Under the pieces are notes generated by a model. The model was not told the DNA's origin and ran no database searches. It worked only from the letters and a program-made list of their open reading frames with translations. A program made the position numbers and the translations under genes. A stretch of 64,000 nucleotides of DNA from Gymnodinialimonas sp. 202GB13-11 (GTDB lineage Bacteria; Pseudomonadota; Alphaproteobacteria; Rhodobacterales; Rhodobacteraceae), in contig NZ_JBFRBH010000001.1 of assembly GCF_040932485.1 (NCBI RefSeq), positions 682,001 to 746,000 of the forward strand. Direction: 5' to 3'. Positions 1 to 64,000 of this stretch are shown here, piece by piece (position 1 is the stretch's first letter; the number at the start of each line of letters is the position of its first letter).

Positions 1-563
1 GGCGCGCCTTGTGCCTCGGGCTGTTTCAGGCGCGTGAGCGTGAGCGGCAGGAGGGCGGCGCAGCACAGAAGTGCCAGCAGGTTGTAGGAGACGTAGGAGG
101 CCGGGGCGAGCAGGCCGATCATCAGCTGTGCCACGACCTGACTGCCGGTATCGACCATCCGGTAGATGCCCAGGGTCCGGCCTCGGTTTTCGTTGTTGGC
201 CTTTGCCTGCAGCCAAGCCTCGATCACCGTATAGGCCCCGGCGATGCAAAGCCCGGTGAGGACGCGCATTGCGGCCCAGGCATAGGGATTGATGATCAGC
301 ATGTGCGCGAGAAGGCCAATCGCGCCCAGGGCGGTGCATACCGCAAAGCCACGGGAATGCCCGACGGCCCCGATGAGGCGCGGGGCCCACCAGCATCCGA
401 TGAAGAAACCCAGGAAATGCGCCGAGCCCAGAAGGCCGATCTGCCCGTTGCTGAAGCCGAGGACGGTGCCAGACAACACATCGAGCGGCCCCACGCCCGA
501 AGACGAAAGCTGCAACAGGATCACCGACAGGAAGAGGGCGGCGAATGAGATGAGGAGGCGCAT
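1..563 (-). CDS. MFS transporter, N-terminal part (runs off window)
   Basis: The minus strand from an ATG at 563 is open to the window edge and encodes 187 residues. They begin MRLLISFAALFLSVILLQLS and contain about five hydrophobic segments. A basic GHSRG-type loop follows the second segment, as expected for motif A between TM2 and TM3 of major facilitator proteins, and a later segment reads RVLTGLCIAGAYTVIEAWLQ. That last pattern resembles YcaD-like MFS proteins. The role is presumably proton-coupled uptake or efflux in the inner membrane; the substrate cannot be predicted. The gene is on the same strand as imuA but separated by about 340 bp of non-coding DNA. The C-terminal half is outside the window. 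Confidence 0.8.
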   Translation of the reverse strand, partial: MRLLISFAALFLSVILLQLSSSGVGPLDVLSGTVLGFSNGQIGLLGSAHFLGFFIGCWWAPRLIGAVGHSRGFAVCTALGAIGLLAHMLIINPYAWAAMRVLTGLCIAGAYTVIEAWLQAKANNENRGRTLGIYRMVDTGSQVVAQLMIGLLAPASYVSYNLLALLCCAALLPLTLTRLKQPEAQGA

Positions 564-900
564 GGGAGCGGTCCGGCTGGCTATGGCTCCGGCTTAGGAG
601 GGTGTTGGCGGCGGTGCAAGGGAATTGGGGCGGGAGTTGCCGCGCGCGCGGGCGTCGCCCACCCACCCACCCCGACGCCCCCCCCCCGCGCTCGCATGGT
701 TTGCGGCGCGCGATGGGTCTTTGCGGCCAAAGCGTTGAGACCTGCTTAGAAGCGGTTCAGGGCGAGGTCTGCCCTGAACGCGCCCTTTCGAGGGTTTTGC
801 CCTTGGATCACGCGTCAAGGACAAGCGGCCCCTGGGCCGACGGCTGGCGCCGATCCTTGACCCGCGATCCAAGGGCGGTGTGGGCGTCGCTGGGTTTGGG
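564..900. other. Non-coding stretch between MFS gene and imuA
   Basis: This is about 337 bp without a convincing gene. Open frames exist on both strands, but they are low-complexity Arg/Gly/Pro/Ser translations of GC-rich DNA with no recognisable domain. The stretch holds a run of eight C residues near 678-685 and a large imperfect inverted repeat at 799-876. It lies directly 3' of imuA, where imuB and dnaE2 often follow in related bacteria; no trace of either is visible here. Confidence 0.6.
799..876. repeat. Imperfect inverted repeat with nested hairpin
   Basis: Arms of 23 bp at 799-821 and 854-876 are reverse complements at 21 of 23 positions. The left arm starts GCCCTTGGATC and the right arm ends GATCCAAGGGC. 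The 32-bp loop contains a second small palindrome, GGCCC-CT-GGGCC. No T-run follows, so a simple intrinsic terminator is unlikely. It could be a dispersed palindromic repeat or an mRNA-stabilising structure at the 3' end of imuA. Confidence 0.7.
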
Positions 901-1551
901 TCAGGCCAGGTGGAGCGTGCGCGCCTGCGCCTGCGACGGTTCCGGTCTGGGTTCAGCGGTGATGGCTACTTTGCCCTGTGTGCCCCGTTCCACCATCCAT
1001 TCCCCCGGCGCGGCGTCGCGGGCGCGCAGGCGGGCGAGGGTCCAGCTTTCGGCGTCAGTGCGGTGGGTTGGGGTGAGGCTCCACCTTGTCTCAATGCCCG
1101 CAGACCCGCCTTCGCCGGGGGTCAGCAAAAGACCTAGCGGCGCGCGGCCTGTCTGTTCGGCCCCGGCCTCAGCCGCCAGATGCAGGCGGCGCACGGGCGT
1201 CAGGCCCGGTGGCTCGGGCAGGTCACAAACCACCAGATCCGAGAGGCCTGTGCGCAACGCCTCTTCCATGCACCACAGAAGATCGGCGGGGCGGCAGCAT
1301 TCCACGAAGATCAGGCGGGCGGGATCAATCTCGGCCCGGACACCGGCCATATGCAGCCGGTCGGGGTGCCAATCGGGGCGGATCCACAGCACCTCACGCG
1401 GGGTCGTCTGCGCCAGCCAAAGGGCAAGGCGGCGGCGGGCAGGACCGCAGGCTTCGTGAGCGCGGGCGCCTTGCAGGTTGAACCGGTCGAGCAGGCGCAG
1501 GCCCGGGCGCGTCTTGCGGTGGGATTGGCGGGTGATGCGGGGCAGGTCCAT
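901..1551 (-). CDS. imuA: ImuA-like (RecA/SulA-like) SOS mutagenesis protein
   Basis: A 216-residue protein resembling the short ImuA proteins of Rhodobacterales. It has a HEACGPARRR segment near the N-terminus in place of a full Walker A, a hydrophobic strand VLWIRPDWHPDRL, then LLWCMEEALRTG, LVVCDLPEPPGLTPVRRLHL and LGLLLTPGEGG, all laid out as in a RecA-like fold. In the family, ImuA works with the inactive polymerase ImuB and the DnaE2 polymerase in SOS-induced translesion synthesis. The start at 1551 (MDLPRIT) is preferred over the upstream ATG at 1587, because the longer version would place the LexA box at 1569-1583 inside the reading frame. No imuB or dnaE2 follows on this strand. The family call is from sequence pattern only. 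Confidence 0.7.
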   Translation of the reverse strand: MDLPRITRQSHRKTRPGLRLLDRFNLQGARAHEACGPARRRLALWLAQTTPREVLWIRPDWHPDRLHMAGVRAEIDPARLIFVECCRPADLLWCMEEALRTGLSDLVVCDLPEPPGLTPVRRLHLAAEAGAEQTGRAPLGLLLTPGEGGSAGIETRWSLTPTHRTDAESWTLARLRARDAAPGEWMVERGTQGKVAITAEPRPEPSQAQARTLHLA

Positions 1552-1568
1552 GGAGGAGGAGTATAGAT

Positions 1569-1583
1569 GTTCTTGATATGTTC
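1569..1583. promoter_or_regulatory. LexA (SOS) box, GTTC-N7-GTTC
   Basis: The plus strand reads GTTC TTGATAT GTTC, an exact match to the direct-repeat operator GTTC-N7-GTTC known for alphaproteobacterial LexA. It sits 18 bp upstream of the imuA start (minus strand) and 66 bp upstream of the aldo/keto reductase start (plus strand). It therefore most likely represses imuA and could also affect the divergent gene. Confidence 0.75.
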
Positions 1584-1649
1584 TCAAGTCTTGCGTTCGG
1601 GACGTGGCCCGCTACTTTGCCCTTTCACGAGACGCGAAAAGGACAGTCC

Positions 1650-2693
1650 ATGCGCCAAATCCCCCTCGGCAACACAGACGAGACGATCACCGATTACTGC
1701 CTGGGCACGATGACCTGGGGCACGCAGACGCCGGAGGCCGATGCCCATCGCCAGATGGACATGGCGTTGGAGGCGGGCATGTATGTGGTCGACACCGCCG
1801 AGATGTATCCCGTAAACCCGATCAGCGCCGAGACCGTTGGCGTGACCGAAGAGATCGTGGGACGCTGGAACGCAGCCAATCCGAGTCGGCGGGGTGAGTA
1901 TACGCTGGCGACCAAGCATTCCGGGCTGAACGACCGCTTTGTACGCTTCGGACAGCCCATCAGCGGGGCCACGTTTACCGAGGCGTTAGAGGGATCGCTG
2001 CGGCGGCTACAGACGGATTGCATCGACATCTATCAGCTGCATTGGCCGAACCGGGGCAGCTACATGTTCCGCCAGAACTGGACCTATACGCCGAAGGGCG
2101 ACAAGGCGGAGATCCTGGCCAACATGCACGATGTCCTGGAGGCAGCGGGTGCGGCCGTGAAAGCGGGCAAGATGCGCCACTTCGCGCTTTCGAACGAAAG
2201 CGCGTGGGGGACGGCGAACTGGATCCGTCTGGCCGATGAGCATGGGCTGCCGCGCGTGCAAACCGTGCAGAACGAATACTCGCTGATGTGCCGGATGTAT
2301 GACACGGACATGGGCGAGTTGAGCGTGCACGAGCAGGTGACGTTGCTGGCCTTTTCGCCTTTGGCAACGGGCTTGCTGACGGGCAAATATCAGGGCGGCG
2401 CCGTGCCGGAGGGCAGTCGCATGACGTTGCAGCCTGAGATGGGTGGGCGGAAGACCGATCGCGCGTTTGAGGCGGCGGGGGCCTATCTGGACGTGGCGCG
2501 CAAGCATGGGATTGATCCGGTGCATATGGCGTTGGCCTTTACGGTGCAGCGGCCCTTTGCGGTCTCGACCATTTTCGGGGCGACGACTTGTGACCAGCTT
2601 CAGCACATCATCGACGGCAAGGATACCGTCCTGAGTGATGAGGTGATGGCGGATTTGGATGACGTCCACCGGGCGCATCCGATGCCATACTAA
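1650..2693 (+). CDS. tas: NADPH-dependent aldo/keto reductase (Tas-like)
   Basis: A 347-residue (alpha/beta)8-barrel oxidoreductase with length and motifs close to E. coli Tas. The N-terminus carries CLGTMTWG. The catalytic tetrad of aldo/keto reductases is visible as Asp and Tyr in VDTAEMYP, Lys in LATKHSG and His in YQLHWP. SNESAWG and the late FGATTCDQL segment fit NADP binding. The family reduces carbonyl substrates with NADPH in the cytoplasm; the physiological substrate is unknown. The start at 1650 has an AAAGGA ribosome-binding site at 1638-1643. An in-frame ATG at 1578 lies inside the LexA box and has no Shine-Dalgarno. The next gene starts 9 bp downstream. Confidence 0.88.
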   Translation: MRQIPLGNTDETITDYCLGTMTWGTQTPEADAHRQMDMALEAGMYVVDTAEMYPVNPISAETVGVTEEIVGRWNAANPSRRGEYTLATKHSGLNDRFVRFGQPISGATFTEALEGSLRRLQTDCIDIYQLHWPNRGSYMFRQNWTYTPKGDKAEILANMHDVLEAAGAAVKAGKMRHFALSNESAWGTANWIRLADEHGLPRVQTVQNEYSLMCRMYDTDMGELSVHEQVTLLAFSPLATGLLTGKYQGGAVPEGSRMTLQPEMGGRKTDRAFEAAGAYLDVARKHGIDPVHMALAFTVQRPFAVSTIFGATTCDQLQHIIDGKDTVLSDEVMADLDDVHRAHPMPY

Positions 2694-2702
2694 GGGGCTG
2701 CC

Positions 2703-3395
2703 ATGGCGCTGTTGCGGGCTGCATTCTTGTCGCCGGTGATTGTGCCGCAATTGGTGTGGGTGCGGCTGAGAGCGTCGCGCTTGCCGGAAGCGGCTGGGCC
2801 GCGGGAGGGGCAGACCGGGGCGGGGCGCGCGCTGAGGGTGTTGGTGATCGGCGACAGCACGGCGGCGGGTGTCGGAGTTGAGACGCAGGCCGAAGCGCTG
2901 GCGGGCCAGCTTTCGAGCGATCTTGCACGTGATCATAGCGTCACCTGGAAGCTGGTGGCGCGGTCGGGGGCCATTGTGCCGGACCTGTTGGAAATGCTGG
3001 CGGGCGTCGAGGGCAGCTTTGACTGTGCCTTGATCTGCCAGGGTGTGAATGACGCGAAGAATGGCCGGTTGCAGCCGAATTTCGAGCGTGAATATGCCTC
3101 GCTTCTGCGGACATTGTCGGACCGGTTCGGGGTGCGAACGATCGTCTGCTCGGGCCTGCCGCCGATGCAGTTTTTCACATTGCTGCCGCGCCCGTTGCGG
3201 GATGTGCTGGGAGCGCGGGCGGCGCGGTTTGACCGGGCGATTGCAGGCTTGGCAGACGCCCATCCCGGCGCGCAGTTTCTGCCGATGAATTTCACCGATG
3301 ATGTGTCGCTGATGGCCTCTGACGGGTTTCATCCCGGTCCGCGTATCTATGCGATGTGGGCGGAACGGGCGGCTGAGATGATGCGGGCGGGCTAA
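2703..3395 (+). CDS. SGNH/GDSL-family hydrolase
   Basis: A 230-residue protein with an N-terminal hydrophobic, basic stretch (residues 1-25, possible membrane anchor or uncleaved signal) followed by an SGNH hydrolase domain. Block I is GDST at residues 50-53 (Ser52 nucleophile), the block III position is GVND, and block V is DGFHPG with Asp207 and His210 completing the triad. Such enzymes are esterases, lipases or thioesterases acting on acyl esters. The gene lies 9 bp after the aldo/keto reductase, probably in the same transcript, and is followed by a palindromic repeat at 3396-3452 and by a second SGNH gene. No specific substrate can be assigned. Confidence 0.85.
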   Translation: MALLRAAFLSPVIVPQLVWVRLRASRLPEAAGPREGQTGAGRALRVLVIGDSTAAGVGVETQAEALAGQLSSDLARDHSVTWKLVARSGAIVPDLLEMLAGVEGSFDCALICQGVNDAKNGRLQPNFEREYASLLRTLSDRFGVRTIVCSGLPPMQFFTLLPRPLRDVLGARAARFDRAIAGLADAHPGAQFLPMNFTDDVSLMASDGFHPGPRIYAMWAERAAEMMRAG

Positions 3396-3452
3396 GGGGG
3401 CGCTGCCCCTGCGCTACGCGCTCCCCCGACATATTTGCGGAACAAAGATGGG
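3396..3452 (+). repeat. Palindromic GGGGGCGC...GCGCTCCCCC element with ATATTTGCGGAAC tail
   Basis: Immediately after the stop codon, GGGGGCGCTGCCCC and GCGCTCCCCC can pair (3396-3427). They are followed by ATATTTGCGGAACAAAGATGG. A related tail (ATATTTGCAGAAATGGG preceded by GGGGGAG) occurs upstream of bhcA at 34613-34640. I recall similar blocks in intergenic regions of other Rhodobacterales, so this is probably a dispersed palindromic repeat that may also act as a transcription terminator. Confidence 0.5.
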
Positions 3453-3505
3453 GCGGGTTGCGTGGAGGATTTGACAGCGTCAGGGTGCGGGGAGGGGAGA
3501 TTTCC

Positions 3506-4639
3506 ATGGCCAATATCCTGATCTACGGGGACAGTAATTCGCACGGGACCAAGCCGTTGAAGGTGTTGGGGGCGTTTGATCGTTACGGCGAGGCGGACAG
3601 GTGGCCGGATGTGATGGCGGCGGCCCTTGGTCCGGGGCACGGGGTGATTTGTGAGGGGCTGCCGGGGCGCACGACGGTGCATCACGATCCGGTCGATGGT
3701 GGCAATCGCAACGGGGCAGAGGTTCTGCCTGCGGTGTTGTTGAGCCACTTGCCGCTCGATCTGGTGATCGTGATGTTGGGCACGAATGACCTGAAGCCGC
3801 GCTTTGCGACCTCGGCCTTTGATATCGGCAAGTCGGTGGAGCGGCTTTTGCGGGAAACGCGCACGCTTTTGCCGGATGTTGCCATGATGGCTGTGGCCCC
3901 GGCGCCTGTGCGAGAGACGGGCGTATTGACGGAGGCCTTTGCGGGTGCGGAGGCGCGGCAGGTGGGATTGGCCGACCACATTCGCGGTGCGGCGGAGCGG
4001 ATCGGCGCGGGCTTTGTGGATGCGGGCGCGCATGTAGCGATCTCGGATGTGGATGGTGTCCATTGGGAGGCGGAGGCGCATCGCCGTTTCGGCGCGGTGA
4101 TGGCGGAGGCCGTGACGGGGCTGGTGGACATTGCTGTGCCGAAGGCCGCGGGCCGCTTGCCTGCACCGGACCCGAGCGCGCCGGAGCCGCCCGTGACACT
4201 CGCCATGGAAGTGCCGCGGGATTGGGTCGACTACAACGGGCACATGAACGAGGCGCATTACCTGCGCGCTTTCTCGGACGCGACCGACCAGATGCTGGAC
4301 TGGGCCCGGATGGATGCGGCCTGCGTTGCGGCGGGGCATTCGGTGTTCACGGTCGAGACACATATTCGGCATTTGGGAGAGGTCGATATTGGCGACCGGA
4401 TCGAGGTGCGCACGCGAGTGCTGGAGGGGGGCGGAAAGAAGCTTCACGTCTGGCACGAAATGTGTGTGGGCGATCAGCTCTGCGCGACGGGGGAGCAATT
4501 GCTGCTGCATATGGACATGGCAACGCGCCGTTCGGCCTTGCCGCGAGAGGATGTGGGCGACTGGCTGGGGGCCGCATATGCGGCGCATGCCGGGCTGCCC
4601 GCGCCCGACGGGTTGGGGCGGTTCGTCGGGCAGCGCTAG
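3506..4639 (+). CDS. SGNH arylesterase-like hydrolase fused to hot-dog thioesterase
   Basis: A 377-residue two-domain protein. Residues 1-210 are an SGNH hydrolase of the arylesterase/perhydrolase type: GDSN at 8-11, EGLPGRTT, LPLDLVIVMLGTND ending at 95, and the Asp183/His186 pair in DVDGVH. A Pro/Ala-rich linker (about 211-232) joins it to a 4-hydroxybenzoyl-CoA-type hot-dog domain with VDYNGHMNEAHY at 241-252. The second domain resembles the thioesterase domain fused to L-carnitine dehydrogenase in carnitine degradation. The start at 3506 is set by GGAGGGGA at 3491-3498; the longer frame from 3458 reads through non-coding DNA. Both catalytic sites look intact. The role may be sequential ester and thioester cleavage, but this is inference. 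It is convergent with the MaoC gene. Confidence 0.8.
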   Translation: MANILIYGDSNSHGTKPLKVLGAFDRYGEADRWPDVMAAALGPGHGVICEGLPGRTTVHHDPVDGGNRNGAEVLPAVLLSHLPLDLVIVMLGTNDLKPRFATSAFDIGKSVERLLRETRTLLPDVAMMAVAPAPVRETGVLTEAFAGAEARQVGLADHIRGAAERIGAGFVDAGAHVAISDVDGVHWEAEAHRRFGAVMAEAVTGLVDIAVPKAAGRLPAPDPSAPEPPVTLAMEVPRDWVDYNGHMNEAHYLRAFSDATDQMLDWARMDAACVAAGHSVFTVETHIRHLGEVDIGDRIEVRTRVLEGGGKKLHVWHEMCVGDQLCATGEQLLLHMDMATRRSALPREDVGDWLGAAYAAHAGLPAPDGLGRFVGQR

Positions 4640-4642
4640 AAG

Positions 4643-5083
4643 CTAAAAGTGCAGCAGTACGAGCCAATCGGCGATTAGGGCCGGTGTCTCCTCCCCCTCA
4701 ATTTCCATGCGAACTGCGAGCGTTAGGAGGACGCGGTTCGGGGCTTTCTCAGTTACGCTATTCAGCGTGAAATGCGCCCGAAGGCGTGCATCTGACGGCA
4801 CGGCGGCGAGAAACCGCAGCCGGTCGAAACCATAGTTGATCGAGCTTTCGTAGGGGCCAAGCGCGGGCACGACATCGTAGGCTAGAGTGGAGAGCAGGGA
4901 CAGCGTCAGGAAACCGTGTGCCACAGTGATTCCGTATGGGCCCTGAGCTGCGGCGTCGGGGTCGATATGGATGAATTGGCGATCTTCGGTAACATCGGCG
5001 AAGGTGTCTATGCGAGGCTGATCCACCTTGATCCAGCGCGAGGTGCCGAGGGATTTTCCAATCATGTGGCCGAAACGGGTCAT
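4643..5083 (-). CDS. MaoC-family (R)-enoyl-CoA hydratase
   Basis: A 146-residue single hot-dog domain with the hydratase-2 signature: Asp and His in QFIHIDPDAA, followed by GPYGITVAHGFLTLSLL. In the family these residues hydrate trans-2-enoyl-CoA to (R)-3-hydroxyacyl-CoA in the cytoplasm. Length matches NodN/MaoC-type dehydratases. Its ATG overlaps the stop codon of the upstream XRE regulator by 4 bp (ATGA at 5080-5083), so the two are translationally coupled and the regulator may control its own partner enzyme. Its acyl-CoA substrate is unknown. Confidence 0.85.
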   Translation of the reverse strand: MTRFGHMIGKSLGTSRWIKVDQPRIDTFADVTEDRQFIHIDPDAAAQGPYGITVAHGFLTLSLLSTLAYDVVPALGPYESSINYGFDRLRFLAAVPSDARLRAHFTLNSVTEKAPNRVLLTLAVRMEIEGEETPALIADWLVLLHF

Positions 5084-5943
5084 TGGATGCCGTCCCGAAG
5101 CTGCTTGAGCGTTTGCGGAATATCGCGGGCCGAAATCGTGGCCTCCCGCACCAGATAGTCGAAATGGCGGGTGATGGCGCGCACACGGTCGCGGTCGCGG
5201 AAGGCGAGGTAATGCTGGCCCATATAGATCACCGCCATTTTCGGGCCGAAAACCGTGACTGGGGCGGAAAAGACGGCGCGGGCATCGAATAGGAACAGGC
5301 GCAGGCCGGGGTAAAGGCGGTCGTAGATCTCAGCCATCCAGTCGAGTTGCTCGATACGGATCGTGGGGTCGAGGCCCGCATAATACCCTTCGGCCCGCGC
5401 GAAGCTTTCGAGTTCGTGGATCGGCAGGGCCATCTCGTAATCGCTTTCAGTGAGGCGCAACCAGTCCAGCCGTTCGGCGGCGGCGTCAATCGCGGCCTCG
5501 GGGCGCTTGTGCGTGACGGGCGCATATTCCCATTGCAGCATGGCGTTGGTTTTCAGCACATCGGGCAAAGTCGCGGGCACATGGCGGATCTTGTAGCCCT
5601 CAGCCTCGCGCTGCCATTCGAAGATCTGATCGTCGAGCGTGGTCGCCCGCCCGGTTTCCGAGATCGACAGCGAGCTTTCCAGCAATTTGCCCGCCTGTTC
5701 CGGGCGGTCGGTGAGGCCCAGAAGCCAGTCGGCGGAGACATCGAGCGCCTGCGCACAGGCGGCCACAACATGGCCACCGGGCACGCGCGCCGTCTCCCCC
5801 GACAGGATCTGCGTGATGGTGGACCGGTCCACGCGCACGGCCCGGGCCAAGGCCGCGCGGCTGAGGCCAGAAGCGGCCAAAGCGGCACTCAGCCGATCCG
5901 TGAACAGGCGTGCGCGATCTCGTTTGTCGATTTCTTGCAGCAT
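5080..5943 (-). CDS. XRE-family transcriptional regulator with C-terminal sensor-like domain
   Basis: A 287-residue protein. Residues 10-70 form a lambda-repressor-type helix-turn-helix (LSRAALARAVRVDRSTITQIL, then GGHVVAACAQALDVSADWLLGLTDRP). The remaining 200 residues are a conserved but unnamed domain rich in aromatic residues (EYAPVTHKRPEAAIDAAAER, RLYPGLRLFLFDARA, AVIYMGQHYLAF), perhaps ligand-sensing. ATG 5943 is taken as the start; a longer frame to 5958 has no better ribosome site. The gene is divergent from the desaturase at 6072 across about 130 bp and coupled to the MaoC gene, so it probably controls one or both. The ligand is unknown. Confidence 0.8.
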   Translation of the reverse strand: MLQEIDKRDRARLFTDRLSAALAASGLSRAALARAVRVDRSTITQILSGETARVPGGHVVAACAQALDVSADWLLGLTDRPEQAGKLLESSLSISETGRATTLDDQIFEWQREAEGYKIRHVPATLPDVLKTNAMLQWEYAPVTHKRPEAAIDAAAERLDWLRLTESDYEMALPIHELESFARAEGYYAGLDPTIRIEQLDWMAEIYDRLYPGLRLFLFDARAVFSAPVTVFGPKMAVIYMGQHYLAFRDRDRVRAITRHFDYLVREATISARDIPQTLKQLRDGIQ

Positions 5944-6071
5944 TGTTGGGTTTATCAAACGATGTTGGTTTCATGTGGAGCAAACACTGACTGCTCCTGA
6001 CAATCAAGTCCCGCTAAAGTTGAGGCACGGCGCAGGGGACGCGCCGCCCTTGAACATTGTCAGGAGACTTC

Positions 6072-6941
6072 ATGCGGATCGAGTGGCCGACACTCGGGCT
6101 TATCGCCTTGTGCTATTGCGTCTGGACGGGCGCCCTGTTCCTGCCAATCTGGGCGGCGTTCCCGGTTCTGGCATTGGCCATCGCGCTACAATCCTCGCTG
6201 CAACATGAAGTGCTGCACGGGCATCCGTTCGGCGACCGGCGGTTGGGGGAGCCGTTGGTTTTTGCCAGCCTCAACCTCGCCATTCCATATCTTCGTTTCC
6301 GCGAGACGCATCTGGCGCACCATATGGATGCGAACCTGACAGACCCATATGATGATCCGGAAAGCAATTACATGGACCCGGCGGTTTGGGCAAAATTTAA
6401 AGCCCCAGTGCGTGCTCTTCTGGCTTGGAACAACACTTTGTTGGGGCGGATGCTCTTGGGGCCATTGCTGGGCCAGATCGCCTTCATGGCGGCAGATGCG
6501 CGTTTGATCCGGGCCGGAGATCGTGCGGTCGCATGGGCCTGGCTTGCACATATCGCGGCAAGCGCGGCCGTTGTTTGGATCGTTATGCTGTCACCGTTTC
6601 CTATATGGGCCTACCTGATTGCCTGCTATCTGGGTCTTGGCATCCTGAAAATCCGTACATTTCTGGAGCATCAGGCCCATGAACGCGCGCGGGGGCGGAC
6701 CGTGATTATCGAAGATCGCGGGCCATTGGCGTTCCTGTTCCTCAACAACAACTTGCATGTCGTGCACCACATGCACCCCAAGCTGCCCTGGTATCGCCTG
6801 CCGCAGATCTACTTCAACAATCGCGAACGGTATCTGCGCCGCAATGACGGCTACCGGTATGCCAGTTACGGCCAGATCTTCCGGCGGCATCTGCTGCGCG
6901 CCAAGGATCCTGTGCCGCACCCGCTTTATTCGCAGAAATAG
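6072..6941 (+). CDS. Fatty acid desaturase family membrane di-iron enzyme
   Basis: A 289-residue membrane protein with the three histidine clusters of membrane di-iron desaturases/hydroxylases: HEVLHGH (about residue 52), HLAHH (about 85), and HVVHHMHP (about 234, after NNNL). About four hydrophobic helices separate them. The family uses O2 and two electrons to desaturate or hydroxylate acyl chains or related lipids at the inner membrane. ATG 6072 has an AGGAG site at 6062-6066. The gene is divergent from the XRE regulator and followed 37 bp later by an EamA transporter. The exact lipid substrate cannot be told. Confidence 0.85.
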   Translation: MRIEWPTLGLIALCYCVWTGALFLPIWAAFPVLALAIALQSSLQHEVLHGHPFGDRRLGEPLVFASLNLAIPYLRFRETHLAHHMDANLTDPYDDPESNYMDPAVWAKFKAPVRALLAWNNTLLGRMLLGPLLGQIAFMAADARLIRAGDRAVAWAWLAHIAASAAVVWIVMLSPFPIWAYLIACYLGLGILKIRTFLEHQAHERARGRTVIIEDRGPLAFLFLNNNLHVVHHMHPKLPWYRLPQIYFNNRERYLRRNDGYRYASYGQIFRRHLLRAKDPVPHPLYSQK

Positions 6942-6978
6942 CTTGGCAATCCGGGCGGGCGCTTCCATGGCTTAGGCC

Positions 6979-7893
6979 ATGCCGTTTTGGATCATCGCCT
7001 CTGTCTTTGCAGCGTTCATGCAGAACCTGCGTTTCATTCTGCAGCGGCAGTTGAAGGTCACGACGCTATCGACGGGCGGCGCGACATGGGCGCGCTTTGC
7101 CTTCGCGGTGCCGTTCGTGGCCTTGGCTTTGGTCGCTTACAAGACCGTCAGCGGGCAAGGCTGGCCAAGTATCGGCTCGGGCTATTTGCAGTACATCGTG
7201 GCGGGCGCATTGGCGCAGATGCTCGCGACGGCCTGTGTTGTGGCCCTGTTCGCGCGGCGCAATTTCTATGTTGGCATCACGCTGAAGAAGTCCGAGGTGA
7301 TCCTGACGGCCCTTGTGGGTTTTGTGGTGCTTGGGGAAGCTGTATCGGCACCAGTTCTGCTGGCAATCGCAGTGGGCTTTGCGGGTGTGCTTGCCCTTTC
7401 CGACCCGCCACAGGAAACCGGCCTGCCTTGGACGGCGCGAGTGTTTAACTCGGCCTCAGGGTATGGCTTGGCGTCAGGCTTGCTCTTCGGGGTGTCGGCG
7501 GTCTGCTACAGGGGGGCGACTCTGGCGTTGGAGGGCGGCGATGCACCGCTGCGCGCGGCGTTCGCGCTGCTGGCGGCGACGATTGTGCAAACACTAGTGC
7601 TGGGCCTTTACCTCGCGTCGCGCGAACGGGGCGAGATCATGCGCGTTCTGGCATCGTGGCGAATTTCGGGGCTGACGGGGCTGACCTCCATGCTGGGATC
7701 GCTTGGTTGGTTCACCGCCTTCGCCTTGCAGACAGCGGCCTATGTCAAGGCGGTCGGCCAGATTGAGTTGGTCTTCACCTTCCTGTTCTCGGCCTTTTGG
7801 CTGCGCGAGAAGACGTCACGCAATGAGGTGATCGGAATAGCGTTGATCCTGATCTCAATCTGCCTTGTTTTCTGGGCGGCCTGGCCCGGTTGA
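6979..7893 (+). CDS. EamA/DMT-family transporter
   Basis: A 304-residue, ten-helix protein of the drug/metabolite transporter superfamily. Two EamA repeats are visible: the first half ends with LKKSEVILTALVGFVVLGEAV, the second with GQIELVFTFLFSAFWLREKTSRNE, the usual 'E..f..l.....l.E' pattern at the end of each repeat. The protein sits in the inner membrane and probably exports or imports a small metabolite; substrate unknown. It lies close behind the desaturase on the same strand and converges on the NUDIX gene with only 6 bp between stops. Confidence 0.85.
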   Translation: MPFWIIASVFAAFMQNLRFILQRQLKVTTLSTGGATWARFAFAVPFVALALVAYKTVSGQGWPSIGSGYLQYIVAGALAQMLATACVVALFARRNFYVGITLKKSEVILTALVGFVVLGEAVSAPVLLAIAVGFAGVLALSDPPQETGLPWTARVFNSASGYGLASGLLFGVSAVCYRGATLALEGGDAPLRAAFALLAATIVQTLVLGLYLASRERGEIMRVLASWRISGLTGLTSMLGSLGWFTAFALQTAAYVKAVGQIELVFTFLFSAFWLREKTSRNEVIGIALILISICLVFWAAWPG

Positions 7894-7899
7894 TTGCCC

Positions 7900-8583
7900 T
7901 TACAGACGCCGGAACCGGCTTTCGGCGGTGGAATTGTCGAAAAAGGGCACACCCGGTACGGCGCGGCCTTCGACGCGGGCGGTCAGTTCGGACAGGACAA
8001 CTTCGGTGATGAACGGCATGTCGAAGCCACGCACTTCATCTAGCGCGACCCATTGCAGGTGGCTCAACTCATCCTCCGCGCCCGAGAAATCATCGGGGTC
8101 GGAAGCCAGAGCTGCTGCGTTCACTAGAAAGAACCGCGCATCGAAGCGGCGTGGTCGGCCGGGCGGCGTGATGGCGCGGAACACGTATTCCAGTGCCGCA
8201 CCGTCGGGCAGATGGCCGGTCGCCAGATAGCCGCGCCAACCTCGCGGCGCGTCTAGGGCTGCAGCGCGCGTGTCTTTCGCGCCGAGAAGCAGGCCGGTTT
8301 CCTCCCACAACTCTCGTACAGCGGCATTGATTAGGGCATCGGCGCCGTCCTCTAACCGGGTCGCGCAGTCCTGCTTTGGCGGGCGGGCGAGCGGGATCGT
8401 GGCATCCACGGCATCCACCGCGCCACCGGGGAAGACAAATTTGGAGGGCATGAAAACGGCCGATTTCCCGCGTTGGCCCATCAACACGCGTGGCCGCGTT
8501 TCCGCGTCGCGCAGCACGATCACCGTCGCGGCGTCGCGGATGGGCACCGCTTCGGTCAAAAGCCGTGCATCCGCTTCGCCCAT
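7900..8583 (-). CDS. NUDIX hydrolase
   Basis: A 227-residue protein with a NUDIX fold. The expected glycine follows FVFPGGAVDA, and the catalytic helix reads AAVRELWEETGLLLG, matching the REx2EExGU core. An insertion of about 35 residues between the PGG strand and the helix is typical of the larger NUDIX subfamily hydrolysing CoA or nucleotide-sugar pyrophosphates. ATG 8583 lies 28 bp inside the 3' end of the upstream DUF983 gene, a long overlap that suggests coupled translation. The substrate is not predictable. Confidence 0.85.
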   Translation of the reverse strand: MGEADARLLTEAVPIRDAATVIVLRDAETRPRVLMGQRGKSAVFMPSKFVFPGGAVDAVDATIPLARPPKQDCATRLEDGADALINAAVRELWEETGLLLGAKDTRAAALDAPRGWRGYLATGHLPDGAALEYVFRAITPPGRPRRFDARFFLVNAAALASDPDDFSGAEDELSHLQWVALDEVRGFDMPFITEVVLSELTARVEGRAVPGVPFFDNSTAESRFRRL

Positions 8584-8948
8584 TGGATGCCGACGATCAT
8601 GCCCTTGAACCTCGGCAACAGCGCCAGTGCCATGACCGTTACGCCAATGCAGAAGGTCAGCGCCAGCAACCACGGCTCTGGCTGCCAGGTTTCATAGACC
8701 AGCAATTGCAGCGTCCCCATGACCTTGGCCGTCAGCAGGATCGACAGATAGGCCGGGCCGTCATCGGCGCGCGCGTGGGACAGATCCTCGCCGCAGCTTG
8801 GGCATTCTGCCCGCAGCTTGAGGTATTTGCTGTAAAGCCCGCCTTCGCCGCACTTCGGGCAGCGATGGCGCAGGCCGTTGCGAACGGCGGGCCATGTTGG
8901 CCGTTCGGGCAGGGCGGGGCGGTAGATGTCGGCGGTTTCTGTGTCCAT
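8556..8948 (-). CDS. DUF983 family membrane protein
   Basis: A 130-residue protein. After a short acidic start (MDTETADIYRP) it has the DUF983 hallmark CPKCGEGGLYSKYLKL...CPSCGEDLSHARADDGPAY, with two CxxC pairs forming a zinc-ribbon-like element. Two hydrophobic helices follow (LLVYETW..., LALTFCIGVTVMALALLP) and it ends GIQWAKRMHGF. The family is widespread in alphaproteobacteria, of unknown function and likely at the inner membrane. It overlaps the NUDIX gene downstream and is divergent from the EF-hand gene across about 150 bp. Confidence 0.9.
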   Translation of the reverse strand: MDTETADIYRPALPERPTWPAVRNGLRHRCPKCGEGGLYSKYLKLRAECPSCGEDLSHARADDGPAYLSILLTAKVMGTLQLLVYETWQPEPWLLALTFCIGVTVMALALLPRFKGMIVGIQWAKRMHGF

Positions 8949-9101
8949 GGCCCTTAAATGCGCCTCTTGCTTGCGTGGGTAAAGCCCTTGCCCCGCGACC
9001 TGCGCGCGCGGGCCGGGAAATATTTTCATCTTTTTTGCGACGGAACCCGCCGGATGCCCCGTGGAACCTATCAGACAGGCACGAAACAAAGGAGAATTCG
9101 C

Positions 9102-9593
9102 ATGTCGATGATGAAAGCTGGCCTACTGGCCCTGATGATCCCCACGGCCCTTGCCGCACCCGCCTTCGCACAAGAAGCCGGTGGTGAGCCGCCGCGCATG
9201 ATCTTTCAGGAGCTGGACGCCGACGGCAACGGCGCTGTGACGCTGGAAGAGCTGCAGGCCGCTGGTGAGGCTCGCTTTGCGCGCGCCGATACGGATGGCG
9301 ATGGCGCGTTGAGCCGGGAGGAGTTGATCGCCCGGGGCGAGGCGCGCATCGAGGCGCGTGTGGACCGGATGTTGGAGCGTCTGGACGCCAATGGCGACGG
9401 CCAGTTGACTGAGGCCGAAATGGAAGAGGCCCGCGAGGGTCGCGGACATCGCCATGGCCGCGGTGGCCCCAGCCCTGAGCGTATGTTCGAGCGTCTCGAT
9501 GCGGACGGGGATGGCAGTGTGACCGAGGCTGAGTTCGACGAAGGTGTTGCCCGGTTCCTGGAACGGATGGGCCGCCGCCACGGCAATAACTGA
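9102..9593 (+). CDS. Secreted EF-hand calcium-binding protein
   Basis: A 163-residue protein with a signal peptide (MSMMKAGLLALMIPTALAAPAFAQ, cleavage after AFA) and four canonical EF-hand loops: DADGNGAVTLEE, DTDGDGALSREE, DANGDGQLTEAE and DADGDGSVTEAE. A His/Arg/Gly-rich stretch separates loops three and four. It is probably periplasmic and binds Ca2+; it could act as a buffer or sensor. The start is fixed by AAAGGAG at 9088-9094 and the signal peptide. A strong hairpin follows at 9608-9639, so it is likely its own transcript, although it sits beside an envelope-stress-type sigma operon. Confidence 0.88.
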   Translation: MSMMKAGLLALMIPTALAAPAFAQEAGGEPPRMIFQELDADGNGAVTLEELQAAGEARFARADTDGDGALSREELIARGEARIEARVDRMLERLDANGDGQLTEAEMEEAREGRGHRHGRGGPSPERMFERLDADGDGSVTEAEFDEGVARFLERMGRRHGNN

Positions 9594-9607
9594 GGCAGGG
9601 CCAAACC

Positions 9608-9639
9608 GGAGGGGGCGGTCGTTCAGGTCCGCCCCCTCC
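9608..9639 (+). terminator. GC-rich hairpin after the EF-hand gene
   Basis: An 11-bp perfect stem (GGAGGGGGCGG / CCGCCCCCTCC) with a 10-nt loop begins 15 bp after the EF-hand stop codon. There is no U-run, so it may terminate or protect the mRNA end. It separates the EF-hand gene from the sigma-factor operon. Confidence 0.6.
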
Positions 9640-9671
9640 CCAAGACCGGCGGGGCAGGGTAGACAAGGTGC

Positions 9672-10259
9672 ATGGCAGGGCAAACTGGCTCAGATCTGGA
9701 CGCGCTGGATGATGGCGCCTTGATGGTGCTGTTCGCCAATGGCGATCCCGGGGCGGCGCGGCTGTTGACCGAGCGCCTTTTGCCGCGCGCCTTTCGCCAT
9801 GCGGCCCGCGTGTTGGGGGACCGGGCCGAAGCCGAAGATCTGGCGCAGGAAGCGATGCTGCGTTTGTGGAAAGCTGCTGCAGACTGGCGCACCGACGGCA
9901 CGGCAAAGCCCGCCACATGGCTGCATAAAGTGGTCGCGAACCTCGCCATTGACCGGCTTAGACGGTCTGGCCGTTCGGTGGAGTTGGGCGATGATGATTT
10001 CGCTGATGCCACACCGAGCGTCGAGGCGCAGATGCAGGACGGTGCGCGGGCAAGCGCGCTGGACCAAGCGCTGCGAACCTTGCCGGAACGGCAAAGGCAG
10101 GCGGTTGTGTTGCGGCACATCGAGGGGCTTTCGAACCCCGAGATCGCCGAGATTTTGGAAATAGGCGTCGAAGCGGTTGAAAGCTTGACGGCACGGGGAA
10201 AACGGGCGTTGAAGGCAGCGCTGGAAGGTCAGAAGGAGGCCTTGGGTTATGGCACGTGA
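9672..10259 (+). CDS. ECF-type RNA polymerase sigma factor
   Basis: A 195-residue sigma-70 family protein. Region 2 is visible as RAFRHAARVLGDRAEAEDLAQEAMLRLWKAA followed by TWLHKVVANLAIDRLR, and region 4 as LPERQRQAVVLRHIEGLSNPEIAEILEIGVEAVESLTARGKRALK. It directs core RNA polymerase to stress promoters. Downstream genes overlap it: the next ATG lies 11 bp inside its 3' end. The three-gene operon (sigma, small membrane protein, CpxP-like protein) suggests control by an envelope signal, perhaps metal or misfolded protein. Target promoters are unknown. Confidence 0.9.
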   Translation: MAGQTGSDLDALDDGALMVLFANGDPGAARLLTERLLPRAFRHAARVLGDRAEAEDLAQEAMLRLWKAAADWRTDGTAKPATWLHKVVANLAIDRLRRSGRSVELGDDDFADATPSVEAQMQDGARASALDQALRTLPERQRQAVVLRHIEGLSNPEIAEILEIGVEAVESLTARGKRALKAALEGQKEALGYGT

Positions 10260-10620
10260 ACCAGATACGGATGCTGCGCTGGACGCACTGTTTGCCGAGG
10301 CGAAGGCCGAGGTGCCGGATGACGCGCTGATGGCACGGGTGCTAGCCGATGCCCATGCGGTGCAAGCCGAGCGAGAGCGCCCTGTTACGACCCCCGTCGC
10401 CCCGCAACGGGGTTGGTTGGCGCGGATTGCGGAGGGCTTGGGCGGCTGGGGTGCGTTTGGCGGCGTTACCGCGGCCGGTGTGATGGGATTGGCCATTGGC
10501 CTTTTCTCGCCCGATGCCGTCAGCGATCTGGTCGGCACTGAGGTCTTTGGGCTGGAGGCCGTATCCTACGAGATTACCCCGGATATGGGCGCGCTGTGGT
10601 TGGAGGTGGATGATGTCTGA
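10249..10620 (+). CDS. Small membrane protein, putative anti-sigma factor
   Basis: A 123-residue protein with an acidic N-terminal cytoplasmic part (MAREPDTDAALDALFAEAKAEVPDDALMARVLADA), one hydrophobic helix (about residues 70-90, GVTAAGVMGLAIGLF) and a short periplasmic tail. Position and topology fit a one-helix anti-sigma factor, but no zinc-binding HxxxCxxC motif is present and I do not recognise a family. It overlaps the sigma gene by 11 bp and the next gene by 8 bp, so all three are translationally coupled. Confidence 0.7.
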   Translation: MAREPDTDAALDALFAEAKAEVPDDALMARVLADAHAVQAERERPVTTPVAPQRGWLARIAEGLGGWGAFGGVTAAGVMGLAIGLFSPDAVSDLVGTEVFGLEAVSYEITPDMGALWLEVDDV

Positions 10621-11110
10621 ACAAACACCCGCACCGACGCGCACGGGGCGTGGATTGAAAATCGCCTTGGCGCTTTCGCTTGCGCTTAACCTTGCCGTGG
10701 TGGGGTTGATCGGCGGCGCTGTTTTGGGCGGACGCAACCAAGGTGGCGAACAGGGCTCAGGAGGCCCGGCGCTCCGCACGCTTGGGTTGGGGCCATTTGC
10801 TGTTGCCCTGTCGCGCGACGACCGTGAGGAATTGCGGGCCCGGATCAGCGAGCAGGGCACACCCGTGCGGGATGAGCGGCGCGCCATCGGGCAGGCGTTG
10901 CGCGAAGTGCAGGCGGCGCTTTTGGCCGAACCCTTTGACCGTGCTGCGGCAGAAGCCGCTTTTGAGCGCTCCCGAGACCGGGTGATCGGGCTGCAGGAGC
11001 TTGGTCACGGCGCGTTGCTGGATCAGATAGAGACGATGAGCGCCGAGGAACGCGCTGATCTTGCAGAAAGCCTCAATCGCGTCATGCGCAGGTTCGGCGG
11101 TAGGCGATAG
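10613..11110 (+). CDS. Periplasmic heavy-metal sensor / CpxP-ZraP-like protein
   Basis: A 165-residue protein with an N-terminal membrane anchor or signal (LKIALALSLALNLAVVGLIGGAVLGG) and a long, charged, all-helical periplasmic domain (LSRDDREELRARIS..., REVQAALLAEPFDRAAAEAAFERSRD..., LSAEERADLAESLNRV). This arrangement matches the Spy/CpxP/ZraP-type 'heavy-metal resistance' family, which senses or chaperones in the periplasm. The start at 10613 uses GGAGG at 10602-10606 and overlaps the previous stop by 8 bp. It probably supplies the signal for the sigma/anti-sigma pair. It converges on the pleD-type gene. Confidence 0.75.
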   Translation: MSEQTPAPTRTGRGLKIALALSLALNLAVVGLIGGAVLGGRNQGGEQGSGGPALRTLGLGPFAVALSRDDREELRARISEQGTPVRDERRAIGQALREVQAALLAEPFDRAAAEAAFERSRDRVIGLQELGHGALLDQIETMSAEERADLAESLNRVMRRFGGRR

Positions 11111-11119
11111 GCACAATGG

Positions 11120-12511
11120 TCAGGCGGCGGTGTCGGAGATCATGCTGACCTGATTGCGCCCATGGGATTTGGCGGAATAAAGCGCCATGTCGGCTTCATG
11201 GATCAGCATTTCCGGTGTCGCAAACCCGCCTAGATCGACAGGATAGGTCAGACCGACACTTGCCGTTACCTGAACTGGGGGCGTGCCGCCTTCGATATCG
11301 AATGGTGACTCGCCGATGGAGCGACACAGGCGCTCGGCGCATTCGACGGCGTCGGCATGGTTGATGGGCGACAGGCAAATCAGGAATTCTTCCCCGCCAA
11401 TGCGGGCCAGCAGATCACCGTTGCGCAATTGTGTGCGCAGACGTGCGGCGACTTGCTTCAAGATCGCGTCGCCCGCCCTGTGGCCAAAAGTGTCGTTCAC
11501 ATGCTTGAAATGATCGAGGTCGAGCATCATCACGGCTGGTCCCGGACCGGGGCGCGACATCATCAATTCCAGTTGCGGAATGGCGTAGCGTCGGTTGTGC
11601 AGGCCAGTCAGCGGGTCGCAAACTGCCGCCTCCAGCCCCGCGCGGACACTGGCGCGCATCCGGTCTGACTGCCGCTTGCGATCCAGTTGGGCTGAGATCC
11701 GGATCGCCAGTTCTTTGGCGTCAAACGGGTCGTGGAGCACGTCATTCGCACCAAGGTCCAGCGCAATTGCTGCCCGTTCGGTATCCCCTTCGGGCAAGAT
11801 CATGAGTGTCGCGGCATGGCGTGTTCCGGCGCGCGAGCGCAGGTCAGACAGCAAGCGCAGGCCCTCATTGCGCTGCGCCAAATCGACTGAAATCACGAAA
11901 ACGTCCGTGGACGCGCCGCTATCTGTGCTGGCCTCGGTCAACGCCGCTTCACGCGGGATGATGGCGACCGTTCCACCCAAGCGATCTTCAATGGCTGTTT
12001 TCCACAAGATCGCGCCGCGGGGACCGGGGGCCACAAGCGCCACCTTGCCGGGGGCCGCTTTTGCGCTGAAGCCTGCGGCATCCTCCGCAAAGCCGAATGC
12101 GGCGACAGTGTCGTTGCCGCCTTGGATTTCACGCACGGCATCGCGGGCCCTGAGCAATGATCGCACACGGGCGAGCAATGTGACTTCTTCAACAGGTTTG
12201 GTCAGGAAATCGTTGGCTCCCGCCTCCAAACCTTCCATTTTTGCATCTTGGTCGCTGAGCGCAGTGATCAACACAACTGGAATGCCGGATGTCTCGGGGT
12301 TAGCCTTCAGGGCGCGGCAGACGTCCACGCCGCTCATGTCAGGCATCATGATGTCGAGCAGGATCAGGTCAGGCTTCGTTTCGCGCGCCACACGCAATGC
12401 ATCGTGCCCGTTATCGGCCTGCTCCACACTGTAACAGGCAGCCGCCAGTTTGACCTTCATGACGATGCGATTGGTCGCCACGTCATCAACGATCAGAATT
12501 CGCCCGGCCAT
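11120..12511 (-). CDS. pleD: PleD-type response regulator diguanylate cyclase
   Basis: A 463-residue protein with REC-REC-GGDEF architecture. The first receiver (residues 4-120) has Asp53 in LLDIMMPDMSG and Lys105 in FLTKP. The second receiver-like domain (about 155-275) lacks a clear phospho-acceptor, as in Caulobacter PleD. The GGDEF domain (about 298-455) has the active site GGEEF at 372-376 and an allosteric I-site RNGD at 363-366, exactly five residues before it. Phosphorylation of Asp53 should dimerise the protein and turn on c-di-GMP synthesis, with product inhibition. It is divergent from the DUF3572 gene. Confidence 0.9.
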   Translation of the reverse strand: MAGRILIVDDVATNRIVMKVKLAAACYSVEQADNGHDALRVARETKPDLILLDIMMPDMSGVDVCRALKANPETSGIPVVLITALSDQDAKMEGLEAGANDFLTKPVEEVTLLARVRSLLRARDAVREIQGGNDTVAAFGFAEDAAGFSAKAAPGKVALVAPGPRGAILWKTAIEDRLGGTVAIIPREAALTEASTDSGASTDVFVISVDLAQRNEGLRLLSDLRSRAGTRHAATLMILPEGDTERAAIALDLGANDVLHDPFDAKELAIRISAQLDRKRQSDRMRASVRAGLEAAVCDPLTGLHNRRYAIPQLELMMSRPGPGPAVMMLDLDHFKHVNDTFGHRAGDAILKQVAARLRTQLRNGDLLARIGGEEFLICLSPINHADAVECAERLCRSIGESPFDIEGGTPPVQVTASVGLTYPVDLGGFATPEMLIHEADMALYSAKSHGRNQVSMISDTAA

Positions 12512-12627
12512 GGCACCCTCTCACTCAACGGATCATACTGGGCAGGCGCAAGCCATGCCTGTAACACTGGACCAAACCTGACCTGCAAAGGTTAACAAAC
12601 CCTTTAAGGTGAAATGGATCGACAAGC

Positions 12628-12906
12628 ATGCAGCAAGAAATTGCCGAGACGCAGGCACTCACCATTTTGGCGTGGCTAACGGGCGATGAAGAGCTGTTGC
12701 CGCTGTTCATGGGTGCCACGGGAACAGGTGAAGACGACATCCGGGCTAGAGCCGACGAACCTGAGTTCCTCGCCTCCGTCCTCGATTTCCTGTTGATGGA
12801 TGATCAATGGGTTCTGAAAGCCTCGGAAGGCACTGACATTCCAGCACAAAACTTCCAAATGATCCGGGCGGGGCTGCCTGGCGGCGCTGTGCCGGATTGG
12901 ACCTGA
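12628..12906 (+). CDS. DUF3572 family protein
   Basis: A 92-residue acidic cytoplasmic protein matching the alphaproteobacterial DUF3572 family: ALTILAWLTGDEELLPLFMGATG, then a conserved second helix block FLASVLDFLLMDDQWVLKA and an AGLPGG ending. Function is unknown; the predicted fold is helical. It stands 3 bp upstream of a HAD hydrolase, so both are likely one transcript. Immediately upstream lies a stretch rich in TTAA sequences with a near but inexact CtrA-like spacing. Confidence 0.88.
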   Translation: MQQEIAETQALTILAWLTGDEELLPLFMGATGTGEDDIRARADEPEFLASVLDFLLMDDQWVLKASEGTDIPAQNFQMIRAGLPGGAVPDWT

Positions 12907-12909
12907 GCC

Positions 12910-13602
12910 ATGGCTGAAATCGCAGGTATCTTGTTCGACAAGGACGGCGTGCTGTTTGATTTCCAGAAAACCTGGGGCGGATGGGCGGCGGATATGATCG
13001 CCGGTATTTCGCGTGGTGACAGCCTGCTGGCGCAGCGTCTGGCCGATGCTTTGGGCTACGATCTTCAGGCGCGCGTATTCCGCCCTGACAGTTTTGTGAT
13101 CGCAGGAACGGCACAGCAGGTGGCCGATGCACTGGCCGCTGAGCTGTCTGAATGGGAGCCGTCGGCACTTTTTTCGCATCTGAAGGAAGAAACGGCCCGC
13201 GCCAAGCAAGCCGAGTCTGTTCCCTTGCGGACTGTGCTGACTGATCTGAAGCGCCGCGACCTGCGCCTTGGCGTGGCGACAAACGACACGGTGGACGCGG
13301 CGAAATCGAACATCGCCAGCGTCGGCGCCCTGGACCTGTTCGACTTCGTATCCGGCTCAGATAGCGGATACGGCGCAAAGCCCGAACCGGGGATGCTTTT
13401 CGGTTTTGCCGAAGCCATGGGCCTTTTGCCCGAAACTCTGGTCATGGTCGGAGACAGCACGCACGATATGCACGCGGCCAAAGCGGCTGGATTTACGCGG
13501 GTTGCTGTTTTGACAGGCGTGGCAACGGCTGCCGACCTTGCCCCGCACGCGGACGTGGTCTTGCCTGACATTGGTGCGCTCGGGGATTGGCTGGACAGCT
13601 GA
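12910..13602 (+). CDS. HAD-family hydrolase (phosphoglycolate phosphatase-like)
   Basis: A 230-residue HAD-superfamily phosphatase. Motif I is FDKDGVLFDF (Asp10 nucleophile, Asp12 acid/base), motif II is the Thr/Asn of GVATND, motif III the Lys of YGAKPEPGM, and motif IV is MVGDSTHDMHAAKAAG. A helical cap lies between motifs I and II, as in Gph/PGP-type enzymes. It should dephosphorylate a small metabolite in the cytoplasm; phosphoglycolate is one candidate but specificity is unproven. It is co-directional with DUF3572 (3 bp gap). Confidence 0.88.
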   Translation: MAEIAGILFDKDGVLFDFQKTWGGWAADMIAGISRGDSLLAQRLADALGYDLQARVFRPDSFVIAGTAQQVADALAAELSEWEPSALFSHLKEETARAKQAESVPLRTVLTDLKRRDLRLGVATNDTVDAAKSNIASVGALDLFDFVSGSDSGYGAKPEPGMLFGFAEAMGLLPETLVMVGDSTHDMHAAKAAGFTRVAVLTGVATAADLAPHADVVLPDIGALGDWLDS

Positions 13603-13702
13603 CCGGGTCAAATACGACGCTCTGCCGTCGCATTCCGTCCATACACATGCGCAGAGGTTGGGGATGATGCCCCTGAACCAGCCAAACTGTCAGCGTGTCC
13701 TT

Positions 13703-15265
13703 ATGAATGAAGCCTCTCCTACCCCCCGCCGTCGCCGTGCCGGAGGCCGCGCCGCCGGAGCCGCCCGCGCCGCCGCCCATGTGATTGACCAGACGCCGTG
13801 GCGGGTGCCCGTCAACAATGACCGCCCGACCGAGCCGCTGGATGAAGAAGGCGTGCGCGCGATCCACAATGGTGCGATGCGCATTCTTTCAGAGCTTGGG
13901 ATCGAATTCCTGAATGACGAGGCCATCGGCCACCTGAAAGAAGCTGGCTGCAAGGTCGAAGGGCAGACGGTCTTCTTCGAGCGAGATTTTGTAGAAGAAA
14001 TGGTCGCCAAGGCGCCCGAGACTTTCACCATCACGCCGCGCAATCCGGACCGGACTCTAACCATGGGCGGCAAGCATATGGTGTTCGGCAATGTCTCAAG
14101 CCCGCCCAATGCTTGGGATATGGAGCGTGGGAAGCGGCCGGGCGACATGGAAAGCTATGTCGAGTTCATCAAGCTCACGCAGTATTTCAACTGTATCCAC
14201 TTCGCAGGCGGTTACCCGGTGGAGCCGATTGATGTACATGCCTCTGTTCGTCACCTCGATTGCCTGTTTGAGAAGCTAACGCTGACCGACAAGGTGGCCC
14301 ATGCCTACTCGTTGGGGGCAGAGCGCGTCGATGACGTGATGGAGATGGTGCGGATCGCCGGTGGCCTGACGCACGAGGAGTTCGGCGCCACGCCGCGGAT
14401 GTACACCAACATCAACTCGGTCAGCCCGCTGAAGCACGATTTCCCGATGCTGGACGGCGCAATGCGTCTGGCGCGGCGCGGGCAGCCGACTGTGGTGACA
14501 CCCTTCACACTGGCAGGAGCCATGGCGCCGGTGACGCTATCGGGCGCGGTGACGCTGAGCATTGCCGAAGGCTTGGCCGCGATTGCGCTTCTGCAATGGA
14601 TCGCGCCGGGATGCCCGGTTGCGATTGGCACCTTCACCTCTAACGTCGACATGAAATCCGGCGCACCCGCTTTCGGCACGCCGGAATATATGCGGGCCAC
14701 GCAGATGACCGGCCAGATGGCGCGGTTCTACAAGCTGCCGATGCGCGCCTCGGGCGTCTGTGCAGCCAACGTTCCGGATGGCCAAGCGATGTGGGAAACG
14801 GCGAATTCGCTGTGGTCAGCCGTACAATCGGGCGCAAACATGGTCTACCACGCCGCCGGTTGGCTGGAGGGCGGTTTGATCGCCAGCCCCGAAAAGTTCG
14901 TGATGGACTGCGAGTTGCTGCAGCAGATCCAGCGCTATTTCGAGCCGATGCTGCTTGGCACTGCGGAAGAGGACATCGCGATTGACGCGATCCGCGAAGT
15001 GGGGCCGGGCGGGCATTACTTTGGCTGTCAGCACACGCAGGATCGGTATCAGGAGGCATTCTATGGCCCATTCCTGTCAGATTGGCGCAATTTTGAGGCT
15101 TGGCGACTGGATGGTGCGGTCTGGACGGCGGAACGGGCCCACAAAACCTACAAGGACATCCTGAACGAGTTTGAGGCCCCGCCGATGGACATTGCGATCC
15201 GTGATGAGCTCGCGGACTTCGTGGCCCGTCGCAAATCTGAAGGTGGTGCGCCAACAGATTTCTGA
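13703..15265 (+). CDS. MttB-family (trimethylamine methyltransferase-like) protein, non-pyrrolysine
   Basis: A 520-residue protein of the MttB superfamily. After an Arg/Ala-rich N-terminal tail it shows the family TIM barrel, with segments such as LSELGIEFLNDEAI, NVSSPPNAWDMERGKRPGD, SVSPLKHDFPMLDGA, and EVGPGGHYFGCQHT near the end. The gene is read through without an in-frame TAG, so it belongs to the non-pyrrolysine branch. Characterised members of that branch demethylate glycine betaine or other quaternary amines onto a corrinoid protein. No corrinoid protein gene is adjacent. The start at 13703 follows the N-terminal pattern of homologues, although no good Shine-Dalgarno is visible; upstream ATGs at 13664/13667 are alternatives. 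Confidence 0.85.
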   Translation: MNEASPTPRRRRAGGRAAGAARAAAHVIDQTPWRVPVNNDRPTEPLDEEGVRAIHNGAMRILSELGIEFLNDEAIGHLKEAGCKVEGQTVFFERDFVEEMVAKAPETFTITPRNPDRTLTMGGKHMVFGNVSSPPNAWDMERGKRPGDMESYVEFIKLTQYFNCIHFAGGYPVEPIDVHASVRHLDCLFEKLTLTDKVAHAYSLGAERVDDVMEMVRIAGGLTHEEFGATPRMYTNINSVSPLKHDFPMLDGAMRLARRGQPTVVTPFTLAGAMAPVTLSGAVTLSIAEGLAAIALLQWIAPGCPVAIGTFTSNVDMKSGAPAFGTPEYMRATQMTGQMARFYKLPMRASGVCAANVPDGQAMWETANSLWSAVQSGANMVYHAAGWLEGGLIASPEKFVMDCELLQQIQRYFEPMLLGTAEEDIAIDAIREVGPGGHYFGCQHTQDRYQEAFYGPFLSDWRNFEAWRLDGAVWTAERAHKTYKDILNEFEAPPMDIAIRDELADFVARRKSEGGAPTDF

Positions 15266-15348
15266 TTCCCAAGGCTGCAAAGGGTTTCTTTACTTCTGCC
15301 CTCTACCGTCCCGGTGAGCAGTGGTTTCAATAAGAGGCAGCTAGCCAA

Positions 15349-15936
15349 ATGCATGGCATGATCAACGGTGCGTTCCAGGGGTTTCTTGTTGAAACCTATG
15401 GACGCGATACGTGGGACGAGGTGCGCAGCGTCGCACAGCTCAGGTTCACGGATTTTGAGGCGATGCTGCGTTACGAAGACAAGGTGACGCTGGATTGCTT
15501 CCAGGCCGCCACCGATGTGCTTCATAAACACCCCAATGCCCTTCTCGAAGATCTTGGCACCTTTTTGATCACGCATGAACCCTACGCCCCGTTGAAGCGT
15601 CTGTTGCGTTTCGGCGGAGCGACCTTGTCAGAGTTCATTCTTTCCCTGGATGAGCTGGCGGATCGCGGTCGTATGGCAATGCCGGATATCGAGATGCCAG
15701 AAATCGAGGTGTCACCTGGCGCGGAGGCGTCCTTTCGGATCAAGGCGGCATGGTCTTTGCCCGGTGTGGGGCCCATCCTTTTGGGTGCGCTGCGGGCGAT
15801 GGCGGATGATTATGGCGCGCTTGCCACGCTTAGCTTGGACGGGTTCGACGGCAACAAGGAGTGTATCCGGATCGACGTGTTCGACATGGCGCATTCCGAA
15901 GGCAATGCCTTCGTTTTGGGGGCGGTGCCGACATGA
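15349..15936 (+). CDS. H-NOX (HNOB) domain protein lacking haem ligand His and YxSxR
   Basis: A 195-residue protein that starts MHGMINGAFQGFLVETYG, the classic beginning of haem-NO/oxygen binding domains, and follows the H-NOX helical subdomain through to LSEFILSLDELADRG. At the position of the proximal haem histidine (aligned to His102 of the Thermoanaerobacter protein) it has Ala104. The haem-propionate motif YxSxR aligns with Ile131, Ala133 and Trp135. So the fold is kept but both haem-binding elements are gone. Its stop overlaps the ATG of a HNOBA-GGDEF cyclase (ATGA at 15933-15936), the usual H-NOX partner. It may be a haem-free adaptor, or it may bind another ligand. Confidence 0.85.
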   Translation: MHGMINGAFQGFLVETYGRDTWDEVRSVAQLRFTDFEAMLRYEDKVTLDCFQAATDVLHKHPNALLEDLGTFLITHEPYAPLKRLLRFGGATLSEFILSLDELADRGRMAMPDIEMPEIEVSPGAEASFRIKAAWSLPGVGPILLGALRAMADDYGALATLSLDGFDGNKECIRIDVFDMAHSEGNAFVLGAVPT

Positions 15937-16973
15937 ATATGCAAACCTTGCCGCCCGAGACTTTTGTTGCGATGCCAAGCGGTGTGGTGGATGCCTTGCT
16001 GCCGATGCATGTCCAGGTCGACGCGGGCGGCAAGATTTCCCATATCGGGCCTACGCTGTCGAAAATGATCGGCGACGGTCCCGTATTTGATCGGCCGCTG
16101 CTGGATCTATTCTCCATTCGCCGCCCTAGTGGCATCGAGACGTTTGACGCCTTGATGAATGCGGCGGACCAACGCCTGAGCCTTTGCTTGACGCGGGCGG
16201 ATCATTTGCCGTTCCGGGGGGTAATCTTGCCGCTGCAAGGGGAGGGCGGCGCGATATTAAACCTGTCTTTCGGTCTGTCTTTTGCGCGGGCGGTCGCCGA
16301 ATTCTCGCTCACGCTTTCAGACTTTGCGGCAACTGACCAAACTATTGAATTGCTTTACCTTAATGAGGCCAAGGCATCGACCACGCGACTGTCTGAGCAT
16401 CTGACTAATCGGCTCCAAAATGCCAACGCCATCGCACAGGAACAGGCCCGAACGGATGTTTTGACGGGTCTGTCGAACCGCCGGGCCATGGACGATGAAC
16501 TTGAGCATCTTATGGCTTGCCGCGGCCAGAATTTCACGCTGATGCACCTGGACCTCGACCTGTTCAAGCAGGTCAATGACACTCACGGCCATGCTGCAGG
16601 CGATGCGGTTCTGGTGGAAATCGGGCGCATTCTGGATCGTGAATTGCGGCGCAACGATTTTCCTGCCCGGATTGGTGGTGACGAATTTCTCATCGTGCTG
16701 CGTCCCGCGCAAAGCAACGACATTGCCGCCCGGATTGCCAAGCGCATTATTGAGCGCATAGAAGAGCCGATAGATTTGGGGGATGTCACTGTCCAAATCT
16801 CGGCCAGCATTGGTATCGCCTCAACGGCTGCCTATGCGACCCGTCCGTCGATCGAACAGTTGATGAACGATGTTGATGAAGCCCTTTACGACGCAAAACG
16901 CAACGGGCGCGGGCGGTTTTGCATCTTCATGCCGGGCCAAGACGAAAGTGCCATCCTCACAGACTTGGAATGA
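15933..16973 (+). CDS. Diguanylate cyclase with HNOBA domain (H-NOX partner)
   Basis: A 346-residue protein. Residues about 15-150 match the HNOBA domain found in soluble guanylate cyclases and in H-NOX-associated regulators, including LPMHVQVDAGGKISHIGP, a GVILPLQGEGG strand, and a conserved block around LSFARAVAEFSLTLSDFAATD. A signalling helix (about 150-172) leads into a GGDEF domain: D..LTGLSNRRAMDDEL, GGDEF at 248-252, and an I-site RRND at 239-242. It should make c-di-GMP under control of the preceding H-NOX-like protein, with which its start codon overlaps. No EAL domain is present. Confidence 0.9.
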   Translation: MNMQTLPPETFVAMPSGVVDALLPMHVQVDAGGKISHIGPTLSKMIGDGPVFDRPLLDLFSIRRPSGIETFDALMNAADQRLSLCLTRADHLPFRGVILPLQGEGGAILNLSFGLSFARAVAEFSLTLSDFAATDQTIELLYLNEAKASTTRLSEHLTNRLQNANAIAQEQARTDVLTGLSNRRAMDDELEHLMACRGQNFTLMHLDLDLFKQVNDTHGHAAGDAVLVEIGRILDRELRRNDFPARIGGDEFLIVLRPAQSNDIAARIAKRIIERIEEPIDLGDVTVQISASIGIASTAAYATRPSIEQLMNDVDEALYDAKRNGRGRFCIFMPGQDESAILTDLE

Positions 16974-17092
16974 ATGCAGCCGCTGCACTGCGGTCTCCCA
17001 TTCAGCACATTGGCGGTGACTGCACCTGTTCGCGTCCAGACCGCGCGCTAAATGCGATCACAATGGACAATGATCTTTAGAGCAGTCGGTGC

Positions 17093-18424
17093 ATGTCTGA
17101 AACGCCAATGAACCCAGGGCTGCGCCCGCGTGCCGTCCCGACCGGGCGCGTCGCACGGTTTGCGCGCATGGGTGGTCTTGCGACCGGGTTGGCGGGCCAG
17201 GCCGCGATGGCGCGGGCGCGGGCGGCTGTAACCGGCGCAAAGCCAGATATGGCCTCAGCTCTGATGACCCCGCGCAACCTGACCCGCATTACGGACCGCC
17301 TTTCGGAAATGCGCGGCGCAGCGATGAAGCTGGGTCAGCTCCTTTCGATGGAAACCGGAGACGTCCTGCCGCCGGAATTGGCCGGCATTCTTGCGCGCCT
17401 ACGGGCCGAAGGCGACGCGATGACGCCAAAGCAGCTGAAAGCCGTGTTGGAGGCGGCCTATGGTACTGATTTCAGACAGAATTTCAAAAGCTTCTCAACC
17501 GCCCCCTTGGCTGCTGCCTCAATCGGGCAGGTGCACCGCGCAGTCGCGCGCGATGGCATGCGGCTGGCCCTCAAACTGCAATATCCGGGTGTGAAGGAGG
17601 CCATCGACAGCGACCTCGACAATGCGGCGGGCCTGATCCGATGGTCTGGTCTCTGGCCCAAAGAGCTCGACCTTGCCCCCTTGATCGAAGAGGCGCGCAA
17701 GCAATTGCGTGAAGAGGCCGACTATTCGCGCGAAGGCCGGTACCTGACGCAATTCGGCACCCTATTGGCCGACGATGCGCGCTTCGCCGTTCCGGAGTTC
17801 CGGGAAGATTTGTCCACGGATGTCGCGCTTGCCATGTCGTTCGAAGACGCGGCCCCCATCGAGGCTTTAGCTGAGGCCGACCCAAAAGACCGCGACACAG
17901 CTGTCACCGCGTTGATCGAGCTTTGCTTGCGCGAACTGTTTGACTTCCGCGTCATGCAAACCGACCCCAACTTCGCCAATTACCGCTGGCGTGCGGAGAC
18001 GGGCCAGATCGTCTTGCTGGACTTCGGTGCCACGCGCGACATTCCCGATGCGCTTGCCGAGGGCCATCTGACGCTGCTCAGGGCCGGAGTGGAGGGGCAG
18101 CGCAGCGATGTCCTCGCGGCCCTTGAGGGCATCGGCTTCGTGAAGCCGGGTCTCAGCGCCGTCCACCGTGAGGCCATTCTGGACATGGCGGACCTTGGCT
18201 TTTCGGCGCTTCGGCAGCGTGACGCTTTTGATTTCGGTGTCACCGATCTGGCAAACGAGCTGCGTCAAAAGGGGCAGGTCATCGGTCAGGAGCGGGAGCT
18301 TTGGCATCTCCCGCCCGCCGATACGCTTTTTTTGCAGCGTAAAATTGGCGGGCTTTACCTGTTGGCCACCCGGTTGGGCGCGCGGGTTGATTTGCACCAC
18401 ATGCTCAAACGCTGGCTCATCTGA
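17093..18424 (+). CDS. ABC1/UbiB-family atypical kinase (COQ8-like)
   Basis: A 443-residue ADCK/UbiB-family protein. The KxGQ motif is visible in GAAMKLGQLLSMETGDVLPPE (near residue 77). The alanine-rich loop replacing the glycine-rich loop appears in APLAAASIGQVH, the catalytic Lys in LALKLQYPGV, and the metal-binding DFG in LLDFGATRDIP. This mitochondrial COQ8-like branch supports ubiquinone biosynthesis, probably through ATPase activity at the membrane. It stands alone between the cyclase and pcaHG; its promoter region (16974-17092) shows no clear motif. Confidence 0.88.
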   Translation: MSETPMNPGLRPRAVPTGRVARFARMGGLATGLAGQAAMARARAAVTGAKPDMASALMTPRNLTRITDRLSEMRGAAMKLGQLLSMETGDVLPPELAGILARLRAEGDAMTPKQLKAVLEAAYGTDFRQNFKSFSTAPLAAASIGQVHRAVARDGMRLALKLQYPGVKEAIDSDLDNAAGLIRWSGLWPKELDLAPLIEEARKQLREEADYSREGRYLTQFGTLLADDARFAVPEFREDLSTDVALAMSFEDAAPIEALAEADPKDRDTAVTALIELCLRELFDFRVMQTDPNFANYRWRAETGQIVLLDFGATRDIPDALAEGHLTLLRAGVEGQRSDVLAALEGIGFVKPGLSAVHREAILDMADLGFSALRQRDAFDFGVTDLANELRQKGQVIGQERELWHLPPADTLFLQRKIGGLYLLATRLGARVDLHHMLKRWLI

Positions 18425-18500
18425 CCCACTGCACCCCTTGCGCGGTCCACCGATCTGGGGTCGATTGTAAAAGAGCATGGGAGACGTGAGGGAGACCCCG

Positions 18501-19238
18501 ATGGCCAGCGACCCCCCGCAGGGCGGATACATGGCGCGCGACCGCGTTTGGCAACCCGATGCGCTGACACCCGCCTACAAAACCAGCGTGAAGCGCAGCC
18601 CGCAGGCGCCGCTGATCTCGTTCCCCTCGACGTTGAGCGAAGAAACCTCGCCCGTTTTCGGGCACGATTTGATCGGACCGCTCGACAATGACTTGATCCT
18701 GAATTTCGCACAGCCCGGCGAAAGCGCGATTGGCCCGCGCATCATCGTGCATGGGCGTGTGTCGGATGAAACAGGACGGCCCGTGCCGGGGGCCTTGGTC
18801 GAGTTCTGGCAGGCCAATGCAGGCGGGCGCTACCGCCACAAGAAGGAGGGGTATATCGCCCCGCTTGATCCGAACTTTGGCGGCTGTGGGCGAACCATCA
18901 CGGCGGCGGACGGAACGTACGAATTCCGCACCGTCATGCCCGGGCCCTATCCTTGGCCCAATGGCGCGAACGATTGGCGACCGGCCCATATCCACTTTTC
19001 GCTGTTTGGCCATGGATTTGCGCAGCGGCTGATCACCCAGATGTATTTCGAAGGCGATCCCCTGATCCCGCTATGTCCGATCGTCGGCGCGCTCAAAAGC
19101 CAAGCGGCGGTGGGTGCGTTGACAGCACCGCTCGACATGGCGCGGACCGTGCCGATGGATGCGCGCGCTTACCGGTTTGACATGGTGCTGCGTGGACGCA
19201 GGCAGACCTATTTCGAAAATCGCGCGGAGGGGCTGTGA
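18501..19238 (+). CDS. pcaH: Protocatechuate 3,4-dioxygenase beta subunit
   Basis: A 245-residue intradiol dioxygenase subunit carrying the non-haem Fe(III) site: Tyr of [11 protein letters not shown], Tyr of GPYPWPNG, and the two His of [11 protein letters not shown]. The N-terminal segment (PPAY-like [16 protein letters not shown]) and length fit PcaH rather than catechol dioxygenases. With PcaG it opens protocatechuate to beta-carboxy-cis,cis-muconate. ATG 18501 has GAGGGA at 18488-18493. Its stop overlaps the pcaG start (TGATG). The rest of the pca pathway (pcaQ, pcaD, pcaC, pcaB) is not in the window. Confidence 0.93.
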
Positions 19239-19849
19239 TGGCGCGTGCAGGCGAGCTGAAGGAAAGCCCAAGCCAGACGGCGGGGCCGTATGTGCATATT
19301 GGCTGCACCCCGAATTTCGCCGGGCTTGCCATGTTTGGAGGGGATATTGGCGCAGTGATGAAGACCGGCCCGGTTCAGGGTCAGGAAATCACGATCAAGG
19401 GCACGGTTTTCGATGGTGCCGGCACACCACTGAAAGACGCGATGGTCGAGATTTGGCAGGCCGATGCGGCGGGTTTGTTCAACGCGGTCAATGAGGCGCG
19501 CGGGCGGGCGGATCCGAACTTCACTGGCTTTGGCCGTTCGCCCGGAGACATGGAAACCGGTGAGTTCGTGTTCGAGACGGTCAAACCCGGCTCCGTTCCC
19601 TTTCCTGATGGCCGGGTGCAGGCCCCCCATATCAGCGTCTGGATCGTGGCACGCGGCATCAACATCGGGCTTCAAACGCGCCTCTATTTCGAGGATGAGG
19701 AGGAGGCGAATGCGGCCGATCCGTTGTTGACGCGGATCGAGCATCAGAACCGGGTGCCGACCTTGCTGGCCAAATCCGAGGGAGATGGCGTCTACCGCTT
19801 CGACATTCACCTGCAGGGTCCGAACGAGACGATCTTTCTGGATATCTAG
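19238..19849 (+). CDS. pcaG: Protocatechuate 3,4-dioxygenase alpha subunit
   Basis: A 203-residue partner of PcaH with the same jelly-roll fold (ESPSQTAGPYVHIG at the start, VEIWQADAAG, then PDGRVQAPHISVWIVARG). The iron-binding Tyr/His set of the beta subunit is not conserved, as expected for the alpha subunit. It forms the (alpha-beta) protomer of the dioxygenase. ATG 19238 overlaps the pcaH stop codon; a GTG one codon earlier is an alternative. It converges on pxpC with 22 bp between the stop codons. Confidence 0.93.
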   Translation: MARAGELKESPSQTAGPYVHIGCTPNFAGLAMFGGDIGAVMKTGPVQGQEITIKGTVFDGAGTPLKDAMVEIWQADAAGLFNAVNEARGRADPNFTGFGRSPGDMETGEFVFETVKPGSVPFPDGRVQAPHISVWIVARGINIGLQTRLYFEDEEEANAADPLLTRIEHQNRVPTLLAKSEGDGVYRFDIHLQGPNETIFLDI

Positions 19850-19871
19850 TCGGTAGCGATGCGGTTGCGCG

Positions 19872-20879
19872 CTATTTCTCGGCAACGGCTCCGCTGATCA
19901 GGTTGGCCTCTCTCAGCTTCTCAACCAGCGTCTGGCGCGGCGCAGCAAGCGTATCCAGCGCGGCCTTCCGGGCGTCGGCATGAGCACGCGTGATGGCGAC
20001 AGCCTCCGTCGCGCTGACGGCTTGGAATTTGAGCGGCTCTCCGGCCCTTAATTGGGTGGCGCGATCCACATCTGCCGAGATCATCGTTGCGATCTTGGGA
20101 TAACCGCCGGTGGTTTGATGATCGGCCAGAAGCAGCGTGGGCACGCCGTCACCGGCAACCTGGATGGAGCCGCGCACAATCGGCTCAGAGGGGATCGACA
20201 GCGCATCGCCCAGTTCCAGGGTGGGACCGTCGAGGCGCATCCCCATTCGGTTGTAGGCATCCGTCACCCGGTAGGGCGTCTCACACAGCAAATCTGTGGT
20301 GCCATCCACAAAGCGGGCATCTTGCGGCCCGATCACGACCCGCCCCACTCCATCCGGGTGCGCTATGTCGGGCACGTCGTACAGGCCATTCCGCCCCGGA
20401 CGGAGCGACGCATCGTCGATAGTGATGATGTCGCCGCTCTGTACAGCGCCGCCGCCGAGGCCGGACAGTGTGTGCGTTGCTTTGGACGACAACCATTCCG
20501 GTGCTGCAACGTCCCCTGCGAAAGCCAGGTAACACCAACTGCCCCATGCTCCGCCGTTAATGCTTATCCGCGCGCCTTGGGTCAGCGAGTGCACCATCCA
20601 TCCCTCGCTGACGGCCCCGTTCAATCCAATACGAAAAGACCCTCCGGCGACGGCGACGCTCACCGCGCCTTCAATGCATTCCAGGACCAACCCGCCGAGT
20701 GATACTTCGATAGATGTGCCGCCTTGCAAGTTGCCGAGCATCGCATGGGCGGCGTCAAAGGCGAAGCGGTCCATCGGTCCGGAGGCTGGTACGCCATAGC
20801 GCATCAGGCCGGGGCGGCCCGCATCCTGAAAGGACACAAGCGGGCCCGCCGCAATGACTTTGAGGCGCGCGATACTCAT
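19872..20879 (-). CDS. pxpC: 5-oxoprolinase subunit PxpC (biotin-dependent carboxyltransferase-like)
   Basis: A 335-residue protein of the allophanate hydrolase C2/KipA family: LVSFQDAGRPGLMRYGVPASGPMD at the start, NGLYDVPDIAHP in the middle, and LLLADHQTTGGYPKIATM near the C-terminus. With PxpA and PxpB it forms the ATP-dependent 5-oxoprolinase that converts the damage product 5-oxoproline to glutamate. It is the last gene of the pxpA-pxpB-pxpC operon; its ATG overlaps the pxpB stop (ATGA at 20876-20879). Confidence 0.92.
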   Translation of the reverse strand: MSIARLKVIAAGPLVSFQDAGRPGLMRYGVPASGPMDRFAFDAAHAMLGNLQGGTSIEVSLGGLVLECIEGAVSVAVAGGSFRIGLNGAVSEGWMVHSLTQGARISINGGAWGSWCYLAFAGDVAAPEWLSSKATHTLSGLGGGAVQSGDIITIDDASLRPGRNGLYDVPDIAHPDGVGRVVIGPQDARFVDGTTDLLCETPYRVTDAYNRMGMRLDGPTLELGDALSIPSEPIVRGSIQVAGDGVPTLLLADHQTTGGYPKIATMISADVDRATQLRAGEPLKFQAVSATEAVAITRAHADARKAALDTLAAPRQTLVEKLREANLISGAVAEK

Positions 20880-21559
20880 ACCGCCAGCAGTTCCGATGGA
20901 AGGTCTGAGCGTCCAATAGCCCGGTAACGGATCGTATCGCCAACTTGGAAGCGGAAGCTGGTTTCGCCTTGTGTTTGCATAACCTCAAACGCCGACCGCC
21001 CGATGATCGACCAGCCGGTTGGCATCGTCAGCGGCGTAATGATGCTTTGCGCACCGGCCATCAAAATGCTGCCCTTCGGTACGTCCGGTTTCGGCGTCTG
21101 TTTGCGGGGAACGCGCAGGCGTTCTGGTACGCCGGTCAGATAGGCGTAGCCGGGTGCGAAACCGTACATGGCTACTTTGAGGTGCGTTTGGGTGATGACA
21201 TCCACCACCTCATCGATCCGCATGTTGCACGCCTTCGCCACGTCTTGCAGGTCAGGCGTCAGCTCCGGGTCGAAGCAAACGGGTACGTCGTGGTGCGTGG
21301 CTTGATCCTGCGCGGCGTCCGGCAGAGGGAGCAGGCCCTGAATCGCCGCTTCAATCTCGACATGGTCTGTCTCAACCGGGTCGAAAACCACAAGCAGGTT
21401 CACGAGGGCTGGAACGGTCTCACGCACGCCAGGGATACCGGCCTCTGAGATCACACGGTCGAGCGTTATGATAAGCCGGTTCAGGGCCTCATCTTCCTGC
21501 GAGCCGAATTCGACAAGAAGGGCACAATCACCCACAGCTTTGAAAACCGCGGCGATCAT
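20876..21559 (-). CDS. pxpB: 5-oxoprolinase subunit PxpB (KipI-like)
   Basis: A 227-residue allophanate hydrolase C1/KipI-family protein: DCALLVEFGSQED near the start, the DVPVCFDPELTPDLQDVA segment, and VAMYGFAPGYAYLTGVPERLRVPRKQTPKPDVPKGSILMAG. The family forms the catalytic complex with PxpC for ATP-dependent ring opening of 5-oxoproline. It sits between pxpA and pxpC with 4-bp ATGA overlaps on both sides, so the three subunits are translated together. Confidence 0.92.
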   Translation of the reverse strand: MIAAVFKAVGDCALLVEFGSQEDEALNRLIITLDRVISEAGIPGVRETVPALVNLLVVFDPVETDHVEIEAAIQGLLPLPDAAQDQATHHDVPVCFDPELTPDLQDVAKACNMRIDEVVDVITQTHLKVAMYGFAPGYAYLTGVPERLRVPRKQTPKPDVPKGSILMAGAQSIITPLTMPTGWSIIGRSAFEVMQTQGETSFRFQVGDTIRYRAIGRSDLPSELLAV

Positions 21560-22326
21560 GGTGCTGGCAGGAACCCCGTGATCTTGATCCCCTGCGCGTC
21601 CAGCTTTGATCGGATCGCTTGCGCCATGCCCACTGCATGGGGGCTGTCGCCGTGCACGCAGATCGAATGCGCCTCAAGCGGGATCGGGTCGCCATCGATA
21701 ACAGGCATCAGGCCGGTTTCCAGCATTTCCAGCAGGCGGTCGGCTGCTTCGTCAGCATCTTCAATCATCGCGCCGGGTTGCCCGCGCGGCACAAGTTGGC
21801 CCGAAGACAGGTACCCACGATCCGCGAAGATCTCGGAAAACACGCGGACGCCCGCAGCTTTGGCCTGAACCTCAACGCGGGTGCCGGAAATTGCCAAAAG
21901 AGCGAGGTCTGGGAAGGCTGTTTGCGCGGCTTTGACAATGGCCGTTGCGACCGCATCGTCACGCGCTGCAAGATTGGCCAAGGCCCCGTGGGGCTTGATG
22001 TAGGAAACCTCGGTCCCGGCCAGTCTCGCCATGGCATGCAACGCGCCGATCTGCGCTGTGACCATGCGCCCGATCTGCTCCGGCTCCATCGGAATGACCC
22101 GGCGGCCGAACCCTTCGCGATCATTATAGCCCGGATGCGCCCCGACGGTGACGCCATTGGCCTTCGCGGCAACAAGCGTGTTGAACATGGTCTCAGGGTC
22201 GCTCGCATGGCCGCCGCACGCGATGTTGGCGCTGGTGACAACGGACAACATCGTTGCGTCGTCGCCCATCGGCCAAGGACCAAAGCCTTCACCAAGGTCC
22301 GAGTTCAGGTCGATCTGCTTCACCAA
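21556..22326 (-). CDS. pxpA: 5-oxoprolinase subunit PxpA (LamB/YcsF family)
   Basis: A 256-residue LamB/YcsF-family protein with the N-terminal DLNSDLGEGFG signature, SANIACGGHASDP, VGAHPGYNDREGFGRR and YIKPHGALANLAARD. These are the conserved blocks of PxpA, which binds 5-oxoproline in the PxpABC 5-oxoprolinase. The start appears to be TTG at 22326, or GTG one codon later. A GGAGGA site lies 6 nt before the TTG, and no ATG fits. It is divergent from creatinase across about 300 bp. Confidence 0.92.
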   Translation of the reverse strand: MVKQIDLNSDLGEGFGPWPMGDDATMLSVVTSANIACGGHASDPETMFNTLVAAKANGVTVGAHPGYNDREGFGRRVIPMEPEQIGRMVTAQIGALHAMARLAGTEVSYIKPHGALANLAARDDAVATAIVKAAQTAFPDLALLAISGTRVEVQAKAAGVRVFSEIFADRGYLSSGQLVPRGQPGAMIEDADEAADRLLEMLETGLMPVIDGDPIPLEAHSICVHGDSPHAVGMAQAIRSKLDAQGIKITGFLPAP

Positions 22327-22625
22327 AACATGTCCTCCAATGGAGCGAGAGCGGTCCGCTTACCCGGTGATATAAGACGTGGCCGGGTATGCAAGGAACG
22401 CGGCGGCTTCACCGGCAGATATTGTGCGTCTTTGGGCGGCCGAAACGCTTGCTCGAATCCGCATTTTGCAGCAAAGAGCGTGCACGGAGCGGCGATGGCG
22501 TCGCCACCGCGCAAGCGGGCCTCCGTTTCCCAAATCCTGAACGCCGGGATCTTGCTTGACCGTTGACGCGGCTGAGGGAGAGAACGCCCGCATTCCGCGT
22601 CGACCTGATGAGAAGGATCATGTCG
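22327..22625. other. Divergent intergenic region between pxpA and creatinase
   Basis: About 299 bp with no convincing gene. It should hold the promoters of pxpABC (minus) and creatinase (plus). I can see a short palindromic GGCGA-N5-TCGCC at about 22493-22507 but no repeated operator and no clear sigma-70 promoter. The creatinase ribosome site (AAGGA) is at 22613-22617. Confidence 0.5.
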
Positions 22626-23840
22626 ATGGCCCAATCCAATACGCGTCCCGAATTTTATCGTTTCCACCAGGGTGTGCGCATCCTGCCCTTTGAAGGCGCG
22701 GAATATGATGCCCGCCTTGCTGACTTGCGTGCGCGCATGGACGACGCAGGCGTTGAGGCCTGCGTTTTCACCTCCATGCACAATGTCGCCTACTATTCGG
22801 GCTTCCTCTATTGCGCCTTCGGTCGCCCTTACGCGCTGGTTGTGACTCCGACCGAAAGCGTGACGATCAGTGCAGGTATCGACGCGGCACAGCCTTGGCG
22901 GCGCAGCCATGGCGACAGCATCACCTACACCGATTGGCAGCGGAACAACTATTGGCGTGCGATCCTGTCGGTCACTGGCACCGGCAAGTCCATTGGCTTC
23001 GAAGGCGACCATATCTCGGTCGCGCAAAAGGCGCTGTTGGAGGAATTCCTGGCCCCGTCCCGCACCGTCGATGTCGCCCCCACCACCATGGTTCAGCGCA
23101 TGCACAAATCCCCTGCCGAGATCGAGATGATCCGCGCAGGCGCCGCCACGGCGGATGTGGGCGGCTATGCCATCCGCGACGCCATCAAGGTCGGCGCGCG
23201 CGAGATCGACGTTGCCATGGCAGGCCGCGATGCGATGGAGCTGGAGATCGCCCGCCGCTTCCCCGACTCTGAGATCCGCGACACCTGGGTCTGGTTCCAG
23301 TCCGGCATCAACACCGACGGCGCCCACAACCCCGTCACCTGCCGCCAGTTGCAGCGCGGCGATATCCTGTCGCTGAATACCTTCCCGATGATTTCGGGCT
23401 ACTACACGGCGCTGGAGCGGACGATGTTCGTGCAGGAGGTCGATGATGCCTCGCTCAAGATTTGGGAGGCCAATGTCGCCGCCCATGAACTGGGGATCAG
23501 CCTGCTGAAGGCTGGCACGACCTGCGCGGAAGTCACCCACAAGATCAACGAGTTCTTCGCCGAACGTGACCTTCTGCAGTACCGCACCTTCGGCTACGGC
23601 CACTCCTTCGGGGTCCTGTCGCACTACTATGGCCGCGAGGCGGGCCTTGAGCTGCGCGAAGACATCGATACGGTGCTGGAGCCGGGTCACGTGATCTCGA
23701 TGGAGCCGATGCTGACGATCCCTGAGGGTCAGCCCGGTGCCGGTGGCTATCGTGAGCATGATATCCTGATCATCACCGAAGACGGCAACGAGAACATCAC
23801 GGGCTATCCCTACGGCCCCGAGTTCAACGTGGTGGGGTAA
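22626..23840 (+). CDS. Creatinase (creatine amidinohydrolase)
   Basis: A 404-residue 'pita-bread' protein highly similar along its length to Pseudomonas putida creatinase. Shared blocks include FLYCAFGRPYALVV, DTWVWFQSGINTDGAHNPVT with the catalytic His234 (His232 in P. putida), LQYRTFGYGHSFGVLSHYYG, and DTVLEPGHVISMEPM. As in that enzyme, the metal ligands of aminopeptidase P are absent. It hydrolyses creatine to sarcosine and urea in the cytoplasm. ATG 22626 lies 8 nt after AAGGA; ATG 22620 is two codons upstream with poorer spacing. It sits next to purine genes that also release urea and glyoxylate, but sarcosine oxidase and urease are not in the window. Confidence 0.92.
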   Translation: MAQSNTRPEFYRFHQGVRILPFEGAEYDARLADLRARMDDAGVEACVFTSMHNVAYYSGFLYCAFGRPYALVVTPTESVTISAGIDAAQPWRRSHGDSITYTDWQRNNYWRAILSVTGTGKSIGFEGDHISVAQKALLEEFLAPSRTVDVAPTTMVQRMHKSPAEIEMIRAGAATADVGGYAIRDAIKVGAREIDVAMAGRDAMELEIARRFPDSEIRDTWVWFQSGINTDGAHNPVTCRQLQRGDILSLNTFPMISGYYTALERTMFVQEVDDASLKIWEANVAAHELGISLLKAGTTCAEVTHKINEFFAERDLLQYRTFGYGHSFGVLSHYYGREAGLELREDIDTVLEPGHVISMEPMLTIPEGQPGAGGYREHDILIITEDGNENITGYPYGPEFNVVG

Positions 23841-23851
23841 TCGAACTGGCC

Positions 23852-23874
23852 TGCGCCTGCTCTTTGCGGGCGCA
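23852..23874. terminator. Hairpin between convergent creatinase and puuD
   Basis: TGCGCCTGC and GCGGGCGCA form a 9-bp stem with one G-U pair and a TCTTT loop, located between the two convergent stop codons. No U-run follows on either strand, so termination strength is uncertain. Confidence 0.4.
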
Positions 23875-23888
23875 CGCCAATTAACAGA

Positions 23889-25130
23889 TTAGTTCGAAGA
23901 CCGCGTCACATCCCGGTACCAGGCCACAATCGTCGCGCGGCTTTCGGTATCCATGGTCGAGATCGCATTGGGCGGTGGCATCGCGTGGCTGACACCGGCG
24001 TGGTAGTAAATTTGCTCGGCATGACGCGCGATGTCGCCATCCGTCTCCAGATAGACTCCGCGTGGGGCCCACATCAGGCCTGGCCAAACAGGCTCACGCG
24101 CATGACACATCGAACAATTGCCCATCACGATGCTGGCGGCGTCAGCAAAATGCTCGGATGAGGCGAACCGCTCCTCATAGGGCGTCAGCTCGCGGGCATT
24201 GGCCTCATCCCATGTTTCGGTATCCGTCGCGGTCGAAAGCCAGGCGATGGCGATCATCAGAAGAACCGTCACACCCCAGGTCCAGTGCGGGCCTTTGCCG
24301 GTCGAATGCATCGTGTTGAAATAGTGCCGGATCGTGACGCCGGTTAGGAAGATCAGCGACGCGATGATCCACGAATACTCCGTCGCAAAGGCCAAGGGGT
24401 AGTGGTTCGACAGCATCAGGAAGACGACCGGCAGCGTCAGGTAATTGTTGTGGGTCGAACGGACCTTAGCGATCTTGCCATACTTCGCATCCGGCGTGCG
24501 ACCTGCCTTGAGGTCTTCCACGACAATCCGCTGGTTCGGCATGATCTGGAAGAAAACATTGGCCGTCATGATCGTGGCCGTGAATGCGCCCAGATGCAAA
24601 AGGGCGGCGCGGCCGGTGAAGATCTGATGATATCCCCATGACATCACGACCAGAATGACAAAAAGCAGCAGCATGAGAACGGTCGGATAGTCGGCCAGTT
24701 TCGATTTGCACATCTGATCGTACAATAGCCAGCCAATGGTCAGCGACGCGCCGGAGATTAGGATGCCCTGAAACAACGTCAGATCGGCCTTTGTGGGATC
24801 GAGCAGGTATAACTCGCCACTGACCCAATAGATGATCATCAACAGCGCCGCACCCGACAGCCAGGTCGCGTAGCTTTGCCATTTATGCCAGGTCAGATGC
24901 TCTGGCATCCGGGCCGGGGCGACCATGTATTTGACGGTATGGTAGAAGCCCCCGCCGTGCACTTCCCATTCTTCGCCATGGGCGCCTTCGGGCAAGTCAT
25001 CGTTGGGTTTCAGCATCAAATCGAGGGCGATGAAGTAGAACGACGCCCCGATCCACGCCATCGCGGTGACGACATGTAGCCAGCGGACCGAAAAGGCGAT
25101 CCAGTCCCAAATTACGAGCAAATCGAACAT
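23889..25130 (-). CDS. puuD: Membrane-bound urate hydroxylase PuuD with cytochrome c domain
   Basis: A 413-residue inner-membrane protein with about eight transmembrane helices in the N-terminal 300 residues (MFDLLVIWDWIAFSVRWLHVVTAMAWIGASF at the start). A C-terminal periplasmic cytochrome c domain has the haem-attachment site CSMCH at 339-343 and a likely Met ligand in SHAMPPPN. This is the layout of PuuD, which oxidises urate to 5-hydroxyisourate and passes electrons to the respiratory chain instead of to O2. The product is the substrate of UraH, encoded 1 kb away. It is divergent from the LysR gene across 100 bp. Confidence 0.93.
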   Translation of the reverse strand: MFDLLVIWDWIAFSVRWLHVVTAMAWIGASFYFIALDLMLKPNDDLPEGAHGEEWEVHGGGFYHTVKYMVAPARMPEHLTWHKWQSYATWLSGAALLMIIYWVSGELYLLDPTKADLTLFQGILISGASLTIGWLLYDQMCKSKLADYPTVLMLLLFVILVVMSWGYHQIFTGRAALLHLGAFTATIMTANVFFQIMPNQRIVVEDLKAGRTPDAKYGKIAKVRSTHNNYLTLPVVFLMLSNHYPLAFATEYSWIIASLIFLTGVTIRHYFNTMHSTGKGPHWTWGVTVLLMIAIAWLSTATDTETWDEANARELTPYEERFASSEHFADAASIVMGNCSMCHAREPVWPGLMWAPRGVYLETDGDIARHAEQIYYHAGVSHAMPPPNAISTMDTESRATIVAWYRDVTRSSN

Positions 25131-25230
25131 GCCCTACCTCTCTATGGTCGAACGTGCGGGCAGACTAGGCGAATGTGAACTATTCCGGTATCTTGGATGA
25201 AAGCCAAGCAGCATCAAAAAAAGCCGAATA

Positions 25231-26163
25231 ATGTCCTATTTTGATAACATCCGCACTTTTGTCCGCGTCTATGAGCTTGGCAGCATGTCGGCGGCTGGCC
25301 GTGACCTGCGCATTTCGCCGGCCGTGACCTCGTCCCGCATTTCGCAGTTGGAGGAGCATCTGAGCGTCAGGCTGTTCCAGCGTACGACCCGCAGTTTGAC
25401 ACCAACTGAACAGGGCAAAGCGTTCTACAATGGCGCGAAAGAGGTGCTGGAGGCGGTGGACAATGCCGAGGCGCAAGTCGTCAACATCACCGAGAATCCG
25501 AAAGGCGCGCTGTATGTCGCGGCACCCCTCGGGGTCGGGCGGCGGCTGATTGCGCCGCAAGTCCCTGAGTTCCTAAAGGTTTACCCAGAGGTCAGCCTGC
25601 GTTTGCGTTTGACCGACAGAAAGGTCGATCTGACCACCGAAGGCCTGGACCTTGCCTTCTTCCTTGGCCAGCCGGAGGACAGCAACCTCCGCATCCGCAA
25701 GATCGCGGATGTGGAGCGCGTGCTGTGTGCATCGCCCGACTATATCGCCAAACACGGCCACCCAACCTCCGGTGAGGATCTTCTGACTGGCCAGCACGAA
25801 TGCCTGAACCTGCGCTTTCCGGGAGCGTCAGAATTCCAATGGCGGCTGATGACGGATGGAGGTGCCAAACGCTTCCGGGTCAAAGGCCGTTACGAATGCG
25901 ATGATGGGGACGTCTTGACCGATTGGGCGCTCGGCGGGCACGGGATCGCAATGAAGCCGGTCTTTGAGGTGGCCCATCATCTGAGGGCCAAACGGCTAAT
26001 CGCAGTTGCGCGGCAAACCCCGCCAGAACCGATCCAGATGGCGTGCCTGTTTACGCATCGCCGGATGCAGGACCCAAAGACACGGCTGTTTATGGAGTTC
26101 GTGATCGACCGGGTTAGCTCAACCATCCACGACGCAGAACAGGACGCTCAGCTGCCGCGATAG
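25231..26163 (+). CDS. LysR-family transcriptional regulator
   Basis: A 310-residue LTTR. The winged helix is at residues 1-60 (FVRVYELGSMSAAGRDLRISPAVTSSRISQLEEHLSVRLFQRTTRS), followed by the linker helix and a periplasmic-binding-like effector domain (GALYVAAPLGVGRRLIAPQVPEFLKVYPEV...). It is divergent from puuD and in the middle of the purine genes, so a role as activator responding to urate or a later intermediate is plausible, but this rests on position alone. Its 3' end overlaps uraH by 16 bp in convergent orientation. Confidence 0.9.
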   Translation: MSYFDNIRTFVRVYELGSMSAAGRDLRISPAVTSSRISQLEEHLSVRLFQRTTRSLTPTEQGKAFYNGAKEVLEAVDNAEAQVVNITENPKGALYVAAPLGVGRRLIAPQVPEFLKVYPEVSLRLRLTDRKVDLTTEGLDLAFFLGQPEDSNLRIRKIADVERVLCASPDYIAKHGHPTSGEDLLTGQHECLNLRFPGASEFQWRLMTDGGAKRFRVKGRYECDDGDVLTDWALGGHGIAMKPVFEVAHHLRAKRLIAVARQTPPEPIQMACLFTHRRMQDPKTRLFMEFVIDRVSSTIHDAEQDAQLPR

Positions 26164-26501
26164 GTCGAATAGCTGAACGGCGACAGCAGAAGCGGCACGT
26201 GATAGTGCGCGGCCTCCGACATACCAAAGCGGATCGGAATGATGTTCAGAAAGCGCGGGCTTTCCGGCGGTGTGCCGGTTGCGTCGAGATAGTCGCCCGC
26301 GTGGAAAACAAGCTCATATTCACCGATCTGAAAGTCAGACGCAGGCAGGATCTGCTCATCCGTGCGGCCGTCATCGTTTGTTTTCAACGTCTTGAGGTGC
26401 GTGCGCGTCTCGCCCTCAATCAGGAAAAGGTCGATCTGCATCCCCTCGGCGGGGCAACCGCGCGCGGTATCAAGGACATGGGTCGTCAGATAGCCGGTCA
26501 T
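26148..26501 (-). CDS. uraH: 5-hydroxyisourate hydrolase
   Basis: A 117-residue transthyretin-like protein with the family's conserved ends: LTTHVLDTARGCPAEGM at the N-terminus (catalytic His), YHVPLLLSPFSYSTYRGS at the C-terminus (second His and the YRGS tail). It hydrolyses 5-hydroxyisourate to OHCU after PuuD. Its last 16 bp overlap the lysR 3' end on the opposite strand. The start at 26501 has AAAGGAG upstream. Confidence 0.93.
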   Translation of the reverse strand: MTGYLTTHVLDTARGCPAEGMQIDLFLIEGETRTHLKTLKTNDDGRTDEQILPASDFQIGEYELVFHAGDYLDATGTPPESPRFLNIIPIRFGMSEAAHYHVPLLLSPFSYSTYRGS

Positions 26502-26649
26502 CGCGGGCTCCTTTCATTCGGTATACGTCTATAGCCACGGCGACGGGCTTGCCACAAAGGACGATGGACAGAAGGCTGTTTAAAGAATTTTTTGAAAAAC
26601 ATATCCATTGCCTTGCCCTATTAACAATTAACTGTGAGAGGAACCTGCT

Positions 26650-28062
26650 TTGCACCGCTATCCCCGCGACATGTCCGGCTATGGGGCCGAGCCACCGGCG
26701 GCCAATTGGCCGAACGATGCGAAGATCGCAGTTCAATTCGTGCTTAACTACGAAGAGGGCGGCGAGAACTGTGTCCTGCACGGCGATGCCGCGTCCGAGG
26801 CTTTCCTGTCCGAGATCACGGGCGCGCAGCCTTGGCCCGGGCAGCGGCACTGGAACATGGAATCCCTTTACGAATATGGATCACGCGCCGGGTTCTGGCG
26901 CGTGCATCGCATTCTGGGTGATCTGCCGGTCACGGTCTACGGCGTGGCCACAGCGCTCGCGCGCGCACCCGAGCAGGTTGCCGCCATGAAAGCGTCAGGG
27001 TGGGAGATCGCAAGCCACGGCCTGAAATGGGTCGAGCACAAGGATATGCCCGCCGACGAAGAACGCGCGCAGATCCGCGAGGCGATCCGTCTGCATAAGG
27101 AAGTCACCGGCTCCGCGCCGCGTGGCTGGTACACGGGCCGCTGTTCCATGAACACAGTCGATCTGGCCGCGGAAGAGGGCGACCTGGCCTATATCGCCGA
27201 CAGCTACGCCGATGATCTGCCCTATTGGGTGAAGGCGGGCGGCAAGGATCAGCTGATCGTGCCCTACACGATGGATTGCAACGATATGCGGTTCTCCATC
27301 CAGGCGGGCTTCACCACCGGCGCGGATTTCGAACAGATGCTGCGTGATGCCTTTGATGTGCTTTACGCCGAAGGGCAGGCGGGTGCGCCCAAGATGTTGT
27401 CGATCGGCCTGCATTGCCGCCTGATCGGCCGCCCCAGCCGTGCTGCCGCGCTGCAACGGGCTTTGGCCTACATGCAAGGCCATGACGGCGTCTGGTTCGC
27501 CACCCGCGAACAGATTGCCGATCACTGGACCCGCGAACATCCCATTACTGACACGCTTCGCCCATCGCAGATGGACCGTGACACGTTCGTCGCTGAATTT
27601 GGCGGCATTTTCGAGCACTCGCCCTGGATTGCCGAGGGCGCCCATGGCCTTGAACTTGGCCCGATGCATGACAGCGCGGCCGGAGTGCACAACGCACTCG
27701 CCCGCATCTTCCGCAGCGCCTCGGAAGAGCAGCGCCTTGCTGTGCTGACGGCGCATCCCGATCTGGCAGGCAAACTGGCCGCCGCCGGTAAGCTGACCGC
27801 CGAATCCACGGCAGAGCAGGCCGGTGCTGGCCTTGACCTACTGACCGATGAGGAACGCGCGACGTTCCAGCGCCTGAATGCCGAATATGTTGAACGGCAC
27901 GGCTTCCCCTTCATCATTGCGGTCAAGGACAACACCAAAGCGTCCATTCTTGAGGCATTCCACAATCGGATCGCCAATGATCGCAGCACCGAATTCGTCG
28001 AGGCCTGCAAACAGGTCGAACGCATTGCAGAGCTGCGCCTGCAAGAGAAACTAGGGCGATGA
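26650..28062 (+). CDS. puuE: Bifunctional allantoinase PuuE / OHCU decarboxylase UraD
   Basis: A 470-residue fusion. Residues 1-310 are a polysaccharide-deacetylase-fold allantoinase (YPRDMSGYGAEPP, FVLNYEEGGEN, EIASHGLKWVEHKDM, LSIGLHCRLIGRPSR). Residues about 325-470 are OHCU decarboxylase (AHPDLAGK, the Glu/Arg block, FQRLNAEYVERHGFPFIIAV). The C-terminal domain makes S-allantoin and the N-terminal domain opens it to allantoate, so two consecutive steps are joined. Translation most likely starts at a TTG at 26650, preceded by AGAGGA at 6 nt and giving the family's typical N-terminus (MHRYPRDM). The stop overlaps the allA start (ATGA). Confidence 0.93.
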   Translation: MHRYPRDMSGYGAEPPAANWPNDAKIAVQFVLNYEEGGENCVLHGDAASEAFLSEITGAQPWPGQRHWNMESLYEYGSRAGFWRVHRILGDLPVTVYGVATALARAPEQVAAMKASGWEIASHGLKWVEHKDMPADEERAQIREAIRLHKEVTGSAPRGWYTGRCSMNTVDLAAEEGDLAYIADSYADDLPYWVKAGGKDQLIVPYTMDCNDMRFSIQAGFTTGADFEQMLRDAFDVLYAEGQAGAPKMLSIGLHCRLIGRPSRAAALQRALAYMQGHDGVWFATREQIADHWTREHPITDTLRPSQMDRDTFVAEFGGIFEHSPWIAEGAHGLELGPMHDSAAGVHNALARIFRSASEEQRLAVLTAHPDLAGKLAAAGKLTAESTAEQAGAGLDLLTDEERATFQRLNAEYVERHGFPFIIAVKDNTKASILEAFHNRIANDRSTEFVEACKQVERIAELRLQEKLGR

Positions 28063-28577
28063 TCCAGCGTCTGACCGCCACACCCCTGACTTCCGACGCG
28101 TTTTGCGAGTTCGGGGATGTGTTGGAGGCTGTCGGATCGGCTGACAAGATCATCAACCAAGGCCTGTGTGGGCGTTTCCATGATCGCGCGCAGCTCGATT
28201 TTGGCCCGGACGGGCGCGCCGGGATCAGCGTTTTCCAAAGCGAGACCGTGACATGGCCGATCAACGTAGACCTTGTGGAGCGACACCCTGAAGGCTCCCA
28301 AGCCTTCATCTGCATGAGCGGCGACCCGTTCCTGGTCTTCGTGGCCGAAGATGACAACGGCACGCCCGCAAACCCCCGCGCTTTCGTGGCTGCGCCGGGG
28401 CAAGGCATCAATTTTCACCGCAACACCTGGCACGGGGTGCTCACACCCCTCCACGCGCCGGGCCTGTTTGCCGTGATCGACAGGATCGGCACCACGCCGA
28501 ACCTGCAAGAACACCGGTTCGACACCCCGTATACGGTCGAGCCGGATCAAACGTGCACCAGCGCGGGGCTGATCTAG
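28059..28577 (+). CDS. allA: Ureidoglycolate lyase
   Basis: A 172-residue cupin-like protein of the AllA family: LTSDAFCEFGDVLEA, ISVFQSETVTWPINVDLVERHPEGSQAFIC, and the C-terminal GQGINFHRNTWHGVLTPLH with the metal-site histidines. It cleaves ureidoglycolate to glyoxylate and urea, the last step of the allantoin route. It is translationally coupled to puuE (4-bp overlap) and followed 23 bp later by the purine permease. The glyoxylate it makes is the substrate of the bhc operon just downstream. Confidence 0.93.
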   Translation: MIQRLTATPLTSDAFCEFGDVLEAVGSADKIINQGLCGRFHDRAQLDFGPDGRAGISVFQSETVTWPINVDLVERHPEGSQAFICMSGDPFLVFVAEDDNGTPANPRAFVAAPGQGINFHRNTWHGVLTPLHAPGLFAVIDRIGTTPNLQEHRFDTPYTVEPDQTCTSAGLI

Positions 28578-28600
28578 GGCTATCTTGGGAGGGACAAAGA

Positions 28601-30037
28601 ATGGCCGATACATCCATCGGAACGCCGGAGCAGCTCCGCGATCCAAATTATACACCACCGCTTTACAAGGCGATCCCACTGGGCATCCAGCACGTGCTGG
28701 CCATGTTCGTATCGAACGTGACACCCGCGATCATCGTGGCCGGGGCGGCAGGCTTTGGCTTTGGGTCGAACAGCCCCGATTTCCCGCAGCTTCTGTACCT
28801 TATCCAGATGTCGATGCTGTTCGCCGGGCTGGCGACACTTCTGCAAACCGTCTCCATCGGGCCGATCGGGGCCAAACTTCCCATCGTGCAGGGTACCTCG
28901 TTCGCGTTTCTGCCAATCATGATCCCACTTGTGGCGGGCCAAGGTGTTGATGCGCTGGCGGCTTTGTTCACCGGTGTGATCGTCGGCGGCATCTTCCACG
29001 GCTTCCTGGGCCTCTTCATCGGCAAGATTCGCTTCGCGCTTCCGCCGCTGGTGACTGGCCTGATCGTAACGATGATCGGCCTGGCGCTCGTGAAAGTGGG
29101 CATCCAGTACGCGGCTGGCGGTGTGCCTGCCATCGGGACCGAGGAATATGGCTCGCTTGGTAACTGGATCGTCGCGTTGATCGTGGTCTTCGTGACGCTC
29201 GCGCTGAAGTTCTTCGCACGTGGCATGTTGTCGATCTCGGCGGTTCTGATCGGCCTGATGGTCGGCTACTTCTACTGCCTGTTCTTCACCGACATGCTGT
29301 CGTTTGAGGCCATCGCGACTTCCTGGGATCGGGCCGCAGCTTTCGCACTGCCGCGTCCGTTCGCGTATGGGTTCGAGTTCTCGGTCGCAGCCATCCTGGG
29401 CTTCTGCCTGATGTCCTTCGTCTCTGCCGTTGAAACGGTGGGCGACGTGTCGGGCATCACCAAGGGTGGTGCAGGTCGTGAAGCAACGGACGAGGAAATC
29501 CGTGGCGCAACCTTCGCCGACGGTTTCGGCACCGCAATTGCCGGCTTCTTCGGCGGCTTCCCCAACACCTCGTTCTCCCAGAATGTGGGTCTGATCGCCA
29601 TGACCGGCGTGATGAGCCGCCACGTCGTGACCTGCGGCGCGATCTTCCTGATCATCTGCGGCCTGATCCCGAAAGTGGGTGGCCTGATCCGCACGATCCC
29701 GATTGAGGTTCTAGGCGGCGGCGTGATCGTGATGTTCGGTATGGTCGTGGCCGCCGGTATCTCCATGCTGTCGGACGTGAATTGGAACCGGCGCAACATG
29801 GTGATCTTCGCGGTCGCCCTGTCGGTGGGCCTTGGCCTGCAGTTGGAGCCCGGCGCGGTTCAGTACCTGCCTGACTCCATTCGCGTGCTGATGGTCTCGG
29901 GCCTGCTGCCTGCCGCCTTCATCGCGATTGTGCTGAACCTGGTCCTGCCGGAGGAGCTCTCGGGTGAATCGACCGAGGAAGTCTCGGGCGGGCTTGCGGG
30001 CCATGGCTCAGGTAGTCTGCCAGGTTCCGACACCTAA
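28601..30037 (+). CDS. NCS2-family nucleobase permease (urate/xanthine-type)
   Basis: A 478-residue, about 14-helix protein of the nucleobase:cation symporter-2 family. The signature PNTSFSQNVGLIAMTGV contains the QNVG substrate motif, and AILGFCLMSFVSAVETVGDVSGI carries the conserved Glu of the binding site. It imports a purine, most likely urate or xanthine judging by the neighbours, with protons or sodium. ATG 28601 is set by GGGAGGG at 28588-28594; a longer frame from 28553 overlaps allA. A strong terminator follows. Confidence 0.9.
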   Translation: MADTSIGTPEQLRDPNYTPPLYKAIPLGIQHVLAMFVSNVTPAIIVAGAAGFGFGSNSPDFPQLLYLIQMSMLFAGLATLLQTVSIGPIGAKLPIVQGTSFAFLPIMIPLVAGQGVDALAALFTGVIVGGIFHGFLGLFIGKIRFALPPLVTGLIVTMIGLALVKVGIQYAAGGVPAIGTEEYGSLGNWIVALIVVFVTLALKFFARGMLSISAVLIGLMVGYFYCLFFTDMLSFEAIATSWDRAAAFALPRPFAYGFEFSVAAILGFCLMSFVSAVETVGDVSGITKGGAGREATDEEIRGATFADGFGTAIAGFFGGFPNTSFSQNVGLIAMTGVMSRHVVTCGAIFLIICGLIPKVGGLIRTIPIEVLGGGVIVMFGMVVAAGISMLSDVNWNRRNMVIFAVALSVGLGLQLEPGAVQYLPDSIRVLMVSGLLPAAFIAIVLNLVLPEELSGESTEEVSGGLAGHGSGSLPGSDT

Positions 30038-30060
30038 GTTTCAGACTTAGATAAACGAAA

Positions 30061-30094
30061 GGGCGCGGCATGGAGACATGCCGCGCCCTTTTTT
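30061..30094 (+). terminator. Rho-independent terminator after purine permease
   Basis: A perfect 12-bp stem (GGGCGCGGCATG / CATGCCGCGCCC) closed by a GAGA tetraloop and followed by TTTTTT. It ends the puuE-allA-permease transcript just before the convergent bhc operon. Confidence 0.93.
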
Positions 30095-30124
30095 CGTTTC
30101 GGCGATCGATGAATCTTCTGCCAG

Positions 30125-31090
30125 CTAGAAATCGACCTCTATGGCGATGCCCTTCTCAACAGCCAGATCAACGACGGACGCCGCCACCGCCAGATCCTGA
30201 AGGCCAACACCGGTGCCATCGAACAGAGTGATTTCCTCGTCCGAAGTCCGCCCCGGATGCGTGCCGTTGATGACCGCCCCCACCTGATGCACGTCCGCCT
30301 CAGCGATCAGTCCTTCGGCCACGGCATGTTGCGCTTCGCCGATGGAGATGGATTGCGCGACTTCATCGGTGAAGACCGTCGCGCGCGCCAGAAGCGCCGC
30401 CTCGACCTCCTGCTTGCCCTTCGTGTCGGTTCCCATGCAGGCAATATGCGTGCCCGGGCTGACATGGTCGGCCATGAGCGAGGGCGCGAAGGCCGAGGTG
30501 ATGGAAATGATGACATCGGCCTCAGCCATGCCGGGCAAGTCCACCGCCTCGAAAGGAACACCGGCCTCTGTCGCCACCTTCTCGATATTCGGCAGCATCT
30601 CGGGGTGATAATTCCACCCGATGACTTTCTCGAACTGGCGCTGCTCCAACGCAGCGCGCAGCTGGAACGTGGCCTGATGGCCCGCGCCGATCATGCCGAT
30701 CACCTTGGCGTCCTCCCGCGCGAGGTGCTTGATCGACACCGAAGACGCCGCCGCCGTCCGCAAAGCGGTCAACAGGTTACCGCCCACCATGGCCCTGGCC
30801 TTGCCGGTATCGGGGTCGAACAGGAACACCGTGGATTGGTGATTGATCAGGTTTCGCTTGTCGAGGTTGTTCGGCCAATAGCCACCGGCTTTCAGCCCCA
30901 GCGTCAGGCCCGCGCGGTCAAATCCGCCCTTGAAGCCGTAGAGCGCGTCTTCGTGGCCAATCGCCTCGCGCACCACGGGAAAATTGTAGGCATCGCCAGC
31001 GGCCATGGCGGCAAACACCTTCTCGACGGCGTCAAACGCGGCCTCCCGCGTCATGAGGTCTGCGATTTCGCGTTCGGGAACGATGATCAT
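30125..31090 (-). CDS. bhcD: Iminosuccinate reductase BhcD (ornithine cyclodeaminase family)
   Basis: A 321-residue protein of the ornithine cyclodeaminase/mu-crystallin family with the NAD-binding GMIGAGHQATFQLRAAL, the substrate Lys in LYGFKGGFDR, and the late THPGRTSDEEITLFDGTG. In a bhcABCD operon this is BhcD, which reduces iminosuccinate to L-aspartate with NADH. ATG 31090 lies 8 nt after AAGGA; upstream in-frame codons read through a hairpin region and are not used. It is the last gene of the operon and is separated from bhcC by 145 bp, unlike the tight spacing of the other three genes. Confidence 0.92.
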   Translation of the reverse strand: MIIVPEREIADLMTREAAFDAVEKVFAAMAAGDAYNFPVVREAIGHEDALYGFKGGFDRAGLTLGLKAGGYWPNNLDKRNLINHQSTVFLFDPDTGKARAMVGGNLLTALRTAAASSVSIKHLAREDAKVIGMIGAGHQATFQLRAALEQRQFEKVIGWNYHPEMLPNIEKVATEAGVPFEAVDLPGMAEADVIISITSAFAPSLMADHVSPGTHIACMGTDTKGKQEVEAALLARATVFTDEVAQSISIGEAQHAVAEGLIAEADVHQVGAVINGTHPGRTSDEEITLFDGTGVGLQDLAVAASVVDLAVEKGIAIEVDF

Positions 31091-31154
31091 GGAAGTTGTC
31101 CTTGGAATGAAAGTGAAAAGACGCCCACCTGGTCGGGAAGGCGCTTTTTTCATG

Positions 31155-31195
31155 CGTCCGCGTGCATACCCAAGGGTGGCCACCGCACGCGGACG
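31155..31195. other. Hairpin in the bhcC-bhcD spacer
   Basis: An 11-bp perfect stem (CGTCCGCGTGC / GCACGCGGACG) with a 19-nt loop lies in the 145-bp spacer. Nearer to bhcD, a second weaker hairpin (GCGCC with GGCGT) precedes TTTT on the minus strand. They could cause partial termination or RNA processing and lower bhcD relative to bhcABC. Confidence 0.5.
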
Positions 31196-31235
31196 TCTTG
31201 GCCCGACCTCCCGCCGGACCCCCTAGGCACTCGGC

Positions 31236-32399
31236 TTAGTAGGCCTTGCCGCGGGCCGAAACGGGCCAGAGCGTCTCGACCTTGCCGCCGCGCACGCCCA
31301 CATACCAATCGTGGACGTTGCATGTGGGGTCACAATGGCCGGGCACCAGCCGCAGCTTGTCATTCACGCTCAGCACACCGTCCGGGTCCATCACGACGCC
31401 ATGCTCGTCCGAGCACTTCACATATTCCACGTCATCGCGCCCATAGACCGTGGGCAGGCCGCTATCGACCGATTGCGCCTTAAGGCCCGCATCCACGATC
31501 GCCTTGTCGGCCTTTGCGTGGCTCATCACGGTGGTCAGGATGAACAGCGCGTTCTCCCACTCGCCCTCGTCAATGCGCTTGCCATCTTTGTCGAGGATAC
31601 GCCCGTAATCGGCATCCATGAACGCGTAGGATCCGCACTGAAGCTCGTTGAACGCGCCCGAGTTGCTCTCGAAGTAGTAGGAACCCGTGCCGCCGCCGCC
31701 AACGATATCGCACTCCAGCCCCTCGGCCTTCAAAGCGGCCACAGCCTCCTTGACCATGTCGATGGCGATCTGGGTCTTGCCCATCCGCTCTTCATAGCTA
31801 TCGAGGTGCTGCATCGCGCCCTGATAGGCCTGGATGCCCGCGAACTTCAGGCCCTCGGCCGCGTCGATCATCTTGGCGATCTCCACCACTGCCTCGGTCG
31901 TGGTCACGCCACACCGTCCCGCGCCGCAGTCGATCTCGACCAGCGCCTCGATCTGTGTGCCGTGCCGCACAGCAGCCGCCGACAGATCCGCCACATTCGC
32001 CGGATCATCCACGCAGCACAACACGCGTGCGCCAAACTTGGGCATACGCGCCAAACGGTCGATCTTGGCCGGGTCCGTCACCTGGTTGGAGACCATCACA
32101 TCCTTGATGCCGCCGCGCGCGAAGACCTCGGCCTCCGACACCTTTTGGCAGCAGACACCGCAGGCACCGCCAAGCTGTTCCTGCAACTTCGCCACATCCA
32201 CGGACTTGTGCATCTTGCCATGGACCCGGTGCCGCATCCCGTGGGCCTTGGCGTAATCGCCCATCTTCTTGATGTTGCGCTCCAGCGCGTCCAGATCCAG
32301 CACAAGGCAGGGGGTCTGAATGTCCGCTTCATCCATGCCGGGCAGGGCGGGGACGTCGAAGCCCACTTCCAATTCGTCGAAATTCACTTGCTTGTTCAT
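31236..32399 (-). CDS. bhcC: beta-Hydroxyaspartate aldolase BhcC
   Basis: A 387-residue fold-III PLP enzyme of the D-threonine aldolase/alanine racemase type. The PLP lysine is in RHRVHGKMHKSVDVAK. EIDCGAGRCGV and DIVGGGGTGSYYF form the barrel. LVPGHCDPTCNVHDWYVG carries the C-terminal metal ligands. In the beta-hydroxyaspartate cycle it condenses glycine with glyoxylate to (2R,3S)-beta-hydroxyaspartate. The start at 32399 has GGAG upstream. It is 14 bp after bhcB on the same strand. Confidence 0.94.
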   Translation of the reverse strand: MNKQVNFDELEVGFDVPALPGMDEADIQTPCLVLDLDALERNIKKMGDYAKAHGMRHRVHGKMHKSVDVAKLQEQLGGACGVCCQKVSEAEVFARGGIKDVMVSNQVTDPAKIDRLARMPKFGARVLCCVDDPANVADLSAAAVRHGTQIEALVEIDCGAGRCGVTTTEAVVEIAKMIDAAEGLKFAGIQAYQGAMQHLDSYEERMGKTQIAIDMVKEAVAALKAEGLECDIVGGGGTGSYYFESNSGAFNELQCGSYAFMDADYGRILDKDGKRIDEGEWENALFILTTVMSHAKADKAIVDAGLKAQSVDSGLPTVYGRDDVEYVKCSDEHGVVMDPDGVLSVNDKLRLVPGHCDPTCNVHDWYVGVRGGKVETLWPVSARGKAY

Positions 32400-32413
32400 G
32401 GTTTTCGCTCCGT

Positions 32414-33364
32414 TCAGAGGGTCCAGGGCAGACGATCAAGATCGACATTGCCCCCGGTGATGATGACGCCCACGCGCTTGCCCGCGAAGCGTTCCTTGTT
32501 CTTGAGGATGGTCGCCAGCGGCACGGCCGAGGATGGCTCCATCACGATGCGCAGATGCTTCCACGTCAGTTTCATTGCGTCGATGATCTCCTCCTCCGAG
32601 GCGGTGAGGATATCGGTGACGTGGTTGCTGACGAAATGCCATGTGCGCTCTTTCAGCGGCACCAACAGGCCGTCGGCGATGGTCTTGGGCGCATCGTCGG
32701 CAATGATATAGCCCGCCTTGAAGCTGCGCATCGCATCATCGGCCTGTTCTGGCTCGGCGGCGATGATCTGCACCTCGGGCGCAAGCGTGGATAACGTCAG
32801 GCAGGTGCCTGAGACCATGCCACCGCCGCCGATGGGGGCCATAGCGATGTCCACGCCGTCCGTCTGCTCCATCATCTCCCGCGCGCAGGTGCCTTGGCCC
32901 GCGATCACGCGGGGGTCGTTATAGGGGTGGACGAAATCGCCCCCCGTCTTTGCCTGCACCTCGGCGAATGTCGCCTCACGCGACGTGGTTGACGGCTCAC
33001 ATTCCGTGATGTTGCCACCATAGCGGCGCACCGTGTCCTTCTTGGCCTGCGGCGCGGTCGAAGGCATCACCACGTTGCACGGGATCCCGCGCAGCATTGC
33101 CGCATAGCTGAGGCAGGAGGCGTGGTTTCCCGAGGAATGCGTCGCCACACCCTTCTCGGCCTGCTCTTCATCCAGCCCGAAAACCGCATTGGTCGCACCA
33201 CGCACCTTGAAAGCACCAGGTTCCTGAAAGTTCTCGCACTTGAAGAACAGTTCCGCGCCCGTCAGTTCGTTCAGATAGGCCGACGTGCGGATCGGCGTGC
33301 GTCGGATGTGCGGCTTGATCCGCTCATGGGCGTCAAGCATGTCCTGATAGGTGGGGATGTACAT
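32414..33364 (-). CDS. bhcB: beta-Hydroxyaspartate dehydratase BhcB
   Basis: A 316-residue fold-II PLP enzyme of the serine/threonine dehydratase type. The Schiff-base lysine is in NFQEPGAFKVRGATNAVF, the substrate loop is HSSGNHASCLSYAA, and the phosphate-binding loop is APIGGGGMVSGTC. In this operon it is BhcB, which dehydrates beta-hydroxyaspartate to iminosuccinate. The start MYIPTYQDM at 33364 matches the family and has GGACGGA just upstream; an in-frame ATG four codons earlier (33376, one base after the bhcA stop) is possible. Confidence 0.94.
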   Translation of the reverse strand: MYIPTYQDMLDAHERIKPHIRRTPIRTSAYLNELTGAELFFKCENFQEPGAFKVRGATNAVFGLDEEQAEKGVATHSSGNHASCLSYAAMLRGIPCNVVMPSTAPQAKKDTVRRYGGNITECEPSTTSREATFAEVQAKTGGDFVHPYNDPRVIAGQGTCAREMMEQTDGVDIAMAPIGGGGMVSGTCLTLSTLAPEVQIIAAEPEQADDAMRSFKAGYIIADDAPKTIADGLLVPLKERTWHFVSNHVTDILTASEEEIIDAMKLTWKHLRIVMEPSSAVPLATILKNKERFAGKRVGVIITGGNVDLDRLPWTL

Positions 33365-33377
33365 TTGTCCGTCCATA

Positions 33378-34568
33378 TCATGCTGCTTTCAAAGTGGAGG
33401 CTGCGGGATGCGAGCGGTAGAAATCCTGTGCCGCCGCAACACCGGAACCAAGTTTGATGTCCAACCCGAGATCGGCCATGACCATTTCAGCCGTTGCGAT
33501 ACCCGATAGGGTCATGACATCCGTCAGGCTGCCCAAATGGCCGATGCGGAACACTTTTCCGGCCACCTCGCCCAAGCCCACGCCGAAGGCGACGCCGTAC
33601 TGGCTGGCCGCATGGGTCACGATGTCAGTCGCGTTGAAGCCGTCCGGTGTACGGATCGCGCTGACGGTATCGGAATAGACGTCTGGCGAGGCGGCGCAGA
33701 GCTCCAGCCCCCAAGCGCCGACGGCCAGACGCACACCTTCCGCAATGCGATGGTGGCGGGCGAAGACGTTCTCCAACCCCTCATCCAGCAGCATATCCGT
33801 GGCTAGCTTCAGACCATTCATCAGGCCCACGGGCGGAGTGTAAGGGAAGGCATTCGCGGCGTAACCATTGTCCATATCTTTGATATCAAAGAAGGTTCGC
33901 GGCAGTTTGGCCGTGGCTGCGGCGTCAATCGCCTTATCCGAAAACCCAAGGATCGCCAGCCCGGCAGGCAGCATGAAACCCTTCTGGGAGCCGGTCACGG
34001 CAACGTCCACGCCCCATTCATCGAACCGGAAATCCATCGACGCGATGGAGCTTACGCCATCCACAAACAGCAGCGCCGGATGGCCCGCCGCATCCAGAGC
34101 ACGGCGCACGGCGGCGATGTCGGATTTCACGCCGGTGGCCGTCTCGTTGTGGGTGGCCAGCACCACCTTGATCTCGTGGTTTGTGTCCGCCGTCAGGATC
34201 TCTTCATACCGGTCGGCCGGCAGGCCGTGACCCCAAGGTGTCTCCACGATCTGCACATCCAGATTATGGCGCTGGCACATATCGATCCAGCGGTGCGAGA
34301 ACATGCCATTGCGCGCCGCCAGAACCTTGTCGCCGCGCGACAGCGTGTTGGTCAGCGCCGTTTCCCATCCGCCGGTACCGGTCGATGGATAGATGTAGAT
34401 ATGCGCACTGTCGGATTTGAGGATCTTGCGCACATTCTCAAGACAGGGGTTCAGAATGCCGCCGAAGACCGGTGAACGATGGTCGATGGTGGCCATGTCA
34501 CAGGCTTTGCGAATGTCCTCGGGCATGTTGGTCGGGCCGGGGATGAAAACCGGATTCTGAAAGCTCAT
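33378..34568 (-). CDS. bhcA: L-aspartate--glyoxylate aminotransferase BhcA
   Basis: A 396-residue class-V aminotransferase. It begins FQNPVFIPGPTNMPEDIR, has ATHNETATG and FVDGVSSIASMDFRFDEWGVDVAVTGSQKGFMLPAG with the PLP lysine near residue 196, and ends with a C-terminal small domain. BhcA transfers the amino group from aspartate to glyoxylate, giving oxaloacetate and regenerating glycine for BhcC. It is the first gene of bhcABCD. The upstream region is AT-rich for this genome and probably holds the promoter and operators. No bhcR gene lies beside it. Confidence 0.94.
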   Translation of the reverse strand: MSFQNPVFIPGPTNMPEDIRKACDMATIDHRSPVFGGILNPCLENVRKILKSDSAHIYIYPSTGTGGWETALTNTLSRGDKVLAARNGMFSHRWIDMCQRHNLDVQIVETPWGHGLPADRYEEILTADTNHEIKVVLATHNETATGVKSDIAAVRRALDAAGHPALLFVDGVSSIASMDFRFDEWGVDVAVTGSQKGFMLPAGLAILGFSDKAIDAAATAKLPRTFFDIKDMDNGYAANAFPYTPPVGLMNGLKLATDMLLDEGLENVFARHHRIAEGVRLAVGAWGLELCAASPDVYSDTVSAIRTPDGFNATDIVTHAASQYGVAFGVGLGEVAGKVFRIGHLGSLTDVMTLSGIATAEMVMADLGLDIKLGSGVAAAQDFYRSHPAASTLKAA

Positions 34569-34612
34569 GGCCGTCTCCTTGTTCCACGTTGGGGCAACAT
34601 AGGCCCAAGGGC

Positions 34613-34730
34613 GGGGGAGTGATATATTTGCAGAAATGGGTGATATCAGCGGAGTGGGTGCGAAAAATAAACTAAAAACAGTAAGTTATATTTTCCATGG
34701 TATGAAATAATATTCCACAATGAGAAAGGC
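34613..34730 (-). promoter_or_regulatory. Putative bhc promoter/operator region
   Basis: Compared with the rest of the window this stretch is AT-rich. It contains two GTGATAT direct repeats (34619-34625 and 34640-34646) and two similar dyad-like sites sharing TTCCA...TGA..AA: TTTTCCATGGTATGAAATA at 34691-34709 and ATTCCACAATGAGAAA at 34712-34727. The operon start is at 34568. An IclR-type regulator (BhcR) controls bhc operons in relatives, so these could be its sites; this is inference. Confidence 0.4.
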
Positions 34731-34803
34731 TGATCCAAGCGATTGGCTCTAAAGCGGTCCTTCCGTCGCCCGGTCCACTACAGAGTCGCGGGCAAGTCTG
34801 TCC

Positions 34804-35676
34804 CTATTCCGCAGCGCTCCGAAAGCCCGAAGATGCCGGCGTCGTGCGCCCGAACGCTGGCCTAAGCGCCATGTGACGGTTCACATCCTTGTAGAGCAGG
34901 TACCGGAACCGCCCCGGCCCGCCCGCATAGCAAGCCTGCGGGCAGAAGGCGCGCAGCCACATGTAATCGCCAGCCTCAACCTCAACCCAATCCTGGTTCA
35001 AACGGTAAACCGCTTTGCCCTCCAGCACATACAGCCCGTGTTCCATCACATGCGTCTCGGCAAAGGGAATGACCGCACCCGGCTCAAAGGTCACTAGGGT
35101 CACATGCATGTCGTGCCGCAGATCGGACGGGTCCACAAATCGCGTCGTGGCCCATTTCCCGTCCGTTCCCGGCATCGGGTTCGGCTCAACGTCGTCCTCA
35201 TGCAGAATGATCGGGTCCGGATGGGCCAAGCCCTCCACCGGCTCATAGGCCTTGCGGATCCAGTGGAACCGCACAGGCTCGTCGCTCCTGTTAGCAAAAG
35301 CCCAGTTGCTCGCAGGTGGAAGGTAGACATAGTGCCCGGGCCGCAAGTCTGTCGACGCCCCGTCGATGGTGATCGTTCCCGTGCCCTCAACGACGAACAA
35401 CACGCCCTCAGCCGATGCATCCGTCTCGGGCCGCTCCGACCCGCCGCCGGGCGAGACTTCCATGATGTATTGCGAAAATGTCTCTGCAAACCCGCTCAGG
35501 GGCCGGGACAGAACCCACAGCCGCGTCTCCGTCCAGAAGGGCAAAAAGCTCGTCACGATGTCGCGCATCGTCCCGCGTGGGATCACCGCATAAGCATCGG
35601 TAAAAACCGCCCGGTCCGTCAAAAGCTGCTCTTGCGGCGGGTGTCCACCGGTTGGCGCGAAATAGCGTGCGGTCAT
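34804..35676 (-). CDS. allE: (S)-Ureidoglycine aminohydrolase
   Basis: A 290-residue bicupin matching AllE/YlbA. It begins TARYFAPTGGHPPQEQLLTDRA. The first cupin has VEGTGTITIDGASTDLRPGHYVYLPP, and the second has the Mn-binding residues in VIPFAETHVMEHGLYVLEGKAVY with the conserved Glu/His/His/Gln pattern. It hydrolyses ureidoglycine to ureidoglycolate and ammonia, the step before AllA. It lies 235 bp upstream of bhcA on the same strand, so expression could be linked, but a separate bhc promoter seems likely. Allantoate amidohydrolase, which makes its substrate, is not in the window. Confidence 0.92.
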   Translation of the reverse strand: MTARYFAPTGGHPPQEQLLTDRAVFTDAYAVIPRGTMRDIVTSFLPFWTETRLWVLSRPLSGFAETFSQYIMEVSPGGGSERPETDASAEGVLFVVEGTGTITIDGASTDLRPGHYVYLPPASNWAFANRSDEPVRFHWIRKAYEPVEGLAHPDPIILHEDDVEPNPMPGTDGKWATTRFVDPSDLRHDMHVTLVTFEPGAVIPFAETHVMEHGLYVLEGKAVYRLNQDWVEVEAGDYMWLRAFCPQACYAGGPGRFRYLLYKDVNRHMALRPAFGRTTPASSGFRSAAE

Positions 35677-35876
35677 GAATGCTCCGGGGTTTGGGTTCCC
35701 CCGATACTAGGCTGAACGCCGTGGGGGCGACCATGACGGATTGCCAACAGGACTTTTCGGGAAAATCAAACAATTGGCCGGATTGGAAAAAATGACAGAA
35801 GATGCCACGCAGCCTTTTCATGCCAAAGCCGCAGCATGCGACGAAGCGCATGAACATAAGACTGGAACGGAAGAAG

Positions 35877-35951
35877 TGGCAGCCCGTAGGGGAATCGAAC
35901 CCCTCTTTCCAGGTTGAAAACCTGGCGTCCTAACCGATAGACGAACGGGCC
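35877..35951 (-). tRNA. tRNA-Glu (anticodon TTC)
   Basis: Read on the minus strand, a 75-nt cloverleaf including an encoded CCA. The acceptor stem is GGCCCGT/ACGGGCT with a G-U at position 1-72. The D arm contains TCTATCGGTTAGGA, the anticodon stem-loop is CCAGG TTTTCAA CCTGG (anticodon TTC), and the T arm is AGGGG TTCGATT CCCCT. There is no intron and no sign of an integrated element at its 3' end. Confidence 0.95.
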
Positions 35952-35967
35952 ACGTTTGGCAGTGAGG

Positions 35968-35986
35968 TGGCTTCTAGAAAAAGCCA
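35968..35986 (-). terminator. Possible terminator hairpin after recJ
   Basis: A short stem (TGGCTT / AAGCCA) with a 7-nt loop that is T-rich on the minus strand lies 44 bp after the recJ stop codon and just before the tRNA-Glu gene. There is no long U-run, so this is tentative. Confidence 0.35.
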
Positions 35987-36029
35987 AGCGCAGGTTCAAG
36001 CGGATTCTTTGCGCGATTGGTGCGAAAAT

Positions 36030-37769
36030 TCATTCCGCCCAGGCGGCGTCCTCCAACCTCAGCTGCACGCTTGTACGGCCCTGCCAATGGTTCAGTTCCA
36101 CCCGGCCCGCAACATGCACTGGTCTGCCGTTATGGGCCTGCAATTCATCAAGGCCCGAGGTCACGGCATCAAAGCAGATCGCGTCAATCGTCTTGGGGCC
36201 ACCATCGCCAAGGGTCAGCTTCAAATGCGTCTCACCCACGGGGCGCGTGTGCCGGATGCGTAGTGCGGGCAGGGCAAAGCGGGGGGCAGGCGCGCCTGCA
36301 CCAAATGGGCCCGCCGTCTCGATCTGTTCGATCAACTCAGGCGTCGCAGCCGATGGCATCAGCGTGGCGTCCAACCGCAGGTCCGCCGGTCCACCTCGCC
36401 CCGCGCCCTGCTTTGCCAAAAGCTCGGAAAGCCGCTCCATCGCAGGCTCCAACTGAGCCCGGGACAGGGACAGCCCCGCCGCCATCTTGTGCCCGCCGCC
36501 CTTCTGGATCAGCCCCTCAGCCGCAAGCCGCTGGATCGAGGCCCCCAAATCCACTCCGGCCACCGATCGGCCCGAGCCTTTACCCTCATCCCCGTCGAAG
36601 CCGATCACAACCGACGGGCGGCGCGTGCGATCCTTCAGGCGCGAGGCCACAATGCCGACAACGCCCGGATGCCAGCCATCCTCCGCCGCCCAGATCAGCG
36701 GTGCATCCAGCCCGCGCCCCTCAGCTTGGGCAAGGGCCGCTTCCCGCACTCTCATCTCAATCTCGCGCCGGTCCGTGTTCAGCGTATCAAGCCGCGCGGC
36801 GAGTTTCTCTGCCTCAGACACATTGTCCGTCGACAATAGCCGCGCACCAAGGTCCGCCGCGCCGATCCGCCCGCCTGCATTCACGCGCGGGCCAAGGACA
36901 AAGCCCAAGTGGTAGGAGGTCGGCGCACGGTCCAGCCGCCCCACATCCGACAGCGCCACAAGGCCGGGCCGTTGCCGCCGCGCCATGACTTTCAGGCCTT
37001 GCCGCACCAGCGCCCGGTTCACGCCGATCAGCGGTGCGACGTCAGCCACGGTGGCCAACGCCACGAGGTCAAGCATCGCCATTAAATCAGGGCCCTGCAC
37101 ACCCTCAGCGCGCAGGCGGCGGTTCGCCTCCACGAGCACCATGAACACCACGCCAGCCGCACAAAGGTGGCCCAGATCGCCGCTTTCATCCTGCCGGTTC
37201 GGGTTCACGACGGCCACGCATTCAGGCAACTCGGCGCTGGCAAGGTGGTGGTCCAGCACGATCACATCCGCCCCCTGCGCCGCCGCAATCGGCCCGTGCG
37301 ACAGGGTTCCGCAATCCACGCAAATGATCAGGTCATGGTCCGCCGCCAGCGCCGCCATAGCCTCATCATTCGGGCCATAGCCCTCATCGATCCGGTCCGG
37401 GACGTAGAGCGTGGCACCTCGGTTCAACCCGCGCAGCCACCAGATCAGCAGCGCGGCGGAGGAGCCCCCGTCCACATCGTAATCTGCGAAAATCGCGATC
37501 CGTTCCCCTGCCCTGGCCGCTGCAACGATGCGGTCCGCTGCAGGTCCCATGTCGCGCAGCACCATCGGGTCGGGCAGCAGGTCTCGCAGAGCGGGGGCAA
37601 GGAAACCCGGCGCATCCTCAGGGCTAACGCCGCGCTGTGCCAGAATGGCAGCGACGGCAGGCGGCAGGTCAGCGCGTTGTACCAACGCCTCCGCGTGGCG
37701 CGCGATCTCGTCAGAGGGGCCAACCCAGCGCCGCCCCGTCAGGGAGCTTTCGACACCGAGGTAGCTCAT
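36030..37769 (-). CDS. recJ: Single-stranded-DNA-specific exonuclease RecJ
   Basis: A 579-residue DHH-family nuclease. Motif I is FADYDVDGGSSAALL (residues 95-109). The DCGT and VLDHHLASAELP motifs (the DHH) follow, then LATVADVAPL. The DHHA1 part ends with KGSGRSVAGVD and QKGGGHKMAAGLSL, and a C-terminal OB fold completes it. RecJ degrades single-stranded DNA 5' to 3' in recombination and mismatch repair. Its start overlaps the stop of the cysteine hydrolase gene by 4 bp (ATGA), forming a glpX-hydrolase-recJ transcript. Confidence 0.95.
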   Translation of the reverse strand: MSYLGVESSLTGRRWVGPSDEIARHAEALVQRADLPPAVAAILAQRGVSPEDAPGFLAPALRDLLPDPMVLRDMGPAADRIVAAARAGERIAIFADYDVDGGSSAALLIWWLRGLNRGATLYVPDRIDEGYGPNDEAMAALAADHDLIICVDCGTLSHGPIAAAQGADVIVLDHHLASAELPECVAVVNPNRQDESGDLGHLCAAGVVFMVLVEANRRLRAEGVQGPDLMAMLDLVALATVADVAPLIGVNRALVRQGLKVMARRQRPGLVALSDVGRLDRAPTSYHLGFVLGPRVNAGGRIGAADLGARLLSTDNVSEAEKLAARLDTLNTDRREIEMRVREAALAQAEGRGLDAPLIWAAEDGWHPGVVGIVASRLKDRTRRPSVVIGFDGDEGKGSGRSVAGVDLGASIQRLAAEGLIQKGGGHKMAAGLSLSRAQLEPAMERLSELLAKQGAGRGGPADLRLDATLMPSAATPELIEQIETAGPFGAGAPAPRFALPALRIRHTRPVGETHLKLTLGDGGPKTIDAICFDAVTSGLDELQAHNGRPVHVAGRVELNHWQGRTSVQLRLEDAAWAE

Positions 37770-38323
37770 GGCCCCTCGGCCAGGATCGCGTCGGTTGTCA
37801 CGGCGGTGCAGAACTCACCATGCAGATGGCTGATTGCCGTGTCATGGATCACCTGAGGGTCCAGCGCGGCCATGTCCGGCGCCCAGTCTGTTGAGGCATT
37901 GGAGGCAAAGGAAGCGCAAGCGTCATGGGCCAGCCGCACATTGAAGCCAAGGTTCGCCGCCATCCGCGTGGTGGTTGAGACGCAATGCGGCGTGGTCAGG
38001 CCGCAAATCACAAGATCGCCGACACTGGAATGGTTCAGATGATCTTCCAACTCGGTGCCGATGAACGCGGAATTCACGTGCTTCTCAAAGATCGGCTCGC
38101 CGTCGCGCGGCGTGACCTCGTGTTTGAAGATCGTCCCTTCCGAGACCAGAGGGCTCGCAAACTCGGTACTGACATGGCGGATGTGGCAGACGGGGGCCGC
38201 CCATTTGCGCCACTCCGCCAGCAGGCGGCCCGCATTGGCTTCCGCCTGCGGGTTGTTGCGCGCGCCCCAGCAAGGCTCGTCAAACCCCATTTGGATGTCG
38301 ATCAGGATCAGGGCAGAGGTCAT
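37766..38323 (-). CDS. Isochorismatase-like cysteine hydrolase
   Basis: A 185-residue protein with the catalytic triad of the cysteine hydrolase family: Asp9 in LILIDIQMGFDEP, Lys81 in FEKHVNSAFIG, and Cys114 in GLTTPHCVSTTTR, preceded by the non-proline cis-peptide region. Family members hydrolyse amides (nicotinamide, N-carbamoylsarcosine, ureidoacrylate) or isochorismate. The substrate cannot be assigned from motifs. It sits between glpX (9 bp) and recJ (4-bp overlap). Confidence 0.88.
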   Translation of the reverse strand: MTSALILIDIQMGFDEPCWGARNNPQAEANAGRLLAEWRKWAAPVCHIRHVSTEFASPLVSEGTIFKHEVTPRDGEPIFEKHVNSAFIGTELEDHLNHSSVGDLVICGLTTPHCVSTTTRMAANLGFNVRLAHDACASFASNASTDWAPDMAALDPQVIHDTAISHLHGEFCTAVTTDAILAEGP

Positions 38324-38332
38324 GCCGCCCCT

Positions 38333-39295
38333 TCAGTGCCGCGGGTTACGGTAGCTCATCCGCCGGACGGACCCGGTTTTGGAGCGCATCAGGATCGTCT
38401 CGGTCGTCAGATGCGTGGGCTCACGGACGATGCCGGGCAGAATGGAGCCGTCTGTGACGCCGGTGGCCGCAAAGATCACGTCCGCCGTGACCATGTCATC
38501 GCGGCTGTAGATGCGGTCGAGATCGGTGATGCCTGCCTTGGCTGCACGGCCTTTCTCGTCATCATTGCGGAAGGTCAGCCGCCCCCACATCTGCCCGCCC
38601 ATGCATTTCAGCGCTGCGGCGGCCAGAACGCCCTCTGGCGCGCCGCCCAGACCCATATACATGTCAATGCCGGTCTTCTCGGCCTCGGCGCAGTGGATCA
38701 CACCGGCCACGTCCCCATCGGTGATCAGGCGGATCGCGGCGCCGGTGTCGCGCAGCTCGGCGATCATCGCTTCGTGGCGAGGTCGGTCGAGGACACAAAC
38801 GGTGATATCCTTAGTCGTGCATTGCTTGGCAGCCGCCAGAAGGCGGACGCGTTCGCCGGGGGTCTGGTCAAGGCTCACGATGTTTTCCGGGTAGCCGGGG
38901 CCGATGGCGAGCTTCTCCATATAGACGTCCGGGGCGTGCAGCATGGAGCCGCGCGGACCCATGGCGATGACAGTCAGCGCGTTTGGCATATCTTTGGCAG
39001 TAAGCGTTGTGCCTTCGAGTGGGTCGAGCGCAATGTCCACATCCGGACCGGTGCCTGAGCCGACTTCCTCACCAATGTAGAGCATCGGAGCCTCGTCGCG
39101 TTCACCTTCACCGATCACCACGACGCCTTTGATGTCGAGGCGGTTGAGCTGCTCACGCATCGCGTTGACGGCGGCCTGATCGGCGGCTTTCTCATCCCCG
39201 CGGCCGATCCATTCGGCGGAGGCAATTGCAGCGGCCTCTGAGACGCGGGCGAGGCCGAGTGAAAGCGTGCGGTCGTTGAAATCTTTCTTGGCCAT
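38333..39295 (-). CDS. glpX: Class II fructose-1,6-bisphosphatase GlpX
   Basis: A 320-residue GlpX-type phosphatase with the Li+-sensitive phosphatase motifs VVIGEGERDEAPMLYIGE and VDIALDPLEGTTLTA (metal-binding Glu and Asp residues), and YMGLGGAPEGVLAAAALKCMGGQM. It dephosphorylates fructose-1,6-bisphosphate for gluconeogenesis, and in some bacteria also sedoheptulose-1,7-bisphosphate. It is the first gene of a glpX-hydrolase-recJ run; the 208 bp upstream contain a perfect short palindrome at 39457-39470. Confidence 0.95.
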   Translation of the reverse strand: MAKKDFNDRTLSLGLARVSEAAAIASAEWIGRGDEKAADQAAVNAMREQLNRLDIKGVVVIGEGERDEAPMLYIGEEVGSGTGPDVDIALDPLEGTTLTAKDMPNALTVIAMGPRGSMLHAPDVYMEKLAIGPGYPENIVSLDQTPGERVRLLAAAKQCTTKDITVCVLDRPRHEAMIAELRDTGAAIRLITDGDVAGVIHCAEAEKTGIDMYMGLGGAPEGVLAAAALKCMGGQMWGRLTFRNDDEKGRAAKAGITDLDRIYSRDDMVTADVIFAATGVTDGSILPGIVREPTHLTTETILMRSKTGSVRRMSYRNPRH

Positions 39296-39456
39296 GTGTG
39301 TCCCTGCGCGATGTGAGCCTGTGTTGGATGTGGCTTATCTTGCGGAGGCTGGAGCGACAAGGCTGGGGGCGCTAACGCAAGGCAAACGGGTGGCGACGTC
39401 TCACGGTTGATACGCCAAAAGTGAATAGAAACGTCCCAAAAATACCACTCAGCTAT

Positions 39457-39470
39457 TCATTCTTGAATGA
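39457..39470. promoter_or_regulatory. Perfect palindrome TCATTC-TT-GAATGA upstream of glpX
   Basis: A 6-bp perfect inverted repeat with 2-bp spacer, 162 bp upstream of the glpX start and 34 bp after the stop of the PhoD-like gene. It lies in an AT-richer patch. It may be an operator or part of a weak terminator. Confidence 0.4.
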
Positions 39471-39503
39471 GCAACCTGCACACCGGATCGCGCAACGCGC
39501 CCG

Positions 39504-40928
39504 TCAGATCGCCAAAGCCGGGGAGGGGCCGTGGGTTTCGAAATGCCAGACGGCGTGCCACTCCGCTCCCCGCCGCTCCAACACCAGCGCGTTGCGGTCA
39601 GCCACATAGCGCAGGCTTTGCCCCGGTATCCGGCGGATGCGGATGGGGTGGCCTTGCAAAGGGCTTTCGCCTAACCGCGAGAGTGCGCCAAGGAAACGCG
39701 CCCAAGCCTTGGGCGGCGGACGGTGGGTGATGCCGGAGGCCACAAGCTGGTGCAGCGGCTGGCCATTGCGCGCGGCCATCTCAGCGCGCGTGGCGAGGTG
39801 GATTTCGCCTGACAGGATGGTCACGTCTTGGCCGTCCATCTCCTGCATCTGCATCATCAAGGTAAGCATCCGACGCCAGCTGTCGCGATGGGCGCGGGAT
39901 TGCCATTGGTCGCGCAAGTCATCTTCGTATTTCTGCATTTTTGGGGTCAGGACCATGAGCGCCTCGAGGATCGAAAGGCGCGGCCCCAGCAGCGGCACCG
40001 ACGACATGACAAACGTATGGCCTGTGAAATCCACAGCCGCCTGCGCCTCCACCGCGCGCCAGCCACCATCGTCCATTACCTGCCGCCGTGTACGCTCACC
40101 CCGTAGATCGGGGCCGAGCAGGCGCAAGCCGGGCGCGCTGACCTGCCAACCGAGGTGATAGCCCTCAGGGTCGTCGAAGCGGGCGGGCAGATCACCTGCA
40201 ATGGTGCCATGCTGGAAGGCCAGAGTGGCCTCTTTCGCGACCTCGAACAGGCATTGGCCCACGGGGGAATAGGTGCGCGAGCGCGGCAGGGAGCCCCAGC
40301 CATCGCAAATATCGTGATCGTCCCATTGCGCAAGCGCAGGGACGCGGGCCACGAGCCAGGCATAATTGGGGTGCTTGAGTTGGGCGATATAGCGCTCGGC
40401 AAAACGTTCACGCAGGTGGGCGCGCAGATCGTCGATGTCGTGGGGCAAGGGATCGCGCGGGATCTTGTCGGGCCAGTCTTCGCTGAGGGGATGCCCGTGC
40501 GTCGCCTCGTCCGCGTAAACCTGATCGCCGCCGTGCAGCAGCAACGCAAAGGGCGCGCGGCGGTGTTCGTCGGCCAGATGCGCCCACATGACGTTCCGCT
40601 CTTCCTCGTCGCGGTCCATATCGCCATGTTCCTCACCATTGCAGGAGGCATAGGCGAGGCGCAGATCGCCCGTCAGGTCAGAGGCGAGGGCGTAGGTTTC
40701 GCCGTTCCAACTGTAGGAGGACGGCGCATCGGCGGGCACGGAGAAGCGCGCGCGGTAGAGGATTGCGCTGTCGTAGTGGAGGAGTTCGGTCGGCGCGACA
40801 GTCTCGTCAGTGGTGCTGACGGGGCCGGGGCTTTGGCCTGGTGGCGCCACGAAGATTGCGGCCAGATGCATCCGCCCGTTGGCGATATCGTCAAGGATCA
40901 GGAGGGGGCCGAGGATCCGGTCCAGCAT
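39504..40928 (-). CDS. PhoD-like alkaline phosphatase family protein
   Basis: A 474-residue metallophosphatase of the PhoD type: YASCNGEEHGDMDRD near residue 95, FALLLHGGDQVYADEA, the LAQWDDHDICDGWGS motif, and TILSGEIHLATRAEM supplying metal ligands. No signal peptide or Tat motif is visible, so it may be cytoplasmic, unlike secreted PhoD enzymes. Substrates of this branch are unknown. It starts 6 bp after hom and is probably co-transcribed with it. Confidence 0.85.
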   Translation of the reverse strand: MLDRILGPLLILDDIANGRMHLAAIFVAPPGQSPGPVSTTDETVAPTELLHYDSAILYRARFSVPADAPSSYSWNGETYALASDLTGDLRLAYASCNGEEHGDMDRDEEERNVMWAHLADEHRRAPFALLLHGGDQVYADEATHGHPLSEDWPDKIPRDPLPHDIDDLRAHLRERFAERYIAQLKHPNYAWLVARVPALAQWDDHDICDGWGSLPRSRTYSPVGQCLFEVAKEATLAFQHGTIAGDLPARFDDPEGYHLGWQVSAPGLRLLGPDLRGERTRRQVMDDGGWRAVEAQAAVDFTGHTFVMSSVPLLGPRLSILEALMVLTPKMQKYEDDLRDQWQSRAHRDSWRRMLTLMMQMQEMDGQDVTILSGEIHLATRAEMAARNGQPLHQLVASGITHRPPPKAWARFLGALSRLGESPLQGHPIRIRRIPGQSLRYVADRNALVLERRGAEWHAVWHFETHGPSPALAI

Positions 40929-40934
40929 GTGCGC

Positions 40935-42221
40935 TTAGACGTCCTCGATCCTGAGCGCCACCGGATCGCCTGCGACGACGGACGTGGCGGGCAAGGCGGC
41001 CAGGGCGGCATCCAGATCGGGGCGCGCGGCTTTGTGGGTGATGATGAGGACGGGCGCATTGCCGCCTTCGTGGTCATACTGGCGCATCCGGTCGATGGAG
41101 ATACCGTTTTCGCCAAGCGCCGTGGCGACTTTGGCCAGCGCGCCGGGCTTATCCAGCAGGTCCATACGCAGGTAGAAGCAGGCGGGGCTTTCGGCATTGG
41201 CGGGCGTAGCCTCAACGAGAGTATCGGCGGGCTGGCCGAAGACCGGCAGGCGTAGGCCACGGGCAATATCGCAGATGTCGCCCATGACGGCGGAGGCTGT
41301 GGGCCCTTCGCCCGCGCCCGGGCCGCGTAGCACGATCTGTTCCACGGCGTCGCCTTCGATGACGACCATGTTGGTGCCGCCGACAAGCTGGCCCAAGGGC
41401 GAGGTAGCAGGGACAAGGCAAGGGGTCATGCGCTGTTCCAGCCCTCGGCCGGTCATTTGTGCGACGCCCAAGAGTTTGATCTTGTAGCCCAGATCGCCCG
41501 CGCGGCGGATATCGTCGATGGAGACGTTTCCGATCCCTTCAAGGCGCATGTTGTGGAAGGCAACCTTCGTGCCGAACGCGATGGACGCGAGGATGGAGAG
41601 CTTGTGGCCTGCGTCGATGCCGCCCACGTCGAGGTTCGGGTCGGCTTCGAGATAGCCCAGGCCGTCTGCCTCATCGAAGGCCTCCTGATAGCTGAGGTTG
41701 GCCTCGTCCATGCGGGTCAGGATGTAGTTACAGGTGCCGTTCATCACGCCCATGACGCGGTCGATGCGGTTGCCCGCGAGCCCTTCGGTCAGGGATTTGA
41801 TAACGGGGATGCCGCCCGCGACGGCGGCTTCATAACGAAGCGCCGCGCCGTGGCCTTCAGCCAATTCGGCAAGCGCCTGCCCATGGTGAGCCAGCATGGC
41901 CTTGTTGGCGGTGACGACATCCTTTCCTGCCTTCAGCGCGGCTTCGGTGGCGTCCTTGGCGGGGCCTTCATCGCCGCCCATCAGTTCGACGAAGAGGTCG
42001 ACATCATCGCGAGTAGCGAGCGCTACGGGGTTGTCTTCCCATGCGTAGGAATCGAGGTTCACACCGCGATCCTTGTCCTTGGAGCGGGCGGAAACGGCGG
42101 AGATGGTGATGTCGCGGCCGGTGCGCGCCGACAGCAGGCGCGCCTGCCGCTGTACGATCTTCACGACGCCGACGCCAACGGTGCCAAGCCCGGCGATGCC
42201 AAGACGAATGGGGTCAGTCAT
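40935..42221 (-). CDS. hom: Homoserine dehydrogenase
   Basis: A 428-residue enzyme with an NAD(P)-binding N-terminus (LGIAGLGTVGVGVVKI), the catalytic region VMNGTCNYILTRM and LGYLEADPNLDVGGIDAGHKLSILASIAFG, and a C-terminal ACT domain (FYLRMDLLDKPGALAKVATALGENGIS) for feedback control. It reduces aspartate semialdehyde to homoserine for threonine and methionine synthesis. The adjacency to glpX and recJ fits other Rhodobacterales. Confidence 0.96.
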   Translation of the reverse strand: MTDPIRLGIAGLGTVGVGVVKIVQRQARLLSARTGRDITISAVSARSKDKDRGVNLDSYAWEDNPVALATRDDVDLFVELMGGDEGPAKDATEAALKAGKDVVTANKAMLAHHGQALAELAEGHGAALRYEAAVAGGIPVIKSLTEGLAGNRIDRVMGVMNGTCNYILTRMDEANLSYQEAFDEADGLGYLEADPNLDVGGIDAGHKLSILASIAFGTKVAFHNMRLEGIGNVSIDDIRRAGDLGYKIKLLGVAQMTGRGLEQRMTPCLVPATSPLGQLVGGTNMVVIEGDAVEQIVLRGPGAGEGPTASAVMGDICDIARGLRLPVFGQPADTLVEATPANAESPACFYLRMDLLDKPGALAKVATALGENGISIDRMRQYDHEGGNAPVLIITHKAARPDLDAALAALPATSVVAGDPVALRIEDV

Positions 42222-42297
42222 TGCGGGATCTCCGGGCGTGGTTGGTAATGCGAGGCCCGTTTAACGGCAATGCTGGAGGGCTGCAACGCGGCTGAGA

Positions 42298-42546
42298 TCA
42301 GAGCTGTAAACTCCGCAGCCAGTTTGCGCGGCGGCGCAGGTCGGCTGCGCGAGCCTCAAGGCTAAGCCCCTCGGTTGCGGCGACGCGCGGGGCGTCGGCA
42401 TCGGCCTGCGCCAGCAGTGGACCGATTGGAACAAGTTCCGGGAAGCCGGAGGCCTGAGATTGCGCCGTCAGACGATGGTCGAGATCAGGCATGCCCGGCC
42501 CGCAGGCGGCAGGTATGAGGCAGAGGAGGAGGGCGGCAGCTCGCAT
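42298..42546 (-). CDS. Small putative lipoprotein
   Basis: An 82-residue protein (from ATG 42546) with a lipoprotein signal: MRAAALLLCLIPAAC, lipobox IPAAC, Cys15 as the lipidated residue, followed by Gly. The mature part is short and Ala/Leu/Arg-rich (SLEARAADLRRRANWLRSLQL). Many Rhodobacterales have similar small lipoproteins next to hom, function unknown. A longer frame from 42573 has no better start. Confidence 0.75.
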   Translation of the reverse strand: MRAAALLLCLIPAACGPGMPDLDHRLTAQSQASGFPELVPIGPLLAQADADAPRVAATEGLSLEARAADLRRRANWLRSLQL

Positions 42547-42595
42547 AGGCCGGACGGTAACGCGGGGCTGCATGGCAAGTCCAGATGCCTTGAAT

Positions 42596-42609
42596 TGAAC
42601 AGGCGTTCA
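42596..42609. promoter_or_regulatory. Palindrome TGAAC-AGGC-GTTCA before first TetR gene
   Basis: Two perfect inverted TGAAC half-sites with a 4-bp spacer end 14 bp before the TetR start at 42624, the usual place of an autoregulatory TetR operator. The half-site equals that of the operators at 44480-45172, but the spacer there is 3 bp. Confidence 0.6.
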
Positions 42610-42623
42610 GATAATGTCGAAGG

Positions 42624-43214
42624 ATGGCTAGAACCCAAGGCTCCCACGCTGGCACGACCGGCCCCAAGGTCCGCGACGCAGCCCTGCGGCTGTTCGCGCG
42701 GCATGGGTTTGCGGCGGTTTCCATGCGCCAGATCGCGCGGGAGGTCGGGGTGCAGGCGGGGGCGTTGTACCTTTATACGCCCGATAAGCAGACGCTGTTG
42801 TTCGAGCTTATGCGCGACCATCTGGAGGATTTGCTGGCCGATTGGCAGGCGCCCGAGGGTGGGGCGGCGGCGCAGTTGGAGCATTTCGCGCGCCATCACA
42901 TCGCCTATCACCTCGACCGGCCCGATCTGGTCTTCATCGCCTATATGGAGCTGAGGAACCTGAGCCCGGAGAATTTCGCGATGATCGAGGGGTTGCGCGG
43001 CGACTACGAGGACCGGTTGGAGGCGATCTTGCAGGCGGGTGTGGCCGAAGGTGCGTTCGATGTGCCTGATACGAAGTTGGCGACGATGGCGGTGATCTCG
43101 ATGCTCACAGGCGTCACAACTTGGTTCCGCGACGGCGGGCGGCTGTCGCGGGGGGATGTCGAAAACATATACTGGGACATGGTGCGCAAGGCGGTGATGT
43201 CCGGCGGGGCGTGA
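42624..43214 (+). CDS. TetR-family transcriptional regulator
   Basis: A 196-residue TetR protein. The helix-turn-helix is near residues 15-60 (VRDAALRLFARHGFAAVSMRQIAREVGVQAGALYLYTPDKQTLL), followed by an all-helical ligand/dimer domain. A TGAAC...GTTCA palindrome lies just upstream, suggesting autorepression. Its stop is immediately adjacent to the stop of the convergent desaturase gene (43214/43215). The C-terminal domain resembles regulators of fatty acid metabolism, but the ligand is not known. Confidence 0.88.
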   Translation: MARTQGSHAGTTGPKVRDAALRLFARHGFAAVSMRQIAREVGVQAGALYLYTPDKQTLLFELMRDHLEDLLADWQAPEGGAAAQLEHFARHHIAYHLDRPDLVFIAYMELRNLSPENFAMIEGLRGDYEDRLEAILQAGVAEGAFDVPDTKLATMAVISMLTGVTTWFRDGGRLSRGDVENIYWDMVRKAVMSGGA

Positions 43215-44258
43215 TTACTCCGCCGGGACAACGGGTTGCGTGGCCGTGTCTTTCGGGAAGGGCACGAGCCGTCCCTGATCCTCATCCCAGAGCTTCAGGG
43301 TGAACGACCGGAACGCCTCCATCCAGCCGATGGTCTGGACTTCATACTTCTCACGCAGGGCCAGATGGCAGACGCGCAGACGGTAGGAGGGGATGTTAGC
43401 GTTGAAATGGTGGATGTCGTGGTAGGTGATATTGGCGACCGCGAAGTCGAAGAGCCAGCCGAGATTCAGCGCCGATGAGCCCTGCAACGCGGCGCGGGCC
43501 GGGTTGAGGTCGGGCTTTCGATCCCACCATGTGTCCTCGAAATTGTGCTGCAGATAGACGAGGAACACGCCGATACAGCCCGCCGCGAAGACAGTGCCTG
43601 CATAGATGATGAGGCCCGGTGTCCCCGCCAGCGCCCAGATCAATGCGACCCATGCGACCAAGGCCGCATTATGGGCAAGCACCTGCAACGGTGCAATGCG
43701 GGCGGCGTTTTTTGGCCAGCGATAGGCGAACACATACGTGAACAGCCCGCCCACAGGGATCATCAAAAGCGGGTTGCGATAAAGGCGGTATTGCAGCCGC
43801 TTCCAGAACCCGGCTTCATTCCATTCCTGCACGGTCATGGTGAAAATCTCGGTCGTCTCGCGCTCATCAAGATTTCCGAGATGGCTGTGGTGCTGATTGT
43901 GATTGTACCGCATCACGGCGAACGGTGTCAGCGTAAAGACACTGCTGGCATGGCCCGCCAGCGCATTCAGGCGGTTGGTCGAGAAAAACGAGTTATGGCC
44001 CAGATCGTGCTGGATCACGTATAGCCGCACGCCGGCGAACGCGTTGATGATGATCAGCGGCACAACCAGCCACCATACTGGCCAGGCCTGAACGGCCAAC
44101 CAAAGTGTCAGAATATACGCCGCAAATGTGCCAAAATAGCTGAGCGACGCGAGGCGATCATCGCGCTTTGTCCAGTCACGGGTAAAGCGCCGAATCTCGC
44201 GTTCAGCCTCTTTGCGGTAGTTCGGTGTGATCTCGGGAAGGGACGAAGGTGCGTGCAT
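43215..44258 (-). CDS. Fatty acid desaturase
   Basis: A 347-residue membrane di-iron enzyme with three His boxes: HDLGHNSFF (about residue 95), HNQHHSHLG (about 130) and HDIHHFNANIPSYRL (about 290), with hydrophobic hairpins between them. It should introduce a double bond into acyl chains of membrane lipids. The start MHAPSSLPEIT at 44258 gives normal family length; the frame extends to 44420 but the extra N-terminus is basic and unlike the family. A TGAAC-N3-GTTCA palindrome lies 222 bp upstream in the divergent region shared with tetR, so it could be part of the same regulon. Confidence 0.87.
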   Translation of the reverse strand: MHAPSSLPEITPNYRKEAEREIRRFTRDWTKRDDRLASLSYFGTFAAYILTLWLAVQAWPVWWLVVPLIIINAFAGVRLYVIQHDLGHNSFFSTNRLNALAGHASSVFTLTPFAVMRYNHNQHHSHLGNLDERETTEIFTMTVQEWNEAGFWKRLQYRLYRNPLLMIPVGGLFTYVFAYRWPKNAARIAPLQVLAHNAALVAWVALIWALAGTPGLIIYAGTVFAAGCIGVFLVYLQHNFEDTWWDRKPDLNPARAALQGSSALNLGWLFDFAVANITYHDIHHFNANIPSYRLRVCHLALREKYEVQTIGWMEAFRSFTLKLWDEDQGRLVPFPKDTATQPVVPAE

Positions 44259-44479
44259 TGGTCCGGTCCAGGTCGTGAAAAGGTGTTCTTTCTCAGGCGT
44301 TTGCTCGATGGGTGTCGTTTGTCTGATCTTTGAAATCTTGTATTGATCGGATTTAGTATGCTTTTTCGGTTTCGCAATCTGACATTCCTGTCTTTTTTCG
44401 ACAATAAGCTTCACGCGCAAACATCTAAACCGGTGGAAAACCGCAGTCTTTCCCCACTTGAAAGCCCATGGTAAGCGGT

Positions 44480-44492
44480 TGAACGGCGTTCA
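44480..44492. promoter_or_regulatory. TetR operator O1, TGAAC-GGC-GTTCA
   Basis: A perfect palindrome directly abutting the ribosome-binding site (GAGGGGA) of the second TetR gene. It has the same TGAAC-N3-GTTCA pattern as the three sites before the PspA gene, so it is the likely autoregulatory operator. Confidence 0.75.
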
Positions 44493-44504
44493 GAGGGGAT
44501 TGTG

Positions 44505-45104
44505 ATGGCAGGCAAAGTAGAGGCGCGCAAAGCGGCCTTGCGAGAAAAACTGGTGGACCTTGCCGAGGCACAGATCGAGGCGGAGGGCCTTGCGTCGCTG
44601 CGCGCGCGCGATCTGGCGAAAGAGGCGGGATGCGCCGTCGGCGCGATCTACAGCCACTTTGATGATCTTCATGCCCTGACCTTGGAGGTGAATGGCCGGA
44701 CGTTCATTCGCTTGGGCGCGGTTGTGGGCGCGGCCGTGGAGGAGGCGGAGGGCAAAGCCCCGAACGAACGCCTGATTGCGATGTCCCACGCCTATCTGGG
44801 ATTCGCGGCGGACCATCCCAAGCTTTGGCGCGCATTGTTTGACGTGCAGATGAGCAGCGATGGGCCAGTGCCCGAATGGTACAGTGCCGCGATGATGCGG
44901 CTGTTTCGGTTCATCTCGGAGCCGCTGGCCGAGATTTTCCCGGATTTCGATGGGCGTGAATTGGATCTTATGACACGCACCTTGTTCTCAAGCGTGCACG
45001 GAATCACGCTTTTGGGCCTTGAGAACCGCATTTCGGGTGTGCCGGGTGAACAGTTGCGCACCATGATCCGCTTGCTTTTGGAGCAGGTCGGGCAAAAAAA
45101 CTGA
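44505..45104 (+). CDS. TetR-family regulator of the PspA/YiaAB operon
   Basis: A 199-residue TetR protein. The helix-turn-helix at about residues 20-55 reads [36 protein letters not shown]. The C-terminal domain resembles the WHG/TetR_C type ([24 protein letters not shown]). ATG 44505 lies 6 nt after GAGGGGA; a GTG one codon upstream is possible. Palindrome O1 precedes it, and two more palindromes plus a third begin exactly at its stop codon and run into the next promoter. It therefore probably represses itself and pspA-yiaAB. The inducing signal is unknown. Confidence 0.88.
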
Positions 45105-45172
45105 ACATCGTTCAAAAAAGTTCTTGAACATCGTTCACGAATCTCCTACATCCAATTTGTGAACGTTGTTCA
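45102..45172. promoter_or_regulatory. Three TetR operators O2-O4 upstream of the PspA gene
   Basis: Three perfect TGAAC-N3-GTTCA palindromes: ATC spacer at 45102-45114 (its first three bases are the tetR stop codon), ATC spacer at 45125-45137, and GTT spacer at 45160-45172, which ends 4 bp before the ribosome site of the PspA gene. Centre-to-centre distances are 23 and 35 bp, compatible with several dimers on one promoter. Confidence 0.8.
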
Positions 45173-45187
45173 ATTTTGGAGAAGACG

Positions 45188-45874
45188 ATGTTGAGAACCC
45201 TGACCACGCTGTTCGATGGAGCGAATGCCCGCGCTGAAGAGCGTCTGCGCGATCACTTCTGCATTGAATTGATTGACCAAAAAATCCGTGAGGCCGAGGC
45301 GAGCCTGAAGGCTGCCAAATTTTCGCTGGCCTCGCTTATTCAACGCGAACGCTCGGAAAGCCGCCAGGTTGTGGCGCTGGAAAACCGGATCAGCGACCTT
45401 ACGGGGCGCGCAACTGCGGCCTTGGCCGATGGGCGGGAAGACCTCGCGACGGAAGCTGCAGGTGCCATTGCGCAGCTTGAGAATGAGCTGACCCTGCGGC
45501 GTGAAACGGTGCGCCGGTTGGAAACCCGTATCCTGCAATTGCGGCAGTCCGTTGAGGCGGCCAATCGCCGGATCATTGATCTGAAACAGGGTGCCATCGC
45601 CGCCCGTGCAGCCAAGAAAGAGGCCGATATTCAGAAGCGTCTGGGCCGCCATGTGGCGCAGGACACGGCCTTTGAAGAGGCTGAGGCGATGATCCAACGC
45701 GTGTTGAACCGTGATGATCCCTTCGAGCAGAGCCAGATCCTGAAAGAGATCGACCACGGGCTCGACCGCGCCGACATGGCCGATCGCCTTGGCGAAGCGG
45801 GCTATGGCGACCCGACGAAATCCACCGCTGCAGACGTGTTGAGCCGTCTGCGTGCACAAACCGACAGCAAGTAA
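45188..45874 (+). CDS. PspA/IM30-family protein
   Basis: A 228-residue, almost entirely coiled-coil protein of the PspA/IM30/Vipp1 family: an amphipathic start (MLRTLTTLFDGANARAEERL), long helices rich in Glu/Arg/Gln/Ala (about residues 30-165), and a C-terminal helix pair. The family forms membrane-bound ESCRT-III-like assemblies that guard the inner membrane under stress. In contrast to the enterobacterial system there is no pspF, pspB or pspC here; control seems to be by the adjacent TetR. ATG 45188 follows GGAGAAG at 45177-45183. YiaAB follows 30 bp later. Confidence 0.8.
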   Translation: MLRTLTTLFDGANARAEERLRDHFCIELIDQKIREAEASLKAAKFSLASLIQRERSESRQVVALENRISDLTGRATAALADGREDLATEAAGAIAQLENELTLRRETVRRLETRILQLRQSVEAANRRIIDLKQGAIAARAAKKEADIQKRLGRHVAQDTAFEEAEAMIQRVLNRDDPFEQSQILKEIDHGLDRADMADRLGEAGYGDPTKSTAADVLSRLRAQTDSK

Positions 45875-45904
45875 TCAAACGACCTGAACGAGGAGATCTG
45901 AACC

Positions 45905-46180
45905 ATGTTTGAGAAGCATCACAACCAACTGATCCTGAACGTTAACTTTCTGGGCGTCGCCATGTCCTACGGCCTGCTTGGCTTGTCGCTGTGGCTGTCG
46001 ACGGATATCCCTCTTGCCACGAAAGGATATTGGGCGATGGGTATCTTCCTGCTGACGCTGAGCCTTGTGAATGTGGTCAAGTACCGCTTCGACATGCGGC
46101 TTGATGAGGACCGGTTGAAGCGAATCGAGGATGCCCGGAACGAGAAGATGCTGGAAGAGGCGATCAAAGAGGCCGCCTGA
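45905..46180 (+). CDS. YiaA/YiaB-family two-helix membrane protein
   Basis: A 91-residue protein with two transmembrane helices (FLGVAMSYGLLGLSLWLS and GYWAMGIFLLTLSLVNVVKY) joined by a short loop, and a charged cytoplasmic tail ending EKMLEEAIKEAA. This fits the YiaAB two-helix family, of unknown function. It lies 30 bp after the PspA gene with an AGGAG site, and a terminator follows, so pspA-yiaAB is a two-gene operon. The two-helix protein may anchor or signal to PspA, as PspB/C do elsewhere; this is inference. Confidence 0.75.
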   Translation: MFEKHHNQLILNVNFLGVAMSYGLLGLSLWLSTDIPLATKGYWAMGIFLLTLSLVNVVKYRFDMRLDEDRLKRIEDARNEKMLEEAIKEAA

Positions 46181-46200
46181 TCCGAGAGCCCCACAAAAAG

Positions 46201-46231
46201 AAACCGCCCCGGCAGATGTCCGGGGCGGTTT
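46201..46231. terminator. Bidirectional terminator between YiaAB gene and glyA
   Basis: AAACCGCCCCGG and CCGGGGCGGTTT form a stem of about 12 bp with a 7-nt loop, followed by TTCATTT on the plus strand. A-rich sequence on the other side provides T residues for the minus strand. It serves the convergent yiaAB and glyA ends. Confidence 0.88.
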
Positions 46232-46264
46232 TCATTTATTTCAGTGTGTCGCTGGGAAAGCGGC

Positions 46265-47560
46265 TTAGAGGTCCGGGTAGATCGGGAACTTGTCGCAGAG
46301 CGCCTTCACCTCGGCGCGGACCTTGGCCTCAACCTCACCATTTCCGTCCTCGCCATTGGCGGCCAGACCATCGACCACTTCGACAATCCAATCCGCGATC
46401 TGACGGAACTCTGGCTCGCCAAAGCCGCGGGTCGTGCCAGCCGGGGAGCCGAGGCGGATGCCCGAGGTAATCATCGGCTTTTCGGTGTCGAACGGGATGC
46501 CGTTCTTGTTGCAGGTGATGTGCGCGCGGCCGAGAGCTTTCTCGGTGGCGTTGCCCTTTACGCCCTTGGGGCGGAGATCGACCAGCATCAGGTGCGTATC
46601 GGTGCCGCCGGTGACGATGTCGAGGCCACCTTTCATCAGCTGATCGGCCAAAGCCTGCGCGTTGGCGATGACCTGGGTCTGGTACTCCTTGAAGCCGGGG
46701 CGCAGCGCTTCGCCGAAGGCCACGGCCTTACCGGCGATCACATGCATCAGCGGGCCGCCCTGAATGCCGGGGAAGATGGCGGAGTTGCACTTTTTCGCAA
46801 TCGCCTCATCATCCGTGAGGATCATGCCGCCACGGGGCCCGCGCAGGGTTTTGTGCGTGGTGGTGGTGGCGACATGGGCGTGCGGGAAGGGCGAGGGGTA
46901 GTGGCCCGAGGCTACTAGGCCCGCAAAGTGGGCCATGTCGACGAGGAGGTAGGCACCAACACTGTCGGCGATTTCGCGCATCTTGGCGAAGTCGATGACG
47001 CGCGGGATGGCGGAGCCGCCGGCGATGATCATCTTGGGCTGGTGTTCAGCGGCGAGTTCGGCAACCTGATCGTAATCAAGCTCAAGGTCCTGCTGGCGAA
47101 CGCCGTATTGGATGGCGTTGAACCATTTGCCCGACTGGTTCGGCTTGGCGCCGTGGGTCAGGTGGCCGCCTGCGTCGAGCGACATGCCAAGGATCGTATC
47201 GCCAGGCTGCAGAAGCGCCTGGAAGACACCCTGATTGGCTTGGGAGCCGGAATTGGGCTGCACGTTGGCAAAGCCCACGTTGAAAAGCTGCTTGGCGCGG
47301 TCGATGGCCAGATCTTCGGCAATGTCGACATATTGGCAGCCACCGTAGTAGCGGCGGCCCGGATAACCTTCCGCGTATTTGTTCGTCATCACGCCGCCTT
47401 GGGCTTCCATAACGGCGGCGGAGACGATGTTTTCGGACGCGATCAGTTCGATCTCATCACGCTGGCGGCCAAGCTCCTGCCTCGTGGCGGCAAAGATCTC
47501 TGGATCGCGGGATTCGAGGCTTTCGGTGAAGAAACCATCGTCTCGGTGCGGGGCGTTCAT
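46265..47560 (-). CDS. glyA: Serine hydroxymethyltransferase
   Basis: A 431-residue PLP enzyme with the family blocks [50 protein letters not shown], and the PLP lysine in [16 protein letters not shown]. It interconverts serine and glycine with tetrahydrofolate. The start at 47560 (MNAPHRDD) has AGGAGG upstream; the reading frame extends to 47863 but there runs into the nadK gene on the other strand. Confidence 0.97.
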
Positions 47561-47634
47561 GGGCGGCTCCTCCTGCCATGATGATCTGGTCGTTGGGGAG
47601 CGATGTAGGGCAAATGCCGGTTTGGGGAAAGAGT

Positions 47635-47647
47635 ATAAAGCGGCGCT
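47635..47647. repeat. Shared 13-mer ATAAAGCGGCGCT (copy upstream of nadK)
   Basis: The 13-bp word ATAAAGCGGCGCT occurs 120 bp before the nadK start and again, in the same orientation, at 48562-48574, 42 bp before the maeB start. It may be part of a promoter or operator; no known motif fits. Confidence 0.4.
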
Positions 47648-47766
47648 GCGCCCTTGTTTTGCGGCATGTTTTGGTATGCCACGGGATGCCGATTGCCGAT
47701 CGGAACTTGTGTTTCCGATAGGTGCGCGCGATGGTCCGGGCACGGTTTGACGGAAGGGACGGGGCC

Positions 47767-48534
47767 ATGCCAGCCGCGCGCAACATCGCCTTTTTGGCCT
47801 CGGACACGGCGCTAGCACAGCAGGCCAAGGCGACGCTTGAGGCGCGCTATGGCGCCTATGCACCGGACGAGGCAGATGTGATCGTGGCGCTTGGCGGGGA
47901 TGGTTTCATGCTGTCGACCCTGCACGGCACGCAAGCCTTGCCCGCACCGGTTTACGGAATGAACCGAGGCACCGTCGGCTTCTTGATGAACGAATATTCC
48001 GAAGATGGGCTGATCGCGCGACTGGAAGAGTCCGAAGAGGCGGTGATCAACCCCCTGAAGATGCGCGCCGAATGTGTGGATGGCAGCACGGTTGAGGCGC
48101 TGGCGATCAACGAGGTGAGCCTGCTTCGGGCCGGGCCGCAGGCAGCGAAGCTTCGGATATATGTCGATGGCAGGCTGCGCATGGATGAGCTTGTCTGCGA
48201 CGGCGCGTTGGTAAGCACGCCTGCGGGATCGACAGCGTACAATTACTCCGCCCACGGTCCAATCCTGCCGATTGGCGCGGATGTGCTGGCGATGACGGCA
48301 GTTGCCGCGTTCCGCCCACGGCGCTGGAGAGGAGCGTTGTTGCCGAAAAAGGCATTGGTGCGCATCGAGGTGGTGGAGGCCGCGAAACGCCCGGTGATGG
48401 CCGATGCAGACAGCCGGTCGGTCAAAGCGGTGGCAGCGGTTGAGATCCAGTCTGAGCCGGAGATCGAGCATCGCATCCTGTTTGATCCCGGGCACGGGTT
48501 GGAAGAACGCCTGCTACGCGAACAGTTCCAGTAG
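47767..48534 (+). CDS. nadK: NAD kinase
   Basis: A 255-residue ATP-NAD kinase with [17 protein letters not shown] (GGDG motif), [26 protein letters not shown] (NE/D motif) and [21 protein letters not shown]. It phosphorylates NAD to NADP. ATG 47767 (MPAARNIAF) gives the usual length; an earlier in-frame GTG/ATG adds unrelated residues. NADP supply links it functionally to maeB, which follows 81 bp later in the same direction. Confidence 0.95.
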
Positions 48535-48561
48535 GGGCGAAGGTGTCGCAGGGCAGGGTAC

Positions 48562-48574
48562 ATAAAGCGGCGCT
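48562..48574. repeat. Shared 13-mer ATAAAGCGGCGCT (copy upstream of maeB)
   Basis: Second copy of the word at 47635-47647, followed directly by TATAGAC, a plausible -10 element, and then by the palindrome at 48582-48595. Confidence 0.4.
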
Positions 48575-48581
48575 ATAGACC

Positions 48582-48595
48582 GTTTAACGTTAAAC
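48582..48595. promoter_or_regulatory. Perfect 14-bp palindrome GTTTAACGTTAAAC before maeB
   Basis: A perfect palindrome without spacer lies 20 bp upstream of the maeB start and just downstream of a TATAGA -10-like element (48575-48580), a position suited to a repressor operator. No regulator gene is adjacent. Confidence 0.55.
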
Positions 48596-48615
48596 TATCT
48601 TGGGAGGGATGGCGC

Positions 48616-50892
48616 ATGAGCGAAGACAAACGGGACGGTTTGCGCGACGCAGCGCTGCACTACCACGAAAACCCGCGGCCCGGGAAACTTGAAATCCGTG
48701 CCACCAAACCGCTGGCCAATGGCCGCGATCTGGCGCGTGCCTATAGCCCGGGTGTGGCTGAAGCCAGCCTTGAAATCAAAGCCGATGCGGCCAATGCAGC
48801 GCGCTACACGGCACGCGGGAACCTTGTGGCGGTTGTCTCAAACGGGACGGCCGTTTTGGGCCTTGGCAATATTGGGGCGCTGGCCAGCAAGCCGGTGATG
48901 GAAGGCAAGGCGGTCCTGTTCAAGAAATTCGCTAACATTGATTGCTTCGACATCGAGGTGAATGAGTCGGACCCGGAAAAGCTGGCCGATATCGTCTGCG
49001 CGCTGGAGCCAACTTTTGGCGCGATCAACCTCGAAGACATCAAAGCGCCAGATTGTTTTATCGTTGAACAAATATGCCGGGAGCGAATGGGTATTCCGGT
49101 CTTCCATGATGATCAGCACGGCACGGCGATTGTGGTGGGTGCGGCAGCGACCAATGCGTTGCATGTGGCGGGCAAACGGTTCGAGGACATTAAGGTTGTT
49201 TCGACCGGTGGCGGCGCGGCGGGGATTGCCTGCCTCAACATGCTGCTGAAGCTGGGTGTGCGGCGTGAGAATGTCTGGCTGTGTGATATTGACGGTTTGG
49301 TTTACGAGGGGCGTGGAAATTCGACACCGCAGAAGGATGCTTATGCGCAGGGCTCAGATGCAAAGGGCTTGGGCGATGTGATCGAAGGGGCGGATCTGTT
49401 CCTCGGCCTTAGCGGGCCAGGGGTTCTGACGCCTGAGATGGTGGGCAAGATGGCAGAACGCCCGATCATTTTTGCGCTTGCCAACCCAACACCTGAGATC
49501 TTGCCAGACGATGCGCGCGCGGTGGCGCCCGACGCAATCATCGCCACGGGGCGCAGCGATTTTCCCAATCAGGTCAACAATGTGCTGTGCTTCCCGTTCA
49601 TCTTCCGTGGCGCGCTGGATGTGGGCGCGACCGAGATCAATGACGAGATGCAACTAGCCTGTATCGACGGGATCGCGGCGCTGGCGCGGGCCACGACCAG
49701 CGCAGAGGCGGCGGCGGCTTATAAGGGGGAGCAGCTGACGTTCGGGGTCGATTACCTGATCCCGAAGCCGTTTGATCCGCGCCTCATGGCAGTGGTGGCG
49801 GGCGCTGTGGCGGAGGCTGCAATGACCTCGGGCGTGGCGACGCGGCCGTTGGAGGACGTGGGGGCGTATCGCGCGAAGCTGAACGAGTCAGTCTTCAAAT
49901 CGGCGCTGATCATGCGGCCTGTGTTTGAGGCCGCAGCGACGGCGAAACGCAAGATCGTCTTTGCTGAGGGCGAGGATGAACGCGTGCTGCGCGCAGCGCA
50001 GGCGATGGTGCAGGAAACGACCGATGCCCCGATCCTGATTGGGCGTCCGGAAGTCATCGACGCTAGGATTGAGCGGGCGGGCCTTGTGATCCGGCCGGGG
50101 CAGGACTTTGAGTTGGTGAACCCTGAAAATGATCCCCGCTATCGGGATTATTGGGAGACGTATCACCGGCTTATGGCGCGTAAGGGGGTGTCGCCAGATC
50201 TGGCGCGCGCAATCATGCGCACGAACACGACTGCGATTGGGGCGGTCATGGTGCAACGTAGTGAGGCTGACAGCCTGATATGCGGGACGTTCGGACAATA
50301 CCTCTGGCACTTGAACTATGTCTGCCAAGTCCTTGGTACGGAAGAATATCATCCGGTCGCGGCGCTGAGCCTTGTGATCTTGGAAGATGGCCCGCTTTTC
50401 ATCGCTGACAGCCAGATACACCCCACGCCCACACCGCAGCAAATCGCGGAAACAGTAGTGGGGTGCGCGCGCCACATCCGGCGTTTCGGGGTGGAGCCTA
50501 AGATCGCGCTGTGTTCGGGCAGTCAGTTCGGCAACCTCGACAGTGACAGCGGGCAGCGGATGCGGGCGGCGTTGGATCTGCTCGACAGCGAATTGCGTGA
50601 TTTCGTCTATGAGGGTGAGATGCATGTCGACAGCGCGCTGGACCCAGAATTGCGGGCGCGCGTCTTCCCGAATTGCCGCCTTGAGGGTAGCGCCAATGCG
50701 TTGGTCTTCGCCTCGACTGACGCGGCGGGGGCGACGCGCAATATCCTAAAGACTAAAGCCAACGGGCTGGAGGTTGGGCCAATCCTGATGGGGATGGGCA
50801 ATCGGGCACATATCGTGACGCCTTCGATCACGGCGCGGGGCCTGCTCAATATCTCCGCCTTGGCGGGCACACCTGTCAGTCTCTATGGCTGA
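48616..50892 (+). CDS. maeB: NADP-dependent malic enzyme with phosphotransacetylase-like domain
   Basis: A 758-residue two-part protein. Residues about 1-430 are malic enzyme ([63 protein letters not shown]). Residues about 435-758 resemble phosphate acetyltransferase ([36 protein letters not shown]) and usually act as a regulatory domain binding acetyl-CoA. It decarboxylates malate to pyruvate and makes NADPH, which would feed gluconeogenesis or biosynthesis when carbon enters as C4 acids. The start at 48616 follows GGGAGGG. Confidence 0.95.
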
Positions 50893-50973
50893 GCGGACTC
50901 AGACGCGCGGTAAAGTGCGTGCCTGCCCGCTTTTTCCTTAGCTCGGCTGTGGGCACGGGCGCATACTGGGCCC

Positions 50974-52497
50974 ATGAAACCACCTTTGAACGATCCTGAT
51001 GCAGGGGCAGACGGGGGTGAGACGGCAGGTGACGCCGCCTTGCCGCGCACGATCAGGCACCTGTCCCACGATATTCGCGCCGCCATGTCGGACGTGATTG
51101 GGGGCCTGCGCCTGGTGGATCTGCGGCGGCTTGATCCGCAGACGCAAACCCAGTTGCAGCGTGTGCGGGCGGCGGCGGATATTTTGGCCTCGCTCGTGGA
51201 TGATGCCTTGTTTGCGGCGTCTGGCGAAAGCCCGATGACGCGTGATGCTGGGCCCGTTGAATTGGAGCCTTGGCTGGCCAGTCTGTTGCATCGCTGGCAG
51301 GGGCAGGCGGCGGAACAGGGGCGGGCTTTGCATCTGGTGCGACATGGAGAACTGCCGGATTGGCTGGATGTGCAGCCTGTTGCTCTGACGCGGGTGGTGG
51401 GAAACCTGGTCAGTAACGCGCTGCGTCATGTGTCGGATGGTGGCGTTAGCGTGCATGTCCGCGCGGAAGAGGATGGCGGGGTGTCGATCAGCGTGCGCGA
51501 TGAAGGGCCTGGCCTTCCAGATGTGGTTCTGGATTGCGGCGTGGTTCAGGGGGCGAGTGAGGGTTCGGGCCTTGGGCTGAAGATTGCGAGGGAACTGAGT
51601 AGTTCAATCGGTGGAGTGGTGCGCCTTGAGAATATGGATATTGGCGCGTGTGCGACCTTGGTTTTGGGCCCGGAACTGGTGCTGGGGCCGGGTGCGGCCG
51701 GGCATGATCGACTGATGCCGGACCTGAGTGCGCTGGATATCCTGGTGGCTGAGGACAATCAGACAAATCAGGCGATCCTGCGCCATATGCTAGATAGAAT
51801 GGGCGCGCGGACGCGGTTTGTGGGGGACGGGCGCGCGGCGCTGACTGCGTTGCAACAGACGGTATACGATATAGCCTTGCTAGATATCGAGATGCCCGAA
51901 TTGTCGGGCCTTGAGGTCATGGAAGCGGTGCGCGCGATGGATGGGCCGGTGGCCGCTATGCCTTTGGTTGCGATCACGGCCTATGTGCTACGCGACAACC
52001 GAGAAGCGATTTATGCCGCCGGAGCCGATGGAATTATTGGCAAGCCCGTGGCCTCAGCCGAAGATCTGGGCCATGCCATCCTGCGCCATGTCGGCAATGC
52101 GGCGCAGGACATTCTGGAAAGCGCCCCGGGCCTGACCGGGTCTGCGTTGCTGGACAATGATCGGATGGACCGCCTGTTGAAAGCTGCAGGGCCGGATGAA
52201 AGTGCAGAGTTGTTGGCCCGGCTGGAGGAAGACTTGGGCGTGACGCTGGCCACAATGACAGAGGCGTTCGCTGCGCAGGATGCCAATGAGCTGCGCGCGC
52301 AGACCCATATCCTGATCGCGATTTCGGGCGCTGTGGGCGCCGACAGGCTTTGCCACAACGCCGAGGCCCTGAATATTGCGGCCAAGCGGAAGTCATTTGA
52401 TCGGTTTGAGGCGCTGTTTCACCCCATCAAGGCCGATCTGAATGCCCTGATCGCAGAAGTGGTGCGCTTGCGCACGGAGCACCCTGCACAGGCGTGA
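50974..52497 (+). CDS. Soluble hybrid histidine kinase (HisKA-HATPase-REC-Hpt)
   Basis: A 507-residue cytoplasmic protein without a sensor domain or membrane helices. His32 in RHLSHDIRAAMSDVIGG is the H-box. The ATPase has the N-box NLVSNALRHV, DEGPGLPD and GSGLGLKIAREL. The receiver has Asp304 in LLDIEMPELSG and Lys357. A C-terminal Hpt-like domain has His445 in AQTHILIAISGAVGA; the usual Lys and Gly after the His are replaced. It can in principle phosphorelay within one chain, but with no input domain its signal must come from a partner. It stands alone before the cdd operon. Confidence 0.85.
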   Translation: MKPPLNDPDAGADGGETAGDAALPRTIRHLSHDIRAAMSDVIGGLRLVDLRRLDPQTQTQLQRVRAAADILASLVDDALFAASGESPMTRDAGPVELEPWLASLLHRWQGQAAEQGRALHLVRHGELPDWLDVQPVALTRVVGNLVSNALRHVSDGGVSVHVRAEEDGGVSISVRDEGPGLPDVVLDCGVVQGASEGSGLGLKIARELSSSIGGVVRLENMDIGACATLVLGPELVLGPGAAGHDRLMPDLSALDILVAEDNQTNQAILRHMLDRMGARTRFVGDGRAALTALQQTVYDIALLDIEMPELSGLEVMEAVRAMDGPVAAMPLVAITAYVLRDNREAIYAAGADGIIGKPVASAEDLGHAILRHVGNAAQDILESAPGLTGSALLDNDRMDRLLKAAGPDESAELLARLEEDLGVTLATMTEAFAAQDANELRAQTHILIAISGAVGADRLCHNAEALNIAAKRKSFDRFEALFHPIKADLNALIAEVVRLRTEHPAQA

Positions 52498-52566
52498 TGG
52501 CTTGCGCTTCATGGGATGGGGCCGCAAGGTGCGCGTGTAATTCATGCCCCAAACCGAGGTGCAGAT

Positions 52567-52965
52567 TTGGCTGACCCGCTTCTTTCACAGGCCGCGCAGG
52601 TGCGCGAGAATGCCCATGCCCCCTATTCCAACTTCAAGGTGGGCGCGGCCCTGCGATCGGTCGAAGGGCGGGTTCATCTGGGCTGTAATGTAGAAAACGT
52701 GGCCTACCCTGAGGGGACCTGCGCGGAGGCTGGCGCAATAGCCGCAATGATCGCCTCAGGCGATATGCGAATTGCCGAGATTGCGGTTATTGCTGACAGC
52801 CCCACGCCGGTGCCGCCCTGTGGTGGGTGCCGGCAGAAGTTAGCGGAATTTGCCGAAGGCGATGTGAAGGTGACGATGGGGACCACGGGCGGCGCGTCTA
52901 AGACGGTAACGGTGGCCGATCTGCTGCCAGGCCAGTTCACGGCCGGGCACATGTCCGGGGCATGA
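52567..52965 (+). CDS. cdd: Cytidine deaminase
   Basis: A 132-residue enzyme with the zinc site of cytidine deaminases: GTCAEAGAIAAMI (Cys and catalytic Glu) and PPCGGCRQKL (two Cys), plus the substrate motif YSNFKVGAAL. It deaminates cytidine and deoxycytidine. I place the start at TTG 52567, which has GAGGTG 5 nt upstream and gives a normal N-terminus; an in-frame ATG at 52516 lacks a ribosome site. The stop overlaps the deoA start (ATGA at 52962-52965). Confidence 0.92.
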   Translation: MADPLLSQAAQVRENAHAPYSNFKVGAALRSVEGRVHLGCNVENVAYPEGTCAEAGAIAAMIASGDMRIAEIAVIADSPTPVPPCGGCRQKLAEFAEGDVKVTMGTTGGASKTVTVADLLPGQFTAGHMSGA

Positions 52966-54272
52966 GCGACGCGCGCTCCATCCTTCTGAAATTGCGCGGT
53001 GGTGCGCGGCTGACCGAGGCGGAGCTGTTCTGGTTCGCCGAAGGCTTGGCCACGGGCGCGGTCAGCGATGCGCAGGCGGGCGCCTTTGCCATGGCCGTCT
53101 GTCAGCAGGGGCTGGGCGAAGAGGGCCGGGTGCAGCTGACGAATGCGATGCGTGAGAGCGGGCGCAAACTGAAATGGCGACTGGATGGACCGGTGCTGGA
53201 TAAGCATTCCACCGGCGGCGTGGGCGATTGCGTGTCGCTGATCCTGGCCCCTGCCTTGGCGGCCTGCGGGGCGTTTGTGCCCATGATCTCGGGCCGGGGG
53301 CTGGGACATACGGGTGGGACGCTGGACAAGTTGGAGTCGATCCCGGGCTATAACGTCGACGTCTCCCCCGATGATTTGCAGGACATCGTGGCCGATGTGG
53401 GCTGCGCGATTGTGGGGGCGTCGGCAGACATCGCGCCGGCAGACAAGCGGCTTTATGCCGTGCGGGATGTGACGGGCACAGTAGCGTCGATCGACCTGAT
53501 CACCGCCTCGATCTTGTCGAAGAAGTTAGCTGCCGGGTTGGAGGCTTTGATCCTTGACGTGAAGGTCGGCACTGGCGCTTTCATGGGCGCGGAGGCGGAG
53601 GCGATTGCTTTGGCGCAAGCGCTGGTGGCGACCGCGCAGGGGGCTGGGTGCATGACCGCGGCCCTGGTCACCGACATGAACCAGCCGCTGGCCGAGAGTG
53701 CTGGCAACGCGCTGGAGATCATCAAGGTGATGGAGGTTCTGACCGGCGTCGGCGCTGAGACGGACCTGCACCGGCTGACCACGGCGTTGGGCGGTGAGGT
53801 TCTGGCATTGGGCGGGTTGGCGGATGATGCCGCCGACGGCGAGGCGCGGATTGATACGGCGATTGCCAGCGGCGAGGCGGCGGATGTGTTCGGTGAGATG
53901 GTCGCAGAACTGGGCGGTCCTGCGGATTTCGTGGAGCGGTGGCCGGACAGGCTGCCAGCGTCGCGGGTGATGATGGATATTCATGCGGGTGATGCGGGCT
54001 TCGTGGCCGGTGTGGATACACAGGCCTTGGGTGAGGTGGTCGTGGCCTTGGGCGGCGGGCGGATGACGGAAGGCGACCGGATCGACCCTGCGGTCGGCCT
54101 GAGTGACATTGCGCGGATCGGTATGGAGGTCGATGACGCGGTGCCCTTGGCGCGCATCCACTGCGCCACGGAAGAAGAGGGGCGCGCGGTGGCGGCAAAG
54201 CTGCGAGGCGCGTTTCGGTTGGCGGACCGGGCGGTCGATGCGCCGCCGTTGATCCATGAAAGGATTGCCTGA
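52962..54272 (+). CDS. deoA: Thymidine phosphorylase
   Basis: A 436-residue pyrimidine nucleoside phosphorylase with the signature VLDKHSTGGVGDCVSLILAP and SGRGLGHTGGTLDKLESIPGY, and the later DLITASILSKKLAAGLEALILDVKVGTGAFM. It splits thymidine or deoxyuridine into base and deoxyribose-1-phosphate, which DeoB then isomerises. It overlaps cdd by 4 bp and deoB by 1 bp, so the salvage enzymes are co-translated. Confidence 0.96.
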   Translation: MSDARSILLKLRGGARLTEAELFWFAEGLATGAVSDAQAGAFAMAVCQQGLGEEGRVQLTNAMRESGRKLKWRLDGPVLDKHSTGGVGDCVSLILAPALAACGAFVPMISGRGLGHTGGTLDKLESIPGYNVDVSPDDLQDIVADVGCAIVGASADIAPADKRLYAVRDVTGTVASIDLITASILSKKLAAGLEALILDVKVGTGAFMGAEAEAIALAQALVATAQGAGCMTAALVTDMNQPLAESAGNALEIIKVMEVLTGVGAETDLHRLTTALGGEVLALGGLADDAADGEARIDTAIASGEAADVFGEMVAELGGPADFVERWPDRLPASRVMMDIHAGDAGFVAGVDTQALGEVVVALGGGRMTEGDRIDPAVGLSDIARIGMEVDDAVPLARIHCATEEEGRAVAAKLRGAFRLADRAVDAPPLIHERIA

Positions 54273-55480
54273 TGGGGCGTGCGTTTCTGGTGGTGATGGA
54301 TTCGGCCGGGATTGGTGGCGCGCCCGATGCGGGCGATTTCTTCAACGACGGAGTGCCGGATACAGGCGCGAACACGCTTGGCCATATCGCGCAGGCCTGT
54401 GCTGAGGGGCGCGCGGAAGAGGGGCGTTCGGGCCTGTTGAAGATGCCGGTGCTGGATGGGCTGGGTCTGGGCGCGGCGCTGCGGTTGGCCTCTGGTGCGC
54501 GAGGCGAGGGGTTGGATGCGCTGCCTGAGGGGCTTTGGGGGGCGGCCGAAGAGGTCTCTCCGGGCAAGGACACGCCCACGGGGCATTGGGAATTGGCCGG
54601 GCTGCCGGTGCCGTGGGATTGGCACTACTTCACGGAAAAGGTTGGGTCGTTCCCGCCGGATGTGGTGGCCGAAGTTTGCCGGTTGGCGGGCACGGAGGGT
54701 ATCCACGGCAACATGCATTCCAACGGCGTGAAGGTGATCGACGATTTCGGCGAACAGCATCAGAAGGATGGCTGGCCGATCTGCTACACCTCTGCCGACA
54801 GCGTGTTCCAGATCGCGGCCCATGAGGAGAGTTTCGGGTTGGAGCGGTTGCTGGCGCTCTGTGAGGGGCTGGCACCGATGCTGCACGCGATGAAGGTCGG
54901 GCGGGTGATCGCGCGTCCCTTCGTGGGGGAGCCGGGTGCCTATACGCGCACGCCGAACCGACGGGATTACGCGATTGAGCCGCCGGGGCCGACGCTGCTG
55001 GATCTTGCGCAGGCTGATGGGCGGGAGACCTACACGATTGGCAAGATCCGCGACATCTTTGCGGGGCGTGGCGTGAGCCATGTGGCGAAGGGGCCGGATG
55101 CGGAGTTGATGGGGCATCTGGCCGACGCGGTGGCGGGGGCCGAGGATGGATCGCTGACCTTCGCCAACTTCGTGGAATTCGACAGCATGTACGGGCACAG
55201 GCGCGATATCTCGGGCTATGCGCGGCATCTGGAATGGTTCGACGCGGCCATTGCGCCGGTGCTGGCGGCGCTGCGGCCGGATGATCTGATGATCTTCACG
55301 GCAGACCACGGCAACGACCCAAGCTGGACCGGCACGGACCATACGCGCGAGCGGGTTCCGGTGCTTGCGGCTGGCCCTTATTCGGGGCAGGTCGGCGTCA
55401 GAGGGTTCGTGGATGTTGGCGCGTCGGTCGCGGCGCATCTGGGGCTGAGCGCACGGGGCGCGGGGGAGAGTTTTCTTTGA
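54272..55480 (+). CDS. deoB: Phosphopentomutase
   Basis: A 402-residue alkaline-phosphatase-superfamily mutase: VVMDSAGIGGAPDAGDF at the start (metal Asp), KDTPTGHWELAG with the phosphorylated Thr, and FTADHGNDPSWTGTDHTRERVPVL carrying the second metal set. It converts (deoxy)ribose-1-phosphate to the 5-phosphate. The ATG overlaps the deoA stop (TGATG), and the stop overlaps the add start. Confidence 0.96.
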   Translation: MGRAFLVVMDSAGIGGAPDAGDFFNDGVPDTGANTLGHIAQACAEGRAEEGRSGLLKMPVLDGLGLGAALRLASGARGEGLDALPEGLWGAAEEVSPGKDTPTGHWELAGLPVPWDWHYFTEKVGSFPPDVVAEVCRLAGTEGIHGNMHSNGVKVIDDFGEQHQKDGWPICYTSADSVFQIAAHEESFGLERLLALCEGLAPMLHAMKVGRVIARPFVGEPGAYTRTPNRRDYAIEPPGPTLLDLAQADGRETYTIGKIRDIFAGRGVSHVAKGPDAELMGHLADAVAGAEDGSLTFANFVEFDSMYGHRRDISGYARHLEWFDAAIAPVLAALRPDDLMIFTADHGNDPSWTGTDHTRERVPVLAAGPYSGQVGVRGFVDVGASVAAHLGLSARGAGESFL

Positions 55481-56451
55481 AGGACATGCCGAAGATCGAG
55501 CTGCACCTGCACCATGAGGGCGGCGCGCCGCCTGCGTTCATTCGCGGGTTGGCGGCGGAGAAGAAGGTCGATCTGAGCGGGATCTTTCGGGAAGACGGCA
55601 GCTATGCCTACCGCGATTTCAATCACTTCCTCTCGGTTTATGAGGCGGCGACGTCTGTACTGACCGGCCCGGAAGACTTCGCGCGGTTAACCCGTGCGGT
55701 GCTGGAAGAAAGTGCCGCGCATGGCGTCGTCTACACCGAAAGCTTCCTGAGCCCTGATTTCTGCGGTGGCGGCGATGTGGGCGCGTGGCGCGACTATCTG
55801 GCGGCAATCCGGGAGGTCGCTGATGAGACCGAGCGCGATATGGGGATCACCTTGCGCGGTGTGGTCACGTGCATCCGCCACTTCGGGCCAGAAAAGGCGA
55901 AGCCGGCTGCGATCTGTGCGGCTGAGACGGCGGGCGATTTCATCGTGGGCTTCGGCATGGCGGGGGATGAATTGGTGGGCGAGCCTGCCGATTACTTGTG
56001 GTCCTTCGACTGCGCCCGCGAGGCTGGTCTGCAGATTACCGTCCATGCGGGCGAATGGGGCGGGCCGCAATCGGTGCGTGCCGCGTTGGAGGATCTGAAC
56101 CCCGCGCGGATCGGGCATGGCGTGCAGGCCATCGAGGATGATGCGCTGGTCGATACGCTGGCCGAACGTGGCACCGTTTTGGAAGTGTGTCCGGGATCGA
56201 ACGTGTTCCTTGGCGTTTATCCCAACCTGCGGATGCACCCGATCCAGCGGCTGCGCGAACGTGGAGTGAAGGTGACGGTCTCAACCGACGACCCGCCGTT
56301 CTTCCACACCACCATGACCCGTGAGTACGAAGCCTTGGAGGCGACGTTCGGCTGGGGCGAAGAGGATTTTGCAGAGGTGACGGAGACTGCCCTGGCCGCG
56401 GCCTTTTGCGATGACAGCACAAAAGACAAAATTCGGGAGCGCCTGACATGA
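55477..56451 (+). CDS. add: Adenosine deaminase
   Basis: A 324-residue TIM-barrel amidohydrolase: [11 protein letters not shown] (zinc His pair), [18 protein letters not shown] (third His and catalytic Glu), [10 protein letters not shown], and [18 protein letters not shown] (metal Asp). It deaminates adenosine or deoxyadenosine. The likely start is TTG 55477, with GGGGGAG 8 nt upstream and the deoB stop overlapping; ATG 55486 is the alternative. Its stop overlaps the upp start (ATGA). Confidence 0.94.
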
Positions 56452-57080
56452 GTGATCACCTGACCGTCGTTGACCACCCCCTGGTGCAGCACAAGCTGAC
56501 GCTGATGCGGGACAAGGAATGCTCGACCAAGAGCTTCCGGCAGCTTCTGCGCGAGATCAGCCACTTGCTGGCTTACGAGGTCACGCGCGAATTGCCGATG
56601 ACGACGATGACGGTCGATACGCCGCTGGAGCCGATGGAGGCGCCGACCATTGCGGGCAAGAAGCTGGCTTTGGTGTCGATCCTGCGGGCGGGCAACGGAT
56701 TGCTGGATGGCATACTGGAGTTGATCCCCAATGCGCGGGTGGGGTTCGTGGGCCTCTACCGCGACCCGGAGACGCTTCAGCCGGTGCAGTATTACTACAA
56801 GGTGCCAGAGGCGATTGATCAGCGTCTGACGATTGTAGTCGACCCGATGCTGGCCACGGGCAATTCATCAGCCGCAGCGATTGACCTGTTGAAAGAAGGC
56901 GGTGCGAAGAACATCCGCTTCCTGTGTCTGCTGGCCGCGCCCGAGGGTGTTGCGCGAATGAAAGAGGCGCATCCGGACGTGCCGATTGTCACCGCTGCGC
57001 TCGACAGCCACCTCAACGACCATGGCTACATCGTGCCGGGACTAGGGGATGCGGGTGATCGCATGTTCGGCACGAAATAA
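56448..57080 (+). CDS. upp: Uracil phosphoribosyltransferase
   Basis: A 210-residue enzyme with [31 protein letters not shown] at the N-terminus and the PRPP-binding loop [43 protein letters not shown] and the C-terminal [17 protein letters not shown] complete it. It makes UMP from uracil and PRPP. It is the last gene of cdd-deoA-deoB-add-upp; together these recover bases and pentose from nucleosides. Confidence 0.97.
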
Positions 57081-57154
57081 GCGTTTGAACGCCTTTACTT
57101 AACGGCACGACTCCGCCAGACTATCTACAAGCGATTTCTGTGGGGGAGTTTCGC

Positions 57155-57958
57155 ATGGCGAAGACGCTATGTCTGCGCGCCGCCGTATTGGGCCTTTCTG
57201 TTGGGCTCGCATCGGGTGGTGCTGCATTTGCACAACAAGGTTTTCCGGCGGAGATTCCGCCGTCGAGTTATTCGGGCGACCAATATGTCGACAGCCGGGG
57301 CTGCGTGTTTGTGCGCGTCGGGTTCGGCGCGGCGACCGAATGGGTTCCGCGCGTCGGGCGTGACCGTCAGCCGGTTTGCGGCCAACGCCCGTCAGGCGGT
57401 GGTGGTGTTGCGGCGGCAGATCCGTTTTCCAACGACAGCGTTGTTGTGATCGGTGAACAGCCCGCGGCGGCTGCACCGGCCCCTGCGCCCGCCCCACAGG
57501 CGCCAGCGCCAGTGATTGCGGCGGCTCCCGCCCCGGCACCCGCGCCTGCGGCACCTCAAATCCGTGTGCAGACGCCTGCTCCGGTAACCATCACGGCCCC
57601 TGCAGCCAGTGGCAACTGCGCGAACCTTCCGGCGGCGCATCGGCCCTACTTCACGGGCGAAGACGTGCGTTGCGGCCCGCAAGCCGTGCATCCGGGCGAT
57701 GGCCGCGCGATTGGCGATCAATCGCTTCTGGCCCCGGCAGTTACGGACGGTGTGACGGGCATCCCGCGCAGCTTCGTGCTGACAGCGCCACCGCCGGGTT
57801 ATGAATTCGCTTGGGACGATGGTCGACTGAACCCCTATCGCGGGCTTGGCACCGCAGAGGGTGAACAGCAGATGCGCATGGTCTGGACCGACACGGTGCC
57901 GCGCCGTTTGGTAGCTGTGCCTATCAACTCAGGCCAAGTGGCGGTTATCCGTCGCTAA
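57155..57958 (+). CDS. Secreted Pro/Ala-rich envelope protein, unknown function
   Basis: A 267-residue protein with a signal peptide (ending GAAFAQ at about residue 28). A conserved N-terminal block is YVDSRGCVFVRVGFGAATEWVPRVGRDRQPVCGQRPS, with two Cys that may pair. A Pro/Ala-rich spacer covers about residues 100-150, and a C-terminal block contains HRPYFTGEDVRCGPQAVHPGD and WDDGRLNPYRGLGTAEGEQQM. Rhodobacterales have similar proteins, which I cannot name. The flexible spacer suggests it spans the periplasm. ATG 57155 has GGGGGAG at 57142-57148. Confidence 0.75.
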   Translation: MAKTLCLRAAVLGLSVGLASGGAAFAQQGFPAEIPPSSYSGDQYVDSRGCVFVRVGFGAATEWVPRVGRDRQPVCGQRPSGGGGVAAADPFSNDSVVVIGEQPAAAAPAPAPAPQAPAPVIAAAPAPAPAPAAPQIRVQTPAPVTITAPAASGNCANLPAAHRPYFTGEDVRCGPQAVHPGDGRAIGDQSLLAPAVTDGVTGIPRSFVLTAPPPGYEFAWDDGRLNPYRGLGTAEGEQQMRMVWTDTVPRRLVAVPINSGQVAVIRR

Positions 57959-57976
57959 ACCCTTCAAGGCTTGCGG

Positions 57977-58996
57977 TCAGCCTGCGCAGATCTCCTGCAG
58001 GCTGACCCAATCGCTGTCGCTGAGCACTGGATCGGTTTGCCGCCCGCGCATTGGGTCGGCCTCGATCAATGCCAGCACGCTTTCTCCAGAGACATCTTGC
58101 GCAAAGGCGTAGGGCTGAGAAGACAGCCCGGCTGCGCTGAAATGGCCAAGAAGGGCTGAGTCGTCGGCGCGCATCGTGTCGTGCGATAATAGATGGGCGG
58201 CATGGGCGTGAATAGGCTCGGGCGCGACTTCGCCCGTTGTCAGAAGCCGGAAGGTCACGCCAAGGCCCGCATCGCGCAGGAAGGCCTCAACCGGATCAAT
58301 CGCCTCCGACCGGGTGCGTTCGGCCAGAAGATAGCCTGCAAATACCTCGGGCGTTTCGTGGTCTTCGGCAAGCGCTGCGGAGGCGATCACGATATTGCCA
58401 GGCAGGGTGAGCGTATCGGGGATGGTGGCGGGAAAGACGACGATCTGGGGTGGGTTGTCGGCTCCATAGGTGCGGGTCGCAAGGCGCACCAAGGCTGCGC
58501 GCCCGCCGGACCCGCCGCAAGGGCGGCCTGCGATGGCAGCGATCTCCCCCAACAGATCATGGCCGATTTCCAGCCGTTTGGCAGGCGGCAGGAGAGACAC
58601 GGTTTGCCGTATCAGCGCGTCAGGCAGCCAGAAAACCCCAAGCAGGATGGCGGCGAGGGCAGTTCCGCCCGCAAGGTAAAGGCGCAGGCGGCCCGGACGT
58701 GGGCGGGATTTGGCGATGGCCGTGCGGATGCGTTCGACGGCGTCGATCATCTCGGGGTCGGACAGCTCCAACTCCTCCTCGCTATCGCGGGCTGGAGAGA
58801 AGAGGGCGGGCAATTTGCCGGGGTTGAGCCGTTCGACGGCGGGCAGGGACCAATGGCCGACCGCATCGCCGGAGGCCGAGGACATGACAAGCGAGGCATC
58901 GCCAAGCGACACGATGACCTCACGCCGCTGATCCTCGGCATGTTCGCGCCAAAGGCCGATGGCCTCGAGCCGCCTGTATTCCTGAAGCGCTGTCAT
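57977..58996 (-). CDS. Membrane protein resembling M48 peptidase without HExxH
   Basis: A 339-residue protein with a cytoplasmic N-terminal half (REVIVSLGDASLVMSSASGDAVGHWSLPAVERLNPG), one transmembrane helix (about residues 107-125, LYLAGGTALAAILLGVFWLP) and a C-terminal domain. Its TLTLPGNIVIASAALAEDHETPEVFAGYLLAERTRS looks like the beta-hairpin and zinc helix of M48 metallopeptidases. In active enzymes the helix contains HExxH; here the place is taken by LLAER. So it is probably a non-catalytic relative. It is convergent with the envelope protein gene (18 bp). Confidence 0.7.
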   Translation of the reverse strand: MTALQEYRRLEAIGLWREHAEDQRREVIVSLGDASLVMSSASGDAVGHWSLPAVERLNPGKLPALFSPARDSEEELELSDPEMIDAVERIRTAIAKSRPRPGRLRLYLAGGTALAAILLGVFWLPDALIRQTVSLLPPAKRLEIGHDLLGEIAAIAGRPCGGSGGRAALVRLATRTYGADNPPQIVVFPATIPDTLTLPGNIVIASAALAEDHETPEVFAGYLLAERTRSEAIDPVEAFLRDAGLGVTFRLLTTGEVAPEPIHAHAAHLLSHDTMRADDSALLGHFSAAGLSSQPYAFAQDVSGESVLALIEADPMRGRQTDPVLSDSDWVSLQEICAG

Positions 58997-59143
58997 TGCC
59001 TGTTTGCGGTGCCCGGTGTCGTCTCACGCCTTAATGGCGTGGGCTTTGTAAGGCAGATGGTACACCAGAGTGCGTGTTGCAACAACGAGGGCCGCACTGG
59101 CGTTGCGCAACGCCCGTGCTTGATCTGCAGGAATCCCGTGGGC

Positions 59144-60775
59144 CTAGAGGTCGGCGGCGCGCTTGCGAAGCTCGAATTTCTGGATTTTGCCGGTGGAGGT
59201 CTTAGGCAATTCCTCGAAGACGATGCGTTTCGGCGTCTCGAACCCTGCTAGCTGTTTGCGGGCAAACGCGATGATCTCATCCGCATCACCGGTCGCGCCC
59301 TCTTTCAGCTCCACATAAGCGCAAGGCACTTCGCCCCATTTGTCATCGGCCTTGGCGACCACGGCGCAGAGCGAGACAGCGGGGTGCCGCATCAACACGC
59401 CTTCAACCTTGACGGAGCTTACATTTTCGCCGCCTGAAATGATGATGTCCTTCGCCCGATCCGCGATCTGGATGTAGCTGTCGGGATGCTGCACGGCGAT
59501 GTCGCCGGTGTGGAAATAGCCGCCCGCAAAGGCCTCTGCGGTGGCCTCCGGGTTCTTGTAATAGCCCTTCATGGTGGAATTGCCGCGCATCATGATTTCG
59601 CCCTGCGTGGCCCCGTCGCGGGCAACAGGGGCCATGTCGTCGGGCGTCATCACGGCGATGTCGTCCATATTGGGCAGCGGCACGCCCTGACGCGCCTTGA
59701 TTGTGGCGCGGTCATCGGGGGCGAGCGCGTTCCAATCGTCATCCTGCCAGAGGCATTCGGTGGCGTGGCCGTAGGTTTCGGTGAGGCCGTAAACTTGCGT
59801 GACGTTGAAGCCCATCGTCTCGATTGCCGCCAGCGTCGCGGCGGCGGGGGGCGCGCCGGCGGTGAAGACCTCAACAATGTGGTCGAACGTGCGGCGGTCT
59901 TCGTCCTTGGCGTTGACGATCATGTTCAGAACAATCGGCGCGCCGCCCATGTGGCTGACACCCTGATCGGCGATGGCGTCGTAAATCGCCTTGGCAGTGA
60001 TGTCGCGGCAGCAGACGATGGTGCCGCCCACAGCGGGCATGGTCCAAGTGTGGCACCAGTTGTTGCAGTGGAAAAGCGGAACGATGGCGAGGATCGTAGG
60101 GTAGAGCGTCATCCGCCAGGCAATCGGCGTGCCCATGGTGATCAGATACGCACCGCGATGGTGGTAGACGACGCCCTTGGGGCGCCCGGTGGTGCCGGAA
60201 GTGTAGTTGAGCGCGATGCTTTCCCATTCATCCTCGGGCATCTTCCACGGTGCGTCCGTGTCGCCCTCGGTCAGCAGATCCTCGTAGGTGGTGTGGCGGC
60301 CGGAAGCAGGGTGGCCTGCATCGGCGTCGGGGCATTCGATGATAATAGGGGCAGGGCCTTCCATCGCCGCCATGGCCTGTTCGACGAGGGGGAGGAATTG
60401 CGTATCGGCCAGCACCATCTTCGCCTCGCCGTGGTCGAAGATATAGGCGACGGTCGCGACGTCGAGGCGGATGTTGATCGCGTTGAGGACTGCCCCGGCT
60501 GCGGGGACGCCAAAGTGTGCCTCCACATGCGGATAGGTGTTGGGCAGGACGGTGGCGACAACATCGCCCGGTTCGATCCCGCGCGCGGAAAGCGCCGACG
60601 CGAGGCGTGAGACGCGGGCATGGTATTCGGCGTATGTTTTCCGGTGCGCTCCGTCCACAACTGCCGTGCGGTTGGGAAACACGCGGGCCGCGCGCGCGAG
60701 ATGGCTGAGCGGGGTCAGCGGCACATAGTTTGCCGCGTTCTTCCCAAGCCCGGTTTCGTCCTTCATCCACCCCAT
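59144..60775 (-). CDS. Acyl-CoA synthetase (AMP-forming)
   Basis: A 543-residue ANL-family ligase. The AMP-binding motif is ALNYTSGTTGRPKGVVYHH (near residue 188), then VYGLTETYGHAT, YFHTGDIAV and the hinge DRAKDIIISGGENVS, with the catalytic Lys near the end in PKTSTGKIQKFELRK. It activates a carboxylic acid, probably a medium or long fatty acid or a methylthio acid, to its CoA thioester. Position near a FadJ-type gene suits beta-oxidation. DmdB of DMSP catabolism is a related alternative, but the sequence does not allow a decision. Confidence 0.87.
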   Translation of the reverse strand: MGWMKDETGLGKNAANYVPLTPLSHLARAARVFPNRTAVVDGAHRKTYAEYHARVSRLASALSARGIEPGDVVATVLPNTYPHVEAHFGVPAAGAVLNAINIRLDVATVAYIFDHGEAKMVLADTQFLPLVEQAMAAMEGPAPIIIECPDADAGHPASGRHTTYEDLLTEGDTDAPWKMPEDEWESIALNYTSGTTGRPKGVVYHHRGAYLITMGTPIAWRMTLYPTILAIVPLFHCNNWCHTWTMPAVGGTIVCCRDITAKAIYDAIADQGVSHMGGAPIVLNMIVNAKDEDRRTFDHIVEVFTAGAPPAAATLAAIETMGFNVTQVYGLTETYGHATECLWQDDDWNALAPDDRATIKARQGVPLPNMDDIAVMTPDDMAPVARDGATQGEIMMRGNSTMKGYYKNPEATAEAFAGGYFHTGDIAVQHPDSYIQIADRAKDIIISGGENVSSVKVEGVLMRHPAVSLCAVVAKADDKWGEVPCAYVELKEGATGDADEIIAFARKQLAGFETPKRIVFEELPKTSTGKIQKFELRKRAADL

Positions 60776-61095
60776 GGCCGTGCCTCCCTAACGCGAAACC
60801 AAAGTGTTCCGGGTGTGATGGCGGATCATGCAGGAAAAGGGAAGTGGTAAGGCGCGCCGCCCGCGGGGATTGTGGGACAGGGCGGGCGGCGCGACGCGCG
60901 GAGGGACAGATCCGCGCAAGGGACGTAATGTATATGTCACGGGTGAAGCATTTGGTTCCGTCGCGGGCGCAGATTTTTTGCTTTGTCGTGTGCAGTTTCT
61001 TGCCCACGTCCAGAAGTTATCCACAGAAACCCTTTGCACTCGGGACGCCCGATGCTGTAGCCATGCAGGCAAAACACACAAAATATGAGGCAAGC
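60776..61095. other. Divergent intergenic region with a DnaA-box-like site
   Basis: About 320 bp without a gene, between the acyl-CoA synthetase and the barrel protein. It contains a perfect DnaA-box sequence TTATCCACA at 61017-61025 and a T-run (ATTTTTTGC) near 60973. The GAGG ribosome site of the next gene is at 61087-61090. The single DnaA box does not suggest an origin. Confidence 0.5.
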
Positions 61096-61662
61096 ATGGA
61101 CTATTCACGCGTTTTCGCGGCCTGTGCCGCAATGATGATCGGAACCGGCGCACAGGCGCAGGATGCGGATTGGACGGGGCTGTACGGTGGCATCCAACTC
61201 GATATGGCGACCGTTGACCTTTCGGTGCCGAACGGCGGTGCGACCACGAATGACGGCAACGGGCTGATGTATGGCCTGAACGGCGGATATCGTCGCGATC
61301 TTGGCCAAGTGGTTCTGGGTGCTGCGGCCACGCTGAGCTTTGGCAATTTTGATACGCCGCCGGTGGGTGGGGGCAGCGATGCCTCGTCCTTCGGGTCGCT
61401 CGCCACGGTTGGTGTCGAGGTCGGCTATGATCTGGGCGAGGTGCTGGTGTATGGCGAGTTGGGCCACACATGGGCCACGCGCACCGATGCGGGCAATACG
61501 CGCCGGTTCGAGGGCGGGCTGCAATACGGGATTGGTGCCGATTTCATGCTGAATGACCAGATCATGATTGGCGGCACGGTTTCACGCACGGATCTGGACA
61601 ATTTCGGTGGCAGCGATGCGACTGTCACAACCTTCGGCGCACGGGCGGCTTTGCGTTTCTGA
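61096..61662 (+). CDS. Outer-membrane beta-barrel protein
   Basis: A 188-residue protein with a signal peptide (MDYSRVFAACAAMMIGTGAQAQD) and alternating amphipathic strands rich in Gly and aromatic residues (WTGLYGGIQLDMATVDL, GLMYGLNGGYRRDLGQVVLGAAATLSFG, VGVEVGYDLGEVLVYGELGHTW). It ends in Phe (GARAALRF), the outer-membrane assembly signal. Eight strands seem likely, as in OmpA-like or porin-family small barrels. Function unknown. A terminator follows at 61682-61710. Confidence 0.85.
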   Translation: MDYSRVFAACAAMMIGTGAQAQDADWTGLYGGIQLDMATVDLSVPNGGATTNDGNGLMYGLNGGYRRDLGQVVLGAAATLSFGNFDTPPVGGGSDASSFGSLATVGVEVGYDLGEVLVYGELGHTWATRTDAGNTRRFEGGLQYGIGADFMLNDQIMIGGTVSRTDLDNFGGSDATVTTFGARAALRF

Positions 61663-61681
61663 GCACCACTCCTGAAATGCG

Positions 61682-61710
61682 AAAGGGCGCCCCGCGAGGC
61701 GCCCTTTTTT
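61682..61710. terminator. Rho-independent terminator between barrel protein and fadJ
   Basis: A 10-bp perfect stem AAAGGGCGCC / GGCGCCCTTT with a 6-nt loop and a run of T residues. It can work in both directions for the convergent genes. Confidence 0.92.
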
Positions 61711-61726
61711 GTTTCTGGAGAGAGGC

Positions 61727-63928
61727 TTAGGCTACTTTCGCGTCAACCCCGGTGCCGAAGCGTCCGTAGAAGCTTTGGCCTTTTTCAGCCATCTCCCGTA
61801 GGAGCGGCGGGCAGGCGAAGCGGTCGCCGTAGGCCTCAGTCAGTTGGTCGCAACGCTCGGCCGCATAGGCGGTACCGAGGATGTCGAGCCAGCCGAATGG
61901 ACCGCCTGACCACGGCGCGAATCCCCAGCCGAGGATTGCGCCGACATCGCCTTCGCGGATGTCCATGAGGACGCCCGCTTCCAGCGCGCGGACAGCCTCA
62001 AGCACTTGCGCGAAAAGCAGGCGATGCTGGACTTCGATAAGCTCGGGCTGTGCGTCGGCAGCGGCATAGCGGGCGGTCAGACCGTCCCAAAGGCCGGTGC
62101 GTTTGCCCTTTTCGTCGTAGCTGTAGAAGCCCGCATTGGCCTTGCGCCCGAGGCGGCCTTCCTCTTCCATCCAGAAGATCAGCTCATCCGTGGTGTCGTC
62201 GTAGTTCGGATCGCCCGCCTTGGTGGCGCGCGCGATCTTTGCGCCGAGGTCGATGGAGGTTTCATCGGTCAGCTGTAGGGGCCCCAGCGGCATACCAACC
62301 AGCTTAGCGGCATTCTCGATCAGCGCGGGCGCGACGCCTTCCTGCACCATGCGGACACCTTCGTTGACGTAGGGCAGGATGCAGCGGTTGGCGTAGAAGA
62401 AGCGCTCGTCATTGACGACGATGGGCGTCTTGCGGATCTGGCGGACGAAATCGAGGGCTTTGGCGACCGCGATGTCGCCCGTCTCTTTGCCCTTGATGAT
62501 TTCAACCAGAAGCATCTTGTCGACGGGGCTGAAGAAGTGGATGCCGATGAATTGCTCAGGCCGCGTGGAGGCCTTGGCGAGCATGGTGATCGGCAGGGTG
62601 GAGGTGTTGGTGGCGAAGATGCCGTCTTGGTTCATCACGGCTTCGGTCTTGGCAGTGACTTCGGCCTTCACCTTCGGGTCTTCGAACACGGCCTCAACGA
62701 TCAGATCGCAGCCTTGCAGAGCTTCGTAATCGGTGGTGGCGGTGATCTGGCCCAGAACCTTGGCCTTCTTCTCTTCCGTGACCTTGCCGCGCTTCATGCC
62801 CTTGTCGAGCAGGCCCTCGGAATAGGCTTTGCCCTTGTCGGCGCTCTCTTGGGCGGCGTCGATCAGGACCACTTCGATCCCCGCCAGCGCAGAGACATAG
62901 GCGATGCCGGCACCCATCATGCCCGCGCCAAGGATGCCGACTTTCTTGACGGTCTGGTCAGCGACGTCGGGGCGGTTCGCGCCTTTCTCCAACGCTTCCT
63001 TGTTGAGGAAGAGGGAGCGGATCATCGCGGAAGACGAGGGGTTCAACAGGACTTGCGTGAAGTAGCGCGCCTCGATCTTCAGCGCGGTGTCGAAATCGAC
63101 GAGCGCCCCTTCGTAGATGGAGGACAGAAGCGCCTTGGCCGCCGGGTAGACGCCCTTGGTCTTGCCGTGGATCATCGCCGAGGCGCCCACGAAGGTCATG
63201 AAGCCCGCGGGGTGGTAGGGGGCGCCGCCGGGCATTTTGTAGCCCTTGGCGTCCCAGGGTTTGACGATGTCGGCGGGGGGCGCGTTCAGAACCCATTCTT
63301 TCGCTTTGGCGAGCAGCTCATCCGCCGGGACAACTTCATCAACCAGGGACGCAGACTTGGCTTTCTTGGGGTCCAGCATCCGGCCTTCGAGCAACACGGG
63401 GGCCGCGGCCATCGCGCCGACCATGCGGGAATAGCGGGTCGTGCCGCCCGCGCCGGGGAAGAGGCCCACGAGGATTTCAGGCAGGCCGATCTTGGCCTTG
63501 GGATTGTCGGCCATCACGCGGTGGTGGCAGGCCAGCGCGATCTCCGTCCCGATGCCCGCGCAGGTACCGGGCAGGGCGCAGGCGATGGGCTTGCCGCCTT
63601 TGTTCGTCTTCGGCTCCATCCCGGCGCGTTCGATTTTGCGCAGGATGCGGTGGCCGTTCATGATGAAGTCAAACAGGCCCTGGGCCGGGTTGTCGCCGGA
63701 CTCTTCGCGGATCGAAGCCAAGACGTTGAGGTCCATGCCACCGGCGAAATCCTTCTTGCCGGAGGTAATCACGATGCCCTTCACTGCGTCGTCGGCCAAA
63801 GCCTGATCAATCAGGTCTTCGCAGGTCGAAAAAGCCTCACGATTGAGAACATTCATGGACTTTCCGGGAACGTCCCAGGTGACAACCGCGACGCCATCGT
63901 CGTGCACTTCCATGGTGAAATCGGTCAT
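61727..63928 (-). CDS. fadJ: Multifunctional 3-hydroxyacyl-CoA dehydrogenase/enoyl-CoA hydratase (FadJ-type)
   Basis: A 733-residue beta-oxidation enzyme. The crotonase half (residues 1-310) has FAGGMDL and GTCAGIGTEIALACHH for the oxyanion hole and catalytic Glu, and GLPEILVGLFPGAGGTTR. The dehydrogenase half has the NAD-binding VGILGAGMMGAGIAYVSALAG, NTSTLPIT and GIHFFSPVDKMLLVEII, then two C-terminal HCDH domains. It hydrates enoyl-CoA and oxidises 3-hydroxyacyl-CoA. The start codon overlaps the stop of a gene that continues beyond the window. A thiolase partner is expected nearby, but is not visible here. Confidence 0.94.
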   Translation of the reverse strand: MTDFTMEVHDDGVAVVTWDVPGKSMNVLNREAFSTCEDLIDQALADDAVKGIVITSGKKDFAGGMDLNVLASIREESGDNPAQGLFDFIMNGHRILRKIERAGMEPKTNKGGKPIACALPGTCAGIGTEIALACHHRVMADNPKAKIGLPEILVGLFPGAGGTTRYSRMVGAMAAAPVLLEGRMLDPKKAKSASLVDEVVPADELLAKAKEWVLNAPPADIVKPWDAKGYKMPGGAPYHPAGFMTFVGASAMIHGKTKGVYPAAKALLSSIYEGALVDFDTALKIEARYFTQVLLNPSSSAMIRSLFLNKEALEKGANRPDVADQTVKKVGILGAGMMGAGIAYVSALAGIEVVLIDAAQESADKGKAYSEGLLDKGMKRGKVTEEKKAKVLGQITATTDYEALQGCDLIVEAVFEDPKVKAEVTAKTEAVMNQDGIFATNTSTLPITMLAKASTRPEQFIGIHFFSPVDKMLLVEIIKGKETGDIAVAKALDFVRQIRKTPIVVNDERFFYANRCILPYVNEGVRMVQEGVAPALIENAAKLVGMPLGPLQLTDETSIDLGAKIARATKAGDPNYDDTTDELIFWMEEEGRLGRKANAGFYSYDEKGKRTGLWDGLTARYAAADAQPELIEVQHRLLFAQVLEAVRALEAGVLMDIREGDVGAILGWGFAPWSGGPFGWLDILGTAYAAERCDQLTEAYGDRFACPPLLREMAEKGQSFYGRFGTGVDAKVA

Positions 63929-64000
63929 GGCTTGTTCATCCTCTTCTGAATTTCGGACATTGTCGGCAGGTGCGACGACGGTTTGAATTCCGCCTCTGGC
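63925..64000 (-). CDS. C-terminal fragment of upstream gene (runs off window)
   Basis: On the minus strand the frame ending at a TGA (63925-63927) is open to the window edge and encodes 24 residues, including EFKPSSHLPTMSEIQKRMNK. The stop overlaps the fadJ ATG (ATGA), the coupling style seen throughout this window. I do not recognise the protein; a thiolase or other beta-oxidation gene would be expected by position. Confidence 0.4.
   Translation of the reverse strand, partial: PEAEFKPSSHLPTMSEIQKRMNKP

Follow-up and report, generated by a model that had tools for sequence, protein, structure and literature searches.

The window analysed here, a 64,000-nucleotide stretch of the genome of Gymnodinialimonas sp. 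202GB13-11, carries on its forward strand two overlapping genes, the first of which encodes a homologue of the H-NOX (HNOB) proteins that has neither the proximal histidine nor the YxSxR motif. This gene (15349-15936) starts with ATG and encodes 195 residues, the first of which lies at the conserved MHG. Its product matches the Pfam HNOB profile (PF07700) with an E-value of 7.5e-19 and 68.7 bits (cut-off 25.5 bits) over profile positions 1-155 of 163, in agreement with the full-length homology proposed in the first-pass annotation. The second gene (15933-16973, forward strand) encodes a 346-residue HNOBA-GGDEF diguanylate cyclase, and its start codon (ATG, 15933-15935) overlaps the stop codon of the H-NOX gene (TGA, 15934-15936) in an ATGA. 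The cyclase matches the GGDEF profile with 146.2 bits and the N-terminal part of the HNOBA profile with 37.9 bits (cut-off 23.4 bits), and it contains an I-site RxxD (RRND, 16647-16658) five residues before the catalytic GGDEF motif (16674-16688), the latter being invariant in a 44-row alignment of partner cyclases. By these sequence criteria the partner is predicted to be an active diguanylate cyclase, and the same annotation had correctly noted the GGDEF motif, the I-site, the HNOBA domain and the overlap of the two genes. Above threshold, the genome has a single H-NOX match and a single HNOBA match, both of them at this locus (15349-16973), and a second H-NOX able to supply haem sensing was not found in it. 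The surrounding genes at 12628-18421 run consecutively on the forward strand, in the order DUF3572, HAD hydrolase, MTTB methyltransferase, H-NOX, cyclase and ABC1 kinase, and the order from the HAD hydrolase to the ABC1 kinase is common to the nearest relatives. Many relatives, the histidine-bearing L036 among them, likewise have an MTTB gene or the HAD gene close to H-NOX. The product of a second diguanylate cyclase gene, on the reverse strand at 11120-12511 and some 2.8 kb from the H-NOX gene, is a response regulator of the PleD type that matches receiver domains and GGDEF.

Both haem-anchoring elements are missing from the window protein. In a gap-free alignment of helix F, codon 104 (GCG, 15658-15660) places an alanine opposite His105 of Nostoc H-NOX, the proximal haem-ligating histidine of haem-binding, NO-sensing H-NOX proteins, which confirms the substitution first recognised from the sequence. 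The same alanine is present in all 13 species of the genus, each with a full-length open reading frame, and a chance or sequencing effect is thereby ruled out. Codons 133-137 (A-A-W-S-L, 15745-15759) occupy the position of the propionate-anchoring YxSxR motif, with A133, W135 and L137 aligned to Y134, S136 and R138 of Nostoc H-NOX; the motif is thus absent, as had been claimed, although the residues named at the time (Ile131, Ala133 and Trp135) were read two positions too early.

The rest of the fold appears to be complete. An AF2 model built with 96 subfamily sequences has a mean pLDDT of 89.8 and superimposes on Nostoc H-NOX (2o09_A) with a Z-score of 20.7 and an rmsd of 2.3 over 178 residues; its matches to H-NOX domains reach Z-scores of 20-21.5 and those to other folds at most 9.1. 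The structure prediction called for in the first-pass annotation thus yields an intact H-NOX fold. The model is slightly closer to soluble guanylate cyclase beta in its NO-activated state (Z 21.5, rmsd 2.0) than in its inactive state (Z 20.2, rmsd 2.4). A locked NO-activated conformation was considered and rejected, since the histidine-bearing Dinoroseobacter shibae control shows the same preference (21.0 versus 19.6), which is therefore uninformative on histidine loss.

The gene is under strong purifying selection and shows no decay. Comparison with the three nearest relatives (82-93% identity) gives a dN/dS of 0.04-0.10 for the H-NOX gene and of 0.09-0.10 for the cyclase gene, exact values being rough because synonymous sites are near saturation.

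The window protein belongs to a subfamily of H-NOX proteins that is marked by R84, R87 and F88 and by a MADDYG motif near the end of the H-NOX core. In the window this signature reads MADDYGAL (codons 151-158, 15799-15822), of which D153, D154, Y155, G156 and L158 are at least 97% conserved; with R84 and R87 and an HNOBA-GGDEF gene directly downstream, the protein is of the D. shibae type. A scan of named genomes found 80 relatives, nearly all labelled as Rhodobacteraceae or its genera, the nearest being Roseicyclus/Roseibacterium; in an alignment of these 80 and the genus members, histidine is almost absent from position 104, L036 being one sequence that has it. In a wider sample of Rhodobacteraceae, an HNOB match of either type was present in 297 of 395 genomes, and in two sets of genera preselected for some HNOB match the subfamily profile matched 77 of 80 and 76 of 80. 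Across the whole class, on the other hand, it gave only 11 matches in 385 sampled genomes, those outside the family being weak, and the outside matches that were inspected have both the histidine and YxSxR. By these scans the subfamily is essentially confined to Rhodobacteraceae.

When one genome was taken for each genus with a readable position 104, chosen irrespective of the residue, histidine was found in 10 of 148 genera; the other 138 (~93%, or about nine in ten) lack the iron ligand. The most frequent residues, counted by sequence, are Pro (109), His (10), Gln (8), Arg (6), Ala (4), Asn (3) and Gly (3), with others fewer. The first-pass annotation had proposed an alignment of Rhodobacterales H-NOX proteins as a check for a conserved subfamily; on the Rhodobacteraceae sample used here, that check identifies histidine loss as the majority state of the subfamily and not a local oddity. 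YxSxR was found in none of the aligned subfamily members, including those that keep the histidine, and the earlier view that the two haem elements were lost together therefore does not hold. The canonical H-NOX proteins of the family (L096-L124) keep both the histidine and YxSxR with few exceptions. A separate loss outside the subfamily was seen in a canonical-type protein (L135, G098:C4:117000-121000), which has an intact YxSxR and a glutamine at the proximal histidine position (GELQAEVHKLY).

The pairing with a cyclase is conserved, a cyclase homologue being found downstream of H-NOX in nearly every subfamily locus. Of the histidine-less loci that have a cyclase match, 236 of 245 keep both GGDEF and the I-site, as do all 14 histidine-bearing loci, although the loci in this count are partly redundant. 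Four loci that have room for a cyclase but no match to one (L096, L099, L112 and L118) all encode canonical-type H-NOX. At two other loci a histidine-less H-NOX lies beside a cyclase with GGREF (L187) or with no recognisable GGDEF (L196).

The histidine-bearing members are scattered on the H-NOX tree, which requires a minimum of 13 changes between His and not-His, although its deep support is weak and the subfamily stem is long. A tree of H-NOX and cyclase together (95 rows) needs 10 changes; in a 42-row set, a single histidine-bearing clade is rejected by the AU test (p 2e-5), and no fewer than 5 changes are required by the well-supported branches. With outgroup rooting, histidine-bearing rows L134, L255 and L276 branch early, and the window protein falls in a histidine-less clade of 32 rows whose sister is L036. 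Judged from these trees, the state of position 104 has changed repeatedly. Because every outgroup used has the histidine, the simplest reading is that the ancestor had it too and that it was lost repeatedly; regain may also have occurred, since the codons for proline (CCC) and histidine (CAC) are one base apart.

Other positions vary with the state of residue 104. Serine at alignment position 8 (window codon 15370-15372) is found in all 14 histidine-bearing members and in 53 of 215 histidine-less ones, and the position of the YxSxR arginine is mostly hydrophobic in the latter and more polar in the former, shifts that are as expected if the constraints on the pocket follow haem. Phylogenetically independent pairs agree in direction for Ser8 (about 4 of 5 supported pairs, never opposed; sign-test p 0.125), and the same test gave no coupling between Trp135 and His104. 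His98, common in relatives ('FLHSL'), was rejected as a replacement ligand: the window protein has Leu98, and His98 occurs alongside His104 in 9 of the 14 histidine-bearing members. There is also a lead, and only a lead, towards denitrification. Seven of 10 histidine-bearing genera encode nirS or nirK, compared with 45 of 138 histidine-less ones (Fisher p 0.03), and the figures for nirS alone are 6 of 10 and 26 of 138 (p 0.007), but the comparison was chosen afterwards and has too few tree-independent pairs to support it. Neither gene was found in the window genome.

Taken together, these observations are best explained if the window protein is a bacterial pseudo-H-NOX, which does not ligate haem and which, as a subunit of the HNOBA-GGDEF diguanylate cyclase encoded with it, regulates this enzyme independently of haem. 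We assign this reading a probability of roughly 60%. The absence of both haem elements, the purifying selection, the intact cyclase pairing and the recurrence across the family all point in this direction. In H-NOX proteins, NO breaks the iron-histidine bond and thereby moves helix F and the subdomains (PMC7108781, PMC8196705). With the proximal histidine missing there would be no such bond, and the usual NO switching would be impossible as described, so that haem most likely plays no part in the action of the protein on its cyclase. It would contact the cyclase directly, as the gene pairing and the analogy with D. shibae suggest, probably through the HNOBA/helical region, and might hold it at a fixed level of activity or gate it in response to a cue other than haem-bound NO. 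We consider a constitutive subunit more likely than a new sensor. Of the functional haem-independent sensor or adaptor proposed at first, the adaptor is favoured by selection, pairing, predicted fold and family-wide loss, and the sensor less so; the suggestion of a new ligand class gives way to a constitutive regulatory subunit, which explains the data with fewer assumptions.

The strongest alternative, though in our view an unlikely one, is that the protein still holds haem, either by means of another residue or weakly within its hydrophobic pocket, and is a gas or redox sensor with altered chemistry. Some features of the pocket do seem to persist, which speaks against a pseudo-H-NOX: Pro117, the equivalent of a haem-contacting proline in canonical H-NOX, is invariant even in histidine-less members, and potential ligands are available in the near-invariant His2 (202 of 215 histidine-less members) and the common His76 (157 of 215). 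Moreover, the D. shibae orthologue lacks YxSxR although PMC8846402 counts it among the haem-based sensors of NO, which would make the motif dispensable in this subfamily and, by analogy, haem binding without it possible. However, histidine-bearing members have His2 and His76 about as often, so that these residues did not arise as replacements, and the change of residue 104 mostly to proline and of the arginine position mostly to hydrophobic residues argues against retained haem.

Less probable still is that another small molecule occupies the vacated pocket and gates the cyclase, giving the H-NOX fold a new class of ligand. R84, R87, F88 and MADDYG are near-invariant, subfamily-specific and strongly constrained, and are not found in canonical H-NOX, which speaks for this reading; but they are conserved in histidine-bearing members too and hence give no pointer to a replacement ligand. 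The model also resembles a TRAPPC3 structure with covalently bound palmitate (Z 9.1), an indication that loosely similar folds can hold lipids, but the match is only at the level of common arrangements. In its evolutionary form, to which we give similarly little weight, the idea is that an ancestral NO-sensing H-NOX was turned repeatedly, across Rhodobacteraceae, into a haem-free receptor whose pocket takes another small molecule that controls c-di-GMP. If true, the H-NOX fold would gain a second ligand class in most genera of an abundant family.

A zinc/cysteine redox sensor is very improbable. There is a precedent in the haem-free H-NOX of Vibrio cholerae, in which cysteines at a zinc site sense oxidation and control of the kinase is retained (PMC7108781), but such a sensor would need at least three conserved cysteines in the C-terminal half. 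The only cysteines of the window protein are Cys50 and Cys172, neither of which is conserved in the subfamily. That the gene is a decaying relic under relaxed selection, a possibility raised by broken copies of the subfamily gene in a few genomes, is just as improbable and is contradicted by the dN/dS in the window clade, the full-length reading frames of all 13 genus members and the intact predicted fold, as is the pseudogene alternative raised in the first-pass annotation. These copies (G284:C24:241050-241625, L272; G208:C8:47617-48195, L289; G048:C34, L245; G073:C66 and C87), which carry an in-frame stop in two genomes and are apparently split in two others, indicate decay in some lineages, or possibly sequencing errors, as these are draft assemblies.

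The example of D. shibae is the basis on which Rhodobacteraceae H-NOX genes that lie beside cyclase genes are interpreted as NO sensors. Should the histidine-less majority bind no haem, most of these interpretations are wrong and no longer define the input of this c-di-GMP module. Reviews (PMC8846402, PMC7232146) that cover the work of Bedrunka et al. 2018 list the H-NOX of D. shibae among haem NO sensors and state that its NO-bound form inhibits Dgc1. The corresponding sequence in our sample is probably L125 (genome G047), which has His104 ('DDLHDRARLAV') and CxWxR in place of YxSxR. A 152,970-base replicon of this genome is identical over 2000 tested bases to plasmid NC_009956 of D. shibae DFL 12, and we identify L125 with the studied protein Dshi_2815 on the basis of its being the only H-NOX match in the genome and of its neighbouring cyclase. 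The D. shibae and window systems share the subfamily (41% identity), the gene order, MADDYG, the absence of YxSxR and an HNOBA-GGDEF cyclase with GGDEF and I-site. They differ in the residue itself: the D. shibae protein keeps His104 and is reported to inhibit Dgc1 through NO on its haem, whereas the window protein has Ala104. On this identification the characterised member sits in the histidine-bearing 7%, and its mechanism would not be simply transferable to the window; NO-dependent cyclase inhibition is reported for D. shibae only, and the residue it should need is missing here.

The canonical H-NOX proteins of Nostoc, Shewanella and Legionella (Hnox1, with a cyclase partner) resemble the window protein in being free-standing, full-length folds encoded beside an effector gene, and differ in having the proximal histidine and YxSxR. 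In one survey the proximal histidine was absolutely conserved in 598 H-NOX sequences (PMC7108781); these were selected by similarity to V. cholerae H-NOX, a choice that would have missed the Rhodobacteraceae subfamily. In the literature searched, which did not cover Bedrunka 2018, Rao 2015 and Iyer 2003, we found no description of a histidine-less bacterial H-NOX family. Haem-independent signalling by V. cholerae H-NOX is already known (PMC7108781) and is the likeness that it shares with the function proposed here, but that protein has a zinc-cysteine site and keeps its proximal histidine, and the window protein has neither. Also known is the alpha H-NOX domain of animal soluble guanylate cyclase, the 'pseudo-H-NOX', which binds no haem (PMC8196705). 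Like the window protein, it is an H-NOX fold, predicted in our case, that has lost the haem-binding elements and is paired with a nucleotide cyclase; unlike it, the alpha domain is part of the guanylate cyclase chain, whereas the window protein is separate, and an N-terminal extension blocks the pocket of the alpha domain, whereas the window protein has no extension and begins with MHGMIN at the canonical first residue. Histidine-bearing and histidine-less orthologues with the same type of partner within one family form a natural series for the effect of an H-NOX on its cyclase without haem, a question that also concerns the role of the alpha H-NOX domain in soluble guanylate cyclase.
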